Of a stretch of 64,000 nucleotides of DNA, positions 1 to 64,000 are shown piece by piece (the stretch's first letter is position 1; each line of letters starts with the position of its first letter). The position numbers were made by a program, and so were the translations under genes. Origin of the DNA: Egicoccus halophilus (GTDB lineage: Bacteria; Actinomycetota; Nitriliruptoria; Nitriliruptorales; Nitriliruptoraceae). The stretch lies in NCBI RefSeq assembly GCF_004300825.1, contig NZ_CP036250.1, positions 2,412,001 through 2,476,000 on the forward strand, given 5' to 3'. Under the pieces are notes generated by a model. The model ran no database searches, was not told the origin of the DNA, and saw only the letters and a list, made by a program, of their open reading frames with translations.

Positions 1-953
1 TCACCGAGAGCCGAGGCGCGGACCGCGAAGCCGTGGTTGTGGGAGGTGATCTCGACCGCCCCGTCGGCTCGCCGCAGCACCGGCTGGTTGACGCCGTGGT
101 GGCCGAAGTCGAGCTTGTAGGTCTCCCCGCCCAGCGCATGGCCGAGCAGCTGCGAACCCAGGCAGATCCCGAAGGTCGGCACCTCCCCGAGCAGCTCGGC
201 GGTGGTCGCGATGCCCTGGGTGACCGTCGCCGGGTCGCCGGGACCGTTGGACAGGAACAGCCCGTCCGGTCGCCGTTCGCGGACCTCGTCCGGGGTCGCC
301 GAGGCGGGCAGGACGTGCACCTCGGCGCCCTGTTCGGCCAGGAACCGGCCGATCGAGCGCTTCATGCCGAAGTCGAGGGCCACCACCCGCAGGCGGCGGC
401 CACCGACCGGGTCGAGGACGTACGGCTCGCGGGTGGTGACCTCGCTGGCCAGTTCCGCGCCGGCCATGCCGGGCGCGTCGAGGACCTGGGCCTGCAGGGC
501 GTCGACGTCGAGGACCTCGGTGGACAGCCCGGCCCGCATCGCCCCCTCGTCGCGCAGCAGGCGGGTCAGCCGGCGGGTGTCGATGCCCTCGATGCCCACG
601 ACGCCGTCCTCGGTCAGCGCGGTGCGCAGGTCGCGCTGGGAGCGCCAGTTCGACGGCCGCCGGGCCGCCTCGCGGACGACGAAGCCGGCGACCTGGATCG
701 CGTCGGACTCCATGTCGGCGTCGTTGAGCCCGTAGTTGCCCACGTGCGGGGCGGTCATGGCGACGATCTGGCGCCGGTAGGAGGGGTCGGTGAGGACCTC
801 CTGGTAGCCGGCCATGCCGGTGTTGAACACCGCTTCGCCGAACACCGTGCCGGCCGCACCGATGGCACGACCACGGAACGACGAACCGTCCTCGAGCACC
901 AGCAGCGCCGGCACGGAGGTCCTGGACGGCAGCGGGTTGCTGACCGCGGTCAT
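1..953 (-). CDS. carA: Carbamoyl-phosphate synthase small (glutaminase) chain, C-terminus cut by window edge
   Basis: Class I glutamine amidotransferase subunit that hydrolyses glutamine and passes ammonia to CarB to make carbamoyl phosphate for pyrimidine and arginine synthesis. About 317 codons are present. The N-terminal CarA domain begins [10 protein letters not shown] and contains GYQEVLTDPSY. The glutaminase domain shows SNGPGDP, the nucleophile loop GICLGSQ with its Cys, and HHGVNQPV. The catalytic His and Glu near the C-terminus lie outside the window. The ATG overlaps the pyrC stop codon (ATGA), so it is the last visible gene of a pyrR-pyrB-pyrC-carA operon. Identification is firm. 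It is truncated by the edge and not visibly broken. Confidence 0.95.
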   Translation of the reverse strand, partial: MTAVSNPLPSRTSVPALLVLEDGSSFRGRAIGAAGTVFGEAVFNTGMAGYQEVLTDPSYRRQIVAMTAPHVGNYGLNDADMESDAIQVAGFVVREAARRPSNWRSQRDLRTALTEDGVVGIEGIDTRRLTRLLRDEGAMRAGLSTEVLDVDALQAQVLDAPGMAGAELASEVTTREPYVLDPVGGRRLRVVALDFGMKRSIGRFLAEQGAEVHVLPASATPDEVRERRPDGLFLSNGPGDPATVTQGIATTAELLGEVPTFGICLGSQLLGHALGGETYKLDFGHHGVNQPVLRRADGAVEITSHNHGFAVRASALG

Positions 954-2256
954 GCCTGCACCTTTCCGTCGCGGAGGGTGAAGCGGCCGCGCAACAGCGT
1001 GTGCACCGGCCGGCCGACCAGTTCCGCCCCGTGGAAGGGGGTGTTGCGGGCCTTGGACCGCAGTGCCCGGCCGTCCACCGTCCAGCGCTGCGCCGGGTCG
1101 AGCACCGCGAGGTTCGCGTCCGCCCCCGGCGTGAGCGCCCCGCCGTGGGCGCCGACGTCGCGGACCCCGGCCGGACCGGTCGTGAACCGGGCGATCGCCG
1201 TCAGCGGGTCCATCAGCCCGGTGGCGACGAGCTCGGTGTGCACGACCGCGAAGGCGGTCTCCAGGCCGAGCATGCCGCAGGGGGCGTGCTCCCACTCCTG
1301 GTCCTTGAGCTCCGGCGCGTGCGGGGCGTGGTCGGTCGCGACGCAGTCGATGGTGCCGTCGGCCAGCGCGGTGCGCAGGGCCTGCACGTCGGCCTCGGTA
1401 CGCAGCGGCGGGTTCACCTTCAGCACCGGGTCGTAGCTGCGGATCAGGTGGTCCTGCAGGCTCAGGTGGTGCGGCGTCACCTCGGCGGTGACCCGCACCC
1501 CGCGGGCCTTCGCGGCACGGATCAGTTCGACCGCACCGGCCGTGGACACGTGCGGGACGTGCAGCCGCGCCCCGACGCCGGCGGCGAGGATCAGGTCCCG
1601 GGCGATCATGATCTCCTCGGCCTCGTGCGGCCACCCGGGCAGCCCGAGCACCGACGACGCCTCGCCCTCGTTCATCTGGGCCCCGGCGGTCAGGTCGGGG
1701 TCCTCCGAGTGGTTGCAGATGACCACGTCGAACGCACTGGCGTACTGCAGCGCACGCCGCATCACGAGGCTGTCGGCGACCGGCTTGCCGTCGTCGGAGA
1801 AGAAGTCGACCCGGGCCGCCGAGTCGTGCAGCTCCCCGAACTCGGCCAGCTGCTCGCCCCGCAACCCCTTGGTGATCGCACCGACCGGGAACACGTCGGC
1901 CAGCCCGACCTCGTTGCCACGTCGCCACACCGACTCGGCCACCGCGGCGGCGTCGCACACCGGGTCGGTGTTCGCCATCGGACACAGCGCGGTGTAGCCA
2001 CCGGCAGCACCGGCGGCCGAGCCGCTGGCCACGTCCTCGGCGTCCTCGAAGCCGGGTTCGCGCAGGTGGGTGTGCAGGTCGACGAACCCGGGGGTGACCC
2101 ACCGGCCGGCGCAGTCGACCACCTCGGCGTCGTCGGCGGCGAGCTGCTCGCCGACGGCCTCGACCCGGCCGTCGCGCACCAGCACGTCGAGCACGGCGTC
2201 GGTCCCGGAAGCCGGGTCGAGCACCCGACCGCCGCGCAGCAGGATGGTGGAGTCGC

Positions 2257-2260
<4 letters not shown>
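950..2260 (-). CDS. pyrC: Dihydroorotase
   Basis: Cyclises N-carbamoyl-aspartate to dihydroorotate, the third step of pyrimidine synthesis. It is a 436-aa amidohydrolase of the long (class I) type. The metal-binding motif [10 protein letters not shown] lies near residue 60 and ATDHAPH near residue 310, with FFSDDGKP and NPPLR between them. The start overlaps the pyrB stop (ATGA) and the stop overlaps the carA start (ATGA), implying translational coupling. The length is normal for the family and nothing is missing from the metal site that can be seen. Confidence 0.96.
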
Positions 2261-5113
<2,853 letters not shown>

Positions 5114-5148
5114 GTGCCCGCTCCCCCGTCGACGTGGCGACGCGGAAC

Positions 5149-5811
5149 CTAGCCGTCGGTGGTGACGTCCCCACCGGCGACGTCGCCGCCCGCGACGTCG
5201 CCGCCCGCGACGTCGCCGCCCGCGACGTCCTCGCCGGCGACCGAGCGACGCACCGACTCGAGCACGCCGTTGACGTAGCGGCCCGAGTCCTCGGTCGACA
5301 ACGACTTGGCCAGTTCGACCGCCTCGTTGATCACCACGGCCGGGCTGGTGTCCTCGTGCAACAGCTCGTAGGTGGCCAGGCGCAGCACGGTGCGGTCGAC
5401 CACCGGCATGCGGCTGATCGCCCAGCGGCGGGCGAAGCGCCCGATGAGCTCGTCGATCTCCCCGCGGTGCTCGCTCACCCCGTCGACGAGCCGGCGGGTG
5501 AACGCGTCGACGGGCGCGACGCGTTGGCGGGGTGCCGCGAGCGTGGTGTCCGCGGCCGCGTCGAGGCGCGCCTGTGACTCCACGTCGGCGACCGCGTCGG
5601 TCTCGTCGTGCAGGTCGTCGAGGTCGTCGAGCATCGCTCGCGCGGACGGGTCGTTGGCGACCCGCTCCAGGGTGGCGACGGGGTCGTCGCCGCGCAGGTC
5701 GGCCTGGAACAGGATCTTGAGCGCCCGCTCACGGGCGCGGCGCGGGTCGCGCGTGTCGGTCCGCCGAGCCGATGGGCGCCGCGCCGCGGACGAGGAGTCG
5801 GCCTGCGCCAT
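5149..5811 (-). CDS. nusB: Transcription antitermination factor NusB, with insertion and repeat tail
   Basis: All-helical RNA-binding factor that works with NusE(S10) at boxA in rRNA antitermination. At 220 aa it is longer than the usual 130-160. The family core is clear: RRARERALKILFQAD near residue 25 and then VVDRTVLRLATYELL, VVINEAVELAK and FVNG-like YVNGVLE. Between the first and second core helices an acidic, low-complexity stretch (about residues 45-95) is inserted. The C-terminus is a tail of four AGGDV pentapeptides encoded by 15-bp DNA repeats. Start ATG overlaps the efp stop (TGATG). Confidence 0.9.
   Translation of the reverse strand: MAQADSSSAARRPSARRTDTRDPRRARERALKILFQADLRGDDPVATLERVANDPSARAMLDDLDDLHDETDAVADVESQARLDAAADTTLAAPRQRVAPVDAFTRRLVDGVSEHRGEIDELIGRFARRWAISRMPVVDRTVLRLATYELLHEDTSPAVVINEAVELAKSLSTEDSGRYVNGVLESVRRSVAGEDVAGGDVAGGDVAGGDVAGGDVTTDG
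5163..5235. repeat. 15-bp tandem repeat in the 3' end of nusB
   Basis: Units of the form CGCGACGTCGCCGCC are repeated in frame, giving AGGDV repeats in the NusB tail. The multiple of three preserves the frame, and the copy number is likely to vary between strains (inference). Confidence 0.8.
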
Positions 5812-6368
5812 CAGGCGCGCGAAATGTACGCGCCGGTGCGCGTGTCGACCTTGATCTTCTCGCCCTGCTCGATGAACAGCGGCACCTGGACCTCCTTGCC
5901 CGTCTCCAGCGTGGCGGGCTTGGTGGCGGAGGTGGCGGTGTTGCCGGCGACGCCGGGCTCGGTGTAGGTGATCTCGAGCACCTTGGACGCCGGCAGTTCG
6001 ACGCCGACGATGCGGCCGGCGTACATCTGGATCTGCAGTTCGTCACCCTCGACGAGGTAGTCGGCGGCCTCACCGATCGCCGGCGCCGGCGCGTTCTGCT
6101 GCTCGTAGGTGTCGTTGTTCATCAGCACGTAGTCGTCGCCGTCGCGGTACAGGAACTGCACCGTCGAGCGCTCGACGATGGCCTGCTCGACGTCCTCACC
6201 GGCACGGAAGGTCTTCTCGACCACCTTGCCGGTCTCGACCTCCTTGAGCTTGGTGCGCACCACGGCGCCGCCCTTGCCGGGCTTGTGGTGGTTCCAGTCG
6301 ACGATCTGCTGGAGCTTGCCGTCGATCAGGAGGGTCATGCCGTTCTTGAGGTTGTTGGTCGAGACCAC
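5811..6368 (-). CDS. efp: Translation elongation factor P
   Basis: 185-aa factor that rescues ribosomes stalled on polyproline stretches. The KOW-like N-domain begins STNNLKNGMTLLIDGK. The tip loop HHKPGKGG places Lys32 where EF-P is modified in some bacteria. The OB domains end with GEKIKVDTRTGAYISR, the C-terminal signature. GTG start at 6368 chosen because it follows GAGAGG and gives the family N-terminus. Next gene nusB overlaps (TGATG). The pepP-efp-nusB order is the conserved actinobacterial arrangement. The window's many proline-rich proteins would be clients. Confidence 0.96.
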   Translation of the reverse strand: MVSTNNLKNGMTLLIDGKLQQIVDWNHHKPGKGGAVVRTKLKEVETGKVVEKTFRAGEDVEQAIVERSTVQFLYRDGDDYVLMNNDTYEQQNAPAPAIGEAADYLVEGDELQIQMYAGRIVGVELPASKVLEITYTEPGVAGNTATSATKPATLETGKEVQVPLFIEQGEKIKVDTRTGAYISRA

Positions 6369-6400
6369 GAAAGGGACCTCTCGAGGGGCGGGGCGCACGT

Positions 6401-7552
6401 CTACAGGACGCGCAGCTCCCGGGGGGCGGTCGTCAGGATCGTCGGCGGTCCGTCCGCGGTGACCACGATCGTGTCCTCGATGCGGACGCCGCCGATGCCG
6501 GGCAGGTACACCCCCGGTTCGACGGTCAGCGCCGTTGCGGGCGCGAGCGTAGCAGCCGACCCCCTGGCGACCGCCGGAGCCTCGTGGACGTCCAGACCCA
6601 CTCCGTGGCCGGTGCCGTGCACGAACCGGTCGCCGAGGCCGGCGGCGGTGAGGTGGTCGCGGCACGCCGCGTCGACCTCGGCGCCGGTGGCGCCGGCGAC
6701 CGCCGCGGCGCGTCCGAGGGCCTGCGCCTGTTCGACCGCCGCGTACACCTCGACGAGCCGCGCGTCGAGGTGCCCGAGCGCGACCGTGCGGGTGCAGTCG
6801 GCGTGGTAGCCGTCGACGGTCGCGCCGGCGTCGACGGTGAGCACGTCGCCGGCCACCAGGGCCCGGTCGGTCGGCGCGTGGTGCGCAACGGCGGCGTTCG
6901 GGCCCGATGCCACGATCGAGGGGAACGCGACCCCGTCGGCGCCGAGGTCGACGAAGCGCCGTTCGAGGGCGGTGGCGAGCTCGCGTTCGGTGCGGCCGAC
7001 GGCGACGACCGCATCGAACAGCCAGCTCAGCGCGTCGACGGTGATCCGGCACGCCTCGGCCAGCCGCGCCAGTTCCGCGTCGTCCTTGACCACCCGCAGC
7101 GCTTCGACCATCGCCTCGGTGGGGCACAGCTCTGCGCCGGCCTCCACCAGGCGCCCGTGCCACCGTCGGGCGTCGGCCCAGCTGACCGCACCGGCCTCCA
7201 CGCCCAACCGCCACGACCCGCCACCGCCCAGCGACTCGACGGCATGACCCACCGGGTCGCGGGTGAGCACCAGCGGGAGCCCTGCGGCCTCCTCGGCTGC
7301 CCGCTGCGCGTAGCGGTCGTCGGTGACCAACACGTCACCGGCCGGCTCGGCGGCGAGGAGCAGCTGCCCGTTGCTGCCCGAGAAGCCGGTCAGCCACCGC
7401 ACGTTGGCGGGTGCCGTGACCAGCAGCGCGTCGACGTCCGCGTCGGCGAGGTAATCCCGGGCGCGGGCTCGGCGGGAGGCGTGGTCGACCCGTGGCAGAC
7501 CGGGTCGCGGGCCACCCGGTTGCGGACCCGCGGCGGACGGCCGGCTGCTCAT
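6401..7552 (-). CDS. pepP: M24-family Xaa-Pro aminopeptidase
   Basis: 383-aa metallopeptidase that removes N-terminal residues before proline. The creatinase-like N-domain (residues about 25-140) includes RWLTGFSGSNGQ. The pita-bread catalytic domain shows the five metal ligands in context: VDAGATVDGYHADCTRT (two Asp), HGTGHGVGLDVHE (His), EPGVYLPG (Glu) and RIEDTIVV (Glu). Start overlaps the aroQ stop (ATGA). pepP versus pepQ cannot be settled from sequence alone. Confidence 0.9.
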   Translation of the reverse strand: MSSRPSAAGPQPGGPRPGLPRVDHASRRARARDYLADADVDALLVTAPANVRWLTGFSGSNGQLLLAAEPAGDVLVTDDRYAQRAAEEAAGLPLVLTRDPVGHAVESLGGGGSWRLGVEAGAVSWADARRWHGRLVEAGAELCPTEAMVEALRVVKDDAELARLAEACRITVDALSWLFDAVVAVGRTERELATALERRFVDLGADGVAFPSIVASGPNAAVAHHAPTDRALVAGDVLTVDAGATVDGYHADCTRTVALGHLDARLVEVYAAVEQAQALGRAAAVAGATGAEVDAACRDHLTAAGLGDRFVHGTGHGVGLDVHEAPAVARGSAATLAPATALTVEPGVYLPGIGGVRIEDTIVVTADGPPTILTTAPRELRVL

Positions 7553-7998
7553 GCGACGTGCCGATCGTGCAGGGCGAGAGCGGCGCGCACGGCCAGGGGG
7601 TAGCCGGCCGTCCCGAACCCGACGATGCTGCCGTCGCAGACGGCCGCGATGACCGAGTGCTGTCGGAACGGCTCGCGGGCGTGGACGTTGGAGAGATGGA
7701 CCTCCACGACCGGGACCTCGAGCAGGTCGAGCGCGTCGCGCAGCGCGATGCTGTAGTGGGTCAGCGCGCCGGCGTTGATCAGCACGGCGCCGGTCCCGTC
7801 GGTCCGGGCGGCGTGCACCCGCGACACGAGCGCCCCCTCCGCCTCGAACTGCTCCGCCTCCAGGCGCGCCCCGGCGGCCTCCGCCTCCGCGCGGGAGACG
7901 GCGACCACGTCCTCGAGCGTGTCGGTCCCGTACTGGGCCGGGTCACGCGCGCCGAGTTGCGAGAGGTTCGGGCCGTGGAGCAACAGGATGCTGGTCAT
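7549..7998 (-). CDS. aroQ: 3-dehydroquinate dehydratase, type II
   Basis: Third step of the shikimate pathway. It is 149 aa, the normal size of the dodecameric type II enzyme. Motifs in order: LHGPNLSQLGARDP with the usual second Asn replaced by Ser, QYG with the catalytic Tyr, INAGALTHYSIALRDAL, EVHLSNVHAREPFRQHS with the catalytic His, and GFGTAGYPLAVRAAL. Start ATG at 7998; a 216-bp non-coding region separates it from a divergent ATPase gene. Stop overlaps pepP start (ATGA). Confidence 0.95.
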   Translation of the reverse strand: MTSILLLHGPNLSQLGARDPAQYGTDTLEDVVAVSRAEAEAAGARLEAEQFEAEGALVSRVHAARTDGTGAVLINAGALTHYSIALRDALDLLEVPVVEVHLSNVHAREPFRQHSVIAAVCDGSIVGFGTAGYPLAVRAALALHDRHVA

Positions 7999-8214
7999 CG
8001 GGCGCCTCGGGTGATGGACGTCGGCGGCGGGTGTCGGGCAGTGGCACCGGGGGAGCGCGATCGGCACGCCGCCACGGGTACCGGCACCGCCGGTACGTCG
8101 GTACGTCGGTGTCGCACCGGGGTGGTTCGCTCCTCGACGTTCCTGCCGGTGGCCGGCAGGGACGTCGAGCTGCGTACCGGACGTAAGCTTACGTTGCTGA
8201 CGCGAGGAGTCTGC
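7999..8214. promoter_or_regulatory. Divergent intergenic region with a stem-loop and a 14-bp palindrome
   Basis: Holds the start regions of aroQ (minus) and the AAA ATPase (plus). CCTGCCGG-TGG-CCGGCAGG at 8142-8160 is a perfect 8-bp stem. ACGTAAGCTTACGT at 8181-8194 is a perfect palindrome and includes TAAGCT, a TAnnnT-type -10 that would start the ATPase mRNA near 8196, just before its AGGAG. A TACGTCGG direct repeat lies near 8093-8110. No gene is seen in this stretch. Confidence 0.5.
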
Positions 8215-9414
8215 GTGGGCCGCTCCCCCGCCACCAACCCGTTCACGCCCGGCTTCGGCAACCTGCCGCGCGTCTTCGCCGGGCGCAAGACCGAGTTCGC
8301 CGACCTCGAGTTGCTCGTCGACCGGTTGGCGCAGGGCATCTACGAGCAGGTGCGTCTGGTCACCGGTGACCGCGGCGTGGGCAAGACCACGCTGCTGCGC
8401 GAGCTCGAGGAGGAACAGCGCGAGGCCGGCCGGTGGGTCGTACGGGCGTCGGCCACCCGCGGCGACGCGGTGATCGGCCGCCTGTGCCGCGGCCTGGCCA
8501 CCCTGCTCCACGAACGCGACGTCGCGGCCGGCCTGGCCCGCGGTGCCCGCGATGCGCTGCGCCGGCTGGCGGGCATCTCGCTCGGCCCCGGTGGGGTCAC
8601 CGTGGAGCTGCACGAGGCCGGCACCTCCGACCGCGCCGACGAGCTCGAGGAACTGCTCGCCGCCGTCGGCGGCCTCGCCCGCGAGCGCGGGACGGTGCTC
8701 CTGCTGCTGGTCGACGAGGCCCAGAACATCGGTCTCGACGCACTGGGCGACCTCTTCCACGCCCTGCAGGAGGTCCAGGGTCGGGTGGTCGCCACCCGCG
8801 ACGGGCGCTCCGGGGCGCTGCGCCGTGACGCACTGCCGGTCGGTGCGGTCGTCGCCGGGCTCCCCGGACTGGTCGGGCGGTTGAAGAACGCCGGCTCCAC
8901 GTTCGGCGAGCGCAGCAAGCCCCTGCCGCTGCGCGGCTTCGGCGAGGGCGACATGCGCGAGGGGTTGCGCGCGCTCGCCCGTGAAGGCGGCGCGACGTTC
9001 GACGCCGACGCGCTCGAGCTGCTGATGGCGGCCTGCGGGGGCTATCCGTACTTCCTGCACCTGATCGGCAGCCAGATGTGGAACGCCGGTGACGGTGCGG
9101 TGATCACCCGTGCCGACGCCGCCGCCGGCCTGGCCGCGGCCCGGCCACTGGTCACCGACTTCTACGAGCAGCGCCTTCGCGAGCTCGGGCCGCTGCAGCG
9201 CCGCTACCTGCACGCTGCGGCGCGCCTCGAGGACCGCGCCCGGACCACCGGGGCCATCGCGGCGGCGCTCGGCCGCCGCAGCGAGCAGCTCGGTTCCACG
9301 CAGCAGGCGCTGACCGCCCAGCACGGGCTGCTGCGCCCGACCGGTGACGGTCGCCTCGAGTTCGCCCTGCCGGGGCTCGCCGACCACCTGCGCGCCACCG
9401 CCGACGACGCCTGA
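8215..9414 (+). CDS. AAA-family ATP-binding protein of unknown role
   Basis: 399-aa predicted P-loop ATPase. Walker A GDRGVGKTT is at residues 51-59, Walker B LLLLVDEAQ at 162-170, and an Orc/Cdc6-like lid plus a winged-helix-like C-terminal third follow (LGRRSEQLGSTQQALTAQHG). Start GTG chosen because AGGAG lies 5 nt upstream. The N-terminal text NPFTPGFGNLPRVFAGR is typical of a widespread actinobacterial ATP-binding family. It interrupts the minus-strand aro cluster and is convergent with aroB. A replication-initiator role is not supported, as no origin-like repeats are near. Function unknown. Confidence 0.8.
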   Translation: MGRSPATNPFTPGFGNLPRVFAGRKTEFADLELLVDRLAQGIYEQVRLVTGDRGVGKTTLLRELEEEQREAGRWVVRASATRGDAVIGRLCRGLATLLHERDVAAGLARGARDALRRLAGISLGPGGVTVELHEAGTSDRADELEELLAAVGGLARERGTVLLLLVDEAQNIGLDALGDLFHALQEVQGRVVATRDGRSGALRRDALPVGAVVAGLPGLVGRLKNAGSTFGERSKPLPLRGFGEGDMREGLRALAREGGATFDADALELLMAACGGYPYFLHLIGSQMWNAGDGAVITRADAAAGLAAARPLVTDFYEQRLRELGPLQRRYLHAAARLEDRARTTGAIAAALGRRSEQLGSTQQALTAQHGLLRPTGDGRLEFALPGLADHLRATADDA

Positions 9415-9487
9415 CGGCCGCGCATCTCGTGCCCGGCCTGCCGTGGGGCGGGTGGACCAGCCAGGTCGATCTCCGGGCGCGACCGCC

Positions 9488-10621
9488 TCAGGCGTCGGCT
9501 GGCGCCGCTTCCTCGACCGGTTCGTCGATGACGCCGAGCTCGTCGAGGACCGCGTCCACCTCGGCCCGCTCCGGGGTCACCACGGCGGGCTCGGCGAGGT
9601 CGTCGAGGACGACGAAGCGCACGCCGCCGGCGTCGGCCTTCTTGTCGCGGGCGATGGTGGTCCACACCTGCGCGCGGTCGAGCACGGGACCGCGGGTGGG
9701 TAGCCCCAGCCGGTCGAGCAGCTGCTCGGCCCGGTCGGCGAGCGCCGCCGGCGTCCGCCCGAGCCGCACGCCCAGCCGCAACGCCACCACGGTGCCGATC
9801 GCGACCGCCTCGCCGTGCAGCACCTCGTCGTAGCCGGTGAGCGACTCGACCGCGTGTCCGTAGGTGTGGCCGAGGTTGAGGTGCGCACGCACGCCCCCCT
9901 CGCGCTCGTCGGCGGCGACGACGCGGGCCTTGACGGTGGCCGAGCGCAGGACGATGTCCTCCAGCAGCTCCGGGTCGCCGGCGAGCACGTCCTCGGCGCG
10001 GTCCTCGAGCAGCGCGAGCAGGTCCGGGTCGGCGATCAACCCGTACTTGACCACCTCGCCGAACCCTTCGACCCGGATGCGTGGAGCGACGGTGGCCAGG
10101 GTCGCGACGTCGCAGGCGACCGCGAGCGGCTGGTGGAAGGCGCCGACGAGGTTCTTGCCCTGCGGCAGGTTGATGCCGGTCTTGCCCCCGATGGCCGCGT
10201 CGACCTGCGCGAGCAGGGTGGTCGGCACCTGCAGCACACCGATCCCGCGGTTCCAGGTCGCAGCCGCGAAACCGGCGAGGTCGCCCACGACCCCCCCGCC
10301 GACGGCGACGACCAGGTCACGGCGGCCGAGCGGCGCCTCGGCACACGCCTCCCACAGCTCGCGGAGCACCCCTGCGCTCTTGGCGGCCTCACCGTCGGGG
10401 ACGTCGTAGCGGTGGACCTCGACCTCGGCGGCCTCGAAGGCGGCGACGACCGGACCGAGATGGCCGGCCTCCTGGACGGGCTCCTGGCTGACGACGAGGA
10501 CCCGGCCGACGCCGTCGGGCAACGCGACGTGGTCGAGCAGGTCGTCGAGCCAGCCGGTGCCGACCAGGACGGGGTACGGGGCGCCCTCGATCGGGACGTC
10601 CACGCGCTTGGGTGCGGTCAA
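9488..10621 (-). CDS. aroB: 3-dehydroquinate synthase
   Basis: Second step of the shikimate pathway, NAD- and metal-dependent; 377 aa. Motifs: VVAVGGGVVGDLAGFAA (NAD binding), VPTTLLAQVDAAIGGKTGIN, GFGEVVKYGLI with a Zn-ligand Glu, and NLGHTYGHAVES with the Zn-ligand His. Start is TTG at 10621, overlapping the aroK TGA (TTGA), with AGGTG upstream; a GTG six codons in is the alternative. Last gene of the aroC-aroK-aroB run; converges on the AAA ATPase with a 73-bp gap and no obvious terminator. Confidence 0.95.
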   Translation of the reverse strand: MTAPKRVDVPIEGAPYPVLVGTGWLDDLLDHVALPDGVGRVLVVSQEPVQEAGHLGPVVAAFEAAEVEVHRYDVPDGEAAKSAGVLRELWEACAEAPLGRRDLVVAVGGGVVGDLAGFAAATWNRGIGVLQVPTTLLAQVDAAIGGKTGINLPQGKNLVGAFHQPLAVACDVATLATVAPRIRVEGFGEVVKYGLIADPDLLALLEDRAEDVLAGDPELLEDIVLRSATVKARVVAADEREGGVRAHLNLGHTYGHAVESLTGYDEVLHGEAVAIGTVVALRLGVRLGRTPAALADRAEQLLDRLGLPTRGPVLDRAQVWTTIARDKKADAGGVRFVVLDDLAEPAVVTPERAEVDAVLDELGVIDEPVEEAAPADA

Positions 10622-11205
10622 CGCATCACCTGTTCGTGTTCGGAGGGGGTCAGCACGTCCCCCTGGGCCAGCGCCCAGTCCAGGATGTCGTCGACGATCT
10701 GGTCCGGGGTGCGGGCGGCATCGACGGTGAGGTCGGCCACCTCGGCGTAGCGTCGCGCACGTTCGGCGTGGGTCCGCTCCACCCGTTGCCGAAGTTCGGC
10801 CGGTGTCCCCCTCACCCTCCCGTCCGGGCCGACCGTGCCGAGCAGCGGGCGGTCGGTGCTGCCGGCGAGCCGTTCGACCAGCACCTCCGGGGTGGCGCGC
10901 AACTCGACCAGCACGCCGGTCAGCAGCAGCGACGCGACGTTGTCGTCGCGCAGCACGGCGCCACCGCCGAGCGCGACGACCAGGTCGTGGTAGGTCGCCA
11001 GTTCCTCGACGACCCGGCGCTCGAGGTCCCGGAAACCGGCCTCGCCGTAGGTGGCGAACAGCTCCGGGATGGACCGGCCGGTCCAGGTCCGCAGTTCCTC
11101 GTCGGTGTCGGCGACCCGCCGGCCGAGGCGCTCGCCGAGCAGCACCGCGACGGTCGACTTGCCGGCGCCCATCATCCCGTGGAGCAGCAGGTTGCGGCTC
11201 ATCAT
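10618..11205 (-). CDS. aroK: Shikimate kinase
   Basis: ATP-dependent phosphorylation of shikimate; 195 aa. P-loop GMMGAGKST lies near residues 10-18, the shikimate-binding DTDEELR near 35, GEAGFRDLE near 55 and VVALGGGAV near 78. Two consecutive ATG codons are available; the first overlaps the aroC stop (TGATG). The C-terminus is extended by about 20 residues past the usual kinase end. Between aroC and aroB in the usual actinobacterial order. Confidence 0.94.
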   Translation of the reverse strand: MMSRNLLLHGMMGAGKSTVAVLLGERLGRRVADTDEELRTWTGRSIPELFATYGEAGFRDLERRVVEELATYHDLVVALGGGAVLRDDNVASLLLTGVLVELRATPEVLVERLAGSTDRPLLGTVGPDGRVRGTPAELRQRVERTHAERARRYAEVADLTVDAARTPDQIVDDILDWALAQGDVLTPSEHEQVMR

Positions 11206-12392
11206 CAGCGCTCGGCCACCTCGTCGAGGTACGCGTCGAGGTTGCGCACCACCTCCGCGACGGTGTCCCCGCCGGTCTTCTCCAGCAGGGCGTCGGCGAG
11301 TTCGATGGCGACGACCGACTCGAGCACGACCCCGGCGCGCGGCACGGCGCAGGCGTCGGAGCGCTGGGTGATCGCGACCGCCTCGTCGTGGGTGTCGAGC
11401 TCGACGGTGCGCAGGGGCCGCGGCAGCGAGGAGATCGGCTTCATCGCCACCCGCAGACGCAGCGGCTGCCCGGTCGACATGCCGGCCTCGATCCCGCCTG
11501 CTCGGTCGGTGGGGCGGGCGTAGCCGTCGGGGCCGTGCAGGATCTCGTCGTGGGCCTGCGAGCCGGGCCGGTCGGCGAGCGCGAAGCCGTCGCCGAACTC
11601 GACGCCCTTCATCGCCTGCACCGACAGGCACGCGGCGGCCAGCCGGGTGTCGAGCTTGCGGTCCCAGTGGACGTGGCTGCCCAGGCCGGGCGGCAGACCG
11701 TGCGCGAGCACCTCGATCGTCCCGCCGAGCGTGTCGTTGTCGGCGTGGGCCGCGTCGATACGGGCGATCATGGCCGCCTCGGTGTCGGGGTCGAGGCACC
11801 GCACCGGCGAGGCGTCGACCCGCGCCAGGTCCTCGGGCCCGGGGCGGGCCGCGTCGTCGGCGGTACGCACGCCGCCGATGTTGACGACGTGGCTGACCAC
11901 CGTGACGCCGACCTCGGCGAGCAGGCGCTTGGCGAGCGTGCCGACGACGACGCGGGCGGCCGTCTCGCGGGCCGAGGCGCGTTCGAGGGCGTCACGGACG
12001 TCGTCGTAGCCGTACTTGAGCGCCGCGGTGAGGTCGGCGTGTCCGGGGCGGGGGCGGGTCAGTCGACGGCCCCGGCCGGTGTCACGGATCGCCTCGAGGT
12101 CGTCGCGCGGCTCGGGGTCCATCGCGTCGACCCACTTGGGCCACTCGGTGTTGCGGATGACGACCGCAACGGGCGAGCCCAGCGTGCGACCGTGACGCAC
12201 CCCGCCGAAAACCTCGACCTCGTCGACCTCGAACGCCATCCGCGGCGAGCGTCCGTGCCCGAGACGACGGCGGGCCAGCTCGTCGGCGAGCACCGCCCGG
12301 GACACCGGCAGGCCGGCCGGCAGCCCCTCGAGGGTGGCGACCAACGCCGGGCCATGGGACTCACCGGCGGTCAGGTAGCGCAGACGCGGCAC
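11205..12392 (-). CDS. aroC: Chorismate synthase
   Basis: Last common step to chorismate, FMN-dependent anti-1,4-elimination; 395 aa. Signature stretches: LTAGESHGPALVATLEGLPAG at the start, GRGRRLTRPRPGHADL with FMN-site residues near 105-120, SARETAARV and QRSDACAVPRAGVV near residue 340. GTG at 12392 chosen: GAGGTG lies about 6 nt upstream and it gives the usual N-terminus. A 71-bp gap separates it from the last pilus gene, so co-transcription with the pilus locus is possible. Confidence 0.96.
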   Translation of the reverse strand: MPRLRYLTAGESHGPALVATLEGLPAGLPVSRAVLADELARRRLGHGRSPRMAFEVDEVEVFGGVRHGRTLGSPVAVVIRNTEWPKWVDAMDPEPRDDLEAIRDTGRGRRLTRPRPGHADLTAALKYGYDDVRDALERASARETAARVVVGTLAKRLLAEVGVTVVSHVVNIGGVRTADDAARPGPEDLARVDASPVRCLDPDTEAAMIARIDAAHADNDTLGGTIEVLAHGLPPGLGSHVHWDRKLDTRLAAACLSVQAMKGVEFGDGFALADRPGSQAHDEILHGPDGYARPTDRAGGIEAGMSTGQPLRLRVAMKPISSLPRPLRTVELDTHDEAVAITQRSDACAVPRAGVVLESVVAIELADALLEKTGGDTVAEVVRNLDAYLDEVAER

Positions 12393-12463
12393 GCGGACAC
12401 CTCGGTCGCAGGCTCGAGGACGACGGACCTCGCAGCTTATCCGCGCCCGGGTACGCACCCGAG

Positions 12464-13912
12464 CTACAGCGCCTCCCAGTCGGTGACGCCACTGATCCCG
12501 AGGTTCGGGACGATCGCGTTGCCTGACGGCGGCATCAGGTAGTCGGAGTTCTTGGTGATCTGGTTGCGGTGGATGGGGCTGCCCGGCGTGCTCGACGACC
12601 GCGACGTCTCGCAGTAGGGCGAGTCGTGGCGGAATTCGGCGTCGAGCGCGGCGTCGCAGGTCATGAAGAACAGCCGGTCGTAGCGGCCGTTGTAGTCGAT
12701 GCGGAACTGCTCGCGGGCGAACATGAGGGTCATCTGCCCGTCGGCGTGCATGTTCTTGTCGACCAGCAGGTCGACGTCGGCGACCGCTCCCACGCCGGGC
12801 CACGAGGTGAAGAACTTCGGGTTCTCGGTGTAGGTGATGTTGCCGGAGTGGCGGCCGTCGCCGGCCAGGATCCGGGCACGGTCGGCCTCGGCGAACAGCG
12901 TGATCCGCGTCGAGTTGCCGTTGCCGTTGTTCATGCGATTCACGACGTTGGCCTGGTAGGCGTAGTACTGCCCGTTGGGTGGCCCGGCGTTGCTCGTCCA
13001 GGTCCAGGTGTTGCCGTCGGTGGCTGCGGTGAACACCCAGTGCGCGCTCGGGGGGACCACCTCGGTCGAGGTCGCGGGGTTGCAGGGGGCCACGGCCTGC
13101 GGGGTGCTCTGACGGACGCTGCCATCGGGGCACAGCTCGTAGAAGGGGTCGGCCTGGGCGCCGGCGACCCCGGGCGCGTTGCGCTGCTGCCAGAACACCC
13201 GCGCGTGGTAGTTCGGGATGTTGCGCTTCGGCTGGCCGCCGGCACAGCCCCCGGCCGTGTCGCAGCTGCCGCTGGCGGTGTAGGGCACGCCGGCGGCGAC
13301 CCGCGGGAAGCCGGTGATGTGGCAGTTCGAGTGGATCCCGCCGGCACCGATCTGGGCGTTGGTGTGGGCGAACTCGACGTCGCACCCGGTCAGGATCGAC
13401 ACGGTCGCGGCGAGCGGGACCACGGGGCGCACGTCGTAGGCCATGCGCACCACACGGCTCGAGCGCCGGTCGCGGCAGTCGGGCAGGAACGCCACGCCGT
13501 AGAGGTCGCCGTTGGTCTGGTCGAGGATCGCGATGCCGTCGCCGTTGGCGGTGCGCTCGAAGTTGCGGCAGTCGGGCGTCACGCGTGCGGCGGCCTGCCC
13601 GAGCGCCCACTGCCGGGCCCCGGCGGCGGTGGTGGGGACGTTGGCCACCGCCGGCGTGAACGGCTGCGCCGGATGGTTCGGGTCGGCCAGTGCGGCCACG
13701 GCCAGCTCGGCGGCGCTCTCGGCCACGTGCAGCCCGGCCTCGAAGGCCTGCGTGTCGGCCGTGGCCGCCTCCTGCGGTGCGGCGTGCGCGACGAACAGGC
13801 CGCTGAGCATGAGCAGGACGAGCATCGCCAGCAGGGCGGTCGGCAGGGCGATGCCGTGCTCGTCCGCATGCCGTCGGAGGGAGGTCGTGGTCACCCGGTC
13901 GCTGGTGGTCAT
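12464..13912 (-). CDS. PilX-like pilus assembly protein
   Basis: 482 aa. The N-terminus carries a single hydrophobic helix after HG (residues about 19-42, GIALPTALLAMLVLLMLSG) resembling the PilX N-terminal segment, which lacks the Glu5 of true prepilins. The rest is a long extracytoplasmic region with at least ten Cys residues (for example CRNFERT, CDTAGGCAGG, CNPATS, CDAALD), likely disulfide-bonded, and with no recognised domain. Start is ambiguous: ATG at 13912 overlaps the previous stop (TGATG) and a GTG lies one codon earlier. It is last of the minor-pilin run, so it probably acts in pilus priming or as a tip or adhesive component. Function inferred from N-terminus and context. Confidence 0.6.
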   Translation of the reverse strand: MTTSDRVTTTSLRRHADEHGIALPTALLAMLVLLMLSGLFVAHAAPQEAATADTQAFEAGLHVAESAAELAVAALADPNHPAQPFTPAVANVPTTAAGARQWALGQAAARVTPDCRNFERTANGDGIAILDQTNGDLYGVAFLPDCRDRRSSRVVRMAYDVRPVVPLAATVSILTGCDVEFAHTNAQIGAGGIHSNCHITGFPRVAAGVPYTASGSCDTAGGCAGGQPKRNIPNYHARVFWQQRNAPGVAGAQADPFYELCPDGSVRQSTPQAVAPCNPATSTEVVPPSAHWVFTAATDGNTWTWTSNAGPPNGQYYAYQANVVNRMNNGNGNSTRITLFAEADRARILAGDGRHSGNITYTENPKFFTSWPGVGAVADVDLLVDKNMHADGQMTLMFAREQFRIDYNGRYDRLFFMTCDAALDAEFRHDSPYCETSRSSSTPGSPIHRNQITKNSDYLMPPSGNAIVPNLGISGVTDWEAL

Positions 13913-15345
13913 CACTTCCGGAGCTCGATTCCGCGGGTCCCCACGGGGACGGTGGTGCCGACGCGTTGCACCGTGAACGTGGTCCGGCTGCCCGACGCGA
14001 TCCCGTTGGCCTGCAGTCGGATGCGGCCCTGGGCGTTGGTGAAGCCGCTGCGCAGCGTGGTGTCGGTGGCGAACTGGCCCTCCACGCGTACCGCGTGGGC
14101 CGGGGCGCCGTCGGCGTAGCGGATCTCGATCTCGACGATGGGCAGCCAGCCGGACTTGACGCCGTCGGTGGTGCTGAGGTCGGTCAACCCCGCGACCGCG
14201 AACGCGTTGGGGGTGGCCGTCGGGTTGGCGTAGTGGACCTGCGAACCGGAGCGACCACCGGCGTCGGTCACCGTCAACGTGACGGCGTAGACCCCGGAGG
14301 CCGCATACTGGTGGTCGAGCTCGTACCCGGAAGCCGTGTGCCCGTCGCCGAGGTCCCAGTCGTAGCGGCTGATGTCGCCGTCGGCGTCGAACGAGCCGCT
14401 CGCGTCGAAGCGGCAGCCGCGGTCGCTCGCGCAGACCACCGTGAAGGCGGCGGCCGGGGTCGCCGCGCCCGAGTCGAGCAGCACTGCCTGCGTCAGGCTG
14501 TCCACCGCGCCCTTGTCGTCGGTCACCGTCAGCGTCACCAGGTACGGCAGGTCGTTGGGAAACACATGGACGGGCGGGAAGTCACCGGTCGCCGTGGCCG
14601 TGCCGTCGCCGAAGTCCCACTCGTGGCGGACCACCTCGCCGTCCTCGTCGAACGAGCCCCGACCGTCGAAGGCACACTGCCGCCCGGTGCAGGTCTGGGT
14701 GAACTGGGCCCGCGGCGGCCGGTTCGGGTTGATGACCGCGTCCGCCTGGGCCGCGTTGCGCAGCGTGATCCTCGAGTCGACCACCACGGGTGCCGTGCGA
14801 CCGTCGGGAGCGCGGTCGCCCGCCAGCGCGAGCCCGACCGAGGCGACGCCGCCGCGGCCCTCGACGACCGCCGTCGAGGCGCAGTCGAGCGCCACGCCGG
14901 TCAGCGGCACCGGCAGGGGGTCGCCCTCGCGGTCGAAGTAGCTGAACGGAGACCCGGCGGCGAGCCCGCCGGCGAGCACGATCGGTGTCGCCACCCCCTC
15001 CTGGCGCTCGAGCCGCCCGGCGGTGACCCGGTAGGTCCGCAGCTCGTCGGCGTCGATGCGGTCGTCGCCGTCGGTGTCGCCGGTCCACACCACGAGCCGG
15101 TCGGCGTCGGAGACGTCGCAGACGCCGTAGGCCTGGCGCACCCCGTCGCGCACGCGCTCGGCCGCGACCCGGGCCGCGTCGGTGTTCCCGCGCAGGTCGA
15201 GCGCGCGGGTCTCGGCCCGGGCGGCGGCGCCGACGCTCGAGACCACGGCCGCACCGACGACCAGGGCCAACGCCAGAACGACGAGGAGCTCGACGAGGGT
15301 GAAACCACGCTCGCCGGCACCGGTCCGCGGGGGGCGCTCAGCCAC
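13912..15345 (-). CDS. PilW-like minor prepilin with two PKD domains
   Basis: 477 aa. Type III-N signal: ERG|FTLVELLVVLALALVVG, with cleavage after Gly14 and Glu at +5. An acidic DTDGDDRIDADEL segment near residue 95 looks like a calcium-binding dockerin/EF-type loop. Two PKD (Ig-like) repeats follow: FDGRGSFDEDGEV...WDFGDGT...LTVTDDKG and FDASGSFDADGDI...WDLGDGH...LTVTDAGG. A C-terminal beta-rich region ends the protein. Start GTG at 15345 overlaps the previous gene by 8 bp. PKD repeats on a prepilin suggest a surface-exposed tip or adhesin subunit (inference). Confidence 0.75.
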   Translation of the reverse strand: MAERPPRTGAGERGFTLVELLVVLALALVVGAAVVSSVGAAARAETRALDLRGNTDAARVAAERVRDGVRQAYGVCDVSDADRLVVWTGDTDGDDRIDADELRTYRVTAGRLERQEGVATPIVLAGGLAAGSPFSYFDREGDPLPVPLTGVALDCASTAVVEGRGGVASVGLALAGDRAPDGRTAPVVVDSRITLRNAAQADAVINPNRPPRAQFTQTCTGRQCAFDGRGSFDEDGEVVRHEWDFGDGTATATGDFPPVHVFPNDLPYLVTLTVTDDKGAVDSLTQAVLLDSGAATPAAAFTVVCASDRGCRFDASGSFDADGDISRYDWDLGDGHTASGYELDHQYAASGVYAVTLTVTDAGGRSGSQVHYANPTATPNAFAVAGLTDLSTTDGVKSGWLPIVEIEIRYADGAPAHAVRVEGQFATDTTLRSGFTNAQGRIRLQANGIASGSRTTFTVQRVGTTVPVGTRGIELRK

Positions 15346-15850
15346 GTTCCACCCCCGCGACGACGGAACTGGTACGTACCTCGCGGTGACGGCCACGATC
15401 CTCCCAGCGGACCACCGTCGTGACCCGCCGGGCGTTGGTGTAGCTCGGCACGGTCGTGACCACCGTCTCGACCTCGTAGTCGCCGTTGCGGCCCGTGAAC
15501 GGCAGGGTGTCGGTGACCCCGCCGTCGGCGAGGCACAGGGTGGGTTCGCGCAGCGTCCCGGCGACGTCGACCGGGAAGGACTGCGCACACCGGGCGGCGT
15601 GGGTGACCTGGTGCAGGCCGAGGTCGTGCCACGGCAGCTGCCGGCTGGCCTCGACCGCCTCGGTGGCGATGGCGACGGCCGTCGTGCGGTCCGCCGAACC
15701 GCGCAGCGACAGCAGGCTCGCCGTCGCCACCTGCGCCAGCGCGAGGAACGCCGTGGCGAGCAGCGCCACGGTCACCAGCACCTCGACGAGCGAGGCGCCC
15801 TCCTCCCCGGCGCGGCGCGACGGGAACGCGTGACCACGCGTCTGCCGCAC
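15338..15850 (-). CDS. PilV-like minor prepilin
   Basis: 170 aa. Leader of 18 residues ends RRAGEEG|ASLVEVLVTVALLATAF, with the conserved Glu at +5 and a hydrophobic helix typical of PilV/GspI-like minor pilins. GTG at 15850 chosen because GAGGA lies just upstream; an ATG at 15964 would add 38 residues and overlap the previous gene. The C-terminal part has two Cys (ARCAQSF, PTLCLADG) and a beta-rich ending. Sits between the pilus inner-membrane assembly genes and the PKD minor pilin. Confidence 0.7.
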   Translation of the reverse strand: MRQTRGHAFPSRRAGEEGASLVEVLVTVALLATAFLALAQVATASLLSLRGSADRTTAVAIATEAVEASRQLPWHDLGLHQVTHAARCAQSFPVDVAGTLREPTLCLADGGVTDTLPFTGRNGDYEVETVVTTVPSYTNARRVTTVVRWEDRGRHREVRTSSVVAGVERG

Positions 15851-15936
15851 CGCGTCCTCGCTTCGCCGACGTCTCGACCGAGCTGTCGGCACGAGTGCCA
15901 CGCGGCTTGAGCGACCGGGCGGGCGTGCCACGCCGG

Positions 15937-16752
15937 TCACCGTGCCGGCGTCGCGGCGAGACACAGACGGAAGGTCTCGGTCAGATAGCCGAACTCGCCA
16001 CAGCCCTCGTCGAACCGGTCGAAGAAGAACGCGCGCGCGAAGACCTGTCCCGGCGGCACCAGGAACAGTCCGTCGTCGACCTGCACGAGCGCCTGCTGCT
16101 GGCCCTGCACGTCGAGGAAGATTCGTGCCAGACGCACGAGCTGGCCGTCACAGACGACGTCGCCGTCGCGCGTCTCGCACGTCGGCGACCTCGGCGACGG
16201 GCTCGGCAGGGTGGGCGAGGGATCGAGGACCGGCGGAGTCCCGGGCGTGGGCGCCGGTGACCGCGGGGCCGACGGCGCGGGCGCCGGGGTGACGGGTGCC
16301 GGGTCGGCGCCCACGGCGGGGTCCACGGCGGGGCCCACGTCCGTGGTCGGGACCGGGTCACCGCCCGTGGGGAGCGTGCCCGGGGACGGCACGGGCACCC
16401 GCTCTCCGGCGTCGGGGAGGGCGTCGAGGTCTTCCACGACCTCGGCGGGCAGGGCGAGGTCCGGGTCGGGATCGACCGTTCCGACGGGAGCGTCGGCCAC
16501 GCGACGGAAGGGATCCTGGGCCTCCGACAGAGAGAACGGCTGGCCCCGGCCGGGCGCCGCGGGCGCCGGGACGGCCTCGGCCTCGGGGACCTGAGCCGCC
16601 GGCAGCGCCGTGACCTGCGCGTCGTCGGGACCGCTCGGCTCGCCGGTCAGGAACCTGACCAGCACGAGGCCGGCGATGGCCGCCACGAGCAGCGCCAGCA
16701 GTAGGGGCAGACGCGTGCTCCGCACCGGCAGGTCGGTGGTGTCCGTAGTCAT
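15937..16752 (-). CDS. Membrane-anchored pilus assembly protein, position of PilP
   Basis: 271 aa. One N-terminal transmembrane helix (about residues 16-34, LPLLLALLVAAIAGLVLV), then a 150-residue linker very rich in Pro, Ala and Asp, then a C-terminal folded part (about residues 185-271) with Cys pair CETRDGDVVCDG and VRLARIFLDVQGQQQALVQVDDGLFLV. The single helix, long linker and small C-terminal beta domain recall PilP/GspC-type proteins, and it follows pilM-pilN-pilO, where pilP usually lies. Overlaps pilO (ATGA). No confident family match; a secretin is not expected in a single-membrane cell. Confidence 0.55.
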   Translation of the reverse strand: MTTDTTDLPVRSTRLPLLLALLVAAIAGLVLVRFLTGEPSGPDDAQVTALPAAQVPEAEAVPAPAAPGRGQPFSLSEAQDPFRRVADAPVGTVDPDPDLALPAEVVEDLDALPDAGERVPVPSPGTLPTGGDPVPTTDVGPAVDPAVGADPAPVTPAPAPSAPRSPAPTPGTPPVLDPSPTLPSPSPRSPTCETRDGDVVCDGQLVRLARIFLDVQGQQQALVQVDDGLFLVPPGQVFARAFFFDRFDEGCGEFGYLTETFRLCLAATPAR

Positions 16753-17468
16753 GACGCGGCCTCCACGGAAACGCCGGCGCCCGTCTCGCCGGGCACGGGA
16801 ACCTCCGTCCCGCCGCCGTCTGGCACGGGGGCCGATCCGGGGTCGCCGTCCGGCTGGCTCGCCCCGGCGGTGGACTCGGGCGAGGCCGGTGCCGTGGCGC
16901 CGGCGGCTGCCGCGTCCAGCGGGGTGACCGCGGCCGCGTCGACGAAGGCACGGCCCGTCAGCGTCGCGGTCAGCTCGGGGTATTCGGCAGTCGTGACGCT
17001 CACCGCGTCCCAGCGCAGCCCGCGGGGCGTGAGGGTCGGGTCCTCGAGACGGCGCAGGTAGTCGACGAGCTGGAAGAACGACCCGGACACACTCAGGCTG
17101 ACCGGGAGCCGCGCCACCATGGCCGCCGGGGCCTCGGTGGCCGGCTTGCCGAGGGTCATCGTGCCGACCGCGACCCCGGCGTCGTCCGCGGCGGTCTCGA
17201 GCTGACGGACGAGCGCGGGCAGCGCCGCGGCGTCGGGCACGACCGCGCGGGCGGCGGTGAGCTCCCCCTCGAGCTCGGGGGCGCGCGAGCGGACCTGCTG
17301 CAGCCGGGCGATCTCGGCCTGCAGCCGTGCCTGGTCGTCCTGTGCGGTCACGGTGTCGGACCGGATCTGGGCGATCTCGGCGGCGCGTGGCTGGTGCAGC
17401 AGCACGACATACAGGGCGATCATCAGGACCCCGACGAGCCCCATCAACACCATCTGGGTGCGGGTCAT
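16749..17468 (-). CDS. pilO: Type IV pilus inner-membrane alignment protein PilO
   Basis: 239 aa. N-terminal transmembrane helix (residues about 6-24), coiled coil with EIAQIRSDTVTAQDDQARLQ, then a ferredoxin-like domain with SLSVSGSFFQLVDYLRRLED, characteristic of PilO. The last 60 residues are a Pro/Gly/Ala-rich tail. Overlaps pilN upstream (ATGA) and the PilP-position gene downstream (ATGA). Expected to pair with PilN and link PilM to the pilus. Confidence 0.8.
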   Translation of the reverse strand: MTRTQMVLMGLVGVLMIALYVVLLHQPRAAEIAQIRSDTVTAQDDQARLQAEIARLQQVRSRAPELEGELTAARAVVPDAAALPALVRQLETAADDAGVAVGTMTLGKPATEAPAAMVARLPVSLSVSGSFFQLVDYLRRLEDPTLTPRGLRWDAVSVTTAEYPELTATLTGRAFVDAAAVTPLDAAAAGATAPASPESTAGASQPDGDPGSAPVPDGGGTEVPVPGETGAGVSVEAAS

Positions 17469-18103
17469 CGCAACACCTCCGGCAACCCGTCGGCGTAGCG
17501 CTCCGTGCGACTGGAGGGCCGGACGTCGACGTCGACGACGAAGCTCGCGTTGCCGTGCTCGTCCAGCGTCGAGGAGGACACGTAGGGGTCGGCCAGCGTG
17601 ACCAGGCTGGCGTAGTCCAGCAGCAGGCGTTCGACGCCCGGCGCGTGTCCGGCGGTGTTGGCCCCGGTGAGGGTGACCGTGCCAACGACATCCGGCGGCA
17701 CACCGTCGACGGCCGGCGCCGCCCCGAGCGGCGGTTGCAGCCGGATGTCGATCGTCTCGAGTCCGGTCTCGGTGGCGGTGACCAGCGCGAGGTCCTGCAA
17801 CAACCCGGCGACCGAGACCTCGTCGGCCAGCGCCGCGCGGACCTGCTCCTCGGCCGCCATCGCCTGCGCCGCGAGCTCGGCGTACGGGGTGAGCTCGGCC
17901 CGTGCCCCCTCGAGCGCGAGCACCTCGTGCTGCGCCGCGGCGAGCTCGGCCTCGGCCCCTCGCAGGGTCGCGTGCTGCACGGCGTGGACGATGCCGAGTG
18001 CCGCGACGACCGCCCCCAGCGCGACGACGACCACGGCGCGCTGCCGGCTGGCACGACGATGTGCGACGTTCGCCACCGGCAGCAGGTTGACCCGCACGCT
18101 CAT
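17465..18103 (-). CDS. pilN: Type IV pilus assembly protein PilN
   Basis: 212 aa. The N-terminus contains the PilM-binding motif (S-V-R-V-N-L-L-P), then a transmembrane helix (residues about 24-42), a coiled coil and a ferredoxin-like domain with WLS-type feature replaced by GTVTLTGANTAGHAPGVER. Start ATG at 18103 overlaps the pilM stop (ATGA). Operon position between pilM and pilO supports the call. Confidence 0.85.
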   Translation of the reverse strand: MSVRVNLLPVANVAHRRASRQRAVVVVALGAVVAALGIVHAVQHATLRGAEAELAAAQHEVLALEGARAELTPYAELAAQAMAAEEQVRAALADEVSVAGLLQDLALVTATETGLETIDIRLQPPLGAAPAVDGVPPDVVGTVTLTGANTAGHAPGVERLLLDYASLVTLADPYVSSSTLDEHGNASFVVDVDVRPSSRTERYADGLPEVLR

Positions 18104-19137
18104 TCGCGTCCCGCTAGGGCGAGGCCGACGGCCGTGGTCAGGGTCGGGCCGACGGTGCGCAGCGCCGGCGCGTCGTAAGCGGCCACCTTGGCACCCCAGT
18201 GGTCGAACACGCTGCCGAGCTCCACCGGAAGGCGCAGCGACTCCGCCAGCTGGTCCGACAGCCCGGGGAGGTTGGCGCCGCCGCCGGTGAGCGCGACACC
18301 GGCGAGGGGCGCGGCACCCGGCTGGGCGAGGTAGTAGTCGATCGAGCTGCGGATCTCCTCCGAGAGCCGCTCCACGTGACGCGCGACCAACGCCGCGAGA
18401 CGCCCGTCGGCCGTCGGGTCCGACGTGCGCTTGAGGCGTTCGGCCTCCGTGTGGTCGATGCCGAGCTCCATGGCGATCGCGTCGGTCACCTCGTCGCCGC
18501 CCGACGTCAGGATGCGAACGAACAACGGGGTGCCGCCGTGTTGCACCACGACGTCGGTGACGCCGCCGCCGACGTCGACGAGCACCTCGCCGGCCTGTTG
18601 GTACGGCGAGTGGTTCCCGATGGCGCGCAGCATCGCGAACGGGTTGAGGTCGACGCCGACGGCGCGCAGACCGGCGCGCTGGACGGCCTCGACGTGACGG
18701 TTCACCATGTCCCGGTGCGCGGCGGCGATGAGGACCCGCTGGCGTCGTTCGCCGTCTTCGGTGACCTCCTCGGCCAGCACGTGCACGTCGAGTTCGGCGT
18801 GTTCGACCGGGATGGGAATGTGTTCCTGCACCTGGTAGCGGATCGAGGCGCGCAGGTCCTCGAGCGGCATGGCCGGCAGGTCGAGCTGGCGGACGACGAC
18901 ACGGGAGTTCGCCACGCCGAGCCACACCTTCCTGGTGCGGACCTTCGTGGCGGCGACGAGGTCGCGCAGGGCGTTGGCCACCGCATCGGGTTCGTGGACC
19001 TCACCGTCGACGACCCAACCCGGCGACAGCTCGATGCCGCCGAAGTTCGTGATGCGGGGGCCCGACCGGGAGGACGCGACCTCCGCGACCGTGACGGTGC
19101 GGGTGCCGATGTCCACCCCCACAGCGGTGGTTGCCAC
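18100..19137 (-). CDS. pilM: Type IV pilus assembly ATPase-like protein PilM
   Basis: 345-aa actin-like (FtsA/ASKHA fold) cytoplasmic protein. GVDIGTRTVTVAEV is the phosphate-1 loop, VLVDVGGGVTDVVV the phosphate-2 loop and VALTGGGANLPGL the adenosine loop. Start GTG at 19137. It binds the PilN N-terminus, and pilN overlaps it by four bases. A small hairpin lies 20 nt upstream of the start. Confidence 0.92.
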   Translation of the reverse strand: MATTAVGVDIGTRTVTVAEVASSRSGPRITNFGGIELSPGWVVDGEVHEPDAVANALRDLVAATKVRTRKVWLGVANSRVVVRQLDLPAMPLEDLRASIRYQVQEHIPIPVEHAELDVHVLAEEVTEDGERRQRVLIAAAHRDMVNRHVEAVQRAGLRAVGVDLNPFAMLRAIGNHSPYQQAGEVLVDVGGGVTDVVVQHGGTPLFVRILTSGGDEVTDAIAMELGIDHTEAERLKRTSDPTADGRLAALVARHVERLSEEIRSSIDYYLAQPGAAPLAGVALTGGGANLPGLSDQLAESLRLPVELGSVFDHWGAKVAAYDAPALRTVGPTLTTAVGLALAGRE

Positions 19138-19156
19138 GTCTCAGTCCGTCCGACGG

Positions 19157-19174
19157 CGGCCCCTCGAGGGGCCG
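19157..19174 (-). terminator. Small GC hairpin between pilD and pilM
   Basis: CGGCCCC-TCGA-GGGGCCG forms a perfect 7-bp stem with a 4-nt loop, about 20 nt before the pilM GTG and 97 nt after the pilD stop. No U-tract follows. It may partly terminate pilD transcription or shape pilM translation. The other 100 bp between pilD and pilM show nothing else. Confidence 0.4.
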
Positions 19175-19270
19175 GACCACCTCCTCGTCGGCGGCGGTAC
19201 GCGGGTCTTGAGCAGTCGGCGTTCAGTGACGGCGCCCGGCGAGCCCGACGGAACCCGGACCATCATCGCC

Positions 19271-20074
19271 TCACACGCCGAGCACGGTACGGACCGCGGT
19301 CGCGCTCGCGTCGGGGGCCAGCACCACCACCAGCGACCCGGCGGCGAGGTAGGGCCCGAAGGGCACCCGGCTGGCCAGGCGTGCCCGCCCCGACACCAGC
19401 AGGCCGACGACCACCACGACGGCGGCGCCGATCGTGGCGTAGGCGAAGGCCACCAGGTGGACGCCTCCGAGGTTGCCGACGACCAGGCCGATGGAGACGG
19501 CGAGCTTCACGTCCCCCATGCCCATGCCGGCCTGGCCACGGACCAGTCGGAACAGCTCCGCGAAGGTGAACATCACCGCCGGGACCACGAGCGCCCAGAT
19601 CACGCCCCCGCGCAAGGCGGCCCAGTCACCGTCGAGCGCCGCGGCGAGCACCACCAACGGGAGCAGCACGAACGGCAGACGGTAGGTGAGACGGTTGGGG
19701 ATGATGCGGTGCTCGAGGTCGATCGCGGTCGCCACCACGAGCGCCCAGACGAACACCAGCAGCGCGGGCAGCAAAGGGTGCCAGCCCCAGACCCACGTGA
19801 CGGCGGCGAACAGCAGCGCGGTGGTGAGCTCCACCACGGCGTAGCGCGGCGAGATCCCCGCGCCGCAGGCGCGGCAGCGTCCGCGCAGCAGCAGGAAGGA
19901 CAGCACCGGGACGTTGTCCCGCGGCGCGACCATCGCCCCGCAGGTTGGACACGCCGAGCGCTTCGGCTCGGTCACCGCCGCACCGCGCGGCCACCGGTGG
20001 ATCGCGACGGTCGCGAACGACCCGAGGGCCAGCCCGAGCAGGCCGGCCAGCCCCACCACCACGACGGCTTCCAC
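19271..20074 (-). CDS. pilD: Prepilin peptidase / N-methyltransferase (A24 family)
   Basis: 267-aa polytopic membrane aspartic protease that cleaves prepilin leaders at the cytoplasmic face and methylates the new N-terminus. Both zinc Cys pairs of the methylase domain are present (CPTCG and CRACG, about residues 38-70). The catalytic aspartates are in DLEHRIIPN and GMGDVK. About seven to eight hydrophobic helices. GTG at 20074 chosen for AGGAG 5 nt upstream. It can serve all the prepilins of this locus. A strong terminator separates it from pilA. Confidence 0.93.
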   Translation of the reverse strand: MEAVVVVGLAGLLGLALGSFATVAIHRWPRGAAVTEPKRSACPTCGAMVAPRDNVPVLSFLLLRGRCRACGAGISPRYAVVELTTALLFAAVTWVWGWHPLLPALLVFVWALVVATAIDLEHRIIPNRLTYRLPFVLLPLVVLAAALDGDWAALRGGVIWALVVPAVMFTFAELFRLVRGQAGMGMGDVKLAVSIGLVVGNLGGVHLVAFAYATIGAAVVVVVGLLVSGRARLASRVPFGPYLAAGSLVVVLAPDASATAVRTVLGV

Positions 20075-20111
20075 GGCGTCTCCTGCACGTCGGACGTGGA
20101 CCCTACTTCGT

Positions 20112-20146
20112 ACGACGTGGGGCGGCCCGAGGCCGCCCCACGTCGT
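20112..20146 (-). terminator. Strong terminator after pilA
   Basis: ACGACGTGGGGCGGC at 20112-20126 pairs perfectly with GCCGCCCCACGTCGT at 20132-20146 (15 bp, 5-nt loop CCGAG). It starts 15 bp past the pilA stop and is followed by no clear U-tract, common in GC-rich actinobacteria. It would isolate the highly expressed pilin mRNA from pilD. Confidence 0.85.
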
Positions 20147-20160
20147 GTCGAGAGAGCCGG

Positions 20161-20610
20161 CTACGGCGTGGCTGTGGTACATGCCTCATTGCCGAAGTCG
20201 CCGAGACGGCCCTGGTTCTCACCGTCGTAGACGTAGCTCAGGCAGTTGGTGCCGCCGTTGATGCGGGTGTGGGTGCCGTTGAGCCGGAACCCGATGGCCG
20301 CACCGGCGGTGTTGGGGACCGGGGCGTAGTCGAGGGTCATCAGCACGCCGTTCTCGAACGGCGTGACGAGCGCGTTGCCGTCGGTGGTGGTCGGGTAGTT
20401 GCCGTTCTGGGCGGTCGCGGCGGCGTCGACCTCGAGGGCGGCGTTGCGGACCGCGGAGGTCAGCTCGGCCTGCCAGCCGCGCTCGCGCTGTGACAGGAAG
20501 CTCGGGATGGCGATGGCGGCGAGGATGCCGATGATGATGACGACGACGAGGAGCTCGATGAGGGTGAAGCCCTCCTCCTCACGTGCGGTGTGCAGCTTCA
20601 GCGGGGACAT
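20161..20610 (-). CDS. pilA: Type IV major pilin
   Basis: 149-aa prepilin. Leader MSPLKLHTAREEEG is cleaved before FTLIELLVVVIIIGILAAIA, with Glu at +5. The globular part is rich in Asn and Thr and ends with a Cys pair (C123 in GGTNC and C144 in NEAC) that would close a D-loop. ATG at 20610 chosen: AGGG lies 5 nt upstream and a longer reading adds no useful leader. It stands alone between two strong terminators with its own leader, as expected for a major pilin expressed far above its assembly machinery. Confidence 0.92.
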   Translation of the reverse strand: MSPLKLHTAREEEGFTLIELLVVVIIIGILAAIAIPSFLSQRERGWQAELTSAVRNAALEVDAAATAQNGNYPTTTDGNALVTPFENGVLMTLDYAPVPNTAGAAIGFRLNGTHTRINGGTNCLSYVYDGENQGRLGDFGNEACTTATP

Positions 20611-20888
20611 GGGAACCCTGTTCTCCGGAGATGTCGGACGTGGACCTGTGCGACGCGCCGTGCGTGGTGTCACCTGCACAGGTCCCCATCGAGGGATGGA
20701 GAGTCCCCTGCGCGAGGTAGTCCGGCTGACCGTCCCGGCACGCGGCCGGGGTGAGGTCCCGTGACGTTGCTTGCCCGCCTTACGACGGGGTCGCCCTTCT
20801 CACGCGCTCACGGTTCGTCAACCGTTTCCGTCGGCGCGTGGGTCGCGAACTTGAGGGGCGGGATCCGCGACGTCGCAACAACGCACGA
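20611..20888 (-). promoter_or_regulatory. pilA leader and promoter region with inverted repeats
   Basis: Non-coding stretch between pilA and the pilC terminator. GGACCTGTGC at 20642-20651 and GCACAGGTCC at 20676-20685 form a perfect 10-bp inverted repeat with 24 nt between the arms, 32 nt upstream of the pilA ATG. ACGGTT-CGTC-AACCGT at 20810-20825 is a second dyad that contains TTGACG on the minus strand, a possible -35. I could not fix a convincing -10. No gene is seen. Confidence 0.45.
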
Positions 20889-20917
20889 AGGTGGCGGCGC
20901 GGACCGCGCCGCCACCT
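20889..20917 (-). terminator. Terminator after pilC
   Basis: AGGTGGCGGCGCG at 20889-20901 pairs perfectly with CGCGCCGCCACCT at 20905-20917 (13 bp, 3-nt loop), 25 bp past the pilC stop. It ends the pilB-pilT-pilC transcript before the pilA unit. Confidence 0.8.
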
Positions 20918-20942
20918 CCGGACCACCGGACGTCGTCCCGCT

Positions 20943-22187
20943 TCAGTGGATCGCGTCGAAGATGCTGAACATCGGCATGTACAGCGCGATGACCATGCCG
21001 CCCACGATGGCCCCGATCACGCCGATCATGAGCGGCTCCATCATCGCCGTCAGCGACTGCGTGGTCGACTCGACCTCGGTGTCGTAGAAGTCGGCGATCT
21101 TGCCGAGCATGCCGTCGATGTTGCCGGTCTCCTCCCCCACCGCGATCATCTGCACCACCATCGCCGGGAAGACGGCGTGCTGCGCCAGTGGCCGGTTCAT
21201 CGACTCGCCCTGGCGCACGGAGTCGCGCACGTCCCCCAGCGCCTGCGCGATCGGGCCGCTGTTGACGGTCTCGGCGGTGATCTCGAGCGCCTGAAGGATC
21301 GGGACACCCGCCGCGAGCAGCGTCGACAGGTTGCGGGCCAACCGGGTCAGGGCGATCTTGTGGAACAGCGGTCCGAAGACCGGCAGCCGGAGCTTGAGCC
21401 GGTCCAGCGCGAAGCGTCCCTTCGGCTTGGCCGCGATCGACCGGTAGGCGAACCACAGCCCGACCGGCGTGCCGAGCCACACGAGCAGCCCGAGCGGTGA
21501 GGTGACGAACTGCGACAGCGACTGCAGCATCCGCGTCGGGGTGGGTAGTTGCGAACCGAGCGTGTCGAACATGCCCGCGAAGGTCGGCACGATGAAGATC
21601 AGCATCGCGCTCGAGAGCACGATGGCCATGACCAGCACGATCACCGGATAGGTCATCGCCGACTTGATCTTCGCGCGCAGCGTCACGTCGGCCTCGAGCA
21701 TGGCCGCGACCCGCAGCAGCACCTCGTCGAGCATGCCGGCGGCCTCGCCCGCCCGGACCATGGCGACGTAGAGCGCGGGGAAGACCTTCGGGTACTCCGC
21801 CAGGGCCGCGGACAGCGACGTGCCGGTCTCGACCGACTGACGGATGCCGTCGATCGTCGTCGCGAGCGTGCGGTTCTCGGTCTGCTCGTGCAGGATCGAC
21901 AGGGCACGGATCAGGCTCAAGCCCGAGTTGATCATCGTGGCGAACTGCCGCGAGAAGACCGCCAGGTCCTTCAGCTTGACCCGGTCCGACAGACCGGGGA
22001 TCCGGAGCTCCTGTTGCAGGCCACGCTCGTTGACCTGGGCGATGGAGACCGGTGCGTAGCCCATGGAGGTGAGCTTCGTGGCGACCGCGGCCTGCGAGTC
22101 ACCCTCCAGCTGACCCGTGATGAGCCTGCCGGCCCGATCGCGGACCTTGTAGTCGAAGCGGTGCAGCACGGAGCTGGCCATCGTCAT
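20943..22187 (-). CDS. pilC: Type IV pilus inner-membrane platform protein PilC
   Basis: 414 aa. Two T2SSF domains (about residues 75-198 and 278-400) with hydrophobic helices near 175-195, 225-245 and 380-400. Signatures include FSRQFATMINSGLSL and LLAAGVPILQALEI, and GEETGNIDGML near the second domain end. N-terminal region FDYKVRDRAGRLITGQLEGDS is typical of bacterial PilC. It recruits PilB and PilT at the membrane. Nine bp separate it from pilT upstream. Confidence 0.95.
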   Translation of the reverse strand: MTMASSVLHRFDYKVRDRAGRLITGQLEGDSQAAVATKLTSMGYAPVSIAQVNERGLQQELRIPGLSDRVKLKDLAVFSRQFATMINSGLSLIRALSILHEQTENRTLATTIDGIRQSVETGTSLSAALAEYPKVFPALYVAMVRAGEAAGMLDEVLLRVAAMLEADVTLRAKIKSAMTYPVIVLVMAIVLSSAMLIFIVPTFAGMFDTLGSQLPTPTRMLQSLSQFVTSPLGLLVWLGTPVGLWFAYRSIAAKPKGRFALDRLKLRLPVFGPLFHKIALTRLARNLSTLLAAGVPILQALEITAETVNSGPIAQALGDVRDSVRQGESMNRPLAQHAVFPAMVVQMIAVGEETGNIDGMLGKIADFYDTEVESTTQSLTAMMEPLMIGVIGAIVGGMVIALYMPMFSIFDAIH

Positions 22188-22196
22188 CCTCCCCTC

Positions 22197-23819
22197 TCAG
22201 GCCCGGCCGGCCAGGCGTTGGAACTCGGCCACGTTGTTCGCCTTCTCCAGCGCCGTGTCGTAGGTCACCAGCCCCCGCTTCACCAGGGAGGCGAGTGACT
22301 GGTCCATGGCGACCATGCCGTGCTGCGCGCCGGCCTGGATGGCGCTGTAGAGCTGGTGGGTCTTGCCCTCGCGGATGAGGTTCTTGACCGCGGACGTGGC
22401 GGTCATGATCTCGACCGCGACCGCCCGTCCCTCCCCGTCGGCCGTCTTGAGCAGCGTCTGACAGACCACGCCCTGCAGGGCCCCCGCGAGCATCACCCGG
22501 ATCTGTTCCTGCTGGTGGGGAGGGAAGACGTCGATGATGCGGTCGACGGACTGCGGCGCGTCCTGCGTGTGGAGAGTGCCGAACACCAGGTGGCCGGTCT
22601 CCGCTGCGGTGAGGGCGACTTGGATCGTGTCGAGGTCACGCATCTCCCCCACGAGGATGACGTCGGGATCCTGGCGCAGCACGTGCTTGAGCGCCTGCTG
22701 GAAGCCGTGGGTGTCGCTGCCCACCTCGCGCTGGTTGACCACCGAACGCTTGTGGCTGTGAAGGAACTCGATCGGGTCCTCGACGGTCATGATGTGGGCC
22801 GGCCGGTTGCGGTTGATCAGGTCGATGACGGCGGCCAGCGTCGTCGATTTCCCCGAGCCCGTCGGCCCGGTGACCAGCACGAACCCGCGCGGCAGGTACG
22901 CGAAGTTGGCCACCTGCTCGGGGACACCGAGGTCCTCGAGCACCTTGATCTCGAAGGGGATGACCCTCATGACCGAGCCCAGCGCGTTTCGCTGCTGGAA
23001 GACGTTGACGCGGAAGCGGGCCCGTCCGGAAATCGCGTACGACAGATCCAGCTCGAGTTCGTTCTCGAACTGCTCACGTTGCTTCTGCGTCATGATTCCG
23101 TAGAGCAGGTTCTGCAGGTCGTCCGGGTCGCAGGGGGCGAACTCGTCGAGCGACACCAGGTCGCCGTGGACGCGGATCGTCGGGGGGATGCCGGCGGTGA
23201 GATGCAGGTCGGAGCCACCCCGCTCGACCAGCGCGACGAGCAGGTCGTCGAGTTCGAACGCGGCGCGCTGCTCGAAGGGCAGCAGGGTGTCGCGCCCGTC
23301 CGGGACGGCCGCCGGCGGGGGCGTCGCCGGTGTCGGCAGAACGGCCGCGGGGCTCGCCTCCGACGACGGTCGGTGTTCGTCGTGTCGGGCCGGGGACGAC
23401 CCGGTGTACGCGGCGATCGCGACCTGCAGCTCGCGGCGTGACGCGAGCGCGAACGTGACCGGGACCGCGAGGGCGTCCTGCACCCGTGCGCGCAGCGTCA
23501 CGTCCTTCGGGTCGGCGACCGCGACCACCACCCGGTCGTCCGGGCCGATGCCGATGGGGAGCGCGCCGAGTTCGGCGGCCAGCGGACCCGGCAGCAGGGC
23601 TGCCACCTCTACGTCGACGCTGCTGCTGTCGACGTCGACGTAGGACATCCCGAGCGTCAGGGCCAAGGCGCGCACCAGCGTGCGTTCGTCGGCCAGACGG
23701 TGCTCCATCAGCACCTTGGGCAAGCTGCCGCCGCCAGTTGCGGCCAGCTGCTCGGCCCACCGGACCTGTTCCGGGCGCAGCGTCCCCTGCTGCACCAGTG
23801 CGTCGCCCAGTGCGCTCAC
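22197..23819 (-). CDS. pilT: Twitching-motility (retraction) ATPase PilT with PilB-type N-terminal domain
   Basis: 540-aa hexameric secretion ATPase. The C-terminal 350 residues are PilT: SDLHLTAGIPP, Walker A GPTGSGKST, HIMTVEDPIEF, QREVGSDTHGF, Walker B DVILVGEMRD with Asp box, GTLHTQDAPQSVDRI and AVKNLIREGK (the AIRNLIRE motif of retraction motors). Unusual for PilT (commonly 340-380 aa), about 190 N-terminal residues include a T2SSE_N/MshEN-like domain (ALGDALVQQGTLRPEQV). A Pro/Ala-rich linker joins them. GTG at 23819 chosen over TTG one codon earlier, because AGGAGG sits at better spacing. Confidence 0.92.
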   Translation of the reverse strand: MSALGDALVQQGTLRPEQVRWAEQLAATGGGSLPKVLMEHRLADERTLVRALALTLGMSYVDVDSSSVDVEVAALLPGPLAAELGALPIGIGPDDRVVVAVADPKDVTLRARVQDALAVPVTFALASRRELQVAIAAYTGSSPARHDEHRPSSEASPAAVLPTPATPPPAAVPDGRDTLLPFEQRAAFELDDLLVALVERGGSDLHLTAGIPPTIRVHGDLVSLDEFAPCDPDDLQNLLYGIMTQKQREQFENELELDLSYAISGRARFRVNVFQQRNALGSVMRVIPFEIKVLEDLGVPEQVANFAYLPRGFVLVTGPTGSGKSTTLAAVIDLINRNRPAHIMTVEDPIEFLHSHKRSVVNQREVGSDTHGFQQALKHVLRQDPDVILVGEMRDLDTIQVALTAAETGHLVFGTLHTQDAPQSVDRIIDVFPPHQQEQIRVMLAGALQGVVCQTLLKTADGEGRAVAVEIMTATSAVKNLIREGKTHQLYSAIQAGAQHGMVAMDQSLASLVKRGLVTYDTALEKANNVAEFQRLAGRA

Positions 23820-23837
23820 CAACGTCCTCCTCGGTCG

Positions 23838-25505
23838 TCAAGCGACGACCCGTCCGATCTCCTCGAGGGTGGTCTGCCCGAGCAGCACCTTCGCCAGGCC
23901 GTCCTGCCGCAGTGTCTGCATGCCCTGGGCCACGGCGACACGCGAGATCTCCTCCGACGATGCCCGCGCCACCGCCAGCCGCTCGATGTCCTCGGTGACG
24001 GTCAGCACCTCGTGCAGCGCCAGGCGGCCGCGGTAACCGGTGCCGCTGCACGCCACGCAGCCCACCGCCCGGAGGAGTTCGGGGCGCGCGGCGACCACGT
24101 CGTCGTCGTAGCCGGCGGCGCGCAGCAGTTCGTCGGACGGGCGGAGGCGCTCGGCGCAGCGCGGGCAGACCCGGCGCGCCAGACGCTGCGCCAGCACGCA
24201 GTCCACGGCCGAGCCGACGAGAAACGGCTCGATGCCCATCTCGGTGAGACGGGTGATGGCCGACGGCGCGTCGTTGGTGTGCAGGGTCGACAGCACCAGG
24301 TGCCCGGTGAGGGCGGCCTCGATCCCGATCTGGGCGGTCTCACGGTCCCGCATCTCCCCGACGAGCACGATGTCGGGGTCCTGGCGCAGGATCGAGCGCA
24401 GCGCGGCGGCGAAGGTCAGACCGACCTTCGGGTTCACCTGCACCTGCGAGATTCCCGGCAGCCGGTACTCCACCGGGTCCTCGGTCGTGATGATGTTCAC
24501 ACCAGGCTCGTTGAGGACGTTGAGGGCGGCATAGAGCGTGGTCGACTTGCCCGACCCGGTCGGTCCGGTGACCAACAGCGTCCCGTACGGCTTGCGGTAG
24601 GCCTCCTCGAAGCGAGCGAGGTTGTGGTCGAGGAAGCCGAGGTCGCCGAGCTCGAGCAGCACGGAGGTCTTGTCGAGCACGCGCATGACCACCTTCTCCC
24701 CGTAGACGGTCGGCAGCGTCGAGAAGCGCAGGTCGATGGCGCGGTTGTTGGTGGTGACACCGATGCGGCCGTCCTGTGGGAGACGCCGCTCGGCGATGTC
24801 GACGTCGGCCATGATCTTGAGTCGGCTGACCAGCCCGGAGTGGATCGTCTTGGGCGAGCGGACCACCTCGTGCAGCACCCCGTCGATGCGATAGCGGACC
24901 CGCAGGTCGCGTTCTCCCGGCTCGATGTGGATGTCCGACGCCCCGTCGGCCACCGCCTGTGAGATGAGCAGGTTGACGAACTTGACGACCGGCGCCTCCT
25001 CGGTGACCGCTTGGATCGAGGCGAGGTCGTCGCCGGCGTCCTGGACGTCGGCGAGGTCGTCGGCCATCGCCTCGATGTCGTCGGTCAGGTGGGCGTGACG
25101 TTCGATCGCGGCGAGGATGTCCTCCCGTCGGGCGACCACGGGCTGCACGTCGTGCGCCGTGATGGTGTGCACGTCGTCGATCGCGACCACGTCGGAGGGG
25201 TCGCTCATCGCGACGAGCAGCTTGCCCTCGCGCAAGGCGAAGGGCAGCACGCAGTGCTTGCGCAGCGTGTTCATCGGAACCAGCAGCGCCAGCCGGGCGT
25301 CGATCTCGGCCTCGCCGAGGTCGACGACGTCGAGTCCGACCTGCACCGCGAGGGCCTCGAGCAGCTGCTGCTCGGTCAGCGACCCCCGCGCGACCAGTAT
25401 CCGACCGAGCGAATGGCCGGTGTGCTGCTGTTCCGCCACCGCCGCACGCAGCTGTGACTCGTCGAGCAGTCCGCGGCCGAGCAGGACCTGTGCCAGTGCC
25501 CTCAT
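23838..25505 (-). CDS. pilB: Type IV pilus extension ATPase PilB
   Basis: 555-aa motor that powers pilus assembly. Tandem MshEN-type 24-residue motifs start at residues 2 and about 33 (second: SLGRILVARGSLTEQQLLEAL). The catalytic part shows HIEPGERDLRVRYRIDG, Walker A GPTGSGKST, Walker B DIVLVGEMRD and LSTLHTNDAP. A zinc-binding tetracysteine (CPRC...CVAC) distinguishes it from PilT. ATG at 25505 chosen; a GTG at 25532 with AGGA upstream would add nine residues. Eighteen bp upstream of pilT; the DUF4388 gene ends 52 bp before it. Confidence 0.94.
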   Translation of the reverse strand: MRALAQVLLGRGLLDESQLRAAVAEQQHTGHSLGRILVARGSLTEQQLLEALAVQVGLDVVDLGEAEIDARLALLVPMNTLRKHCVLPFALREGKLLVAMSDPSDVVAIDDVHTITAHDVQPVVARREDILAAIERHAHLTDDIEAMADDLADVQDAGDDLASIQAVTEEAPVVKFVNLLISQAVADGASDIHIEPGERDLRVRYRIDGVLHEVVRSPKTIHSGLVSRLKIMADVDIAERRLPQDGRIGVTTNNRAIDLRFSTLPTVYGEKVVMRVLDKTSVLLELGDLGFLDHNLARFEEAYRKPYGTLLVTGPTGSGKSTTLYAALNVLNEPGVNIITTEDPVEYRLPGISQVQVNPKVGLTFAAALRSILRQDPDIVLVGEMRDRETAQIGIEAALTGHLVLSTLHTNDAPSAITRLTEMGIEPFLVGSAVDCVLAQRLARRVCPRCAERLRPSDELLRAAGYDDDVVAARPELLRAVGCVACSGTGYRGRLALHEVLTVTEDIERLAVARASSEEISRVAVAQGMQTLRQDGLAKVLLGQTTLEEIGRVVA

Positions 25506-25557
25506 CGCCCGACCGCCGCCGTGGGGCACCACGTCGGTCCTGCGGGGCGCCGCGGGG

Positions 25558-26445
25558 TCAAGACCCGCTCACCCCCAGCCGCGGGTCCGGCCCCGTTACC
25601 GGACACGGACCGATCCGGTACTGGTGGACGCGCGTGGGCAGCCGCCGGGGACCGGACGGCGGGAAGTGGAGCACCCCGACCCCGGCGATCTGCAAGACGT
25701 CGGACCCGTCCGGGTCGAACGGGTCGGCCTCGTGCGGTTCGGGGTCGAGCAGGACGGGGTCGAGCAGGTCGGCGTCGAGCAGGTCGGCGTCGAGCAGGTC
25801 GGCGTCGAGCAGGTCGGCGTCGAGCAGGTCGGCGACGAGCAGGTCGGCGACGACGGAGGTCGTTGGGACGTCGTACGCGACGTCCTCGGTGCTCGATGCG
25901 GTCGCCGCGGCCACACGGAGCAGACCCCGGTCGAGCAGGTCGGCCACGGCCTCGTGCGCTCGAAGCTGCCCACGTCCCCAGCGGTCGGCGAGTTGCGCGA
26001 TCGTCCGGGACCCGTCCACCTGGGCGAGCAGCCGCCACCGGTCGACGTCGACGACCACGTCGTCCTCACCGGTCGGGACCGCCAACGACAGCACGACGTC
26101 CGGTCCGCCGGTGCGAGTGATCAGCCCGGGCCACGTCGCCGCCCGTCGGCGAGCCGTGGGCCACAGATCCCCGTCGGACACGGCCGGGGTCGCGCAGGCG
26201 TCGGCCAAGAAACGGAACGCCCCGGCGGGACGGGTACAGAGCACGTCCAGCAGCACGTCGAGGGCGTCGCACGGTGCCGACCCACCGGCCCGCACGTGCG
26301 AGATCCGGCCGTCGAACAGGTCCACCTCGACGACCCAGTCGCTCAGTTCCAGGCACAGCAGGCCCGTCTTGCGGGAGCTGGTCAACAGCACCAGAATGTC
26401 CTCGAGTGCGAACTCGTCGAGTCGTCCTTCGAGCACGCCGCTCAC
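25558..26445 (-). CDS. DUF4388 (PATAN-like) domain protein
   Basis: 295 aa. Residues about 1-90 fit DUF4388: GVLEGRLDEFALEDILVLL, SRKTGLLCLEL, EVDLFDGRISHVRAG and RPAGAFRFL. The middle part (about 120-190) may be a second, winged-helix-like segment (RTIAQLADRWGRGQLRAHEAV). A run of ADLLD pentapeptides (residues about 200-240) follows, encoded by 15-bp repeats, and then a Pro-rich end. GTG start overlaps the Roadblock gene stop (GTGA). PATAN-domain regulators bind PilB in cyanobacteria (PixE), so a PilB-modulating role here is plausible but inferred. Confidence 0.7.
   Translation of the reverse strand: MSGVLEGRLDEFALEDILVLLTSSRKTGLLCLELSDWVVEVDLFDGRISHVRAGGSAPCDALDVLLDVLCTRPAGAFRFLADACATPAVSDGDLWPTARRRAATWPGLITRTGGPDVVLSLAVPTGEDDVVVDVDRWRLLAQVDGSRTIAQLADRWGRGQLRAHEAVADLLDRGLLRVAAATASSTEDVAYDVPTTSVVADLLVADLLDADLLDADLLDADLLDADLLDPVLLDPEPHEADPFDPDGSDVLQIAGVGVLHFPPSGPRRLPTRVHQYRIGPCPVTGPDPRLGVSGS
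25744..25855. repeat. 15-bp tandem repeat within the DUF4388 gene
   Basis: About seven units of GTCGAGCAGGTCGGC, degenerating at both ends (CAGGACGGG and GACGAGCAGGTC variants). In frame on the minus strand it encodes ADLLD repeats, an acidic amphipathic linker. The near identity of the central units suggests recent expansion or ongoing copy-number change. Confidence 0.85.
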
Positions 26446-27449
26446 CCCCGTCCCGGCGCGGCGACCTCGGGGCCGGCCCAGGCCGCGTCCTGGCGGTCAC
26501 CACCCGTGGCGCGACGAACCTCCACCAACGCCTCGGTCAGCAGGTCGCGCTCGTCGAGTGCAACCGCCTGGTCGGCCAGGATGGCCAGCAGCTCGGCCTC
26601 GTAGTCGTTCGCCGGCGGCAGCTCCTCACCGTCATGCGCGGCCGACCCGGGTGCCTCCGCCGGCTCCAGCGGGACGTCGAGGGATCCCACCGGCCCGGAC
26701 GGCGTGGCGAACGACGCCGGTGCGGGGACCGGCCCGGCGAGCGCGTGAGGTGCGAAGGGGGCCGGCGTGGCGAAGGGATCCGGGGTGGCGAAGGGATCCG
26801 GGGTGGCGAAGGAAACCGGGGTGGCGAAGGCGGTGACCTCATCCGCCGGCTCGACCTGCGGCGTGGTCGGGTGGCCCTCGGCGAACACACCCGGAACGAC
26901 GGCGACCGTCTCGGCCGGCTCGGACCCGCACGGCGCGGTCACCGGGACGTTGTCCCGCAGCGTCGTGTCCGCCACCGACGGGACCGGCGCGAGCAGCGCA
27001 CCGATGCGATCGGCGGCGACACGCAGGTCGGCGAGCAGCAGCCCGAGTTTCGCGGGCGCCGCCACGAGCGCGGCCAGCACGGCCCGGTCGTGAGCGTTGC
27101 GCACCAGCACGAAGCCCGCCTCACCCTCCACGACGACCTGCTCCAGGCGTCCGCGGGCGAAACCGGTCGATGCCTGCTGCGCGAGCCCGAGCATCGCGGC
27201 GCTCACGGCCGCGACGGCGCTCTCGTCGAGCTCGTCCGGCAGGGCGCTCGCGATCGGGACCCCGTCGAAGGACAACACGGCGGCCGCCTCGACGTCCTGC
27301 GAGCAGTACAGGAACTCGTCGAGAGCCTCGGCCAGCCGTGTGGCGCGGGTGTCGAGGTGCTCGGACACATCGGTCTCCGGGATCGCGGGCTCGAGATGGC
27401 GAGGCTCGGGATGCGAGCCCTCCGTCTCCTCCATCGGCCCGCGGGTCAC
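26442..27449 (-). CDS. Roadblock/LC7 domain protein
   Basis: 335 aa. A Roadblock/LC7 fold (about residues 38-150: RLAEALDEFLYCSQDVEAAAVLSFDG, AMLGLAQQAS, LEQVVVEGEAGFVLV) resembles MglB-type regulators of small GTPases. The C-terminal half is a low-complexity region with in-frame 18-bp repeats (near 26767-26832) encoding PFATPD, and it ends with a helix-forming stretch (NDYEAELLAILADQAVALDERDLLTEAL). Start GTG at 27449; an in-frame ATG at 27434 is possible. No small GTPase gene is visible in the window. Heads the regulator-pilB-pilT-pilC operon. Confidence 0.72.
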   Translation of the reverse strand: MTRGPMEETEGSHPEPRHLEPAIPETDVSEHLDTRATRLAEALDEFLYCSQDVEAAAVLSFDGVPIASALPDELDESAVAAVSAAMLGLAQQASTGFARGRLEQVVVEGEAGFVLVRNAHDRAVLAALVAAPAKLGLLLADLRVAADRIGALLAPVPSVADTTLRDNVPVTAPCGSEPAETVAVVPGVFAEGHPTTPQVEPADEVTAFATPVSFATPDPFATPDPFATPAPFAPHALAGPVPAPASFATPSGPVGSLDVPLEPAEAPGSAAHDGEELPPANDYEAELLAILADQAVALDERDLLTEALVEVRRATGGDRQDAAWAGPEVAAPGRG

Positions 27450-27473
27450 CCCGCTAAAGCGCGCGCGGACGAC

Positions 27474-28373
27474 TCAGGTCTCGCCGAGCGCCGCGAGCGC
27501 CGCGGCGTGGAACACCCCGTGGGGAGCGGGCCGGTCCGTCCAGCGCTCGAAGGACACCGCCGCCTGCCCGACGAGCATGGCGAGCCCGTGGTGGGCGTCC
27601 GCGCCACGGTCGCGAGCGGCCTGCAGGAACGGCGTCGCCTCCCGACCGGCCGGGACGGCCACGCGTGGGTAGAGCAGGTCGTAGGCGATCTGCCCGTCAC
27701 CGAGCGCGCAGAACGGCGCCGGCAGCGACTCGCCGTGCAGTCCGAGCGGGGTGGCGTTGACCACGATCCTCGCGTTGGCCACGGCCGCTCGCACCATCGC
27801 CTCGTCGTCCAGCGCGACCGCCGCCGTCCGCACAGCACCGCCTCGCTCCCCTACCGCAGCGACCGACGCTGCGGCCGCGGGTCGGCGGCCGACCACCGTC
27901 AACGCCCCCGCCAGGCGAGCGACCGCCACCGCCGCCGCGCGGGCGGCGCCACCGGTCCCGAGGACGACCACCTCGTCGCCGGCCCGCGGCGCGACGTCAC
28001 GTCGCAGCGCCTCGAGAAGTCCCACCGCGTCGGTGTTGTCCCCCAGCAGGCCATCGGCGGTGAACACCAACGTGTTGACGGCGCCGATCGACTCGGCCTC
28101 TGGTGTCAACCGGTCGCACCGGGCCACCACCGCCTCCTTGTGCGGCACGGTGACGTTGGCTCCGACGCCACCGACCACCCCGAGGGTGTGGACGGCCGCT
28201 GCGAGCTCGTCGGGCGGGCACGGCCAGGCGAGGTAGACCAGGTCCAGGCCCTCGGCGCGGAACGCGGCGTTGTGCATCACCGGGGACAGCGAGTGGGCGA
28301 CCGGTCGACCCAGCAGCACGACCGGTCGCGTGGTCGCGCTCGGCCAGCCGCCCACGCCGGCCGCGACGCTCAC
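27474..28373 (-). CDS. aroE: Shikimate dehydrogenase
   Basis: NADP-dependent reduction of dehydroshikimate; 299 aa. Shikimate-binding GRPVAHSLSPVMHNAAF, catalytic Lys in GANVTVPHKEAV, GAVNTLV, DNTDAVG, the dinucleotide loop VVLGTGGAARA and NATPLGLHG are all present. GTG at 28373 chosen because it overlaps the mltG stop (GTGA) and gives the family N-terminus. Marks the left boundary of the pilus locus relative to aroC. Confidence 0.94.
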   Translation of the reverse strand: MSVAAGVGGWPSATTRPVVLLGRPVAHSLSPVMHNAAFRAEGLDLVYLAWPCPPDELAAAVHTLGVVGGVGANVTVPHKEAVVARCDRLTPEAESIGAVNTLVFTADGLLGDNTDAVGLLEALRRDVAPRAGDEVVVLGTGGAARAAAVAVARLAGALTVVGRRPAAAASVAAVGERGGAVRTAAVALDDEAMVRAAVANARIVVNATPLGLHGESLPAPFCALGDGQIAYDLLYPRVAVPAGREATPFLQAARDRGADAHHGLAMLVGQAAVSFERWTDRPAPHGVFHAAALAALGET

Positions 28374-29497
28374 TCCGACACGTCCTGTTGGCACCGTCCC
28401 GCCTCGCGGAAGGCGGCCACGTTGCGATTGTGCTCGTCGAGGGTCTCGGCGAACTCGTGGCTGCCGTCGCACTCCGGGGCCAGCACGTAGTAGCGGTAGG
28501 CGACGTCCTCGGGATCGAAGGCCGCCAGCAGCGACGCCCGCCCCATGCCCGAGATCGGGCCTGGCGGCAGCCCGTCCACGAGGTAGGTGTTGTACGGGTG
28601 CTCGACCTCGAGGTCCTCGAGCAGGACCACGTCCCGGGGCTCACCGACCGCGTAGATGACGCTGGCGTCGATCTGCAGGCGCATGCCTTCCTCGAGCCGG
28701 TTCTCGATCACCCCGGCGACCGTCTGGCGTTCCGCGTCGACCCGCGTCTCGCGCTCGACGAGGCTGGCCAGCGTGAGGACCTCGAAGCGGTCGAGCCCAC
28801 GTCGTTCGGCGTCGGCGCGCCGATCGGCTGGGACCTCCTCGACGACGATCGCCAACTGGTCGACCATGCGCTGGAGCACCTCGAGCGGGGTCGCGTCCTC
28901 GGCGACCTCGTAGGTCTCGGGGAACAGCAGGCCTTCGAAGGGTTCGACGATCTCCTCGGGCATCTCGGCCGGCTCGGGCACCCAGTCCGGCAGCACGAGC
29001 ACGCCCGGGTCGTTCGCCCCGGCCGCCACCCGCTCGTCGAGCACCTCCCGGAAGTCGTCCTCGTCGTGCGCGTCGAACTGTGCGTCCAGTCGCGCCAGGG
29101 TCTGTTCGACCGTCAGTCCCTCCTGCACCGTGAAGCGCAGGCCCGCGGGACCGCCGCGGACCGGCCCGGCGATCAGGGTGTCGATCGCCGCCTCCGAGCC
29201 CATACCGGTCTCGAGGTCGTAGGCCCCCGGTTGCAGCTGCGTGGCGAGGTCGGCGTCGCCGGCGGCGATCCGGAAGGTGGTGGGGTTGCGGATGACCCCG
29301 AGGTCGGCGAGCCGGTCACCGACGGCGCGTACGGACTCGCCCGACTCGACGGTGAGCTCGACCGGTCGCCCGGCCTCGATCCCGCCCTCACCCGGTTCGG
29401 GCAGCGCGTCGTTGAGCCAGGCCACCCCGACCCCGACGCCGACGGCCAGGACTCCGAGGAACCCCAGGAACCACTTCGAGCCCCGGCTCAACGCCAC
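28370..29497 (-). CDS. mltG: Endolytic murein transglycosylase MltG (YceG family)
   Basis: 375 aa. One N-terminal transmembrane helix (about residues 9-28), a LysM-like region (GESVRAVGDRLADLGVI) and the YceG catalytic domain with the active Glu in LASLVERET and the signatures LQIDASVIYA and YNTYLVDGLPPGPI. It cuts nascent glycan strands outside the membrane. GTG start. Between ruvX and aroE, the conserved actinobacterial order. Confidence 0.93.
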   Translation of the reverse strand: MALSRGSKWFLGFLGVLAVGVGVGVAWLNDALPEPGEGGIEAGRPVELTVESGESVRAVGDRLADLGVIRNPTTFRIAAGDADLATQLQPGAYDLETGMGSEAAIDTLIAGPVRGGPAGLRFTVQEGLTVEQTLARLDAQFDAHDEDDFREVLDERVAAGANDPGVLVLPDWVPEPAEMPEEIVEPFEGLLFPETYEVAEDATPLEVLQRMVDQLAIVVEEVPADRRADAERRGLDRFEVLTLASLVERETRVDAERQTVAGVIENRLEEGMRLQIDASVIYAVGEPRDVVLLEDLEVEHPYNTYLVDGLPPGPISGMGRASLLAAFDPEDVAYRYYVLAPECDGSHEFAETLDEHNRNVAAFREAGRCQQDVSE

Positions 29498-29578
29498 CGT
29501 CTCGCTCCTTGTCGTTCGTCCGCGGTCCGCGCTGGACCGCTCGTCTTCCCCGTGGCGCCCGGCGTGCCGGTGCGTGTT

Positions 29579-30061
29579 CTAGCCGGTACGCCGCCGCCGT
29601 TGCGCCTCGAGCACCGATTGGAGGATCAGACTGGCGGCCACGCGGTCGATGCTCGCCCGGCGGTCCGCGCGGGAGGCGTCCTGGGCGAGCATGACCCGTT
29701 CGGCCTCGGTGGTCGTGAAGCGCTCGTCCCACAGCGCCACCGGCAGGCCGGTCCGCTTCCGCAGGCGTTCGGCGAACCAGCGCGCCCGCTGCGCCGGGGC
29801 TCCCTCGCTGCCGTCGAGCTGTCGGGGCTCGCCCAGCACCAGGCCGGCGACCTCGTGCCGACCGACGGCGTTGACCAGGCCGTCGAGCGCAGGACCGTCC
29901 TGGTTGCGCGGGACCTCGAGGGTCTCGGACGGCGACGCGATCGTCTGCGTCGGGTCGGAGACCGCCAGGCCGATACGCACCTCACCGAGGTCGATCGCCA
30001 GCAGCCGGCCGGAGGTCGGGAGCTCGTCGGAGCGACGTTTGCCGAGCTCGTAGCCCATCAT
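29579..30061 (-). CDS. ruvX: Putative pre-16S rRNA nuclease / Holliday-junction resolvase-like protein
   Basis: 160-aa YqgF-family RNase H-like protein. LLAIDLGEVRIGLAVSD carries the first catalytic Asp, and GLVLGEPRQLDGSEG and LWDERFTTTEAE the following conserved residues. The region ends with SIDRVAASLILQSVLE, the last catalytic Asp context. First of two ATG codons overlaps the alaS stop (ATGA). Next gene mltG follows after 81 bp. Confidence 0.9.
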   Translation of the reverse strand: MMGYELGKRRSDELPTSGRLLAIDLGEVRIGLAVSDPTQTIASPSETLEVPRNQDGPALDGLVNAVGRHEVAGLVLGEPRQLDGSEGAPAQRARWFAERLRKRTGLPVALWDERFTTTEAERVMLAQDASRADRRASIDRVAASLILQSVLEAQRRRRTG

Positions 30062-32718
30062 CGGCTCGCGGCGGCCGCCGCACGGGCCTCGCCGGCAGCG
30101 ACCTGCAGCGCCTCGTCGAGCCGATCGCCCTGCTTGCCACCAGCCTGGGCCAGGTCGCCCTTGCCGCCGGCGCCACCCCCCACGACCTGCGCCGCCGGGT
30201 GCAGGATGGGGCGGGCCTCGACACCGGCCGCGGCGAGATCGGCCGACACCGCACAGATGAGCTGGGCCTTGCCCTCGTCGGTCGCGGTACCGACCACGAT
30301 CACCGCCCGCTCGGCGAGGTGGTTGCGGATCTCGGTCGCCAGGCGCCGCAGGTCGTCGTGCGCCAGGCCGTCGGCGCGCGTGACGACCACCGCCAGCCCG
30401 TCCTCGCGGCTCGCCTCGTCGGCGATCCGCCTGGCCTCCTGCGACAGATTGGCGCCACGCAGCTTGGCGAGTTCCTTCTCCGCCGCCTTGAGCCGGTCGA
30501 GCAGGGCACCGACCCGCTCCACGGCCTGGTCGCTGGGCACGTCGACCAGGCGGGCGATCTCCTCGGCGACCATCCGCTCCTTGGACAGGAACCCGAACGC
30601 GTCGACGCCCGTGAGGGCCTCGATGCGGCGGGTGTTGGAGCCGATCGACTCCTCGCGCACGATCGTGATCGTGCCGATCTTGGCGCCCGAGGGCACGTGC
30701 GTGCCGCCGCACAGCTCCTTGGAGAACTCCCCGATGGTGACGACCCGGACCACCTGGCCGTACTTGTCCCCGAAGTTGGCCACCGCGCCGGACTTCTTGG
30801 CGTCGTCGAGGCTCATCACCTCGGTGTGGACGTGCGGGTCACGCAGGACCCGCTCGTTGATCGAGCCCTCGATCTCCGCCAGCCGGTCACGCGACACCGA
30901 CTCGAAGTGCGGGAAGTCGAACCGCAGCCGGCCGGGCTGCACCAACGAGCCGGCCTGCTGGGCGTGGTCGCCGAGGAACTCCTTGATGGTGGCGTGCAGC
31001 ACGTGCGTCGCCGAGTGGCTGCGGGCCGTGGCGACGCGACGGGAGGGGTCGACGTGTGCCTCGACCGGTTGCCCCTGACGGACCTCCCCGGCCACGACCC
31101 TGGCGCGGTGGACGATCAGCCCCTCGATCGCCTCCTGGGTGTCGGTCACCTGCAGGCGGCCGGTCGGTGTCTCGAGCAGACCGACGTCGCCGACCTGTCC
31201 GCCGCCCTCGGCGTAGAAGGGGGTGCGCGGCAGGACGATCTCGACCTCGTCCCCCTCCCCGGCGGTGTGCAGCAGGCCACCGGCGGTGACGATCGCGCCC
31301 AGTTCCGCTTCGGCGGTCAGCCCCCGGTAGCCGAGGAAGTCGGTGGTGCCGACCTGGGCGGCCGCCTCCCGGTACGTCTCGGCCGGGATCCCGCCGCTCC
31401 CCTTCTTCGCGGCGGCCCGGGCCCGCTCCCGCTGCTGCTGCATGAGCGCGTCGAACTCGCCCCGGTCGAGCGAGAGACCGGCGTCGGCGGCGATCTCGGC
31501 GGTGAGGTCGATCGGGAACCCGAACGTGTCGTGCAGTTCGAACGCGACCTCGCCGGGGAAGGCGGGGGCGTCGTCGCCCGTGGATCGCGCGGACGTGATG
31601 GCCTGGTCGACGCGCTCGAGCCCCTGGCGGATGCGCGCCCCGAAGTCGGTCTCCTCGGCGCCGGCCACACGGGTGATGAGGCTGCGCTGGCGCTCGAGGT
31701 CCGGGTAGCTCGGACGCATCTGTTCGATGACCTGTTCGACCATCGGCAGCAGCAGCTGCTGTCCGGAGCTGCCGATGTCCATGCCCAGCAGCTGGCCGTG
31801 GCGCACGGCGCGGCGCATCAGGCGGCGCAGCACGTAGCCGCGGCCCTCCTTGGAGGGCAGCACGCCGTCGGCGATCAGGAACGCGGACGTGCGGGCGTGC
31901 TCGGCGATGACCCGCAGGGACACGTCGCGCTCGGCGTCCTCACCGTACGCCGTGCCCGACAGCTCCCCGGCCCGCGCCAGCAGCGGCGCGAACAGGTCGG
32001 TCTCGAATACGTTGTCCACGCCCTGCAGCAGCACGGCCATGCGCTCGAGCCCGAGGCCGGTGTCGACGTTCAACGCCGGGAGCTGACCGAGGACGTTGCC
32101 CGCGTCGTCGAGCTCGTGCTGCATGAAGACGAGGTTGTAGAACTCGAGGTAGCGCTCGTCGTCGACCGCGGGGCCGCCGGCATGGCCGTAGGCCTCACCG
32201 CGGTCGTAGTACAGCTCCGTGTTGGGACCGCCGGGTCCGGCCGCGTGGGTCCACCAGTAGTTGTCCTCGGCACCCAGCCGCTGGATCCTCGCGGCGGGGA
32301 TGTCGGTCTCCGCCAGCCACAGCTGCTCGGCCTCGTCGTCGTCCTCGTAGACGGTGACCCAGATCCGCTCCGGGTCGAGCCGGTAGTGCTCGACGGACAG
32401 CGCCCAGGCCCAGCGGATCGCCTCGCGCTTGAAGTAGTCGCCGAAGCTGAAGTTGCCCAGCATCTCGAAGAACGTCAGGTGGCGGGTCGTGTGTCCGACG
32501 TTCTCGATGTCGTTGGTGCGCGCGCACTTCTGATAGCTCGTGGCGCGTGGCGTCGGCGGCGTCGCGTCACCCATGAACCAGGGCTTGAACGGCAGCATCC
32601 CGGCGATGGTGAGCAGGACGGTCGGGTCCTGCGGGATCAGGGAGGCCGACTCGTAGCGGCGATGTCCGTGCTCGACGAAGAAGTCGAGGAACGTGTTGCG
32701 GATGCTCAGGGAGTCCAA
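30058..32718 (-). CDS. alaS: Alanyl-tRNA synthetase
   Basis: 886 aa from TTG at 32718, chosen because AGGA lies upstream and it gives the usual N-terminus (SIRNTFLDFFVEHGH). A TTG at 32778 would add 20 residues. Class II motifs: IAGMLPFKPWF, KCARTNDIENVG, EMLGNFSFGDYFK and GLGLERMA. Editing-domain zinc ligands are HSATHVLH and CGGTHV. The C-terminal C-Ala/DHHA1 domain ends with GGGAGGKGDLAQAGGK. No truncation. Confidence 0.96.
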   Translation of the reverse strand: MDSLSIRNTFLDFFVEHGHRRYESASLIPQDPTVLLTIAGMLPFKPWFMGDATPPTPRATSYQKCARTNDIENVGHTTRHLTFFEMLGNFSFGDYFKREAIRWAWALSVEHYRLDPERIWVTVYEDDDEAEQLWLAETDIPAARIQRLGAEDNYWWTHAAGPGGPNTELYYDRGEAYGHAGGPAVDDERYLEFYNLVFMQHELDDAGNVLGQLPALNVDTGLGLERMAVLLQGVDNVFETDLFAPLLARAGELSGTAYGEDAERDVSLRVIAEHARTSAFLIADGVLPSKEGRGYVLRRLMRRAVRHGQLLGMDIGSSGQQLLLPMVEQVIEQMRPSYPDLERQRSLITRVAGAEETDFGARIRQGLERVDQAITSARSTGDDAPAFPGEVAFELHDTFGFPIDLTAEIAADAGLSLDRGEFDALMQQQRERARAAAKKGSGGIPAETYREAAAQVGTTDFLGYRGLTAEAELGAIVTAGGLLHTAGEGDEVEIVLPRTPFYAEGGGQVGDVGLLETPTGRLQVTDTQEAIEGLIVHRARVVAGEVRQGQPVEAHVDPSRRVATARSHSATHVLHATIKEFLGDHAQQAGSLVQPGRLRFDFPHFESVSRDRLAEIEGSINERVLRDPHVHTEVMSLDDAKKSGAVANFGDKYGQVVRVVTIGEFSKELCGGTHVPSGAKIGTITIVREESIGSNTRRIEALTGVDAFGFLSKERMVAEEIARLVDVPSDQAVERVGALLDRLKAAEKELAKLRGANLSQEARRIADEASREDGLAVVVTRADGLAHDDLRRLATEIRNHLAERAVIVVGTATDEGKAQLICAVSADLAAAGVEARPILHPAAQVVGGGAGGKGDLAQAGGKQGDRLDEALQVAAGEARAAAAASR

Positions 32719-32794
32719 CGCAGTCGTCCTGGTCTGGGGGTGCGCCGCGGCCCGCCGGGGGCGTCGGGGGCGCGACAACGGTCGAGCCGTCCGG

Positions 32795-33061
32795 TCAGTC
32801 GCCGACGGCCGGTGCCGTGGCGGCGGTCACGTCCGGGACGCGGTAGCGGATGCGCAACTCCGCCTCCCGGTCGCGGGCGGCGCGTCGGCCCTCCTCGGCG
32901 GCGAACCGCACCCGTTCGCTGAAGGATCCGGCGGCCTGACCCGCGCGGCCGGCGACGTGCACCGGTGAGGCGGCCTGTCGGGCCGCGTCGAACCGGCGGA
33001 CGGCGTAGGCACCGAGCAGCAGTCCGGCACCGAGGCCGACGGCGAGCGTGAAGACGCGCAT
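32795..33061 (-). CDS. Small single-pass membrane protein
   Basis: 88 aa. An N-terminal hydrophobic helix (residues 3-20, VFTLAVGLGAGLLLGAYA) is followed by a basic, helical cytoplasmic tail (RFAAEEGRRAARDREAEL). The position between the DUF948 gene and alaS is typical of a small actinobacterial family annotated DUF6167, and its character agrees, but I cannot confirm family membership by eye. Function unknown. Confidence 0.65.
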   Translation of the reverse strand: MRVFTLAVGLGAGLLLGAYAVRRFDAARQAASPVHVAGRAGQAAGSFSERVRFAAEEGRRAARDREAELRIRYRVPDVTAATAPAVGD

Positions 33062-33076
33062 GCTGGTCGCTTTCGG

Positions 33077-33427
33077 TCAGTCGCGGAGCGAACGGGCCGC
33101 CCGGGCGGTCCCGGCGGCCACGGCGGCGGCCTTGATCAGCGGACTGGCCAGGGTGGCGTGCACCACCCCGAGCACCCGGTCCGTCGTGGCGGTGATCGAC
33201 TGGACCCCGGCCATGATGGTGTCCACCCGTGCCAGCTCGACGTTGACGCCCGCGACGGTCTCGTTGACCCCGCGCAGGATCGGCACCGTCTCGTCGGTGA
33301 CGCGCCCTACGGTCCCGATCACCGAGTCGAGCAGCTTCACCGCCCGCAGCACCAGCACGCACAGCACCACGACCAGGACGGCCCAGAACAGTGCGGCGCC
33401 CACGATCGCCCAGTCGCTCACGGTCAC
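33077..33427 (-). CDS. DUF948 domain membrane protein
   Basis: 116 aa. N-terminal transmembrane helix (about residues 6-28, AIVGAALFWAVLVVVLCVLVL) followed by a coiled-coil segment (KLLDSVIGTVGRVTDETVPI...). This is the pattern of the DUF948 family found upstream of alaS in many actinobacteria. GTG start overlaps the rarA stop (GTGA). Function unknown. Confidence 0.75.
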   Translation of the reverse strand: MTVSDWAIVGAALFWAVLVVVLCVLVLRAVKLLDSVIGTVGRVTDETVPILRGVNETVAGVNVELARVDTIMAGVQSITATTDRVLGVVHATLASPLIKAAAVAAGTARAARSLRD

Positions 33428-34854
33428 GTCGGCTCGTCTCCCGGTCGGGTGTCGCTGTCGGCGGGTCGGCCGCGTGCCTGCTGACGCAGGGAGGCGACGC
33501 GATCGGCAACGGCTGCCTCGTGGCCGTGGCGGGACGGCTCGTAGAGCCGGCTCCCGCCCAGCTCGTCGGGCAGGTACCGCTGTCCGGGCGCGAACCCGCT
33601 GGGGTGGTCGTGAGGATAGTCGTAGCCGACGCCGTGCCCGAGGGTCCGCGCGCCGCGGTAGTGGGCGTCGCGCAGATGCGGGGGTACGGCGGCGTTGCCG
33701 TGCCGCCGCACGGCCTCGAGGCCGGCGCCGATCGCGCGCGTCACGCTGTTGGACTTCGGGGCGACGGCCAGCGCGATCGCCGCGTGCGTGAGCGCGTAGC
33801 GGGCCTCGGGCAGCCCGACCTTGTCGAGCGCGTCGAAGGCCGCGACGGCCAGCGGCAGCGCCTGCCGGTCGGCCAGCCCGACGTCCTCGGAGGCGAAGAT
33901 CACCATGCGGCGGGCGACGAAGCGGGGGTCCTCCCCGCCCTCGAGCATCCGCAGCAGCCAGTAGACGGCCGCGTCCGGGTCCGAGCCGCGCAGCGACTTG
34001 ATGAACGCGCTGACGATGTCGTAGTGGTGGTCCGACGCCTTGTCGTAGCGGAACCGCTGCATCGCGTCGGCGACGTCGGCGAGGCTCAGCTCGGCGCTGG
34101 GGCCGTCGCTGCCGGGGCGGGTGACGCCGGCGGCCGCCGCCGCGATCTCCAGGGCCGTCAGCGCGGCACGCGCGTCGCCGTCGCCGACGTGGACGAGGTG
34201 GGCGACGGCGTCGTCGGCGAGCGCGACCCGCCCGCCGAAGCCCCGCTCCGGGTCGGCCACGGCCCGCTGGAGCAGCACACGCAGGTCCTCGTCGGTCAGC
34301 GTCTGCAGCCGCACGAGCTGACAGCGCGAGAGCAGCGGCGGGTTGAGCTCGAAGAACGGGTTCTCGGTCGTCGCGCCGATGAGCGTCACCCAACCGGCCT
34401 CGACGCCCGGCAGCAGCGCGTCCTGCTGGGACTTGTTGAAACGGTGGATCTCGTCCACGAACAGCACCGTGCGGCGACCCCGCAGCTCGAGTCGGCCGCG
34501 GCCCTCGTCGACGATGCGGCGGACGTCCTTGACGCCGGCCGTGACGGCGGACAGCTCGGTCCACGACGCGTCGACGTGGGCGGCGATCACGGTCGCCAGG
34601 CTGGTCTTGCCCACGCCCGGCGGTCCCCACAGCAGCAGCGAACGCAACTCGCCCTGGTCGAGCATGGCCCGCAGCGGCTTGCCGGGCCCGAGCGCGTCGA
34701 GCTGGCCGACGTACTCGTCGAGGTTGCGTGGACGCAGGCGGGCGGCCAGCGGCATGCCCGCGGGCACCGTGGACGGGCGCGAGCGGTCCGCGGCCACGCC
34801 GGGGCCGAGCGACGCCGGGGTCGCCGGCGCGTCGTCGAACAGCTGGCCGCTCAT
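33424..34854 (-). CDS. rarA: Replication-associated recombination protein RarA (MgsA)
   Basis: 476-aa clamp-loader-like AAA+ ATPase. LAARLRPRNLDEYVGQ near residue 35, Walker A GPPGVGKT, Walker [17 protein letters not shown], sensor 1 GATTENPFFELN and the C-terminal tetramerisation region with SDHHYDIVSAFIKSLRGSD and RMVIFASEDVGLAD. ATG at 34854 chosen by domain alignment. No ribosome-binding site is visible upstream, so leaderless translation is possible. Divergent from nrdA. Confidence 0.92.
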   Translation of the reverse strand: MSGQLFDDAPATPASLGPGVAADRSRPSTVPAGMPLAARLRPRNLDEYVGQLDALGPGKPLRAMLDQGELRSLLLWGPPGVGKTSLATVIAAHVDASWTELSAVTAGVKDVRRIVDEGRGRLELRGRRTVLFVDEIHRFNKSQQDALLPGVEAGWVTLIGATTENPFFELNPPLLSRCQLVRLQTLTDEDLRVLLQRAVADPERGFGGRVALADDAVAHLVHVGDGDARAALTALEIAAAAAGVTRPGSDGPSAELSLADVADAMQRFRYDKASDHHYDIVSAFIKSLRGSDPDAAVYWLLRMLEGGEDPRFVARRMVIFASEDVGLADRQALPLAVAAFDALDKVGLPEARYALTHAAIALAVAPKSNSVTRAIGAGLEAVRRHGNAAVPPHLRDAHYRGARTLGHGVGYDYPHDHPSGFAPGQRYLPDELGGSRLYEPSRHGHEAAVADRVASLRQQARGRPADSDTRPGDEPT

Positions 34855-34941
34855 CGTGCGCACGGTACCGGCGCGCACGGTGGTGCCGGGGTGGTCGCTC
34901 CCGCGCAGCCGTGCGTGCGTCCTCCACCCGGCGCTGGACCA

Positions 34942-34986
34942 CCAGATGTTGTGCCACAACGGGCGGGGAACGGCCACATCTTGCGG
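34942..34986 (+). promoter_or_regulatory. Possible pair of NrdR boxes
   Basis: CCAGATGTTGTG at 34942 and CCACATCTTGCG at 34974 match at 9 of 12 positions and are offset by exactly 32 bp, about three helical turns, the usual geometry of paired NrdR boxes. They lie just upstream of the nrd promoter -35. A compact dyad GTTGTG-C-CACAAC (34948-34960) overlaps the first. Motif match is weak, so the call rests on spacing and location. Confidence 0.4.
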
Positions 34987-34994
34987 CGAAGTAC

Positions 34995-35024
34995 TTGCGT
35001 CGAACTACACGGCTGTCCTAGGGT
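34995..35024 (+). promoter_or_regulatory. nrdAB promoter
   Basis: TTGCGT at 34995-35000 and TAGGGT at 35019-35024 with an 18-bp spacer. The TAGGGT hexamer is a good actinobacterial -10. The predicted start near 35031 coincides with the beginning of the riboswitch. Confidence 0.6.
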
Positions 35025-35030
35025 CAGCCG

Positions 35031-35290
35031 CGTCGTTGGTTCGACGTCCGCCCCGACCGGGGGTGGACGCCGAGGCAACAGGGAACCCGGTGGAACTCCG
35101 GGACTGCCCCGCAGCGGTGAACGAGAACGAACGCGACCCCCGCCCCCGGCAACCGGCCGGGCAACGGGAGCAGCACTGGGACGCACCTGCGTCCTGGGAA
35201 GCGGTCGCCAGTAGGCCCCCGCCCGACACCCGCCAGGTGTCGACGGCGACACGGCTCGTGAGTCCGAAGACCTGCCAGCGACGCGTCGCG
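35031..35290 (+). ncRNA. Cobalamin (adenosylcobalamin) riboswitch
   Basis: The conserved core is clear: GGGAACCCGGTGGAA (35081 on), CTCCGGGACTGCCCCGCAGC (35096-35115) and the B12-box segment AGTCCGAAGACCTGCC (35261-35276). Between them is a variable arm containing the stem GGACGCA-CC-TGCGTCC (35179-35194). About 165 nt remain before nrdA for the expression platform, ending in GAGGAG before the GTG. The class-defining core makes this confident; ligand subtype is not resolved. Confidence 0.92.
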
Positions 35291-35454
35291 ACGCCCGTCG
35301 TGGCGCGGCCACGGGACCTCGAGGGAGGGTCCCCGAGCACACGCGACCCGCAGACCTCGTGCACCCGGTGACCGAGTCGTCCGCGGTGTCGGCGGCTCGT
35401 CGCCCCTCCCCGTGACCCACGGCCTTCCGGTCCGAGGTTCACGAGGAGAGAACC
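35291..35454 (+). promoter_or_regulatory. Riboswitch expression platform and nrdA leader
   Basis: Non-coding stretch between the riboswitch aptamer and the nrdA GTG. It includes the complementary runs CTCGAGGGAGGG and CCCCTCC, which could form alternative helices, and GAGGAG 8 nt before the start. Whether control is by terminator or by hiding the ribosome-binding site cannot be told; no U-rich terminator is visible, which favours translational control. Confidence 0.5.
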
Positions 35455-38370
35455 GTGACCACGCTCACGCTGCCCGACACCGGCCCCGCCGGGGCCGACC
35501 GTCCGCCCACCCGTCCGGATGCCGGCCCGGTCGACGACGTGCTCGTCGTCCGCCGCGACCGCACCGTCGTCGCCTTCGACGCCACCAAGATCGCCGTCGC
35601 GCTGACCAAGGCCTTCCTCGCCGTCGAGGGCGACGAGGCCGCCGCCTCCAGCCGCGTGCGCGCCGAGGTGGACGCCCTCACCGACGCCGTCCAGCGCGCA
35701 CTGGTCCGCTACGTCGGTCCCGGCGACGTCCTGCACATCGAGGTGATCCAGGACCAGGTCGAGCTGGCGCTCATGCGTGCCGGCCACCAGCAGGTCGCCC
35801 GCGCGTACGTCCTCTACCGCGAGGCGCGCGCCCGGGCGCGCACGGCCGCCTCCGTCGCGTCCACCGCCCCGGGTGGACTCGCCCTGCCGTCGACCGATGC
35901 CGCCACCGACGCGCTGCACGTCACCGACGACGACGGCGGCCGCGCGCCGCTCGACACCGCCCGGCTGGCGCAGGTCGTGGCGGAGGCCTGCGAGGGCCTC
36001 GAGGACGTCGACGCGCAGCGGGTCGTGGACGAGGCGGTGCGCAACCTCTACGACGGCATCGCCCGCCGGGAGCTGTCCCAGGCCCTGGTCCTGGCCGCGC
36101 GCTCGCTGGTCGAGACGGAGCCGGCCTACACCTACGTCAGCGCCCGCCTGCTGCTCGACGAACTGCGCCGCGAGGTGCTGACGACCCTGGTCGGGACACC
36201 CACCGAGGCGACCCAGGCCGAGCTCGGGCGGCGCTACGGCGACGTGCTGCGCGCCTCCGTGCAGCGTGGCATCGCCACGGGACAGCTGGACCCGGTGTTG
36301 GCCGAGTTCGACCTCGACCGGCTCGGCGACGCGATCCGCCCCGAACGTGACCTGCAGTTCACCTTCCTCGGCCTGCAGACGCTCTACGACCGCTACCTGC
36401 TGCACGACGCCGACGTGCGCTTCGAGCTGCCGCAGACGTTCTTCCTGCGGATCGCGATGGGGCTGGCCGAGCAGGAGCCCGGCGACCGCGACGCCCGCGC
36501 GATCGAGTTCTACGAGCTGCTCTCCAGCTTCGACTTCCTGGCCTCCACGCCGACGCTGTTCAACGCCGGCACGACGCGCCCCCAGCTGTCGTCGTGCTTC
36601 CTCACCACCGTCGAGGACGACCTCGACGGCATCTTCGGTGCGATCAAGGACAACGCGCTGCTGGCGAAGTACTCCGGCGGCCTCGGCAACGACTGGACGC
36701 CGGTCCGCGGCACGGGTGCCTGGATCACGGGCACCAACGGCCGCTCCAGCGGGATCGTGCCGTTCCTCAAGATCGCCAACGACACCGCCGTCGCGGTCAA
36801 CCAGGGCGGCAAGCGCAAGGGGGCCGTGTGCGCCTACCTCGAGACCTGGCACATCGACGTCGAGGAGTTCCTCGACCTGCGCAAGAACACCGGTGACGAC
36901 CGCCGCCGCACCCACGACATGAACACCGCAAACTGGGTGCCCGACCTGTTCCTGCAGCGGGTCGAGGCCGACGCGCACTGGACGCTGTTCTCCCCCGACG
37001 AGGTCGGGGACCTGCACGACCGCTACGGCAAGGACTTCGCCCGCGCCTACGAGGCCTACGAGGCCGCCGCCGAGCGCGGCGAGCTGACCGTGCACCGTCG
37101 GGTGCGAGCCAAGGACCTGTGGCGCCGCATGCTCACCATGCTGTTCGAGACCGGTCACCCGTGGATCACCTTCAAGGACCCCTGCAACCTGCGTTCGCCG
37201 CAGCAGCACACCGGGGTCGTGCACAGCTCCAACCTGTGCACCGAGATCACCCTCAACACGGTGGCGACGCGACCCGGACCCGCGGCGGCATCCGACGCCG
37301 AGGTGGCGGTGTGCAACCTCGGCTCGGTGAACCTGGCCCGGCACGTCACCGCCGAGGGCATCGACGTCGAGCGGCTGCGGCGCACCGTCACCACCGCCGT
37401 GCGCATGCTCGACAACGTCATCGACATCAACCTCTACACGATCCCCGCCGCCGAACGCTCCAACCGGCGTCACCGCCCGATCGGGTTGGGCCTGATGGGG
37501 TTCGCCGACGCGTTGACGACCCTGGGGCTGCCCTACGCCAGCGAGGAGGCGGTCACGTTCGCCGACCGGTCCATGGAGCTGATCAGCCACGCCGCGATCA
37601 GCGCGTCGAACGACCTGGCGGTAGAACGCGGCAGCTACGCGAGCTTCGAGGGGTCGCTGTGGTCCCAGGGCGTGCTGCCCATCGACTCGCTCGAACTGCT
37701 GGCACAGGCGCGCGACGGTGACGTCGAGCTGGACCGCTCGACGACCCTCGACTGGGACGCGCTGCGCGAGCGGGTGCGGACGTCGGGGATGCGCAACTCC
37801 AACGTGATGGCGATCGCCCCGACGGCGACCATCGCCAACATCGCCGGCGTGAACCCGTCGATCGAGCCGCTGTTCCGCAATCTGTACGTGAAGTCGAACA
37901 TGTCCGGCGAGTTCACCGTGGTCAACGCCGACCTGGTCGCCGAGCTCAAGGACCGCGGGCTCTGGGACGAGGTCATGGTCGGCGACCTGAAGTACTTCGA
38001 CGGGCAGCTCGGCCCCATCGCCCGCATCCCGGACGAGGTCAAGGAGCGGTTCGCGACCGCGTTCGAGCTCGACCCGATGTGGCTGGTCCGCGCCGCGGCC
38101 CGACGCCAGAAGTGGATCGACCAGGCCCAGTCGCTCAACCTCTACGTGGCCGAGCCCAACGGCCGGCAGCTCGACGAGTTGTACCGGGCGGCGTGGCGCC
38201 ACGGCTGCAAGACGACCTACTACCTGCGCTCCCAGTCCAGGACGGCGGTGGAGAAGTCCACGCTGCGCGGCACGGACGGCAAGTTGAACGCCGTGTCCCC
38301 CGTCGTGCCGGCGCCCGACCCGACCGCCGCGTGCGCCGTCGACGACCAGGACTGCGAAGCCTGCCAGTGA
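35455..38370 (+). CDS. nrdA: Ribonucleotide reductase class I alpha subunit with two ATP-cones
   Basis: 971-aa catalytic subunit that reduces ribonucleoside diphosphates. Residues about 28-127 are an extra ATP-cone ([16 protein letters not shown]...ARAYVLYRE) and 154-240 the standard cone (LHVTDDDGG...[11 protein letters not shown]). Active-site residues are in [10 protein letters not shown] (C381), SSNLCTEI (N594, C595, E597) and [11 protein letters not shown] (C620). The C-terminal swivel pair is in [14 protein letters not shown] start with GAGGAG 8 nt upstream. Under the cobalamin riboswitch; nrdB follows after 11 bp. Tandem cones usually mean complex dATP inhibition. Confidence 0.95.
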
Positions 38371-38381
38371 GGAGCCCCGTC

Positions 38382-39464
38382 ATGTCCACGCTCGACCCCA
38401 CCGTGCTCGCCAACGCCTCCGGGCTCGGCGCGATCGACCGCTCCGGCGGCCGCGTCGACGTGTCCGAGAAGGCGATGATCAACGCCCGTGCCGACGTCAA
38501 CCAACTCCTGCCGCTCAAGTACCACTGGGCGTGGGAGAAGTACCTCGCCGGCTGCAACAACCACTGGATGCCGACCGAGGTGTCCATGCAGGCCGACATC
38601 GCCCTGTGGCGCTCCCCCGACGGACTGACCGCCGACGAGCGGCTGATGCTGCAGCGCAACCTCGGCTTCTTCGCCACCGCCGAGTCGCTGGTCGCCAACA
38701 ACATCGTGCTGGCCGTCTACCGCCACCTCACCAATCCCGAGTGTCGGCAGTACCTGCTGCGGCAGGCCTTCGAGGAGGCGGTGCACACCCACACGTTCCA
38801 GTACATCTGCGAGTCGCTGGGGCTCGACGAGGGCGAGCTGTTCAACATGTACCGCGAGGTGCCCTCGATCGCCGACAAGGACAGCTGGGCGCTGCAGTAC
38901 ACCCAGACGCTCGAGGACCCGGACTTCACCACCGGCACGACCGAGAAGGACCAGGCGTTCCTGCGTGACCTGCTCGCCTTCTACGTCGTGTTCGAGGGCA
39001 TGTGGTTCTACACCGGCTTCGCGCAGATCCTGTCGCTGGGCCGACGCAACAAGATGGTCGGCATCGCCGAGCAGTACCAGTACATCCTGCGTGACGAGTC
39101 GATCCACCTGAACTTCGGCATCGACGTCATCAACCAGATCAAGCTCGAGAACCCGCACCTGTGGACGCAGGCCTTCCAGGCCGAGATCCGCACGATGTTG
39201 GGCGAGGCGTGCGAGCTCGAGGTGGTCTACGGCCGCGAGACGATGCCACGCGGGATGCTCGGGCTCACGGCCGCGTCGTGCGAGACCTACCTGCGCTTCA
39301 TCACCGACCGGCGGTGTGCGCAGCTCGGGCTCGCGCCGCTGTTCGGCGTGACCGACAACCCGTTCCCGTGGATGAGCGAGGTGATGGACCTGCGCAAGGA
39401 GAAGAACTTCTTCGAGACGCGCGTCACCGAGTACCAGACCGGCGGCGGCCTCAGCTGGGACTGA
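38382..39464 (+). CDS. nrdB: Ribonucleotide reductase class I beta subunit, class Ic type (Mn/Fe predicted)
   Basis: 360-aa metal-cofactor subunit. Ligands align with the E. coli set: E101 in TAESLVANN (E. coli D84), E132 and H135 in [10 protein letters not shown] (E115, H118), E205 in FEGMWFY (E204), and E239 and H242 in RDESIH (E238, H241). The radical tyrosine Y122 is replaced by F139, and the first ligand is Glu instead of Asp. Both changes define the Chlamydia-type class Ic enzyme with a Mn/Fe cofactor. The C-terminal tail ends [12 protein letters not shown], with the Tyr needed for radical transfer. ATG with GGAG upstream. Confidence 0.93.
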
Positions 39465-39486
39465 CGCGTCGCCACCCGCGCGCGAA

Positions 39487-39516
39487 CCGGGGCCGGCGGA
39501 TCGCCGCCGGCCCCGG
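39487..39516. terminator. Bidirectional terminator between nrdB and aspS
   Basis: CCGGGGCCGGCGG-ATCG-CCGCCGGCCCCGG is a perfect 13-bp stem with a 4-nt loop, centred between the two convergent genes (23 bp after nrdB, 13 bp after aspS). It can serve both transcripts. Confidence 0.85.
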
Positions 39517-39528
39517 CGGCATGGTGCG

Positions 39529-41388
39529 TCAGTCGGCCTTCGGCCTGGGCAGCTCGCGCAGACCGAGCTCGCGCAGCGCGTCGGGGTCGTAGGGCGCGGG
39601 CGCGTCGGTCAGCGGGTCCGAGCCGGTCTGGGTCTTCGGGAAGGCGATGACCTCACGGATCGACTTCTCGCCGCAGATCAGCATCACGGTGCGGTCGATG
39701 CCCGGGGCGATGCCGGCGTGCGGCGGCACCCCGTGGGAGAACCCGCGCAGCAGGAAGCCGAACTTCTCCTCGGCGGCCTCGTCGGAGATGCCGAGGAACC
39801 GGAACACCCGCCGCTGCAGCTCGGCGTCGTGGATACGCACCGACCCGGAGGCCAGCTCGGTGCCGTTGAGGACGATGTCGTAGGCGCGGGCGGTCGCCTC
39901 GCCCGGCCGCTGCTCGAAGTCGTCGAGGAACTCCGGCGCCGGCGAGGTGAACGGGTGGTGGTTGGGGACCCAGCCGGCCGAGGTGGCCGCGGTCGGGTCG
40001 TCGGACTCGGCGGCCGGGTCGAACATCGGCGGCTCGACCACCCAGACGAACTCCCAGCGACCTTGTTCGGTCCCGCCCTCCCCGATCAGCCCGCGGTCCT
40101 CGGCGAGCGCGACGCGCAGCGCCCCCATCAGCTGCCGGGCGAACGAGCGCGGCCCGGCGCCGAAGAACACCGCGTCGCCCGGCTGCGCGCCGGTCTCGCG
40201 CTTGACGCCGGCCAGCTCCTCGTCCGACATGAACTTCGACAGCGGGCTGCGCAGGCTGCCGTCGTCCTCGACCACGCCCCAGGCCAGGCCCTTGGCGCCG
40301 CGGCGCTTGGCCCACTCGGTCCACGCGTCGAACTCGCGGCGGGTCAGCTCACCGCCCTGCGGCAGGGCGAGCGCGACCACGGCGCCGCCGGACGCGAGCA
40401 CACCCTGGAACACGCCCACCTCGGTGTCGGCGAACACCTCGCCGAGGTCGGCGAGCTCCATCGCGAAGCGCAGGTCGGGCTTGTCGGACCCGAAGCGCCG
40501 CATCGCGTCGTCGTAGCGCAGGCGCGGGAACGGGGTCGGCAGTTCGACGTCGAGGACCTCGGCGAAGATCTCGGCGAACATCTCCTCCATCAGCGCGTAG
40601 ACGTCCTCCTCGTCGCCGAAGGACAGCTCGAGGTCGAGCTGGGTGAACTCCGGCTGCCGGTCGGCGCGCAGGTTCTCGTCGCGGAAGCAGCGGGCGATCT
40701 GGTAGTAGCGCTCGATGCCCGAGACCATCAGCAGCTGCTTGAACAGCTGCGGCGACTGCGGCAGCGCGTAGGTCGTGCCGGGCTGCAGGCGCGAGGGCAC
40801 GAGGAAGTCACGCGCGCCCTCGGGCGTCGGACGGGTCAGCTGCGGCGTCTCGACGTCGATGAAGCCGTGCCGCTCCATGACCCGTCGGATGATCGAGATC
40901 ACCTGGGCCCGGACCTGGAGGTTGCGCAGCATCTTCGGCCGGCGCAGGTCGACGTAGCGGTGGTGCAGTCGCCGTTCCTCGGCGACCTCGACGTCGTCCT
41001 CGACCGGGAACGGCGGCGTCTGCGCCTCCGAGAGCACCTCGATCGACGTCGCGGCCAGCTCGACGTCGCCGGTCGCGAGCCGGTCGTTGCGCATGCCCTC
41101 GGGACGCGCGCGGACGGTGCCGGTCACCCGGACCACCCACTCGGTGCGCACGCGGTGCGCTGCCTCGAGCGCCCCGCCGGCCGGCCCGGTCCCGCCGTCC
41201 TCCCCGGCGCCGGTGTCGGCGACGACCTGGAGGACGCCGCTGCGGTCGCGCAGGTCCAGGAAGGCCACGCCCCCGTGGTCACGGCGGGTGTCGACCCAGC
41301 CGGCCACGGTGACGGTCTCGCCGGCGTGCTCGGCACGCAGGGTGCCGGCACCGGAGCTGCGCAGGGCGCCGAAGGGGGTGATGCTCAC
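39529..41388 (-). CDS. aspS: Aspartyl-tRNA synthetase, bacterial type
   Basis: 619 aa. N-terminal OB anticodon-binding domain (GWVDTRRDHGGVAFLDLRDRSG), class II motif 2 (RCFRDENLRADRQPEFTQLD), the long bacterial GAD insertion domain (about residues 310-430), and motif 3 (GIAPGIDRTVMLICG). GTG start at 41388. Whether it also charges tRNA-Asn (non-discriminating) cannot be decided here, as gatCAB and asnS lie outside the window. Confidence 0.95.
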   Translation of the reverse strand: MSITPFGALRSSGAGTLRAEHAGETVTVAGWVDTRRDHGGVAFLDLRDRSGVLQVVADTGAGEDGGTGPAGGALEAAHRVRTEWVVRVTGTVRARPEGMRNDRLATGDVELAATSIEVLSEAQTPPFPVEDDVEVAEERRLHHRYVDLRRPKMLRNLQVRAQVISIIRRVMERHGFIDVETPQLTRPTPEGARDFLVPSRLQPGTTYALPQSPQLFKQLLMVSGIERYYQIARCFRDENLRADRQPEFTQLDLELSFGDEEDVYALMEEMFAEIFAEVLDVELPTPFPRLRYDDAMRRFGSDKPDLRFAMELADLGEVFADTEVGVFQGVLASGGAVVALALPQGGELTRREFDAWTEWAKRRGAKGLAWGVVEDDGSLRSPLSKFMSDEELAGVKRETGAQPGDAVFFGAGPRSFARQLMGALRVALAEDRGLIGEGGTEQGRWEFVWVVEPPMFDPAAESDDPTAATSAGWVPNHHPFTSPAPEFLDDFEQRPGEATARAYDIVLNGTELASGSVRIHDAELQRRVFRFLGISDEAAEEKFGFLLRGFSHGVPPHAGIAPGIDRTVMLICGEKSIREVIAFPKTQTGSDPLTDAPAPYDPDALRELGLRELPRPKAD

Positions 41389-41463
41389 GTCGAGGTCCTC
41401 GTGTGGAGTCGAAAGGGGTGCGGGTCGTCGCCGCCCGCGATCGGGGACGGCGCGCCGGGGCGC

Positions 41464-42774
41464 TCAGTCGGCCAGCAGGCGGGCGAGGTGGTCGGCGAGG
41501 TCGGCCTCGGCGACGGTGGTCTGCTCCCCCGAGGCCAGGTGCTTGACGGCGACCGTACCGGCGGCGCGCTCGTCGGCCCCGCGGATCAGGGCGACGCGGG
41601 CCGCCCGCCGGTCGGCGTGCTTGAGCTGCTTGCCGAGCTTGCCGCCACCGACGTAGAGATCGGTCGAGAAGCCCTGGCCACGCAGGCGCTGGGCCAGCGC
41701 CATCGCGTCGGTCGCACCGTCCTCGTCGAGGACGGTGACCAGCACGTCGGGACCGGAGCGACGCCCGGCATCCTGTCGTTCGAGCAGCAGCAGGATCCGC
41801 TCGATGCCGAGCGACCCACCGGTCGCCGGCACGTCCTGGCCCTGGAACATCCCGATCAGCCCGTCGTAGCGGCCACCACCGGCGATGGTGGCGTCGAGAC
41901 CGTCGTGCACGACCTCGAAGACCGGGCCGGTGTAGTAGGTGAGCCCGCGGGCGAGCACGGGCGCGAAGGCGATGTCCCCACCGGGAACCGTCCCGACCAG
42001 CTCGAGCACCCGGTCGACCTCGGCGAGCCCGGCGCGGCCGCGATCGGTCCGCTCGAGTCGGCCGCGGACGCGGTCGACGAGGTCGGTCGCGGCGAGGTCA
42101 CCCGCCAGCGCGTCGACGGCGTCGGACGGCACCCCGCGTTCGAGCAGTTCGCCGGCGACCCGGTCCAATCCGATCTTGTCGAGCTTGTCCAGCGCCACCA
42201 GCGTCGATCCCTCGAGCGCCTCGGGCACACCGTAGGCCTCGACCAGGCCGTGCAGCGCCTTGCGGGAGTTGAGCTGCACCCGGAAGCCGGACAGCCCGAG
42301 CTGGTCGAGCACATCGGTCACCGCGTGCAGCGTGGCGGCGTCGGCCACCAGCGAGTCCGAGCCGACCGTGTCCACGTCGCACTGGAAGAACTCGCGGTAG
42401 CGGCCCTTGCCGGGACGGTCGGCCCGCCACACCGGCGCGACGTGGTAGCGCTTGAACGGCATCGGCAGCTGCGAGCCGTAGCGGGCGGCCACCCGCGCGA
42501 GCGGGACCGTCAGGTCGTAGCGCAGCGCCAGGTCGGCCTCACCGGTGGCCTCGTGCTCACCACGGCGCAGGATCTTGAAGATGAGCTGATCACCCTCCTC
42601 GCCGTACTTGCCGGTGAGGACCTCGAGGCGCTCGAACGCGGGCGTGTCGAGCGGCTCGAAACCGTGGGCGCCGAAGACCCGGCGGATGGTCGCGAAGGCG
42701 CGTTCGCGTCGCGACACGTCCGCGGGCAGGAAGTCACGCGTGCCCGACGGCGGGTTGGCGTCGATGGTGGCCAT
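41464..42774 (-). CDS. hisS: Histidyl-tRNA synthetase
   Basis: 436 aa. Class II core: SGTRDFLPADV at the start, RYDLTVPLAR and FKRYHVAPVWRADRPGKGRYREFFQCDVD (motif 2), LARGLTYYTGPVFEV (His-specific motif, with Thr where Asp is common in RGLDYY), GGGRYDGLIG and SLGIERILLLL (motif 3). A C-terminal anticodon domain (DVLVTVLDEDG...) is present, which excludes HisZ. ATG at 42774 chosen by family N-terminus. Followed by aspS after 75 bp. Confidence 0.93.
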   Translation of the reverse strand: MATIDANPPSGTRDFLPADVSRRERAFATIRRVFGAHGFEPLDTPAFERLEVLTGKYGEEGDQLIFKILRRGEHEATGEADLALRYDLTVPLARVAARYGSQLPMPFKRYHVAPVWRADRPGKGRYREFFQCDVDTVGSDSLVADAATLHAVTDVLDQLGLSGFRVQLNSRKALHGLVEAYGVPEALEGSTLVALDKLDKIGLDRVAGELLERGVPSDAVDALAGDLAATDLVDRVRGRLERTDRGRAGLAEVDRVLELVGTVPGGDIAFAPVLARGLTYYTGPVFEVVHDGLDATIAGGGRYDGLIGMFQGQDVPATGGSLGIERILLLLERQDAGRRSGPDVLVTVLDEDGATDAMALAQRLRGQGFSTDLYVGGGKLGKQLKHADRRAARVALIRGADERAAGTVAVKHLASGEQTTVAEADLADHLARLLAD

Positions 42775-43168
42775 GGCGGGGTACTCGACCTTCGGCGGAG
42801 GGCGGCGGCACGACCGACGCGGGCAACGGGGCGGACCGCGACGTCGGCCTCGGACAGGCGTCACGTCGCCGCGAGGCTAGCGCCGCGGTCCCCAGCCGTC
42901 GGTGGGGCCCTGCGGGCCGGCTCGTCGGCACGACGAGTCCGCCGACCACCTGCGCACGGTCCGGTCCCGCGCTCCGCCGCTGGCGCTGGCTGCGGGAGTG
43001 GACGAGGGTCGCTCGCGGGGCGCCTCCTCCAGCGCCCCGCGACCGACCAGCGGCGTTCCTACCTGCTCGTGTCGGGCATCGGCGCCCCGGTGCGCACCGC
43101 GCTCGGCACGACCCCCGACGAGGTCACGCCGCCCGTTCGTCGTGCCCTCCGGTTCCCACGTGTCGAGC
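42775..43168. other. Non-coding gap between hisS and the hydrolase gene
   Basis: 394 bp without a supported gene. It holds the terminator at 43013-43042 and, toward hisS, a small dyad CTCGTC-GGCAC-GACGAG at 42921-42937. A TAGCCT hexamer near 42880 on the minus strand could be a -10 for hisS, but no -35 is evident. No T-box features were seen. Confidence 0.5.
43013..43042 (-). terminator. Terminator after the metallo-hydrolase gene
   Basis: TCGCGGGGCGC at 43013-43023 pairs perfectly with GCGCCCCGCGA at 43032-43042 (11 bp, 8-nt loop), about 127 nt past the hydrolase stop on the minus strand. It would separate the relA-hydrolase transcript from hisS. Confidence 0.7.
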
Positions 43169-43906
43169 TCAGCGGGAGCCGACGCCGGGCAGCTGACGGA
43201 GGAACGGGTTGGTCGCGCGCTCGTGACCGACCGTCGTGTCGGTCCCGTGGCCGCACAGCACCAGGGTGTCGTCGTCGAGCGGCAGCACCGTGTCCGTGAG
43301 CGAGCGCCACATGTCGTCCGTGGACCCGCGCGGGAAGTCGGTGCGACCGATCGACCCGGCGAACAGCAGGTCGCCGGAGAACAGCACGTCCTCGGTCGCC
43401 ACCTCGGCGTCGCCGAGGGCGAAGGTGACGGGCGTGTCCGCGAGCTCCCGGCCGAGGTAGGTCACGTGGCCGGGCGTGTGCCCGGGGTTGTGGCGGACGT
43501 CGAACCGGAGGCCGGCGAAGGACAGCCGGGCACCGTCACGGAGCTCGCGCAGGTACTCGTCCGGGGGGTCCCAACGCAGGCCGAACTGCTGCTCGAGCAG
43601 TTCGGGTGGCGCCCCGAAGGCCGCGGCGGGATCGTCCCACAACCAGCGGTCGTCGGCGTGCAACAGCACCGGCGTCTCGAGCGAACGGGCCAGCTCCGGC
43701 ACCGCCCAGGCATGGTCGAGGTGCCCGTGCGTGAGCAGGATCGCCTCGCAACGCACACCGGCCCGCTCCAACAGGCCTGGCACCTGCTCCGCGCCGTGCT
43801 CACCCGGGTCGACGACGACCGCCGACCCGCGGCCACGGTCGCCGACGATCCAGCAGTTGGTCTGCCAGCGGCCCAGCGGGACACCGAGGATGAAACGGTC
43901 GGTCAT
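43169..43906 (-). CDS. Metallo-beta-lactamase-fold hydrolase (glyoxalase II-like)
   Basis: 245 aa. Binuclear metal site motifs: THGHLDHA, NPGHTPGH, SGDLLFAGSIGR with the bridging Asp, and LCGHGTDTTVGHERATNPFL with the last His. This is the pattern of YcbL-type MBL hydrolases related to glyoxalase II; the position beside relA and hisS is conserved in actinobacteria. Substrate is not certain. ATG start; 79 bp after relA. Confidence 0.85.
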   Translation of the reverse strand: MTDRFILGVPLGRWQTNCWIVGDRGRGSAVVVDPGEHGAEQVPGLLERAGVRCEAILLTHGHLDHAWAVPELARSLETPVLLHADDRWLWDDPAAAFGAPPELLEQQFGLRWDPPDEYLRELRDGARLSFAGLRFDVRHNPGHTPGHVTYLGRELADTPVTFALGDAEVATEDVLFSGDLLFAGSIGRTDFPRGSTDDMWRSLTDTVLPLDDDTLVLCGHGTDTTVGHERATNPFLRQLPGVGSR

Positions 43907-43985
43907 GTGGGCCTCGGACGGGTACGGGCGCGCGGAGGTCGGAGCCTAGACCGCCCGGCTCAGGGGACGACCTTCGGCGCGCGCG

Positions 43986-46307
43986 TCACCGGTTGCTGGT
44001 CTGCGGGATCACCCGGTAGGCGTCGTAGACACCGTCGACCCGGCGCACGCTGCGCAGGGCGTACTCGAGATGCGTCGGGTCGCCGAGCTCGAAGGAGAAG
44101 CGCAGCACGGCGACGCGGTCCTTGCGGGTGGCGACCTGCGCCGAGGTGATGTTGATGTGCAGGTCACCGAGCACCGCGGTGATGTCACGCAGCAGGTGCT
44201 TGCGGTCGAGTGCCTCGATCTGCACCGACACGAGGAAGTTGGCCGTGACCTCGCCCGACCAGTCGACCGGCACGAACCGCTCCGGCTCGTTCTCGAGGTC
44301 CCCGACGTTGGAACAGTCGGCACGGTGCACCGACACGCCCCGGCCGCGCGTGACGAAGCCGATGATCTCGTCACCCGGCACCGGCGTGCAACAACGGGCC
44401 AGCTTGACCAGCATGCCGCTGTCGCCCTCGACCTTGACGTCGTCCCCGCTCCCGCGTGAGAGCCGGATCGGGGACGCGCTGGGCGTGCGGGGCAGCTCCT
44501 CGGCCGGGTCCTGTTCGACCTCGGTCAGCTCGTTGAGGACCTGCTGAGCCACGGTGGCGGCGCTGATGTGGCTCTCGCCGACGGCGCGGAACAGCGCCTC
44601 GACGTTCTTGTACGACAGACCCCGGGCGACCTCGGTGAGGTCGCCGGCCGCCATCGCCCGGGCGTAGCTGATGCCCTTGCGGCGCAACGCGCGGGTGATC
44701 GCGTCGCGACCGCGGGTGATCGCGTCCTCGCGGCGTTCCCGGTTGAAGTAGGCCCGGATCTTCGACTGGGCGCGGGTGGAGGCGGCGACCTGCAACCAGT
44801 CGCGCGACGGGCCGGCGTCCTCGGCCTTGGAGGTCAGCACCTCGATGCTGTCACCGTTGACCAGCTGGTGGTCGAGCGGCACGAGCCGCCCGTTGACGCG
44901 GGCACCGATGCAGCGGTGCCCGACCTCGGTGTGCACGGCGTAGGCGAAGTCGATCGGCGTGGAGCCGGCCGGCAGGCCCATGACCTCACCCTTGGGGGTG
45001 AAGACGAACACCTCGTCCTGGTAGAGGTCGATCTTGAGCGACTCGAGGTAGTCGCCCGGCTCCTGCACCTCCTGCTGCCACTCGAGCAGCTGCTCGATCC
45101 AGGGCAGGTCACCGGCCTGGCCGGCCTCGCCGTCGTTGCCGCGGGCACCGTCCTTGTACTTCCAGTGGGCCGCGACGCCGAACTCCGCCGTCTCGTGCAT
45201 CGCACGGGTGCGGATCTGCACCTCGAGCGGGCGACCCTTCGGACCGATCACCGAGGTGTGCAACGACTGGTAGAGGTTGACCTTCGGCATCGCGATGTAG
45301 TCCTTGAAGCGTCCCGGGACGGGACGCCAGGCCGCATGCAGCTGGCCGAGGACGGCATAGCAGTCGCGCACCGACGAGACGATGACGCGGACCGCGACGA
45401 GGTCGTAGATCTCGTCGAACTCCTTGCCACGCAGCACCATCTTCTCGTAGATCGAGTAGTAGTGCTTCGGACGCCCGGTGACCTCGCCGCGCACCTTGAG
45501 CTCGCGCAGCTGGTCCCGGATGGCGGCCATCACCTCCTCGATGTAGGCCTCGCGTTCCGGGTTGCGGTCGTCCACCATCGCCACGATCTCGTCGTAGCGC
45601 TTGGGGTGCAGGGTCCGGAAGCCGAGGTCCTCGAGCCGCAGCTTGAAGTTCTGCATACCGAGGCGGTGCGCCAACGGCGCATAGATGTCGAGCGTCTCCT
45701 GCGCGATCCGCTTCTGCTTCTCGCGCGGCATGTGCCCGATGGTCTCCATGTTGTGGAGCCGGTCCGCGAGCTTGATGACGAGCACCCGGATGTCGCGGGC
45801 CATCGCCAGGATCATCTTGCGCAGCGTCTCGGCCTGTTGCTGCTGCTTGGACTCGACCTGCAGTCGGTCGAGCTTGGTGACCCCGTCGACGAGGTGGGCG
45901 ACCTCCTCGCCGAAGCCCTCGCGGATGTCCTCGAGGGTCGCCGGAGTGTCCTCGACGGTGTCGTGCAGCAGCGCGGCGGCCAGCGTCGGCGTACCCAGTC
46001 CGAGCGTCGCGAGCTCGGTGGCGACGGCGACCGGATGGGTGATGTAGGCCTCACCGGACTTGCGGCGCTGCCCCTCGTGCATCAGCTCCGCGAAGCGGTA
46101 GGCGCGGACCACCTCACGGACGTCGGCCCGGGTGGAGGCCCGGATGGCGGCAGCGAGCCCCTCGAGTTCGGGCGGGACCTGTTCGCGTCCGATCGGCAGG
46201 CGGGAGAACACGCCGAGCACGCCCGACGGGCGCGCCGGCCGAGGCACGGGACGCGTCTCACGTCCCTGCTCGATCCCGGTACCCGACTCCTGCGCCAGCT
46301 CGTCCAC
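43986..46307 (-). CDS. relA: Bifunctional (p)ppGpp synthetase/hydrolase
   Basis: 773-aa Rel/SpoT homologue. The HD hydrolase is intact (ALLHDTVEDTPATL, KLADRLHNMETIG). The synthetase domain carries GRFKDYIAMPKVNLYQSLH, the RxKD type found in bifunctional Rel enzymes, and IYDLVAVRVIV. TGS (VFVFTPKGEVMGLPAGSTPIDFAY), a zinc-finger-like region with RCCTPVPGDEIIGF, and a C-terminal ACT domain (DRKHLLRDITAVLGDLHINI) follow. GTG at 46307 chosen; TACAGT about 20 nt upstream could be its -10, giving a short leader. Upstream lies a tandem-repeat region and apt. Confidence 0.95.
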   Translation of the reverse strand: MDELAQESGTGIEQGRETRPVPRPARPSGVLGVFSRLPIGREQVPPELEGLAAAIRASTRADVREVVRAYRFAELMHEGQRRKSGEAYITHPVAVATELATLGLGTPTLAAALLHDTVEDTPATLEDIREGFGEEVAHLVDGVTKLDRLQVESKQQQQAETLRKMILAMARDIRVLVIKLADRLHNMETIGHMPREKQKRIAQETLDIYAPLAHRLGMQNFKLRLEDLGFRTLHPKRYDEIVAMVDDRNPEREAYIEEVMAAIRDQLRELKVRGEVTGRPKHYYSIYEKMVLRGKEFDEIYDLVAVRVIVSSVRDCYAVLGQLHAAWRPVPGRFKDYIAMPKVNLYQSLHTSVIGPKGRPLEVQIRTRAMHETAEFGVAAHWKYKDGARGNDGEAGQAGDLPWIEQLLEWQQEVQEPGDYLESLKIDLYQDEVFVFTPKGEVMGLPAGSTPIDFAYAVHTEVGHRCIGARVNGRLVPLDHQLVNGDSIEVLTSKAEDAGPSRDWLQVAASTRAQSKIRAYFNRERREDAITRGRDAITRALRRKGISYARAMAAGDLTEVARGLSYKNVEALFRAVGESHISAATVAQQVLNELTEVEQDPAEELPRTPSASPIRLSRGSGDDVKVEGDSGMLVKLARCCTPVPGDEIIGFVTRGRGVSVHRADCSNVGDLENEPERFVPVDWSGEVTANFLVSVQIEALDRKHLLRDITAVLGDLHINITSAQVATRKDRVAVLRFSFELGDPTHLEYALRSVRRVDGVYDAYRVIPQTSNR

Positions 46308-46371
46308 CTCTGCTCTCGCCGACGTCCACTGTACCCAGCACCGCCCGACCCCCCGTCCGCGCCCGTCGCCG

Positions 46372-46621
46372 GTGACCGGCCCCGCTCCCCGGTCGCTGAG
46401 GAACGGCGGCGACTCCCTCAGGCCGCGCCGACCCGGAGCTGCGCCGCCGCCGGTGACCGTTCGGCCCTCGACGCGTGACCGGCCCCGCTCCCCGGTCGCT
46501 GAGGAACCGGCGGCGACTCCCTCAGGCCGCGCGCCGACCCGGAGCTGCGCCGCCCGCCGGAGACCGTTCGGCCCTCGACGCGTGACCGGCCCCGCTCCCC
46601 GGTCGCTGAGGAACCGGCGGG
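46372..46621. repeat. Tandem repeat, about 105 bp unit, 2.4 copies
   Basis: Units begin GTGACCGGCCCCGCTCCCCG at 46372, 46475 and 46582 (periods 103 and 107 bp, the difference due to small indels such as GCGCGCC versus GCGCC). Inside each unit CTGAGG and CCTCAG arms form a dyad about 27 nt long. It fills the non-coding space between the apt stop and the relA start (46308-46629). Frame is not preserved between units, so it is not coding. Confidence 0.85.
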
Positions 46622-46629
46622 AAGAGAGA

Positions 46630-47160
46630 TCAGTACGTGAGCAGGGACACGTGATCGTGCGTGAGCCGCTTCGCACCCTCGAGGAAGCCGAGCTCGATCA
46701 GGAACCCGAGTCCGACGACCTGACCACCGAGCTGTTCGACGAGGCCGACGGTGGCCGCGGCCGTCCCGCCGGTGGCGAGCACGTCGTCGACGATGAGCAC
46801 CCGCTCCCCCGGCGCGATCGCGTCGCGGTGCAGTTCGAGCGTCTCGTGGCCGTACTCGAGCTCGTAGGTGACCGACACCGTCTCGCCCGGGAGCTTGCCG
46901 GTCTTGCGGGCCGGGACGAACCCGGCACCGAAGTGGTAGGCGACCGGGGCGGCCAGGATGAACCCGCGGGCCTCGATGCCCACGACCTTGTCGACCGTGC
47001 CGCGCCCGAAGCGGGTGACCAGCCAGTCGACGGCGGTCGAGAAGCTGACGTGGTCGCCCAGCAGCGGTGTCACGTCCTTGAAGACCACGCCCGGCTTGGG
47101 GTAGTCGGGGACGTCACGGACCTTGTCGGCGAGCACGGCCGGGTCGAGTTGGATCTCCAC
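46630..47160 (-). CDS. apt: Adenine phosphoribosyltransferase
   Basis: Salvages adenine with PRPP to AMP; 176 aa. [15 protein letters not shown] at the start, [15 protein letters not shown] in the middle and the PRPP loop [17 protein letters not shown] near residues 120-136. GTG start at 47160. Beside relA, the usual actinobacterial neighbour pair. Confidence 0.95.
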
Positions 47161-47264
47161 TGCACTGCTCCTGTCGGGCGCCGGACCACGCCGTCGAACG
47201 TTCGGCCGGTTGCCGCCGGTGCGGGGTGTCGCGTGACGCGCGACGCGTCGCCGGGCCGCGAAGG

Positions 47265-48320
47265 TCAGCGGCGTCGCTTCCTGCGCTTGCCCTCGCCACG
47301 CACGTAGTCGGTCGTGATCGGCGCGCGGCGTTCGGTGCTGGCCGTCACGGACGGCACGTCCTCGTCGGGGTCCTCACCGCGCTCGAGCCGTTCGGCCTCG
47401 CGCTCGGCGGCCCGGACCTGCTCGGGCTCACGCATCTTCCACCACGACAGGAACGGCGCGGCGACGAACAGCGACGAGTACACGCCGACGAGCATGCCGA
47501 CGAACAGCGCGAGCGCGAGGTCCTGCAGCGTCGTCGCGCCCAGCAGCTGCGAGCCGATGAGCAGCAGCGCGCCGACCGGCAGCACCGAGGTGATCGAGGT
47601 GTTCAACGAGCGGTACAGCACCTCGTTCATCGAGGCGTTGACCAGCTGCGCATAGGTCCGCCGCCCGGGCTCCCCGAGCTGGACCGCGTTCTCCTTGACC
47701 CGGTCGAACACGACCACGGTGTCGTAGAGCGAGTACCCGAGGATGGTCAGCAGGGCGATCACCGTCGCCGGCGAGACGTTGAACCCGACCAGCGAGTACA
47801 ACCCGATGGTGATCAGCAGGTCGTGGACCAGCGCGACGACGGCGGCGACCGCCATCTTGAACTCGAGCCGGAACGAGATGTAGATCACGACCACGACCAT
47901 GAACACCAGCAGGGCCTCGAGGGCCTGCTGGGTGATCCGCTGGCCCCAGGTCGGGCCGACGAAGCTGATCGTGGAGTTCTCCGCCCCCGAGGCCTCGACC
48001 AGCGCCTGCTCGACGGCCAGGGCCTGTTCGCTGCCCGGTTCCATCGCGTCGGTGCGCACCAGTGCGCCCCGGTCGTCGCCCGCTCCCTGGAGTTGCGGGA
48101 TGACGTCGACCGCGCCGGCGTCCTCGGCGGCGTCGCGCAGGTCGCCCGAGGTGGTGCCGGGGTCGATGCCCTCGAGGCGGTAGGCGGTCCCGCCGACGAA
48201 GTCGATCGACAGGTCGAGACCGCCGATCCCGAGCGAGCCGAGGCTGATCAGGATCAGGGTGCCGGAGATCATCGCCCACAGGCGGCTGCGTCCGACGAAG
48301 TCGAAGGTCGGCGTCCTCAT
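47265..48320 (-). CDS. secF: Protein translocase subunit SecF
   Basis: 351-aa proton-motive-force-driven helper of SecYEG. Six predicted transmembrane helices. Motifs [10 protein letters not shown] in the first periplasmic loop and the C-terminal RND part with [17 protein letters not shown], plus [16 protein letters not shown]. The C-terminal 60 residues are a basic, charged cytoplasmic tail ending KRRKRRR. Overlaps secD (ATGA). Confidence 0.95.
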
Positions 48321-49798
48321 CGGCGCACCCCCGCGGTCGCGACGGCCGGTTCGGCGGCGCGCACCGTCCGACGATTCATCAGCTTGGTTCCCGCGAGCAG
48401 GAACACCAGCGGGCGGGTGAAGGCGACCATGATGAGGATGTCCAGGACGCTGGCGATGCCGAGCATGAGGGCGAAGCCGCGGACCGGGCCGACGGCGAGG
48501 AAGTACAGGATGACCGCGGCCGCCAGCGTGACGGTGTTGCCGGCCAGGTTCGTGCGGAACGCCGAGGCGAAGGCGGTCTTGACGCTGGTGCGCACCGTCT
48601 TGCCCAGGTTGGCCTCGTCACGGATGCGTTCGAAGAAGATGATCGAGGAGTCGGCGGTGATGCCGATCGCCACGATCAGACCGGCGATCCCCGCCAGGGT
48701 GAGCGCGAAACCGACCGTGCCCAGCGCCGTCACCAGCGACAGGGTCACGACGCCGAAGATCGCCAGGGCCGACAGCGCGACGACGCCGAGGACCCGGTAG
48801 AAGAACAGCAGCCAGACGCCGACCAGCGCGAGCCCGATCGCGCCGGCGAGCAGGCCGGAGCGCAGCGACTCGGTACCGAGCGTCGGCGAGACGACGTCGA
48901 AGGTGGCCGCCTCGAGGCTGATCGGCAGCGCGCCGGTGCGCAGGATCAGCGCGAGGTCGACGGCGTCGGCCTCCTGCTCCTCCTGGGTGGCGCCGCCGGT
49001 CGTGATCGAGGCGGTGCCGCCGGTGATGCCGACCCCGCAGGCGACCCCGGGGTTCATGCCGGGAGCGGACTCGACGACGTCGTCGAGCACGATGGCGAGC
49101 ATGCCGGGCTGTCCCTGGTCACGTTCGCAGGCGAGCTCGCCGGTGATCTCGGCCCACTGTTGCGCACCCTGGTTGTCGAGTTCGAGGGTGACCTCGAAGC
49201 CACCCTGCCCGAGCGTCGGGAAGGCGTTCTCGATGCGCTCACCGGTCAACGCCACGGGGCCGACCCGGTACTTGTCGACCGGGGTGGTCGCCGCCGTCTC
49301 GGCCGGGTCACCCGGCGTGGCGCCGTCGAACGGGGAACCGCACAGGATCCCGGACTCGTCCGACGCGAGCTGCTCGCGCTCGTCGATCGGTGCGGAGCAG
49401 TCCGGACCCTCGTCGTGGGCCGGGGCTCCGGGCGGGATGACCTCCTCGACCGGGCGGAAGGCGAGCTGGGCCGTGGTGCCGATGATCTCCTGCACGCGTT
49501 CGGCGTCGGAGATGCCCGGCAGCTGGACGATGATGTCCGTGCCGGCCCGCGAGATGTCGGGTTCGGCGACCCCGAGACTGTCGACCCGTGCGCGGATCAC
49601 CTCGACGGTCTGGTCGAGGATCTCGTCGAGCCCTTCCTCGGGTTCCTCGCCCTCGATCTCCGCGGTGTAGATGGCGCTGATGCCGCCCTGCAGGTCGAGC
49701 CCGAGGTTGGGACGGTTGCCCAGCCCGAGGTAGGTGCCGGCGAGCAGCACCACGAGGAGAGTCACCGTCAACGTGGCGACCAGGCTCCGCTTGTTCAC
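48317..49798 (-). CDS. secD: Protein translocase subunit SecD
   Basis: 493 aa. N-terminal helix, GLDLQGGISAIY, periplasmic P1 region (RARVDSLGVAEPDISRAGTDIIVQLPGI) and a C-terminal five-helix RND part with GIAGLIVAIGITADSSIIFFERIRDE. A loop of about 80 residues in the periplasmic part is rich in Pro, Asp and Cys. GTG at 49798 with AGGA upstream. Works with secF and yajC in this cluster. Confidence 0.95.
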   Translation of the reverse strand: MNKRSLVATLTVTLLVVLLAGTYLGLGNRPNLGLDLQGGISAIYTAEIEGEEPEEGLDEILDQTVEVIRARVDSLGVAEPDISRAGTDIIVQLPGISDAERVQEIIGTTAQLAFRPVEEVIPPGAPAHDEGPDCSAPIDEREQLASDESGILCGSPFDGATPGDPAETAATTPVDKYRVGPVALTGERIENAFPTLGQGGFEVTLELDNQGAQQWAEITGELACERDQGQPGMLAIVLDDVVESAPGMNPGVACGVGITGGTASITTGGATQEEQEADAVDLALILRTGALPISLEAATFDVVSPTLGTESLRSGLLAGAIGLALVGVWLLFFYRVLGVVALSALAIFGVVTLSLVTALGTVGFALTLAGIAGLIVAIGITADSSIIFFERIRDEANLGKTVRTSVKTAFASAFRTNLAGNTVTLAAAVILYFLAVGPVRGFALMLGIASVLDILIMVAFTRPLVFLLAGTKLMNRRTVRAAEPAVATAGVRR

Positions 49799-49830
49799 GT
49801 CGGTTCCTACGAGTGTCGGACCGGCGGCGC

Positions 49831-50715
49831 TCAGCCGAGCGGCACGCCGTTGGCGGTGATGCGGAACTCGCACCCGAGCGTGCGCGCGGCGCGGCGACAC
49901 ATCACCATGCGTTCCAGGAAGATCTCGAAGTACTCGATGACCGTCGAACGGTCCGTGTCGAGCTCCAGTTCCAGCGTGATGGTCGCACGCTCCGCGTCCA
50001 CGCGCAGGAACGAGTGCGTGACCGCGTCGTTGACGCGGTCGTGGATGTCGGTGGCCGTGTCGGCGCCCTTGCGCACCCGGCTGCGGTGCACGTCGGCCTT
50101 GTCGGCCAGGATGACCGCGGCCCCGACCGGACCGATCGAGGACCCGTACTGCTCCTCGTGGTTGCCGATGGCGGAGAGGACCAGGCCGATCCGGTAGGGG
50201 TCGACCTCGAGCCGCCGCAGCGCGTCGTAGGCGATCCACGCCCCCGACAGCCCGTGGTTCATGCGGCTGACCACGTTGCCGACGTCGTGCAGGTAGCCAC
50301 CGACGGCGGCCAGGTCGCACAGCTCCCGGTCGGCGCCGAGATGCAGCAGCACGTTGTGCGCGATCCGGCCGACCAGGTTGGCGTGGCGGAAGCCGTGCTC
50401 GGTGAAGCCCTGCGCGTCGAGGAACTGGTCCGAGAGCTTGATGAAGGCGCTGACGACCTCGTCGGACTGCAGGCGCGTGAGGATGTCGACCGGTCCCCCG
50501 GTGCGGCGCTCGGCGTCGAGCGCGACCTCCGCTGCCTCCGCCACCGCGTCGGTCGCGTCCATGCCGCGCACCAGGGCCGCCTCGGCGGACTCGGCGATGA
50601 AGCTGGCCGGATCCGTGAGCTGCTCGGGACGCTCGACCTCGGCCGCGTCGGGCGGGGCCGGTGCGGCCTCGCGCTCGGCGGCGGCCGGGTCCAGCGACTG
50701 CTGCTCGTCGCTCAC
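49831..50715 (-). CDS. HD-domain phosphohydrolase-like protein
   Basis: 294 aa. An acidic N-terminal 50 residues precede an HD fold: GFRHANLVGRIAHNVL, YLHDVGNVVSRMNHG (HD pair), and AIGNHEEQYG, consistent with a metal-dependent phosphohydrolase. C-terminal beta strands (ATITLELELDTD) end the protein. GTG start overlaps the yajC stop (GTGA). Between yajC and secD, so it is probably co-expressed with the translocase. Substrate unknown; a nucleotide or second-messenger phosphodiesterase are possibilities only. Confidence 0.75.
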   Translation of the reverse strand: MSDEQQSLDPAAAEREAAPAPPDAAEVERPEQLTDPASFIAESAEAALVRGMDATDAVAEAAEVALDAERRTGGPVDILTRLQSDEVVSAFIKLSDQFLDAQGFTEHGFRHANLVGRIAHNVLLHLGADRELCDLAAVGGYLHDVGNVVSRMNHGLSGAWIAYDALRRLEVDPYRIGLVLSAIGNHEEQYGSSIGPVGAAVILADKADVHRSRVRKGADTATDIHDRVNDAVTHSFLRVDAERATITLELELDTDRSTVIEYFEIFLERMVMCRRAARTLGCEFRITANGVPLG

Positions 50716-50999
50716 GCCGTCTCCGGCTCGTCGCGCACGACGCGCGCGAGCGCGCTGCGCTGGAAGCGGAGGACCACGTCGTCGGTCACCAGCAGATCCA
50801 TCGCGTCGTCGCTGAGCGCCGTGATACGGCCGTGCAGACCACCGATGGTGACGACGTCGTCACCGACCTGGAGGTCGGCCACCTGTCGCTGGTGGGCCTT
50901 CTGCCGCTTCTGCTGCGGGCGGATCAGCAGCAGGTAGAGCACGACGAGGAACAACAGGGGCAACAGCAGGCCGCCGAGGCCACCACCATCCACGGGCAC
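50712..50999 (-). CDS. yajC: Preprotein translocase subunit YajC
   Basis: 95 aa. One N-terminal helix (about residues 8-25, LGGLLLPLLFLVVLYLLL), the RPQQKRQK signature and the small cytoplasmic domain VGDDVVTIGGLHGRITALSDD. GTG start at 50999. First gene of the yajC-HD-secD-secF group. The 122 bp upstream (51000-51121) hold no gene that I can support. Confidence 0.95.
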   Translation of the reverse strand: MPVDGGGLGGLLLPLLFLVVLYLLLIRPQQKRQKAHQRQVADLQVGDDVVTIGGLHGRITALSDDAMDLLVTDDVVLRFQRSALARVVRDEPETA

Positions 51000-51121
51000 G
51001 TCCTTGGTCGCAGGTCTTGATCACCAGATGTCGAGAGGGCGTCGCGCGGGACGCCGGATCGGCGTGTCGCTGCGCGACGAGAGCCGCCCGCGATCGAACG
51101 GCGGGCGTACGGACGGCCAGC

Positions 51122-52726
51122 CTATCGCTCGTCGTCGTCGGTGCCAGGATGCGCCGTCGCGGGGCCGGCAGCCCCGGGCGCTGCGGGGTCGTCGTCGGCC
51201 GTGACGGGGTCCCCGGTGTGCCCCAGGGCGGTGGACCCGCCCGTGGTCGGAACCTCACCGCGCGCCCAGGCGGTCATCCGCGTCAGCACGTCCCCCTGGC
51301 GGTGGGTGGTGAGCAGCAGCACGTCCCCCGTGGCCAGGCGGGTGTCCCCGCGCGGGATGAGCACCCGGTGCCCGCGCACGATGGCCGCGACCAGCGCGCG
51401 GTCGGGCGGCGGGACCTCGTGCAGGCGACGGCCGTGCAGGGCGAGGTCCTCGGTCACGAAGACCTCGACGAGGTCGACGTCGAGCCCCTCGATGGGCAGC
51501 GCCTCGGCGACGGGCGCCCACGCGGGACGGTCGACCTGCAGGCGCAACCCGCGCACCAGCGGCCGCAGCGTGGTCCCCTGCACCAGCACGGAGACGAGCA
51601 CGACGAAGAACACCACGTTGAAGATCGCGCCGGCATCGTCGGCCGCGGCGGTCGCCGGGAACGTGGCGAGCACGATCGGGACCGCGCCGCGCAGCCCGCC
51701 CCACGACACCAGGGCCCGCTCCCGCCACGAGAAGCGTTGCCCGAGCGTGCACAGCCACACCGCCACCGGGCGGGCGACCACCGCGAGGAGCAGGGCGACC
51801 AGCAACCCCGGCAGCGCGACCGGTGGCAACTCGGAGGGGGTCACCAGCAGGCCGAGCAGCAGGAACAGCCCGATCTCGGCGGCGTTGGCCAACGCCTCGT
51901 GCACCCCGCGGATCGAGCGTCGATGGCGTGGGACCAGGGCGCCGACCAGCAGGCCGGCGAAGTACACCGCCACGAACCCGGAGGCACCCGCCCACGCCGC
52001 CGAACTGTACGCGAGCGCCCCCAACGCCCCGGCAACGACGGGGTACATGCCCTCGACGCCGAGGTCCAGGCGCCGCAGCGTCGCGACCCCGATCCCGCCG
52101 ACGGCCAGCCCGACCAGCGCGCCGCCCAGCAACTGCACGAGGGCGAACACGGCCCAGTCCCCTGCCGTGACCTCGTCGCCCGCGAGGGTCGCGAGCAGGC
52201 CGACCGTGAGCATGACCGCGATGGGGTCGTTGGCGCCCGACTCGATGCGCAGCAACGCCGAGATGCGCCGCGGCAGCGGTGTGGTGCGCATCATCGAGAA
52301 CACGGCGGCGGCGTCGGTCGAGGCGACCACGGCCCCGAGCAGCAGCGAGGTCACGGGATCGAGGTCGAGCACCAGCCAGATGCCGAGTCCGGTGATGCCG
52401 GCCGTGACCGCCACGCCGATGGTCGCGAGCAACGCGCCGGGCAGGGCGGCGAGCCGCAGGTCGGTCGGCTTGGTGGTGAGCCCACCCTCGAACAGGATGA
52501 ACAGCAGTGCCACCGTGCCGACGTTCTGCACCAGCTGCGGATCGTCGAGCAGGACCAGGCCGAGCCCGTCGTTGCCGGCCAGCATCCCGAGGCCCAGGAA
52601 CAGCAGTGCACCGGGGACACGGAACCGCGCGCCGGCCTTGTCGAGCACGGCCGAGGCCAGGCCGGCGAGCAGCAGCAGCCCGGAGCCGACCAGCAGCAGC
52701 GCGTCGACACCGATCTCGAGCTGCAC
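51122..52726 (-). CDS. CPA1-family monovalent cation/H+ antiporter with TrkA-C domain
   Basis: 534 aa. About 12 hydrophobic helices with CPA1 landmarks: ALLFILFEGGLTTK, GAVVASTDAAAVFSMM, RIESGANDPIAVML and WGGLRGAVPIVLATFP. The C-terminal RCK_C (TrkA-C) regulatory domain spans about residues 400-480 (VFVTEDLALHGRRLHEVPPP...GDVLLLTTHRQ), the architecture of NhaP2 K+/H+ antiporters. An acidic tail ends the protein. GTG at 52726 with GAGGAG 5 nt upstream. Ion specificity is inferred. Confidence 0.88.
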   Translation of the reverse strand: MQLEIGVDALLLVGSGLLLLAGLASAVLDKAGARFRVPGALLFLGLGMLAGNDGLGLVLLDDPQLVQNVGTVALLFILFEGGLTTKPTDLRLAALPGALLATIGVAVTAGITGLGIWLVLDLDPVTSLLLGAVVASTDAAAVFSMMRTTPLPRRISALLRIESGANDPIAVMLTVGLLATLAGDEVTAGDWAVFALVQLLGGALVGLAVGGIGVATLRRLDLGVEGMYPVVAGALGALAYSSAAWAGASGFVAVYFAGLLVGALVPRHRRSIRGVHEALANAAEIGLFLLLGLLVTPSELPPVALPGLLVALLLAVVARPVAVWLCTLGQRFSWRERALVSWGGLRGAVPIVLATFPATAAADDAGAIFNVVFFVVLVSVLVQGTTLRPLVRGLRLQVDRPAWAPVAEALPIEGLDVDLVEVFVTEDLALHGRRLHEVPPPDRALVAAIVRGHRVLIPRGDTRLATGDVLLLTTHRQGDVLTRMTAWARGEVPTTGGSTALGHTGDPVTADDDPAAPGAAGPATAHPGTDDDER

Positions 52727-52787
52727 GTCGCTCCTCGCGGTCGTCGGGGCACCTCGACGCGGCCGTGCCGCCCGAGGCGCGGGCACG

Positions 52788-53882
52788 CTACCCGGCGTCG
52801 GGAGCGTCACCCTCGGTGTCGTCGAACAACGGCACGGCACCCGGCGTAAGGTGAGGCAGGGCGCGGCCCGGCGGCGGCAGCGGACGTCCCAGGTGCGCGT
52901 AGGCGCCGGCGGTCGCCACCCGTCCCCTCGGCGTGCGTTGGAGCAGGCCGCAGCGCAGCAGGAACGGCTCGACGGCGTCCTCGAGCGTGTCGGACTCCTC
53001 GGCCACGGACGTGGCGAGGGTGTTGAGGCCGACCGGCCCCCCACCGAAGGCGTCGACGACGGCCTCGAGGACCCGGCGGTCGAGCCGGTCGAGCCCCAGT
53101 TCGTCGACGTCGAAGACCTCGAGGGCGGCGCGGGCGACGTCGAGGTCGATGCGGCCGGAGGCCTCCACCTCGGCGTAGTCCCGCACGCGCCGTAGCAGGC
53201 GGTTGGCGATGCGGGGCGTGCCCCGCGATCGGCTGGCGATCTCCGCCGCACCCTCGTCGTCGACGTCGACGGTGAGCAGACCCGCCGAGCGGCGGACGAT
53301 GGCGAGCAGCTCCTCGGTCTCGTAGTGCTCGAGGTGCGCCGCGAAGCCGAACCGGTCCCGCAGTGGCGACGAGATCAGCCCTGTGCGGGTGGTGGCCCCC
53401 ACCAGGGTGAAGCGCGGCAGGTCCAGACGGATCGATCGTGCCCCGGGTCCCTTGCCCACCACGATGTCGAGCTGGAAGTCCTCCATCGCGGAGTACAGGA
53501 CCTCCTCCACGGTCCGCGGCAGCCGGTGGATCTCGTCGACGAACAGCACGTCGCCGCCCTCGAGCCCGGTCAGGATCGCCGCGAGGTCACCGGGCCGTTC
53601 GATGGCCGGCCCCGACGTGGCGCGGAAGTGCGCCCCGACCTCGGCCGCGACGATCGCCGCCAGCGTGGTCTTGCCCAGGCCGGGTGCGCCGGAGAGCAGC
53701 ACGTGGTCCGCCGGCTGGCCGCGACGCCGGGCACCGGTCAGCACCAGCTGCAACTGGCGTCGGACGCGGTCCTGCCCGATGAAGTCGTCGAGCCGCGTCG
53801 GTCGCAGACTGGCCTCAAGCCCTTCCTCGTCGACGTGCGCCCCACCGTCGAGCAGCGGGTTGCCCGGTTCCCCGGCGCTCAC
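52788..53882 (-). CDS. ruvB: Holliday junction branch migration helicase RuvB
   Basis: 364-aa AAA+ motor. [11 protein letters not shown] near residue 27, Walker [10 protein letters not shown], Walker [18 protein letters not shown], sensor 1 [18 protein letters not shown] and the winged-helix C-domain ([22 protein letters not shown]). GTG start overlaps the ruvA stop (GTGA). Confidence 0.97.
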
Positions 53883-54508
53883 GGGCGCGCACCGTCGAAC
53901 GCCGCCGTGCCGAGGTGGCGCAGGCAGGCGCGCAACAGCTCACCGACCGGAGCGTCGGCGTCGGGCCCGCCCTCGCCGGTGACGGCCGTCAGGGCCTGCT
54001 GGACCTCGCCGGACGAGTAGCCCAGTGCCAGCAGGGCGTCGCGCGCCTCGCCGAGGACCCCGGGGTCGGCCGTGCCCCCGGTGGAGGCCACGGGAAGCTC
54101 GCCCCCACCAGGTCCACCGACCTTGTCCTTGAGCTCGAGCACGAGCCGCTCGGCGACCTTCTTGCCCACCCCGGGGATCGCCGTGAGCGTCGGCAGGTCG
54201 GCTCCACCGATGGCCGTGCGCAGCACGTCGGGGCGATGCGTGCCCAGGGCCGCCAGCGCGAGCTTGGGTCCGACCCCCGACGAGGTCAGCAGCAGCTCGA
54301 ACCATTGGAGCATCCCGCGTTCGGGAAACCCGTAGAGCGTCATCGACTCCTCGCGGACCTGCAGCGAGGTGTGCAGGACCACCTCCTCGCCCCGGGCCGG
54401 GATGCTGGCCGACGACGGGACGTGCACGAGATAGCCGACGCCGGCCACGTCGACGACGACGGTGGTCGTGTCCCGGTGGGCGACGCGACCGCGCAACGAC
54501 GCGATCAT
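53879..54508 (-). CDS. ruvA: Holliday junction protein RuvA
   Basis: 209 aa. N-terminal OB domain ([31 protein letters not shown]), tandem helix-hairpin-helix motifs ([14 protein letters not shown] and [20 protein letters not shown]), then a linker and the C-terminal RuvB-binding domain ([20 protein letters not shown]). ATG immediately follows the ruvC stop. Confidence 0.97.
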
Positions 54509-55186
54509 TCAGCGACCTTTCGGGGACGGACGGGCGGAGCGGGTCGGGGTGCGTCGCGCCGAGGACGGTGGGAGCCGGTCGCCGAGCACCGCCTCCCAAC
54601 CGCCGCGCGCCGCCACGTCGGCGGCCCGGTGGGCGTCGGCGAGCACGGACGCGGACGCGGTGCCGACCACGCGGGCGGCCAGACGCGAACGCGCCAGGTG
54701 GGTGAGGGCGACCGCCAACGCGTCGGCCACGTCGGCCGGTCGGGGCACCTCGTCCAGCCCGAGCTGGGCGGCCACCAGCCGCCCGACCGCGGCCTTGTCC
54801 GCCGCCCCGGTCCCCGCGACGGTCTGCTTGACCTCGTTGGGGCTGTAGGGCGTCACCGCGAGGCCCGCCCGCGCCGCCGCCACCAGGGCCACCCCGGCCG
54901 CCTGCCCGGTCGCCATCGCCGAGCGCACGTTGGCGGAGAACAGCACCCGCTCGACCGCGACGGCGTCCGGGCGGTGCTCGGCGATGACGGCCTCGATGGC
55001 GTCCTGCACGACCAACAGCCGCTGCTCGAGCGGCTGGTCGGGCTCGGTGCGCACGCAGGTGGCGGCGACCACCCGCGGTCGACGGTCGGGACCGCACACC
55101 ACGCCCAACCCGCAGCGCGTGAGTCCGGGGTCGATCCCGAGCACCGTCGTCGCCCGTGCCGGTCCCGGCGTCGCTTCGACCGCCAC
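54509..55186 (-). CDS. ruvC: Crossover junction endodeoxyribonuclease RuvC
   Basis: 225-aa resolvase, longer than the usual 160-190 because of a C-terminal extension rich in Ala, Arg and Pro (after about residue 175). GIDPGLTRCGLGVV carries the first catalytic Asp, VAVERVLFSANVRSA the Glu, and RPADVADALAVALTHL the last acidic pair. GTG start at 55186. Order ruvC-ruvA-ruvB is standard. Confidence 0.95.
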   Translation of the reverse strand: MAVEATPGPARATTVLGIDPGLTRCGLGVVCGPDRRPRVVAATCVRTEPDQPLEQRLLVVQDAIEAVIAEHRPDAVAVERVLFSANVRSAMATGQAAGVALVAAARAGLAVTPYSPNEVKQTVAGTGAADKAAVGRLVAAQLGLDEVPRPADVADALAVALTHLARSRLAARVVGTASASVLADAHRAADVAARGGWEAVLGDRLPPSSARRTPTRSARPSPKGR

Positions 55187-55252
55187 GCCACCTCCTCGAA
55201 CAGGCGTTCGCCCGAGCCTAGCAGCGCCGGCCCGACCGGCCGCGCAGGAGGG

Positions 55253-56011
55253 TCACTCCTCGAGCGACTCGATCAGCTCCTCGGGGATGTCGAAGTTCGC
55301 GTAGACGTCCTGCACGTCGTCGTTGTCGTCGAGCGTGTCGAGCAGGCGCAACACCTTCTTCGCCTCGCTCGCGTCGGCGATCGGGACGGTCGAGGCCGGC
55401 ACCATGGTCGATCCGGCCTCGACGATGCCGAACCCGCCGTCCTCGAACGCCTTGCGCAGGCCGGCGACGTCGGTCGGGTCGCACCAGGCGGTGTACTGCT
55501 CCCCGCTGTGGTCGAGGTCCTCGAGTCCCGCGTCGAGCCCGACCAGCATGAGGTCGTCCTCGCCGTGTCCGTTCGCCTCGACCACGACCTGACCCCGACG
55601 CGAGAACAGGAACGACACCGAACCGGGCTCGGCGAGGTTGCCGCCCGCCTTGTTGAAGGCGCTGCGCACGTCGGAGGCCGTCCGGTTGCGGTTGTCGGTC
55701 AGGCAGTCGACCAGCACGGCCACGCCACCCGGCGCATAGCCCTCGTACTGGGCGATCTCGTAGGCGGCCGCCCCGGCGTCCTCCCCCGACCCGCGCTTGC
55801 ACGCCCGCTCGATCGTGTCCTTAGGGACGTCGGCGTCCTTGGCCTTCTGCACGGCCAGCGCCAACGAGGCCGACTGCTCGGGATCGGCGGTACTGGCCTC
55901 GCGGGCGGCGGACTCGATGGCGCGGATCAGCTTGGCGAACGTCTTGCCACGCTTCTTGTCCTGCGCCGCCTTGCGGTGCTTGATGTTGGCCCACTTGCTG
56001 TGGCCGGCCAT
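55253..56011 (-). CDS. yebC: YebC/PmpR (TACO1) family protein
   Basis: 252 aa. The family signature MAGHSKWANIKHRKAAQDKKRGKTFAK opens the protein; YEGYAPGGVAVLVDCLTDNRNRT and AFNKAGGNLAEPGSVSFLF follow. Members have been described as transcription regulators and, more recently, as translation factors acting on ribosomes at proline stretches. Upstream of ruvC, as in most actinobacteria. Confidence 0.95.
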   Translation of the reverse strand: MAGHSKWANIKHRKAAQDKKRGKTFAKLIRAIESAAREASTADPEQSASLALAVQKAKDADVPKDTIERACKRGSGEDAGAAAYEIAQYEGYAPGGVAVLVDCLTDNRNRTASDVRSAFNKAGGNLAEPGSVSFLFSRRGQVVVEANGHGEDDLMLVGLDAGLEDLDHSGEQYTAWCDPTDVAGLRKAFEDGGFGIVEAGSTMVPASTVPIADASEAKKVLRLLDTLDDNDDVQDVYANFDIPEELIESLEE

Positions 56012-56111
56012 GCGTGCCTCCGCGCGCGCTCGCGCTACTGCTGGGACGGTGAACTCGACCGGCGAGCGTAGCGAACAGGACGCCGGTCACCGCCGCCGTC
56101 CGAGCACGTGC

Positions 56112-57005
56112 TCACGTCAGCAGCAGCGCCCAGGCCGGCAGCGTGGCCATCGAGGCGACGGCCCCGATCGCGACGAGTTGGGCCGCGAGCCGGTCGTCGA
56201 GACCGGCCGCGGCGGCGATGACCCCGCCCATCACCATCGGCGGCATCGCCGTCTCGAGCACCGACACCTGCCAGACCGCGTCCATGCCGACCGCCCGGGC
56301 CAGGACGTACACGAGGGCGGGCGCGAGCAGCATCGACCAACCGAGGCCGGCCGCCAGCATCCCCGGACGCCAGCCGCCTCCCGCCAGGCGGAGCCGCAGA
56401 CCGACCGCGAGCATCGCCAGTGGCGTCACCGTCGCGCCCACGATGTCGGCGACCTCCTGCAACGGTGCGGGCAGGGCCGTCCCTGCCATCGCGAGCGCCA
56501 GCCCGATCACCAGGAACACGAGCGGTGGGAACGTCGCCACCCGACGCGCCATGGTGCGCGGGCCGGGGGGCTCGCCGCGCCCGTACCGGGCCGCGACCAC
56601 CGAGGTCAGCGTCGCGAGTGCGAGGAAGGAGCCGACTTGGTCGTAGACGATGGCCGGCGGCAGGAACTCGGGTCCCAACAGCGCCTCGACGGCCGGGAAC
56701 CCGAGGAAGCCGGTGTTGCTCAGCGGCACGACGACCAGCAACGTGCCGGTGGTGCGGCGGTCGAGGCGTGCCAGTCGTGACCCGACCCAGACCGCCGCGA
56801 CCGAACCGAGCAGCACCGCCCAGGCGACGACGGCCGGCAGCAGCAACGACGCGTCCACCGGGATCCGTGGGACCACCGCGAGGATCAGGCCCGGGAGCGA
56901 GACCCGGACGAGCACGAGGTCGAGCGCGGGTCCCACGGACGCCGGAAGCCAACGCAGGTTGCCCAGGACGATGCCGACGACCAGCAGGACGAGGACGGCC
57001 AGCAC
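56112..57005 (-). CDS. AEC-family auxin-efflux-carrier-like transporter
   Basis: 297-aa integral membrane protein with about nine to ten hydrophobic helices. The PF03547 features LPGLILAVVPRI, VPLSNTGFLGFPAVEALLG and TAMPPMVMGGVIAAAAGLD support the family. Related bacterial members export malonate, malate or lysine-related acids, but the substrate is not shown here. GTG start at 57005; a small membrane gene ends 6 bp upstream. Confidence 0.8.
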   Translation of the reverse strand: MLAVLVLLVVGIVLGNLRWLPASVGPALDLVLVRVSLPGLILAVVPRIPVDASLLLPAVVAWAVLLGSVAAVWVGSRLARLDRRTTGTLLVVVPLSNTGFLGFPAVEALLGPEFLPPAIVYDQVGSFLALATLTSVVAARYGRGEPPGPRTMARRVATFPPLVFLVIGLALAMAGTALPAPLQEVADIVGATVTPLAMLAVGLRLRLAGGGWRPGMLAAGLGWSMLLAPALVYVLARAVGMDAVWQVSVLETAMPPMVMGGVIAAAAGLDDRLAAQLVAIGAVASMATLPAWALLLT

Positions 57006-57011
57006 GGCGGC

Positions 57012-57290
57012 TCAGCGCCGCGGGCGGGGTGGGCGCTGCAGCCGCCACCGGACGCGCACGGTGTAGACCAGCGTCGCGAGCAGCACGATGCCGGCGACCA
57101 GCAGCGAGCCACGCACGGCCAGCACCACGGCCAGCACGGTCCCGAGCCAGGGGACCAGCGGGGCCGCGGCCGGCGGCGCCGGCGAGCCGGTCGCGGCGGG
57201 CTTGCGCAGCAGACCGAGCGCCGCCGCCAGGGCGAGGGTCCCGAGCCCGATCGCGACCAGGACGGCGGCCGGGACGAAGGGATCCCTCAC
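57012..57290 (-). CDS. Small two-helix membrane protein, unrecognised
   Basis: 92 aa. Two hydrophobic helices (about residues 7-27 and 47-75) separated by a Pro/Ala-rich loop, with a basic C-terminus ending RPPRPRR. GTG start overlaps the pdxT stop (GTGA), and the AEC transporter gene begins 6 bp later. No family recognised. It is a real gene by its tight operon overlaps. Confidence 0.6.
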   Translation of the reverse strand: MRDPFVPAAVLVAIGLGTLALAAALGLLRKPAATGSPAPPAAAPLVPWLGTVLAVVLAVRGSLLVAGIVLLATLVYTVRVRWRLQRPPRPRR

Positions 57291-57892
57291 GGGGCGCGAC
57301 GGACCTGGCGTACCGTGTCGACGAACGCGGCGTGCAGGCGGTCGTCGCCGGTGACCTCCGGGTGGAACGCGGCGGCGAGCAGCCGGCCCTGCCGGACGAC
57401 GACCGCGTGGCCGTCGACCTCGGCGAGGACCTCGACGTCGGTCCCGAGCACCGCCTCGACGCGCGGTGCGCGGATGAAGGACACGTCGAGCGGTCCGCCC
57501 TCGACGCCGGTCACCTCGAGCGCGGTGTCGAACGAGTCGACCTGCCGACCGTAGGCGTTGCGGCGGGTGCGCACGGCCAGGCCGCCCACCAACGGCTGCG
57601 CCCGGTCCTGGTCGAGTTCGTCCGACAACAGGATCATCCCGGCGCAGGTACCGAAGACGGGGAGCCCGTCGACGATGCGTTCCCGGAGGAGGGGCATCAG
57701 GCCGAAGCGCTCCAGGAGCTTGCCGATGGTGGTCGACTCACCGCCCGGCAGGACCAACCCGTCGACCGCGGCCAACTGCTCGGCCGTGCGGACCTCGACG
57801 GCCTCGGCGCCGCAGCGCCGCAGCGCCCGCAGGTGCTCGAGCACGTCGCCCTGGAGCGCGAGCACCCCGATCCTCGGCGCGTCCGCGGGCAC
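57287..57892 (-). CDS. pdxT: Pyridoxal 5'-phosphate synthase glutaminase subunit PdxT
   Basis: 201-aa class I glutaminase that feeds ammonia to PdxS. IGVLALQGDVLEHL at the start, PGGESTTIGKLLERFG, the nucleophile Cys in VFGTCAGMILL and the His/Glu pair in AAFHPEVTGD. GTG at 57892 chosen by the family N-terminus; in-frame GTG codons at 57916 and 57934 are alternatives, and none has a clear ribosome-binding site. Eighty-six bp after pdxS. Confidence 0.93.
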   Translation of the reverse strand: MPADAPRIGVLALQGDVLEHLRALRRCGAEAVEVRTAEQLAAVDGLVLPGGESTTIGKLLERFGLMPLLRERIVDGLPVFGTCAGMILLSDELDQDRAQPLVGGLAVRTRRNAYGRQVDSFDTALEVTGVEGGPLDVSFIRAPRVEAVLGTDVEVLAEVDGHAVVVRQGRLLAAAFHPEVTGDDRLHAAFVDTVRQVRRAP

Positions 57893-57978
57893 GTCGGGGG
57901 CCGGCTCGCGGTGCACGAGCCGGTCACCGGGCACCCACGCCCCGCGCGATCGCCCCCTCGGAAGGTCGCCGGCGACGC

Positions 57979-58884
57979 TCACCAGCCGCGGTCGGCGTAC
58001 TTCTGCCCCTCGGGCAGCGACTGGATCTCGATGCCGACCATCGCCTCTCCGAGGTTGCGCGACACCTTGGCGACCACGCCGGCGTCCTCGAAGTGGGTGG
58101 TGGCCTCCACGATCGCGCGGGCGCGCTGCTCGGGGTTGCCCGACTTGAAGATGCCGGAGCCGACGAACACGCCGTCCGCGCCGAGCTGCATCATCAGCGC
58201 GGCGTCCGCCGGCGTCGCGATGCCGCCGGCGGTGAACAGCACGACGGGCAGGCGGCCGGTGTCGGCGACCTCCCGCACCAGCTCCACCGGTGCGCGGTGC
58301 TCCTTGGCGGCCGCGTACAGCTCGGTCTCGTCCATGGTCGCCAGCCGGCGCACCGCGCCGGTGATGGAGCGCATGTGCCGGACGGCCTCGACGACGTTGC
58401 CGGTGCCGGCCTCGCCCTTGGAGCGGATCATCGCCGCGCCCTCGGCGATCCGACGCAGGGCCTCGCCGAGGTTGGTCGCACCGCACACGAACGGGACGTC
58501 GAACGCCCACTTGTCGATGTGGTTGGCCTCGTCGGCCGGGGTCAGCACCTCCGACTCGTCGACGTAGTCCACGCCCAGCGACTGCAGGACCTGGGCCTCG
58601 ACGAAGTGGCCGATGCGGGCCTTGGCCATCACCGGGATCGAGACGGCCTCGACGATGCCGTCGATCATGTCGGGGTCGGACATGCGGGCCACGCCGCCGT
58701 CGCGGCGGATGTCGGCGGGTACGCGCTCGAGCGCCATGACGGCGACCGCCCCGGCCTCCTCGGCGATGCGTGCCTGCTCCGGCGTCACGACGTCCATGAT
58801 GACGCCGCCCTTGAGCATGTCCGCGAGGCCGCGCTTCACGCGGGTCGTGGCGGTGGTCTGCCGGGCCTGGTTCGTGTCGGTCAT
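57979..58884 (-). CDS. pdxS: Pyridoxal 5'-phosphate synthase lyase subunit PdxS
   Basis: 301-aa (beta/alpha)8 enzyme making PLP from ribose 5-phosphate, glyceraldehyde 3-phosphate and ammonia. [17 protein letters not shown] with the first active-site region, [26 protein letters not shown], the [13 protein letters not shown] phosphate loop and [22 protein letters not shown] are all intact. ATG at 58884. Confidence 0.97.
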
Positions 58885-58987
58885 GGGCGTTCTCGCGAGG
58901 TGGAGGAAGTGACCAGCAGCGTACTGCCTGCCCACGAGCGACAGGGAGACCGGTCCGACGCGTCCCGTCACCCGTGCGGGTCCCTCG

Positions 58988-60127
58988 TCAGCGCGACTGG
59001 ACCGCGCTGTAGATGGCGCGCAGCCGGGAGGCCACGACCGGCCAGTCGTAGGCGGCGACCGTTCGGCGTCCCTCGGCCCCCATCGCCGCCCGCAGGTTCG
59101 GGTTGTCGAGCAGGGCGGCGATGGCCTCGGCGAGCTCGCGAGGCGCACCCGGCGTCACGAGCCGCCCCTGGACGCCGTCCCGCGCGACACTGCGGTAGCC
59201 CGGCAGGTCGGAGGCCACCAGCGGCCGACCGGCCGCCATCGCCTCGAGCAGCACGATCCCGAACGACTCCCCGCCCAGCGCCGGCGAGACGTAGAGGTCG
59301 CACGAGGCGAAGAACCGGGGCAGTTCCTCGGCGGACACGCGTCCGAGGAAGACGACGTCGGCACGCAGGCGGGCCGGCAGCAGCTGTTGACAGCGGTCGC
59401 GCTCGGGCCCGTCACCGACGACGTGGAGGCGCAGTTCGGGCCGTCGGGTCTTGAGCAGCGTGAACGCGCGGATCAGGGGTTCGAGTCCCTTGCGGGGCTC
59501 GAGGCGCCCGACGAACAGCAGCGTCGGCCGCTCCGGGTCGACGACCTGGGGCAGCGGTTCGGCGTCGGCGAAGCGGGCCACGTCCACGCCGTTGGGGACG
59601 ACCCGGAACCGACCGACGGGGACGCCCAACGCCTCGGCGTGGTAGCCCGCGGCGGCATCGCTGACGGCCACCGCCGCGGCGAGCCGGTCCAGGACTCGAC
59701 GCGCATGGGGCCGCACCGACCGGTACGCACGCGTGCGGTCGGACCAGGCGTGGAAGGTGCCGACCACCGGCGCCACCGCGGCCCGCACCGCGGCCGTCCC
59801 CGCCCACGGCACGACCGGCTCGTGCACGTGCACCACGTCGGGTCGCGCGTCGACGAGCTGGGCGCGCAGTCGGCCGAGGCTGCGTGGCGAGGGCACGATC
59901 GGGGCGACCGAGCCGTTGAACGGCACCCGCAGGGCGCGTCCGAGCGACGGCGCCTGGTCGCTGCCAGGCCCCAGCACGTGCACCGTGTCGCCCCCGGCGC
60001 GCAGCGCCGCCGCGAGTTGGGCCACGTGGGACTGCACGCCACCGGGTACCTGCAGGTCGTAGGGCGACACCAGGGCGATCCGCAGCGGCGGTGACGACGA
60101 TGGACCCGTGACGTCCGGTCCGCTCAC
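58988..60127 (-). CDS. GT4-family glycosyltransferase, PimA-like
   Basis: 379 aa. GT-B fold: N-terminal [23 protein letters not shown] and C-terminal nucleotide-binding half with [33 protein letters not shown] and the [18 protein letters not shown]7E motif. GTG start overlaps the acyltransferase stop (GTGA). With the neighbouring acyltransferase and CDP-alcohol phosphatidyltransferase it matches the phosphatidylinositol mannoside gene set (PimA, PatA, PgsA), so GDP-mannose:phosphatidylinositol transfer is likely but inferred. Confidence 0.82.
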
Positions 60128-61152
60128 CGCGCACCACCCTGGCGGCCACGCCGCTGCTGCCAGTCCGCTCGTGCCAGTGCGCGCCAGTCCTCCCCCGCCC
60201 GCCACGCCGTGACGACCGGGTGGTCCGGCTCACGGTCGGCCAGCCAGTTCGGGACGAACACGTGCCACTGCTCGGGCGCGAAGCGCACGAGGTGCTCGAG
60301 CTCGGCGGCCACCGCCTGCGTTCCGGCGTACACGTCGAGGTCGGCCACCGCGATCGGCGCGCGGACGTAGCCGTGGAAGCCGTCGTCCCCGCGCGTGAAG
60401 AAGGCGCCGGCCGACACCGGCCGACCGGTGCGTCGGGCCAGTGCCGCGGTCCCCGGAGGCAGGCGGCACGGCTCGTCGAAGAACGCGACGATCGGGCCCT
60501 TGCGGGTGAGGTCGCGGTCGGCGAGCAACGTCGCCAGCGCCCCGTCGTCGCGGACGCGACGCTCGAGCTGGTCGAGCATGTCACCGCCGCGCACGAGCGG
60601 GATCACGCCGATGCCGGCCTGCTCGCGCAGTCGGACGAAGCGCTCGAACAGGCGGCGGGGTTCGACCAGTTCGGCGACCACGACCATGCCCCACCGCCGT
60701 TGGCTGGTGAACAACGCCCCCACGTCCCACGAGCCGAGGTGGCCGGTGGCGAAGATCCCACCACGCCCGCTGTCCCGAAAGGCGTCGACGTGGTGCAACC
60801 CCTCGGACGTCGAGGCCGCGACGACCTGCCCGCCGTCCATCCGGTGGAGCCGGAAGCTGTCGAGCCAGTAGCGGGCGTAGGACACGTAGGCCTGCCTGAC
60901 GAGCTCGGTCAGCTCCGACGGCGAGGCCCCGGGAACGACGCGGGCGAGGTTGCGACGGACCTGGTCGCGCTGCCGCTCGGACGCGCCCCGGAACCAGAGC
61001 GGACCGAGCTGGGCGGGCAGACGTCGCGCGAGCGGCCCGGGCAGGGTGGCCGCGGCGTCCCAGACCGAGCGGTACTGCCAGTAGGCGGCCCGCTGCCGCA
61101 GCGTCTCGGGCGGAGCGGGTGGCAGGTCGGCGAGCGTCGCCGACCGTCTCAC
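60124..61152 (-). CDS. LPLAT-family lipid acyltransferase (PatA-like)
   Basis: 342 aa. HtrB/LpxL-like acyltransferase: the HX5D-type motif in FATGHLGSWDVGALF near residue 130, then IGVIPLVRGGDML and LADRDLTRKGPIVAFFDEP. GTG at 61152 overlaps the CDP-alcohol phosphatidyltransferase stop (GTGA). In actinobacteria this gene position encodes the phosphatidylinositol mannoside acyltransferase. Peripheral membrane protein. Confidence 0.82.
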   Translation of the reverse strand: MRRSATLADLPPAPPETLRQRAAYWQYRSVWDAAATLPGPLARRLPAQLGPLWFRGASERQRDQVRRNLARVVPGASPSELTELVRQAYVSYARYWLDSFRLHRMDGGQVVAASTSEGLHHVDAFRDSGRGGIFATGHLGSWDVGALFTSQRRWGMVVVAELVEPRRLFERFVRLREQAGIGVIPLVRGGDMLDQLERRVRDDGALATLLADRDLTRKGPIVAFFDEPCRLPPGTAALARRTGRPVSAGAFFTRGDDGFHGYVRAPIAVADLDVYAGTQAVAAELEHLVRFAPEQWHVFVPNWLADREPDHPVVTAWRAGEDWRALARADWQQRRGRQGGAR

Positions 61153-61985
61153 GTCCCGGCCTCGTCGCCACCGCCGACCTCGCCGCGCCGCGAGGGCGCA
61201 CTGCGGGCCTGCTGCAGACGGTCCGGTCCGCCGCCCCCGTCGGGCTCCGGACGCGGCAGCTCGTCGGTGACCTGGGCCGCGCGCTGGGCGGAGTCGACCG
61301 CCGGGTCGAAGTTGTACTCGCCGTAGAAGCGGCGGGCCGCCCGCAGGAAGGCGCGGCTCCAGGCGCGGTCGGCGACGGCGAGCTCCAGCAGTTCCTCCGG
61401 GATGTCGCGGTCGATCTGGCACCACACGTGATGGATGCGCTGGACGACCGTCACCGTGCCGCCGACGGCGAGCAGCCACATCACCGGCTCCAGGAGCAGC
61501 GGATGCAGCAGCAGCGCGAGGATCAGCGCGATCGCCCGCTCGGCGCGCTCGAGGATGCCGATGTCGCAGGTGAGGTCGATCGACTCGGCCTTCGCCCGGA
61601 CATAGCTGGTGACCTCGGCGGCGACCAGGGCGACCACGGCGAGCACGAAGACGCGTGGCTCGTCGCGGACCCACCAGGCCACGCCCGCGAGGATCAGACC
61701 GTCGGAGATGCGGTCGCTGACCGAGTCGTAGAAGCCGCCGAAGGGCGTGGAACGACCGGTGGCCCGGGCGACGGCACCGTCGAAGGTGTCCATCAACCCA
61801 CCGGCGACCAGCACCCATCCGCCGACCATCGGCTCGCCGTTGGCCACGAACCACGTCGCCACGGCGGTCAGCACCAGACCGAACGTCGTCAACCAGTTCG
61901 GGGTGACCCCCGTCCTGGCGAGACCACGACCGATCGGTGTCGTCACCGCGTCGACGTAGCCCGGGAACCGAGACCGCAGTGCCAC
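61149..61985 (-). CDS. pgsA: CDP-alcohol phosphatidyltransferase, probably phosphatidylinositol phosphate synthase
   Basis: 278 aa. The CDP-alcohol motif D-x2-D-G-x2-A-R...G-x3-D-x3-D is complete in DTFDGAVARATG and FGGFYDSVSDR. About six transmembrane helices. A hydrophilic C-terminal tail of about 75 residues is longer than in mycobacterial PgsA1. GTG at 61985 chosen for GAGGA just upstream; a GTG at 62043-62045 would add 20 residues. Heads the three-gene lipid operon. Inositol phosphate as acceptor is inferred from context. Confidence 0.8.
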   Translation of the reverse strand: MALRSRFPGYVDAVTTPIGRGLARTGVTPNWLTTFGLVLTAVATWFVANGEPMVGGWVLVAGGLMDTFDGAVARATGRSTPFGGFYDSVSDRISDGLILAGVAWWVRDEPRVFVLAVVALVAAEVTSYVRAKAESIDLTCDIGILERAERAIALILALLLHPLLLEPVMWLLAVGGTVTVVQRIHHVWCQIDRDIPEELLELAVADRAWSRAFLRAARRFYGEYNFDPAVDSAQRAAQVTDELPRPEPDGGGGPDRLQQARSAPSRRGEVGGGDEAGT

Positions 61986-62210
61986 GTCGTCCTCGCTCGC
62001 CCGCACGGGCGCGTCGTCCACGTTCGACGCCGCGACGGCGCACACGGCCCGTCGACGGCACCCTCACGCTAGCAACCTCCTCCCGCGCCGCTCCGGACCC
62101 GACGTCCACCGGGCGCGCGGGACCCGGCCGGTCCGCCAGCGGTGCCCGACACCCGTCGTCCACAGCCGGCTCGCCACCGCACGACGACGGTTCCCCGCCG
62201 AGCTGGCACG
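61986..62210. promoter_or_regulatory. Divergent region between pgsA and a plus-strand gene
   Basis: 225 bp between divergent genes. On the minus strand TAGCGT at 62071-62066 is a possible -10 for pgsA, without a clear -35. No coding sequence is favoured here apart from possible longer starts of the two flanking genes. Confidence 0.3.
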
Positions 62211-62870
62211 GTGGCCACCTGCCGTCGTCGCCGGAGCCGCCCGTTGCTCGCCGCCCTCCCGCCCGTGCCGTGGTCCTCGGCCACCGCCGTGCTGCTCGAC
62301 CTGGCCCGGAGGGACCTCACGGCCGGGTCGCTGCCCCGCCCCCGACTCACCGCCCACGCCGGTGGGGACGGCCTCGGCCTCGCCGAGCTGCGACCGCACG
62401 CCGCCGACGTCGTCCCGCCACTGCTCGAACTGCTGGCGTTGTTCCTGCCCCTGGGCGCCGACCGGCTCACGCTCGCCGTGGTCGGACGGGCCTGGTCGCT
62501 CGACGACCCCGTCGTCCCCGTCTGCCGGACCGGTGACCTGCGTCAACGGGTCCTGGTCGTGCTGCGTGCCGACGCGCACCGAGGACGGTGCCGGCTGTCG
62601 GGCGTCCTGTACCCGATCGAATCCGTTCCCGGCGCGAGCGCCGAGGGCCCCTGGCGACTCGGCGCCGCCGTCCGGACCACGGACGAGCCCGAGGGTCGGA
62701 CCGGCGCCGCGCTGCAGGCACTGCTCGACGGCCGGGCACGGCTGCTCGGCACCCGCCGCCCGCACCAACTCGCCACCCAGTACGCGCGCGTGCTGCTGCT
62801 CGGACACCGGGTCTCGGTGACCGACGGTCGGGTCGAGCAACTGCTGGCCGACACCGTCGCCCTACCCTGA
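62211..62870 (+). CDS. Unrecognised protein
   Basis: 219 aa from GTG at 62211 (a longer reading from 62142 is possible). Alternating Leu/Val-rich segments ([62 protein letters not shown]) suggest a soluble alpha/beta fold with no membrane helix, signal peptide or known motif. It has codon use like its neighbours and is read divergently from pgsA, 26 bp before msrB, and may be co-transcribed with it. Function unknown. Confidence 0.55.
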
Positions 62871-62896
62871 GCCGTCAGCCCGAACGACGAGGTGGC

Positions 62897-63298
62897 ATGG
62901 CGGAACAACGGCAACTCACCGACGCCGAGTGGCGGGAACGCCTGAGTCCGGCGCAGTACCAGGTCCTGCGCCGACAGGGCACCGAACGTCCCTTCACCGG
63001 GGCCTACTGGGACGAGCACGGCGAGGGCACCTACCGCTGCGCCGGGTGCGGTACGGCGCTGTTCGCCTCGACCACCAAGTTCGATGCCCACTGTGGCTGG
63101 CCGAGCTTCTACGAGCCCCTCGACGCGTCGGCCGTGGAGGAGCACGAGGACCGCAGCCACGGCATGCGCCGCATCGAGGTCACCTGCGCCACCTGTGGCG
63201 GGCACCTCGGCCACGTCTTCGACGACGCGCCTGACCAGCCCACCGGCCTGCGCTACTGCATCAACTCGGTCAGCCTCGACCTCGAACGCGCCGACTGA
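62897..63298 (+). CDS. msrB: Peptide-methionine (R)-S-oxide reductase
   Basis: 133 aa. Zinc Cys pairs CAGC and CATC, substrate region [11 protein letters not shown] and the catalytic Cys in RYCINSVSL. The second Cys in HCGW is where MsrB resolving Cys residues occur in many homologues. ATG with GAGG about 6 nt upstream. Complete and of normal length. Converges on a plsC-like gene with a 27-bp gap and no obvious terminator. Confidence 0.95.
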
Positions 63299-63325
63299 GG
63301 GGCGGACCGGGCCACGCGCAGCGGT

Positions 63326-64000
63326 TCAGCCGATCGCCCGCCCCGAGCCGCGCCGGTCCGCGTCCGTGGTCTCGGGGAGCGACAGCGTCTCGTCCCCCGT
63401 CAGCTCGACGGGGTCGTGCGCCGGCCCCCGGGTCGCGACGTCGGCTTCCGCCGCGCGCGTCGGGGACGCGCCGGGCTCGACCGTCAGGTCGACCGCGCCG
63501 GACTTCACCTTCGAGGCGTACTCGTCGACGTACTCCTGGCCGCTGAGCAGCATGATCTCGTACATGAGCTCGTCGGTCGCCGAGCGCAGCACGAACGGGT
63601 CGTCGCGCTGCTCGCGATAGCGCGACAGGTCCAGGGGCGGGGCGTAGCGAACGGTGACCGGCTCGCGCCTGGGCACGTAGGTCCCCGTCGGCATGGCCCG
63701 GTCGGTCCCCACGACCGCGCAGGGCACGATCGGCACACCGGCCTCCAGCGCCATGCGCACCGGCCCGGTCTTGCCGCGGTAGAGCCGACCGTCGGGGCTG
63801 CGTGTGCCCTCGGGATAGATGCCCAGCAGGTCGCCGCGCTGCAGGATGTCGACGCCCGTGCGCAGGCTGTCCTGCCCCTTCTCCCCGCCGCCCCGGTGGA
63901 CGGGCACCACGCCCGTGCTCGAGAAGAACCAACGGGTCCGCCACGAGTCCCAGTAGTCGGCCTTGCCGAGGAAGTACACCGGCCGGGTGACGTGCAGCGG
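63326..64000 (-). CDS. PlsC-like 1-acylglycerol-3-phosphate O-acyltransferase, N-terminus beyond window
   Basis: Reading frame stays open to the right edge. Visible: VYFLGKADYWDS, GVVPVHRGGGEKGQDSL, GIYPEGTRSPDGRLYRGKTG (the EGTR acceptor motif) and GVPIVPCAVVGTDR, all PlsC features. The HX4D catalytic motif should lie just beyond position 64000. The C-terminal 75 residues after the domain are acidic and low-complexity. Phospholipid synthesis at the membrane is expected. Confidence 0.85.
   Translation of the reverse strand, partial: PLHVTRPVYFLGKADYWDSWRTRWFFSSTGVVPVHRGGGEKGQDSLRTGVDILQRGDLLGIYPEGTRSPDGRLYRGKTGPVRMALEAGVPIVPCAVVGTDRAMPTGTYVPRREPVTVRYAPPLDLSRYREQRDDPFVLRSATDELMYEIMLLSGQEYVDEYASKVKSGAVDLTVEPGASPTRAAEADVATRGPAHDPVELTGDETLSLPETTDADRRGSGRAIG

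Follow-up and report, generated by a model that had tools for sequence, protein, structure and literature searches.

The window, that is, the whole 64,000-nucleotide stretch of Egicoccus halophilus DNA that was analysed (genome G000), carries on its minus strand a run of genes in the order alaS, ruvX, mltG, aroE, Roadblock/LC7, PATAN/DUF4388, pilB, pilT, pilC, pilin-like, pilD and pilM (Table 1), among which alaS and ruvX are putative assignments from translations only. The type IVa pilus operon set is complete, with PilB, PilT, PilC, PilM, a prepilin peptidase and a pilin. As the original prediction held, a PATAN-like and a Roadblock/LC7 gene lie directly ahead of pilB; they are open reading frames with matches to PF14332 and PF03259, respectively, and their 4-bp start/stop overlap is likely to couple their translation. 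As the same gene order recurs across the class Nitriliruptoria and in other actinobacterial families, it is far from a chance arrangement. The pilB frame could be extended to 25532, and its probable start is the ATG at 25505, which is the site where, in relatives, the stop codon of a small GTPase gene overlaps the pilB start. We also observed an MshEN domain in the pilT-type ATPase (PF05157, residues 57-143), which is unusual for a retraction ATPase, and the N-terminal part of PilT is likewise matched in relatives. A second PilB/GspE-like ATPase, 43% identical, is encoded in the genome outside the window (G000:C1:939869-941500).

Table 1. Coordinates of the features discussed; positions are those of the window unless another locus is named
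Feature	Coordinates	Strand	Evidence
pilM	18100..19137	-	PF11104, 171.6 bits
pilD prepilin peptidase	19271..20182	-	PF06750, PF01478
pilin-like protein with N-methylation motif	20161..20679	-	PF07963
pilC	20943..22187	-	PF00482
pilT-type ATPase with N-terminal MshEN domain	22197..23822	-	TIGR01420, 486.9 bits; PF05157
pilB, extension ATPase with N-terminal MshEN domain	23838..25505	-	PF00437 (T2SSE family), PF05157; TIGR02538, 645.5 bits
putative deletion junction	25506..25608	-	PATAN tail unlike relatives after '...RVHQYRIG'; GTPase gene of congeners (about 0.6 kb) missing
PATAN/DUF4388 gene, 295 aa, GTG start	25558..26445	-	PF14332; alignment; AlphaFold2
15-bp tandem repeat, 9.9 copies, PATAN tail (DADLL repeats)	25714..25862	-	
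winged-helix-like domain, PATAN residues 94-180	25906..26166	-	search matches over residues 60-185; DSSP of model; VIA-align rows 110-181
start/stop overlap of Roadblock and PATAN genes, 4 bp	26442..26445	-	ORF coordinates and sequence
Roadblock/LC7 gene, 335 aa, GTG start	26442..27449	-	PF03259; alignment with relatives
18-bp tandem repeat, 4.4 copies, Roadblock linker (FATPDP repeats)	26752..26830	-	
aroE	27474..28472	-	PF08501; gene order in relatives; conserved upstream neighbour of module
GTPases lacking the switch-II Gln, Euzebya-like pil loci	L058:10117-10707, L064:10587-11177, L119:6551-7084, L120:5689-6246		

The PATAN and Roadblock proteins

The PATAN protein consists of a core (residues 1-93), a winged-helix-like region (residues 94-180) and a disordered tail. 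In its AlphaFold2 model, residues 1-180 mostly have pLDDT values over 90 and form a small core of mixed alpha/beta structure and, after it, the winged-helix-like region, which is the best conserved part of the protein in relatives. Its match to PF14332 (residues 6-60) is marginal but above threshold at 25.9 bits against a cut-off of 25, relatives scoring 72-123 bits, because it lacks an alpha-helical insertion in the core that most relatives possess; in the alignment this insertion is a gap in the window protein and in two congeners (G001 and G002) and is present in the third (G003) and in most others. A C-terminal motif, VDxxLLxRLIxGVxxL, which is conserved in PATAN proteins across the phylum, is also missing. 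As had been predicted, there is no receiver domain: neither the PATAN nor the Roadblock protein yielded a match to the CheY-like Response_reg family. Foldseek comparison of the model with the PDB gave no match at an E-value of 0.001 or better. The winged-helix part resembles, with a Z of about 9, a structure entry that we take to be Nprl2 of GATOR1, and we regarded this as a common arrangement. The idea that the helical insertion might be homologous to the N-terminus of the window PilB was set aside, as pairwise BLAST was not significant. In one relative the PATAN insertion (L062:9182-10321) matches NF053729, an MshE-related c-di-GMP motif model, at 42.4 bits against a cut-off of 38, and the same model is matched by the PilB N-terminus.

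The Roadblock protein is a clear member of its family (PF03259, 45.2 bits against a cut-off of 23). The domain (residues 41-127, about 27069-27329) is followed by a linker of low complexity, after which comes a conserved C-terminal segment, DLLTEALxEVRRATGGD, that is retained in the window protein. The term "MglB-type" used in the original prediction is loose here: among solved structures the Roadblock profile matched CvnB5, Rv3364c and other Robl_LC7 proteins, with MglC at an E-value of 0.28 and no MglB chain listed up to an E-value of 10. The fold model of the protein is of low confidence. The sequence has changed rapidly, with 27 of 77 otherwise invariant columns altered, as against 0-1 in congeners, and a terminal branch of 0.884, about nine times the 0.055-0.118 of the congeners; the corresponding PilB branch is 0.20 versus about 0.085 (about 2.4 times). 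Nevertheless, the Roadblock core still appears constrained, given an NG86 dN/dS against congeners of about 0.3-0.5, with that of PilB at about 0.25, values for which synonymous sites are possibly near saturation.

A small GTPase gene in relatives and its loss

In relatives, the PATAN gene and pilB are separated by a further gene, about 200 codons long, that codes for a Ras-like small GTPase. These GTPases match PF03029 at 57 bits (cut-off 27) and TIGR00231 at 43.6 bits (cut-off 42.5), and the family profile recovers the gene in each of the three congeners included (G001, G002 and G003) with E-values of about 1e-90. The absence of a GTPase that had been predicted for the locus extends to the genome: a search with the family profile across G000, a single contig of 3.98 Mb that is 97.5% complete, found no small GTPase of the pil-module family, the best match being part of a 1085-aa frame (E 2.7e-5). 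The same result answers the suggestion that an MglA-like GTPase be sought elsewhere, as PF03029 and family-profile searches returned just P-loop fragments and part of that frame. Since all three same-genus species carry the GTPase gene between PATAN and pilB, G000 is GTPase-minus by loss within the genus and is in a derived state. The congeners' GTPase genes end in a stop codon that shares bases with the initiation codon of pilB (ATGA or GTGA). An ATGA is still present where pilB begins in the window, and the window PATAN protein ceases to resemble those of relatives after '...RVHQYRIG', about 16 codons ahead of its stop codon. Together these fit a deletion with one end in the PATAN tail and the other in the last part of the GTPase gene.

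We then examined the module across sampled relatives. The order mltG-aroE-Roadblock-PATAN-small GTPase-pilB is found in all three congeners and in most of the Nitriliruptoria. In this class, PATAN and GTPase occur together with Roadblock in 17 sampled genomes (in one of which, G027, the Roadblock position lies beyond the contig start), Roadblock and PATAN alone in three (G000, G013 and G024), PATAN and GTPase without Roadblock in four (G042, G047, G048 and G055) and PATAN alone in six, while aroE directly adjoins pilB in two (G016 and G034). Beyond the class, 17 sampled loci offered sufficient context, and every one of them has the Roadblock-PATAN-GTPase triad in the neighbourhood of pil genes; three further loci are truncated by contig ends, and named MAG loci show the triad as well. 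In one Acidimicrobiia MAG (L088), Roadblock and PATAN are present and the space between PATAN and pilB holds no GTPase gene. Of the three genes, PATAN is the one kept most consistently, and the ancestral and common state of the module includes the GTPase. On the PilB tree, GTPase presence and Roadblock presence each require at least five changes, and G000 and G013 fall on separate branches, so that the GTPase was lost in the window genome independently of its loss in G013; the module has thus eroded independently in several lineages. The predicted association with pilB is conserved across relatives, as is the wider link to pil genes; co-occurrence is incomplete, as Roadblock is missing from several pil loci and aroE runs straight into pilB in two, which indicates that a genome can have pilus genes without the module. 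In some families (L139, L140, L142, L148 and L149), PATAN is preceded by two or three Roadblock genes in tandem. We rejected the PATAN tail motif as a simple dock for the switch, since four of the six PATAN-only loci retain it. An apparent Roadblock-PATAN fusion in G046 (L065:8647-10638, one 663-aa frame) was likewise set aside as proof of contact, as its arginine-rich linker may reflect a frameshift in a draft genome.

The GTPase sequences themselves point to a functional link with Roadblock. Every GTPase examined that is encoded beside a Roadblock gene keeps the switch-II sequence GTPGQ, and its Gln is lost in all four Euzebya-like genomes without Roadblock (GTPTRDRF twice, GTAGHPRL and GVSNAIAY), an association that comes from one clade and hence represents one event or a few. 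Such correlated loss is expected if Roadblock aids hydrolysis as MglB does for MglA, and supports Roadblock as a probable partner of the GTPase. In two other genomes without the GTPase, G013 and G024, Roadblock is well conserved, with 6-7 of the 77 columns altered, whereas in G038, which keeps the GTPase, it is also fast, with 23 altered. Loss of the GTPase alone is therefore insufficient to explain the Roadblock rate, and, given its conservation in G013 and G024, Roadblock must have some role without the GTPase.

Comparison with known systems and interpretation

The two precedents behind the original prediction are both documented. In Synechocystis, PATAN response regulators interact with PilB1 (PMC7690835, PMC12288463). 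In Myxococcus, a GTPase-Roadblock system controls PilB (PMC11580455): MglA brings PilB to the pole via other proteins, no direct contact between SgmX and PilB having been detected (PMC11580455), and the Roadblock protein MglB acts as a GAP with RomY (PMC11580455, PMC4316618). The Synechocystis proteins PixE, PixG and LsiR resemble the window protein in having a PATAN domain and a connection to the extension ATPase of the type IV pilus; in contrast to them, the window protein has no receiver, its PATAN domain precedes a winged-helix-like region and a tail that is disordered, and its gene lies in the pil operon. The MglA/MglB pair of Myxococcus and Thermus resembles the Roadblock and Ras-like small GTPase of the relatives in its link to the PilB motor, and the solved structures matched by the GTPase profile include Thermus MglA; however, the GTPase is missing in the window genome, the Roadblock protein does not appear close to MglB, and PATAN is a core part. 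Conservons (CvnA-D) likewise pair a Roadblock protein (CvnB5 and Rv3364c being the solved relatives) with a small GTPase, as seen in the relatives, but neither a kinase nor CvnC was seen at the locus, which has PATAN instead and is linked to pil genes. The window locus is not a conservon, with no such GTPase in the genome and aroE and pilB as neighbours. Where the same genomes also carry conservon-type copies at other sites, these score far lower than the pil-type proteins. Orphan actinobacterial MglB-like proteins without a GTPase, and PATAN genes near MglB/MglA genes (Makarova 2006, as cited there), were already noted in the survey by Wuichet and Sogaard-Andersen (2014; PMC4316618); the passages of it considered here set out neither a fixed Roadblock-PATAN-GTPase-pilB order nor a series of losses, and we found no description of this order in the literature searched.

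In light of these observations, we propose that the pair is probably the remnant of an ancestral Roadblock/PATAN/small GTPase switch in the type IV pilus operon of deep-branching Actinomycetota, now uncoupled and perhaps decaying. In the full module, by analogy with MglA/MglB, the most likely role of Roadblock is that of a co-regulator or GAP paired with the GTPase, and, drawing also on the PATAN-PilB1 interaction, the state of the GTPase would be relayed through PATAN to PilB; PATAN would thus be the PilB-facing effector, with Roadblock and GTPase forming a detachable switch. All of these protein contacts, and the effect on pili, are inferred. In E. halophilus, a deletion would have taken out the GTPase gene along with the end of PATAN, after which any action of PATAN on PilB would lack nucleotide control; Roadblock, presumably released from the GTPase, has evolved fast. 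That such a switch gated PilB in the pil operon and was dismantled stepwise, leaving working GTPase-free versions like that of the window, is a reading we advance only tentatively.

The original prediction instead saw a working stand-alone control of PilB by Roadblock and PATAN, in which neither receiver nor GTPase is needed. This design is at odds with the GTPase gene present in relatives, three of the same genus included, and with its place in the ancestral and common state; moreover, features that are conserved in other genomes have been lost from both proteins of the window genome. The pair does occur without the GTPase in two separate lineages (the window genome and G013/G024), and in G013 and G024 both proteins are well conserved, as expected of a self-sufficient pair, yet we consider this explanation unlikely. 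Somewhat unlikely, too, is that the pair retains little or no function after loss of the GTPase, with PilB and PilT alone running the pilus, perhaps via their MshEN (c-di-GMP type) domains. The missing helical insertion and tail motif of PATAN, the fast Roadblock change, the tandem repeats expanded in the tails of both proteins and the direct aroE-pilB junctions of G016 and G034 would all suit such decay, but both frames are intact with their 4-bp coupling, the Roadblock core has a dN/dS below 1, and its C-terminal segment is kept. It is also conceivable that the genes merely travel within a long co-transcribed operon, from alaS to pil, and act on a non-pilus target, as the housekeeping genes alaS, mltG and aroE lie just upstream in most genomes; however, in several families aroE has relocated and Roadblock, PATAN and GTPase still lie beside pilB/pilT/pilC, and cyanobacterial PATAN proteins bind PilB (PMC12288463), making this very unlikely.

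The proposed GTPase switch of the full module would extend the control of pili by GTPases to actinobacteria. The natural relatives without the GTPase, without Roadblock or without both make the chain from GTPase to PilB directly testable, and E. halophilus offers a natural GTPase-minus case.
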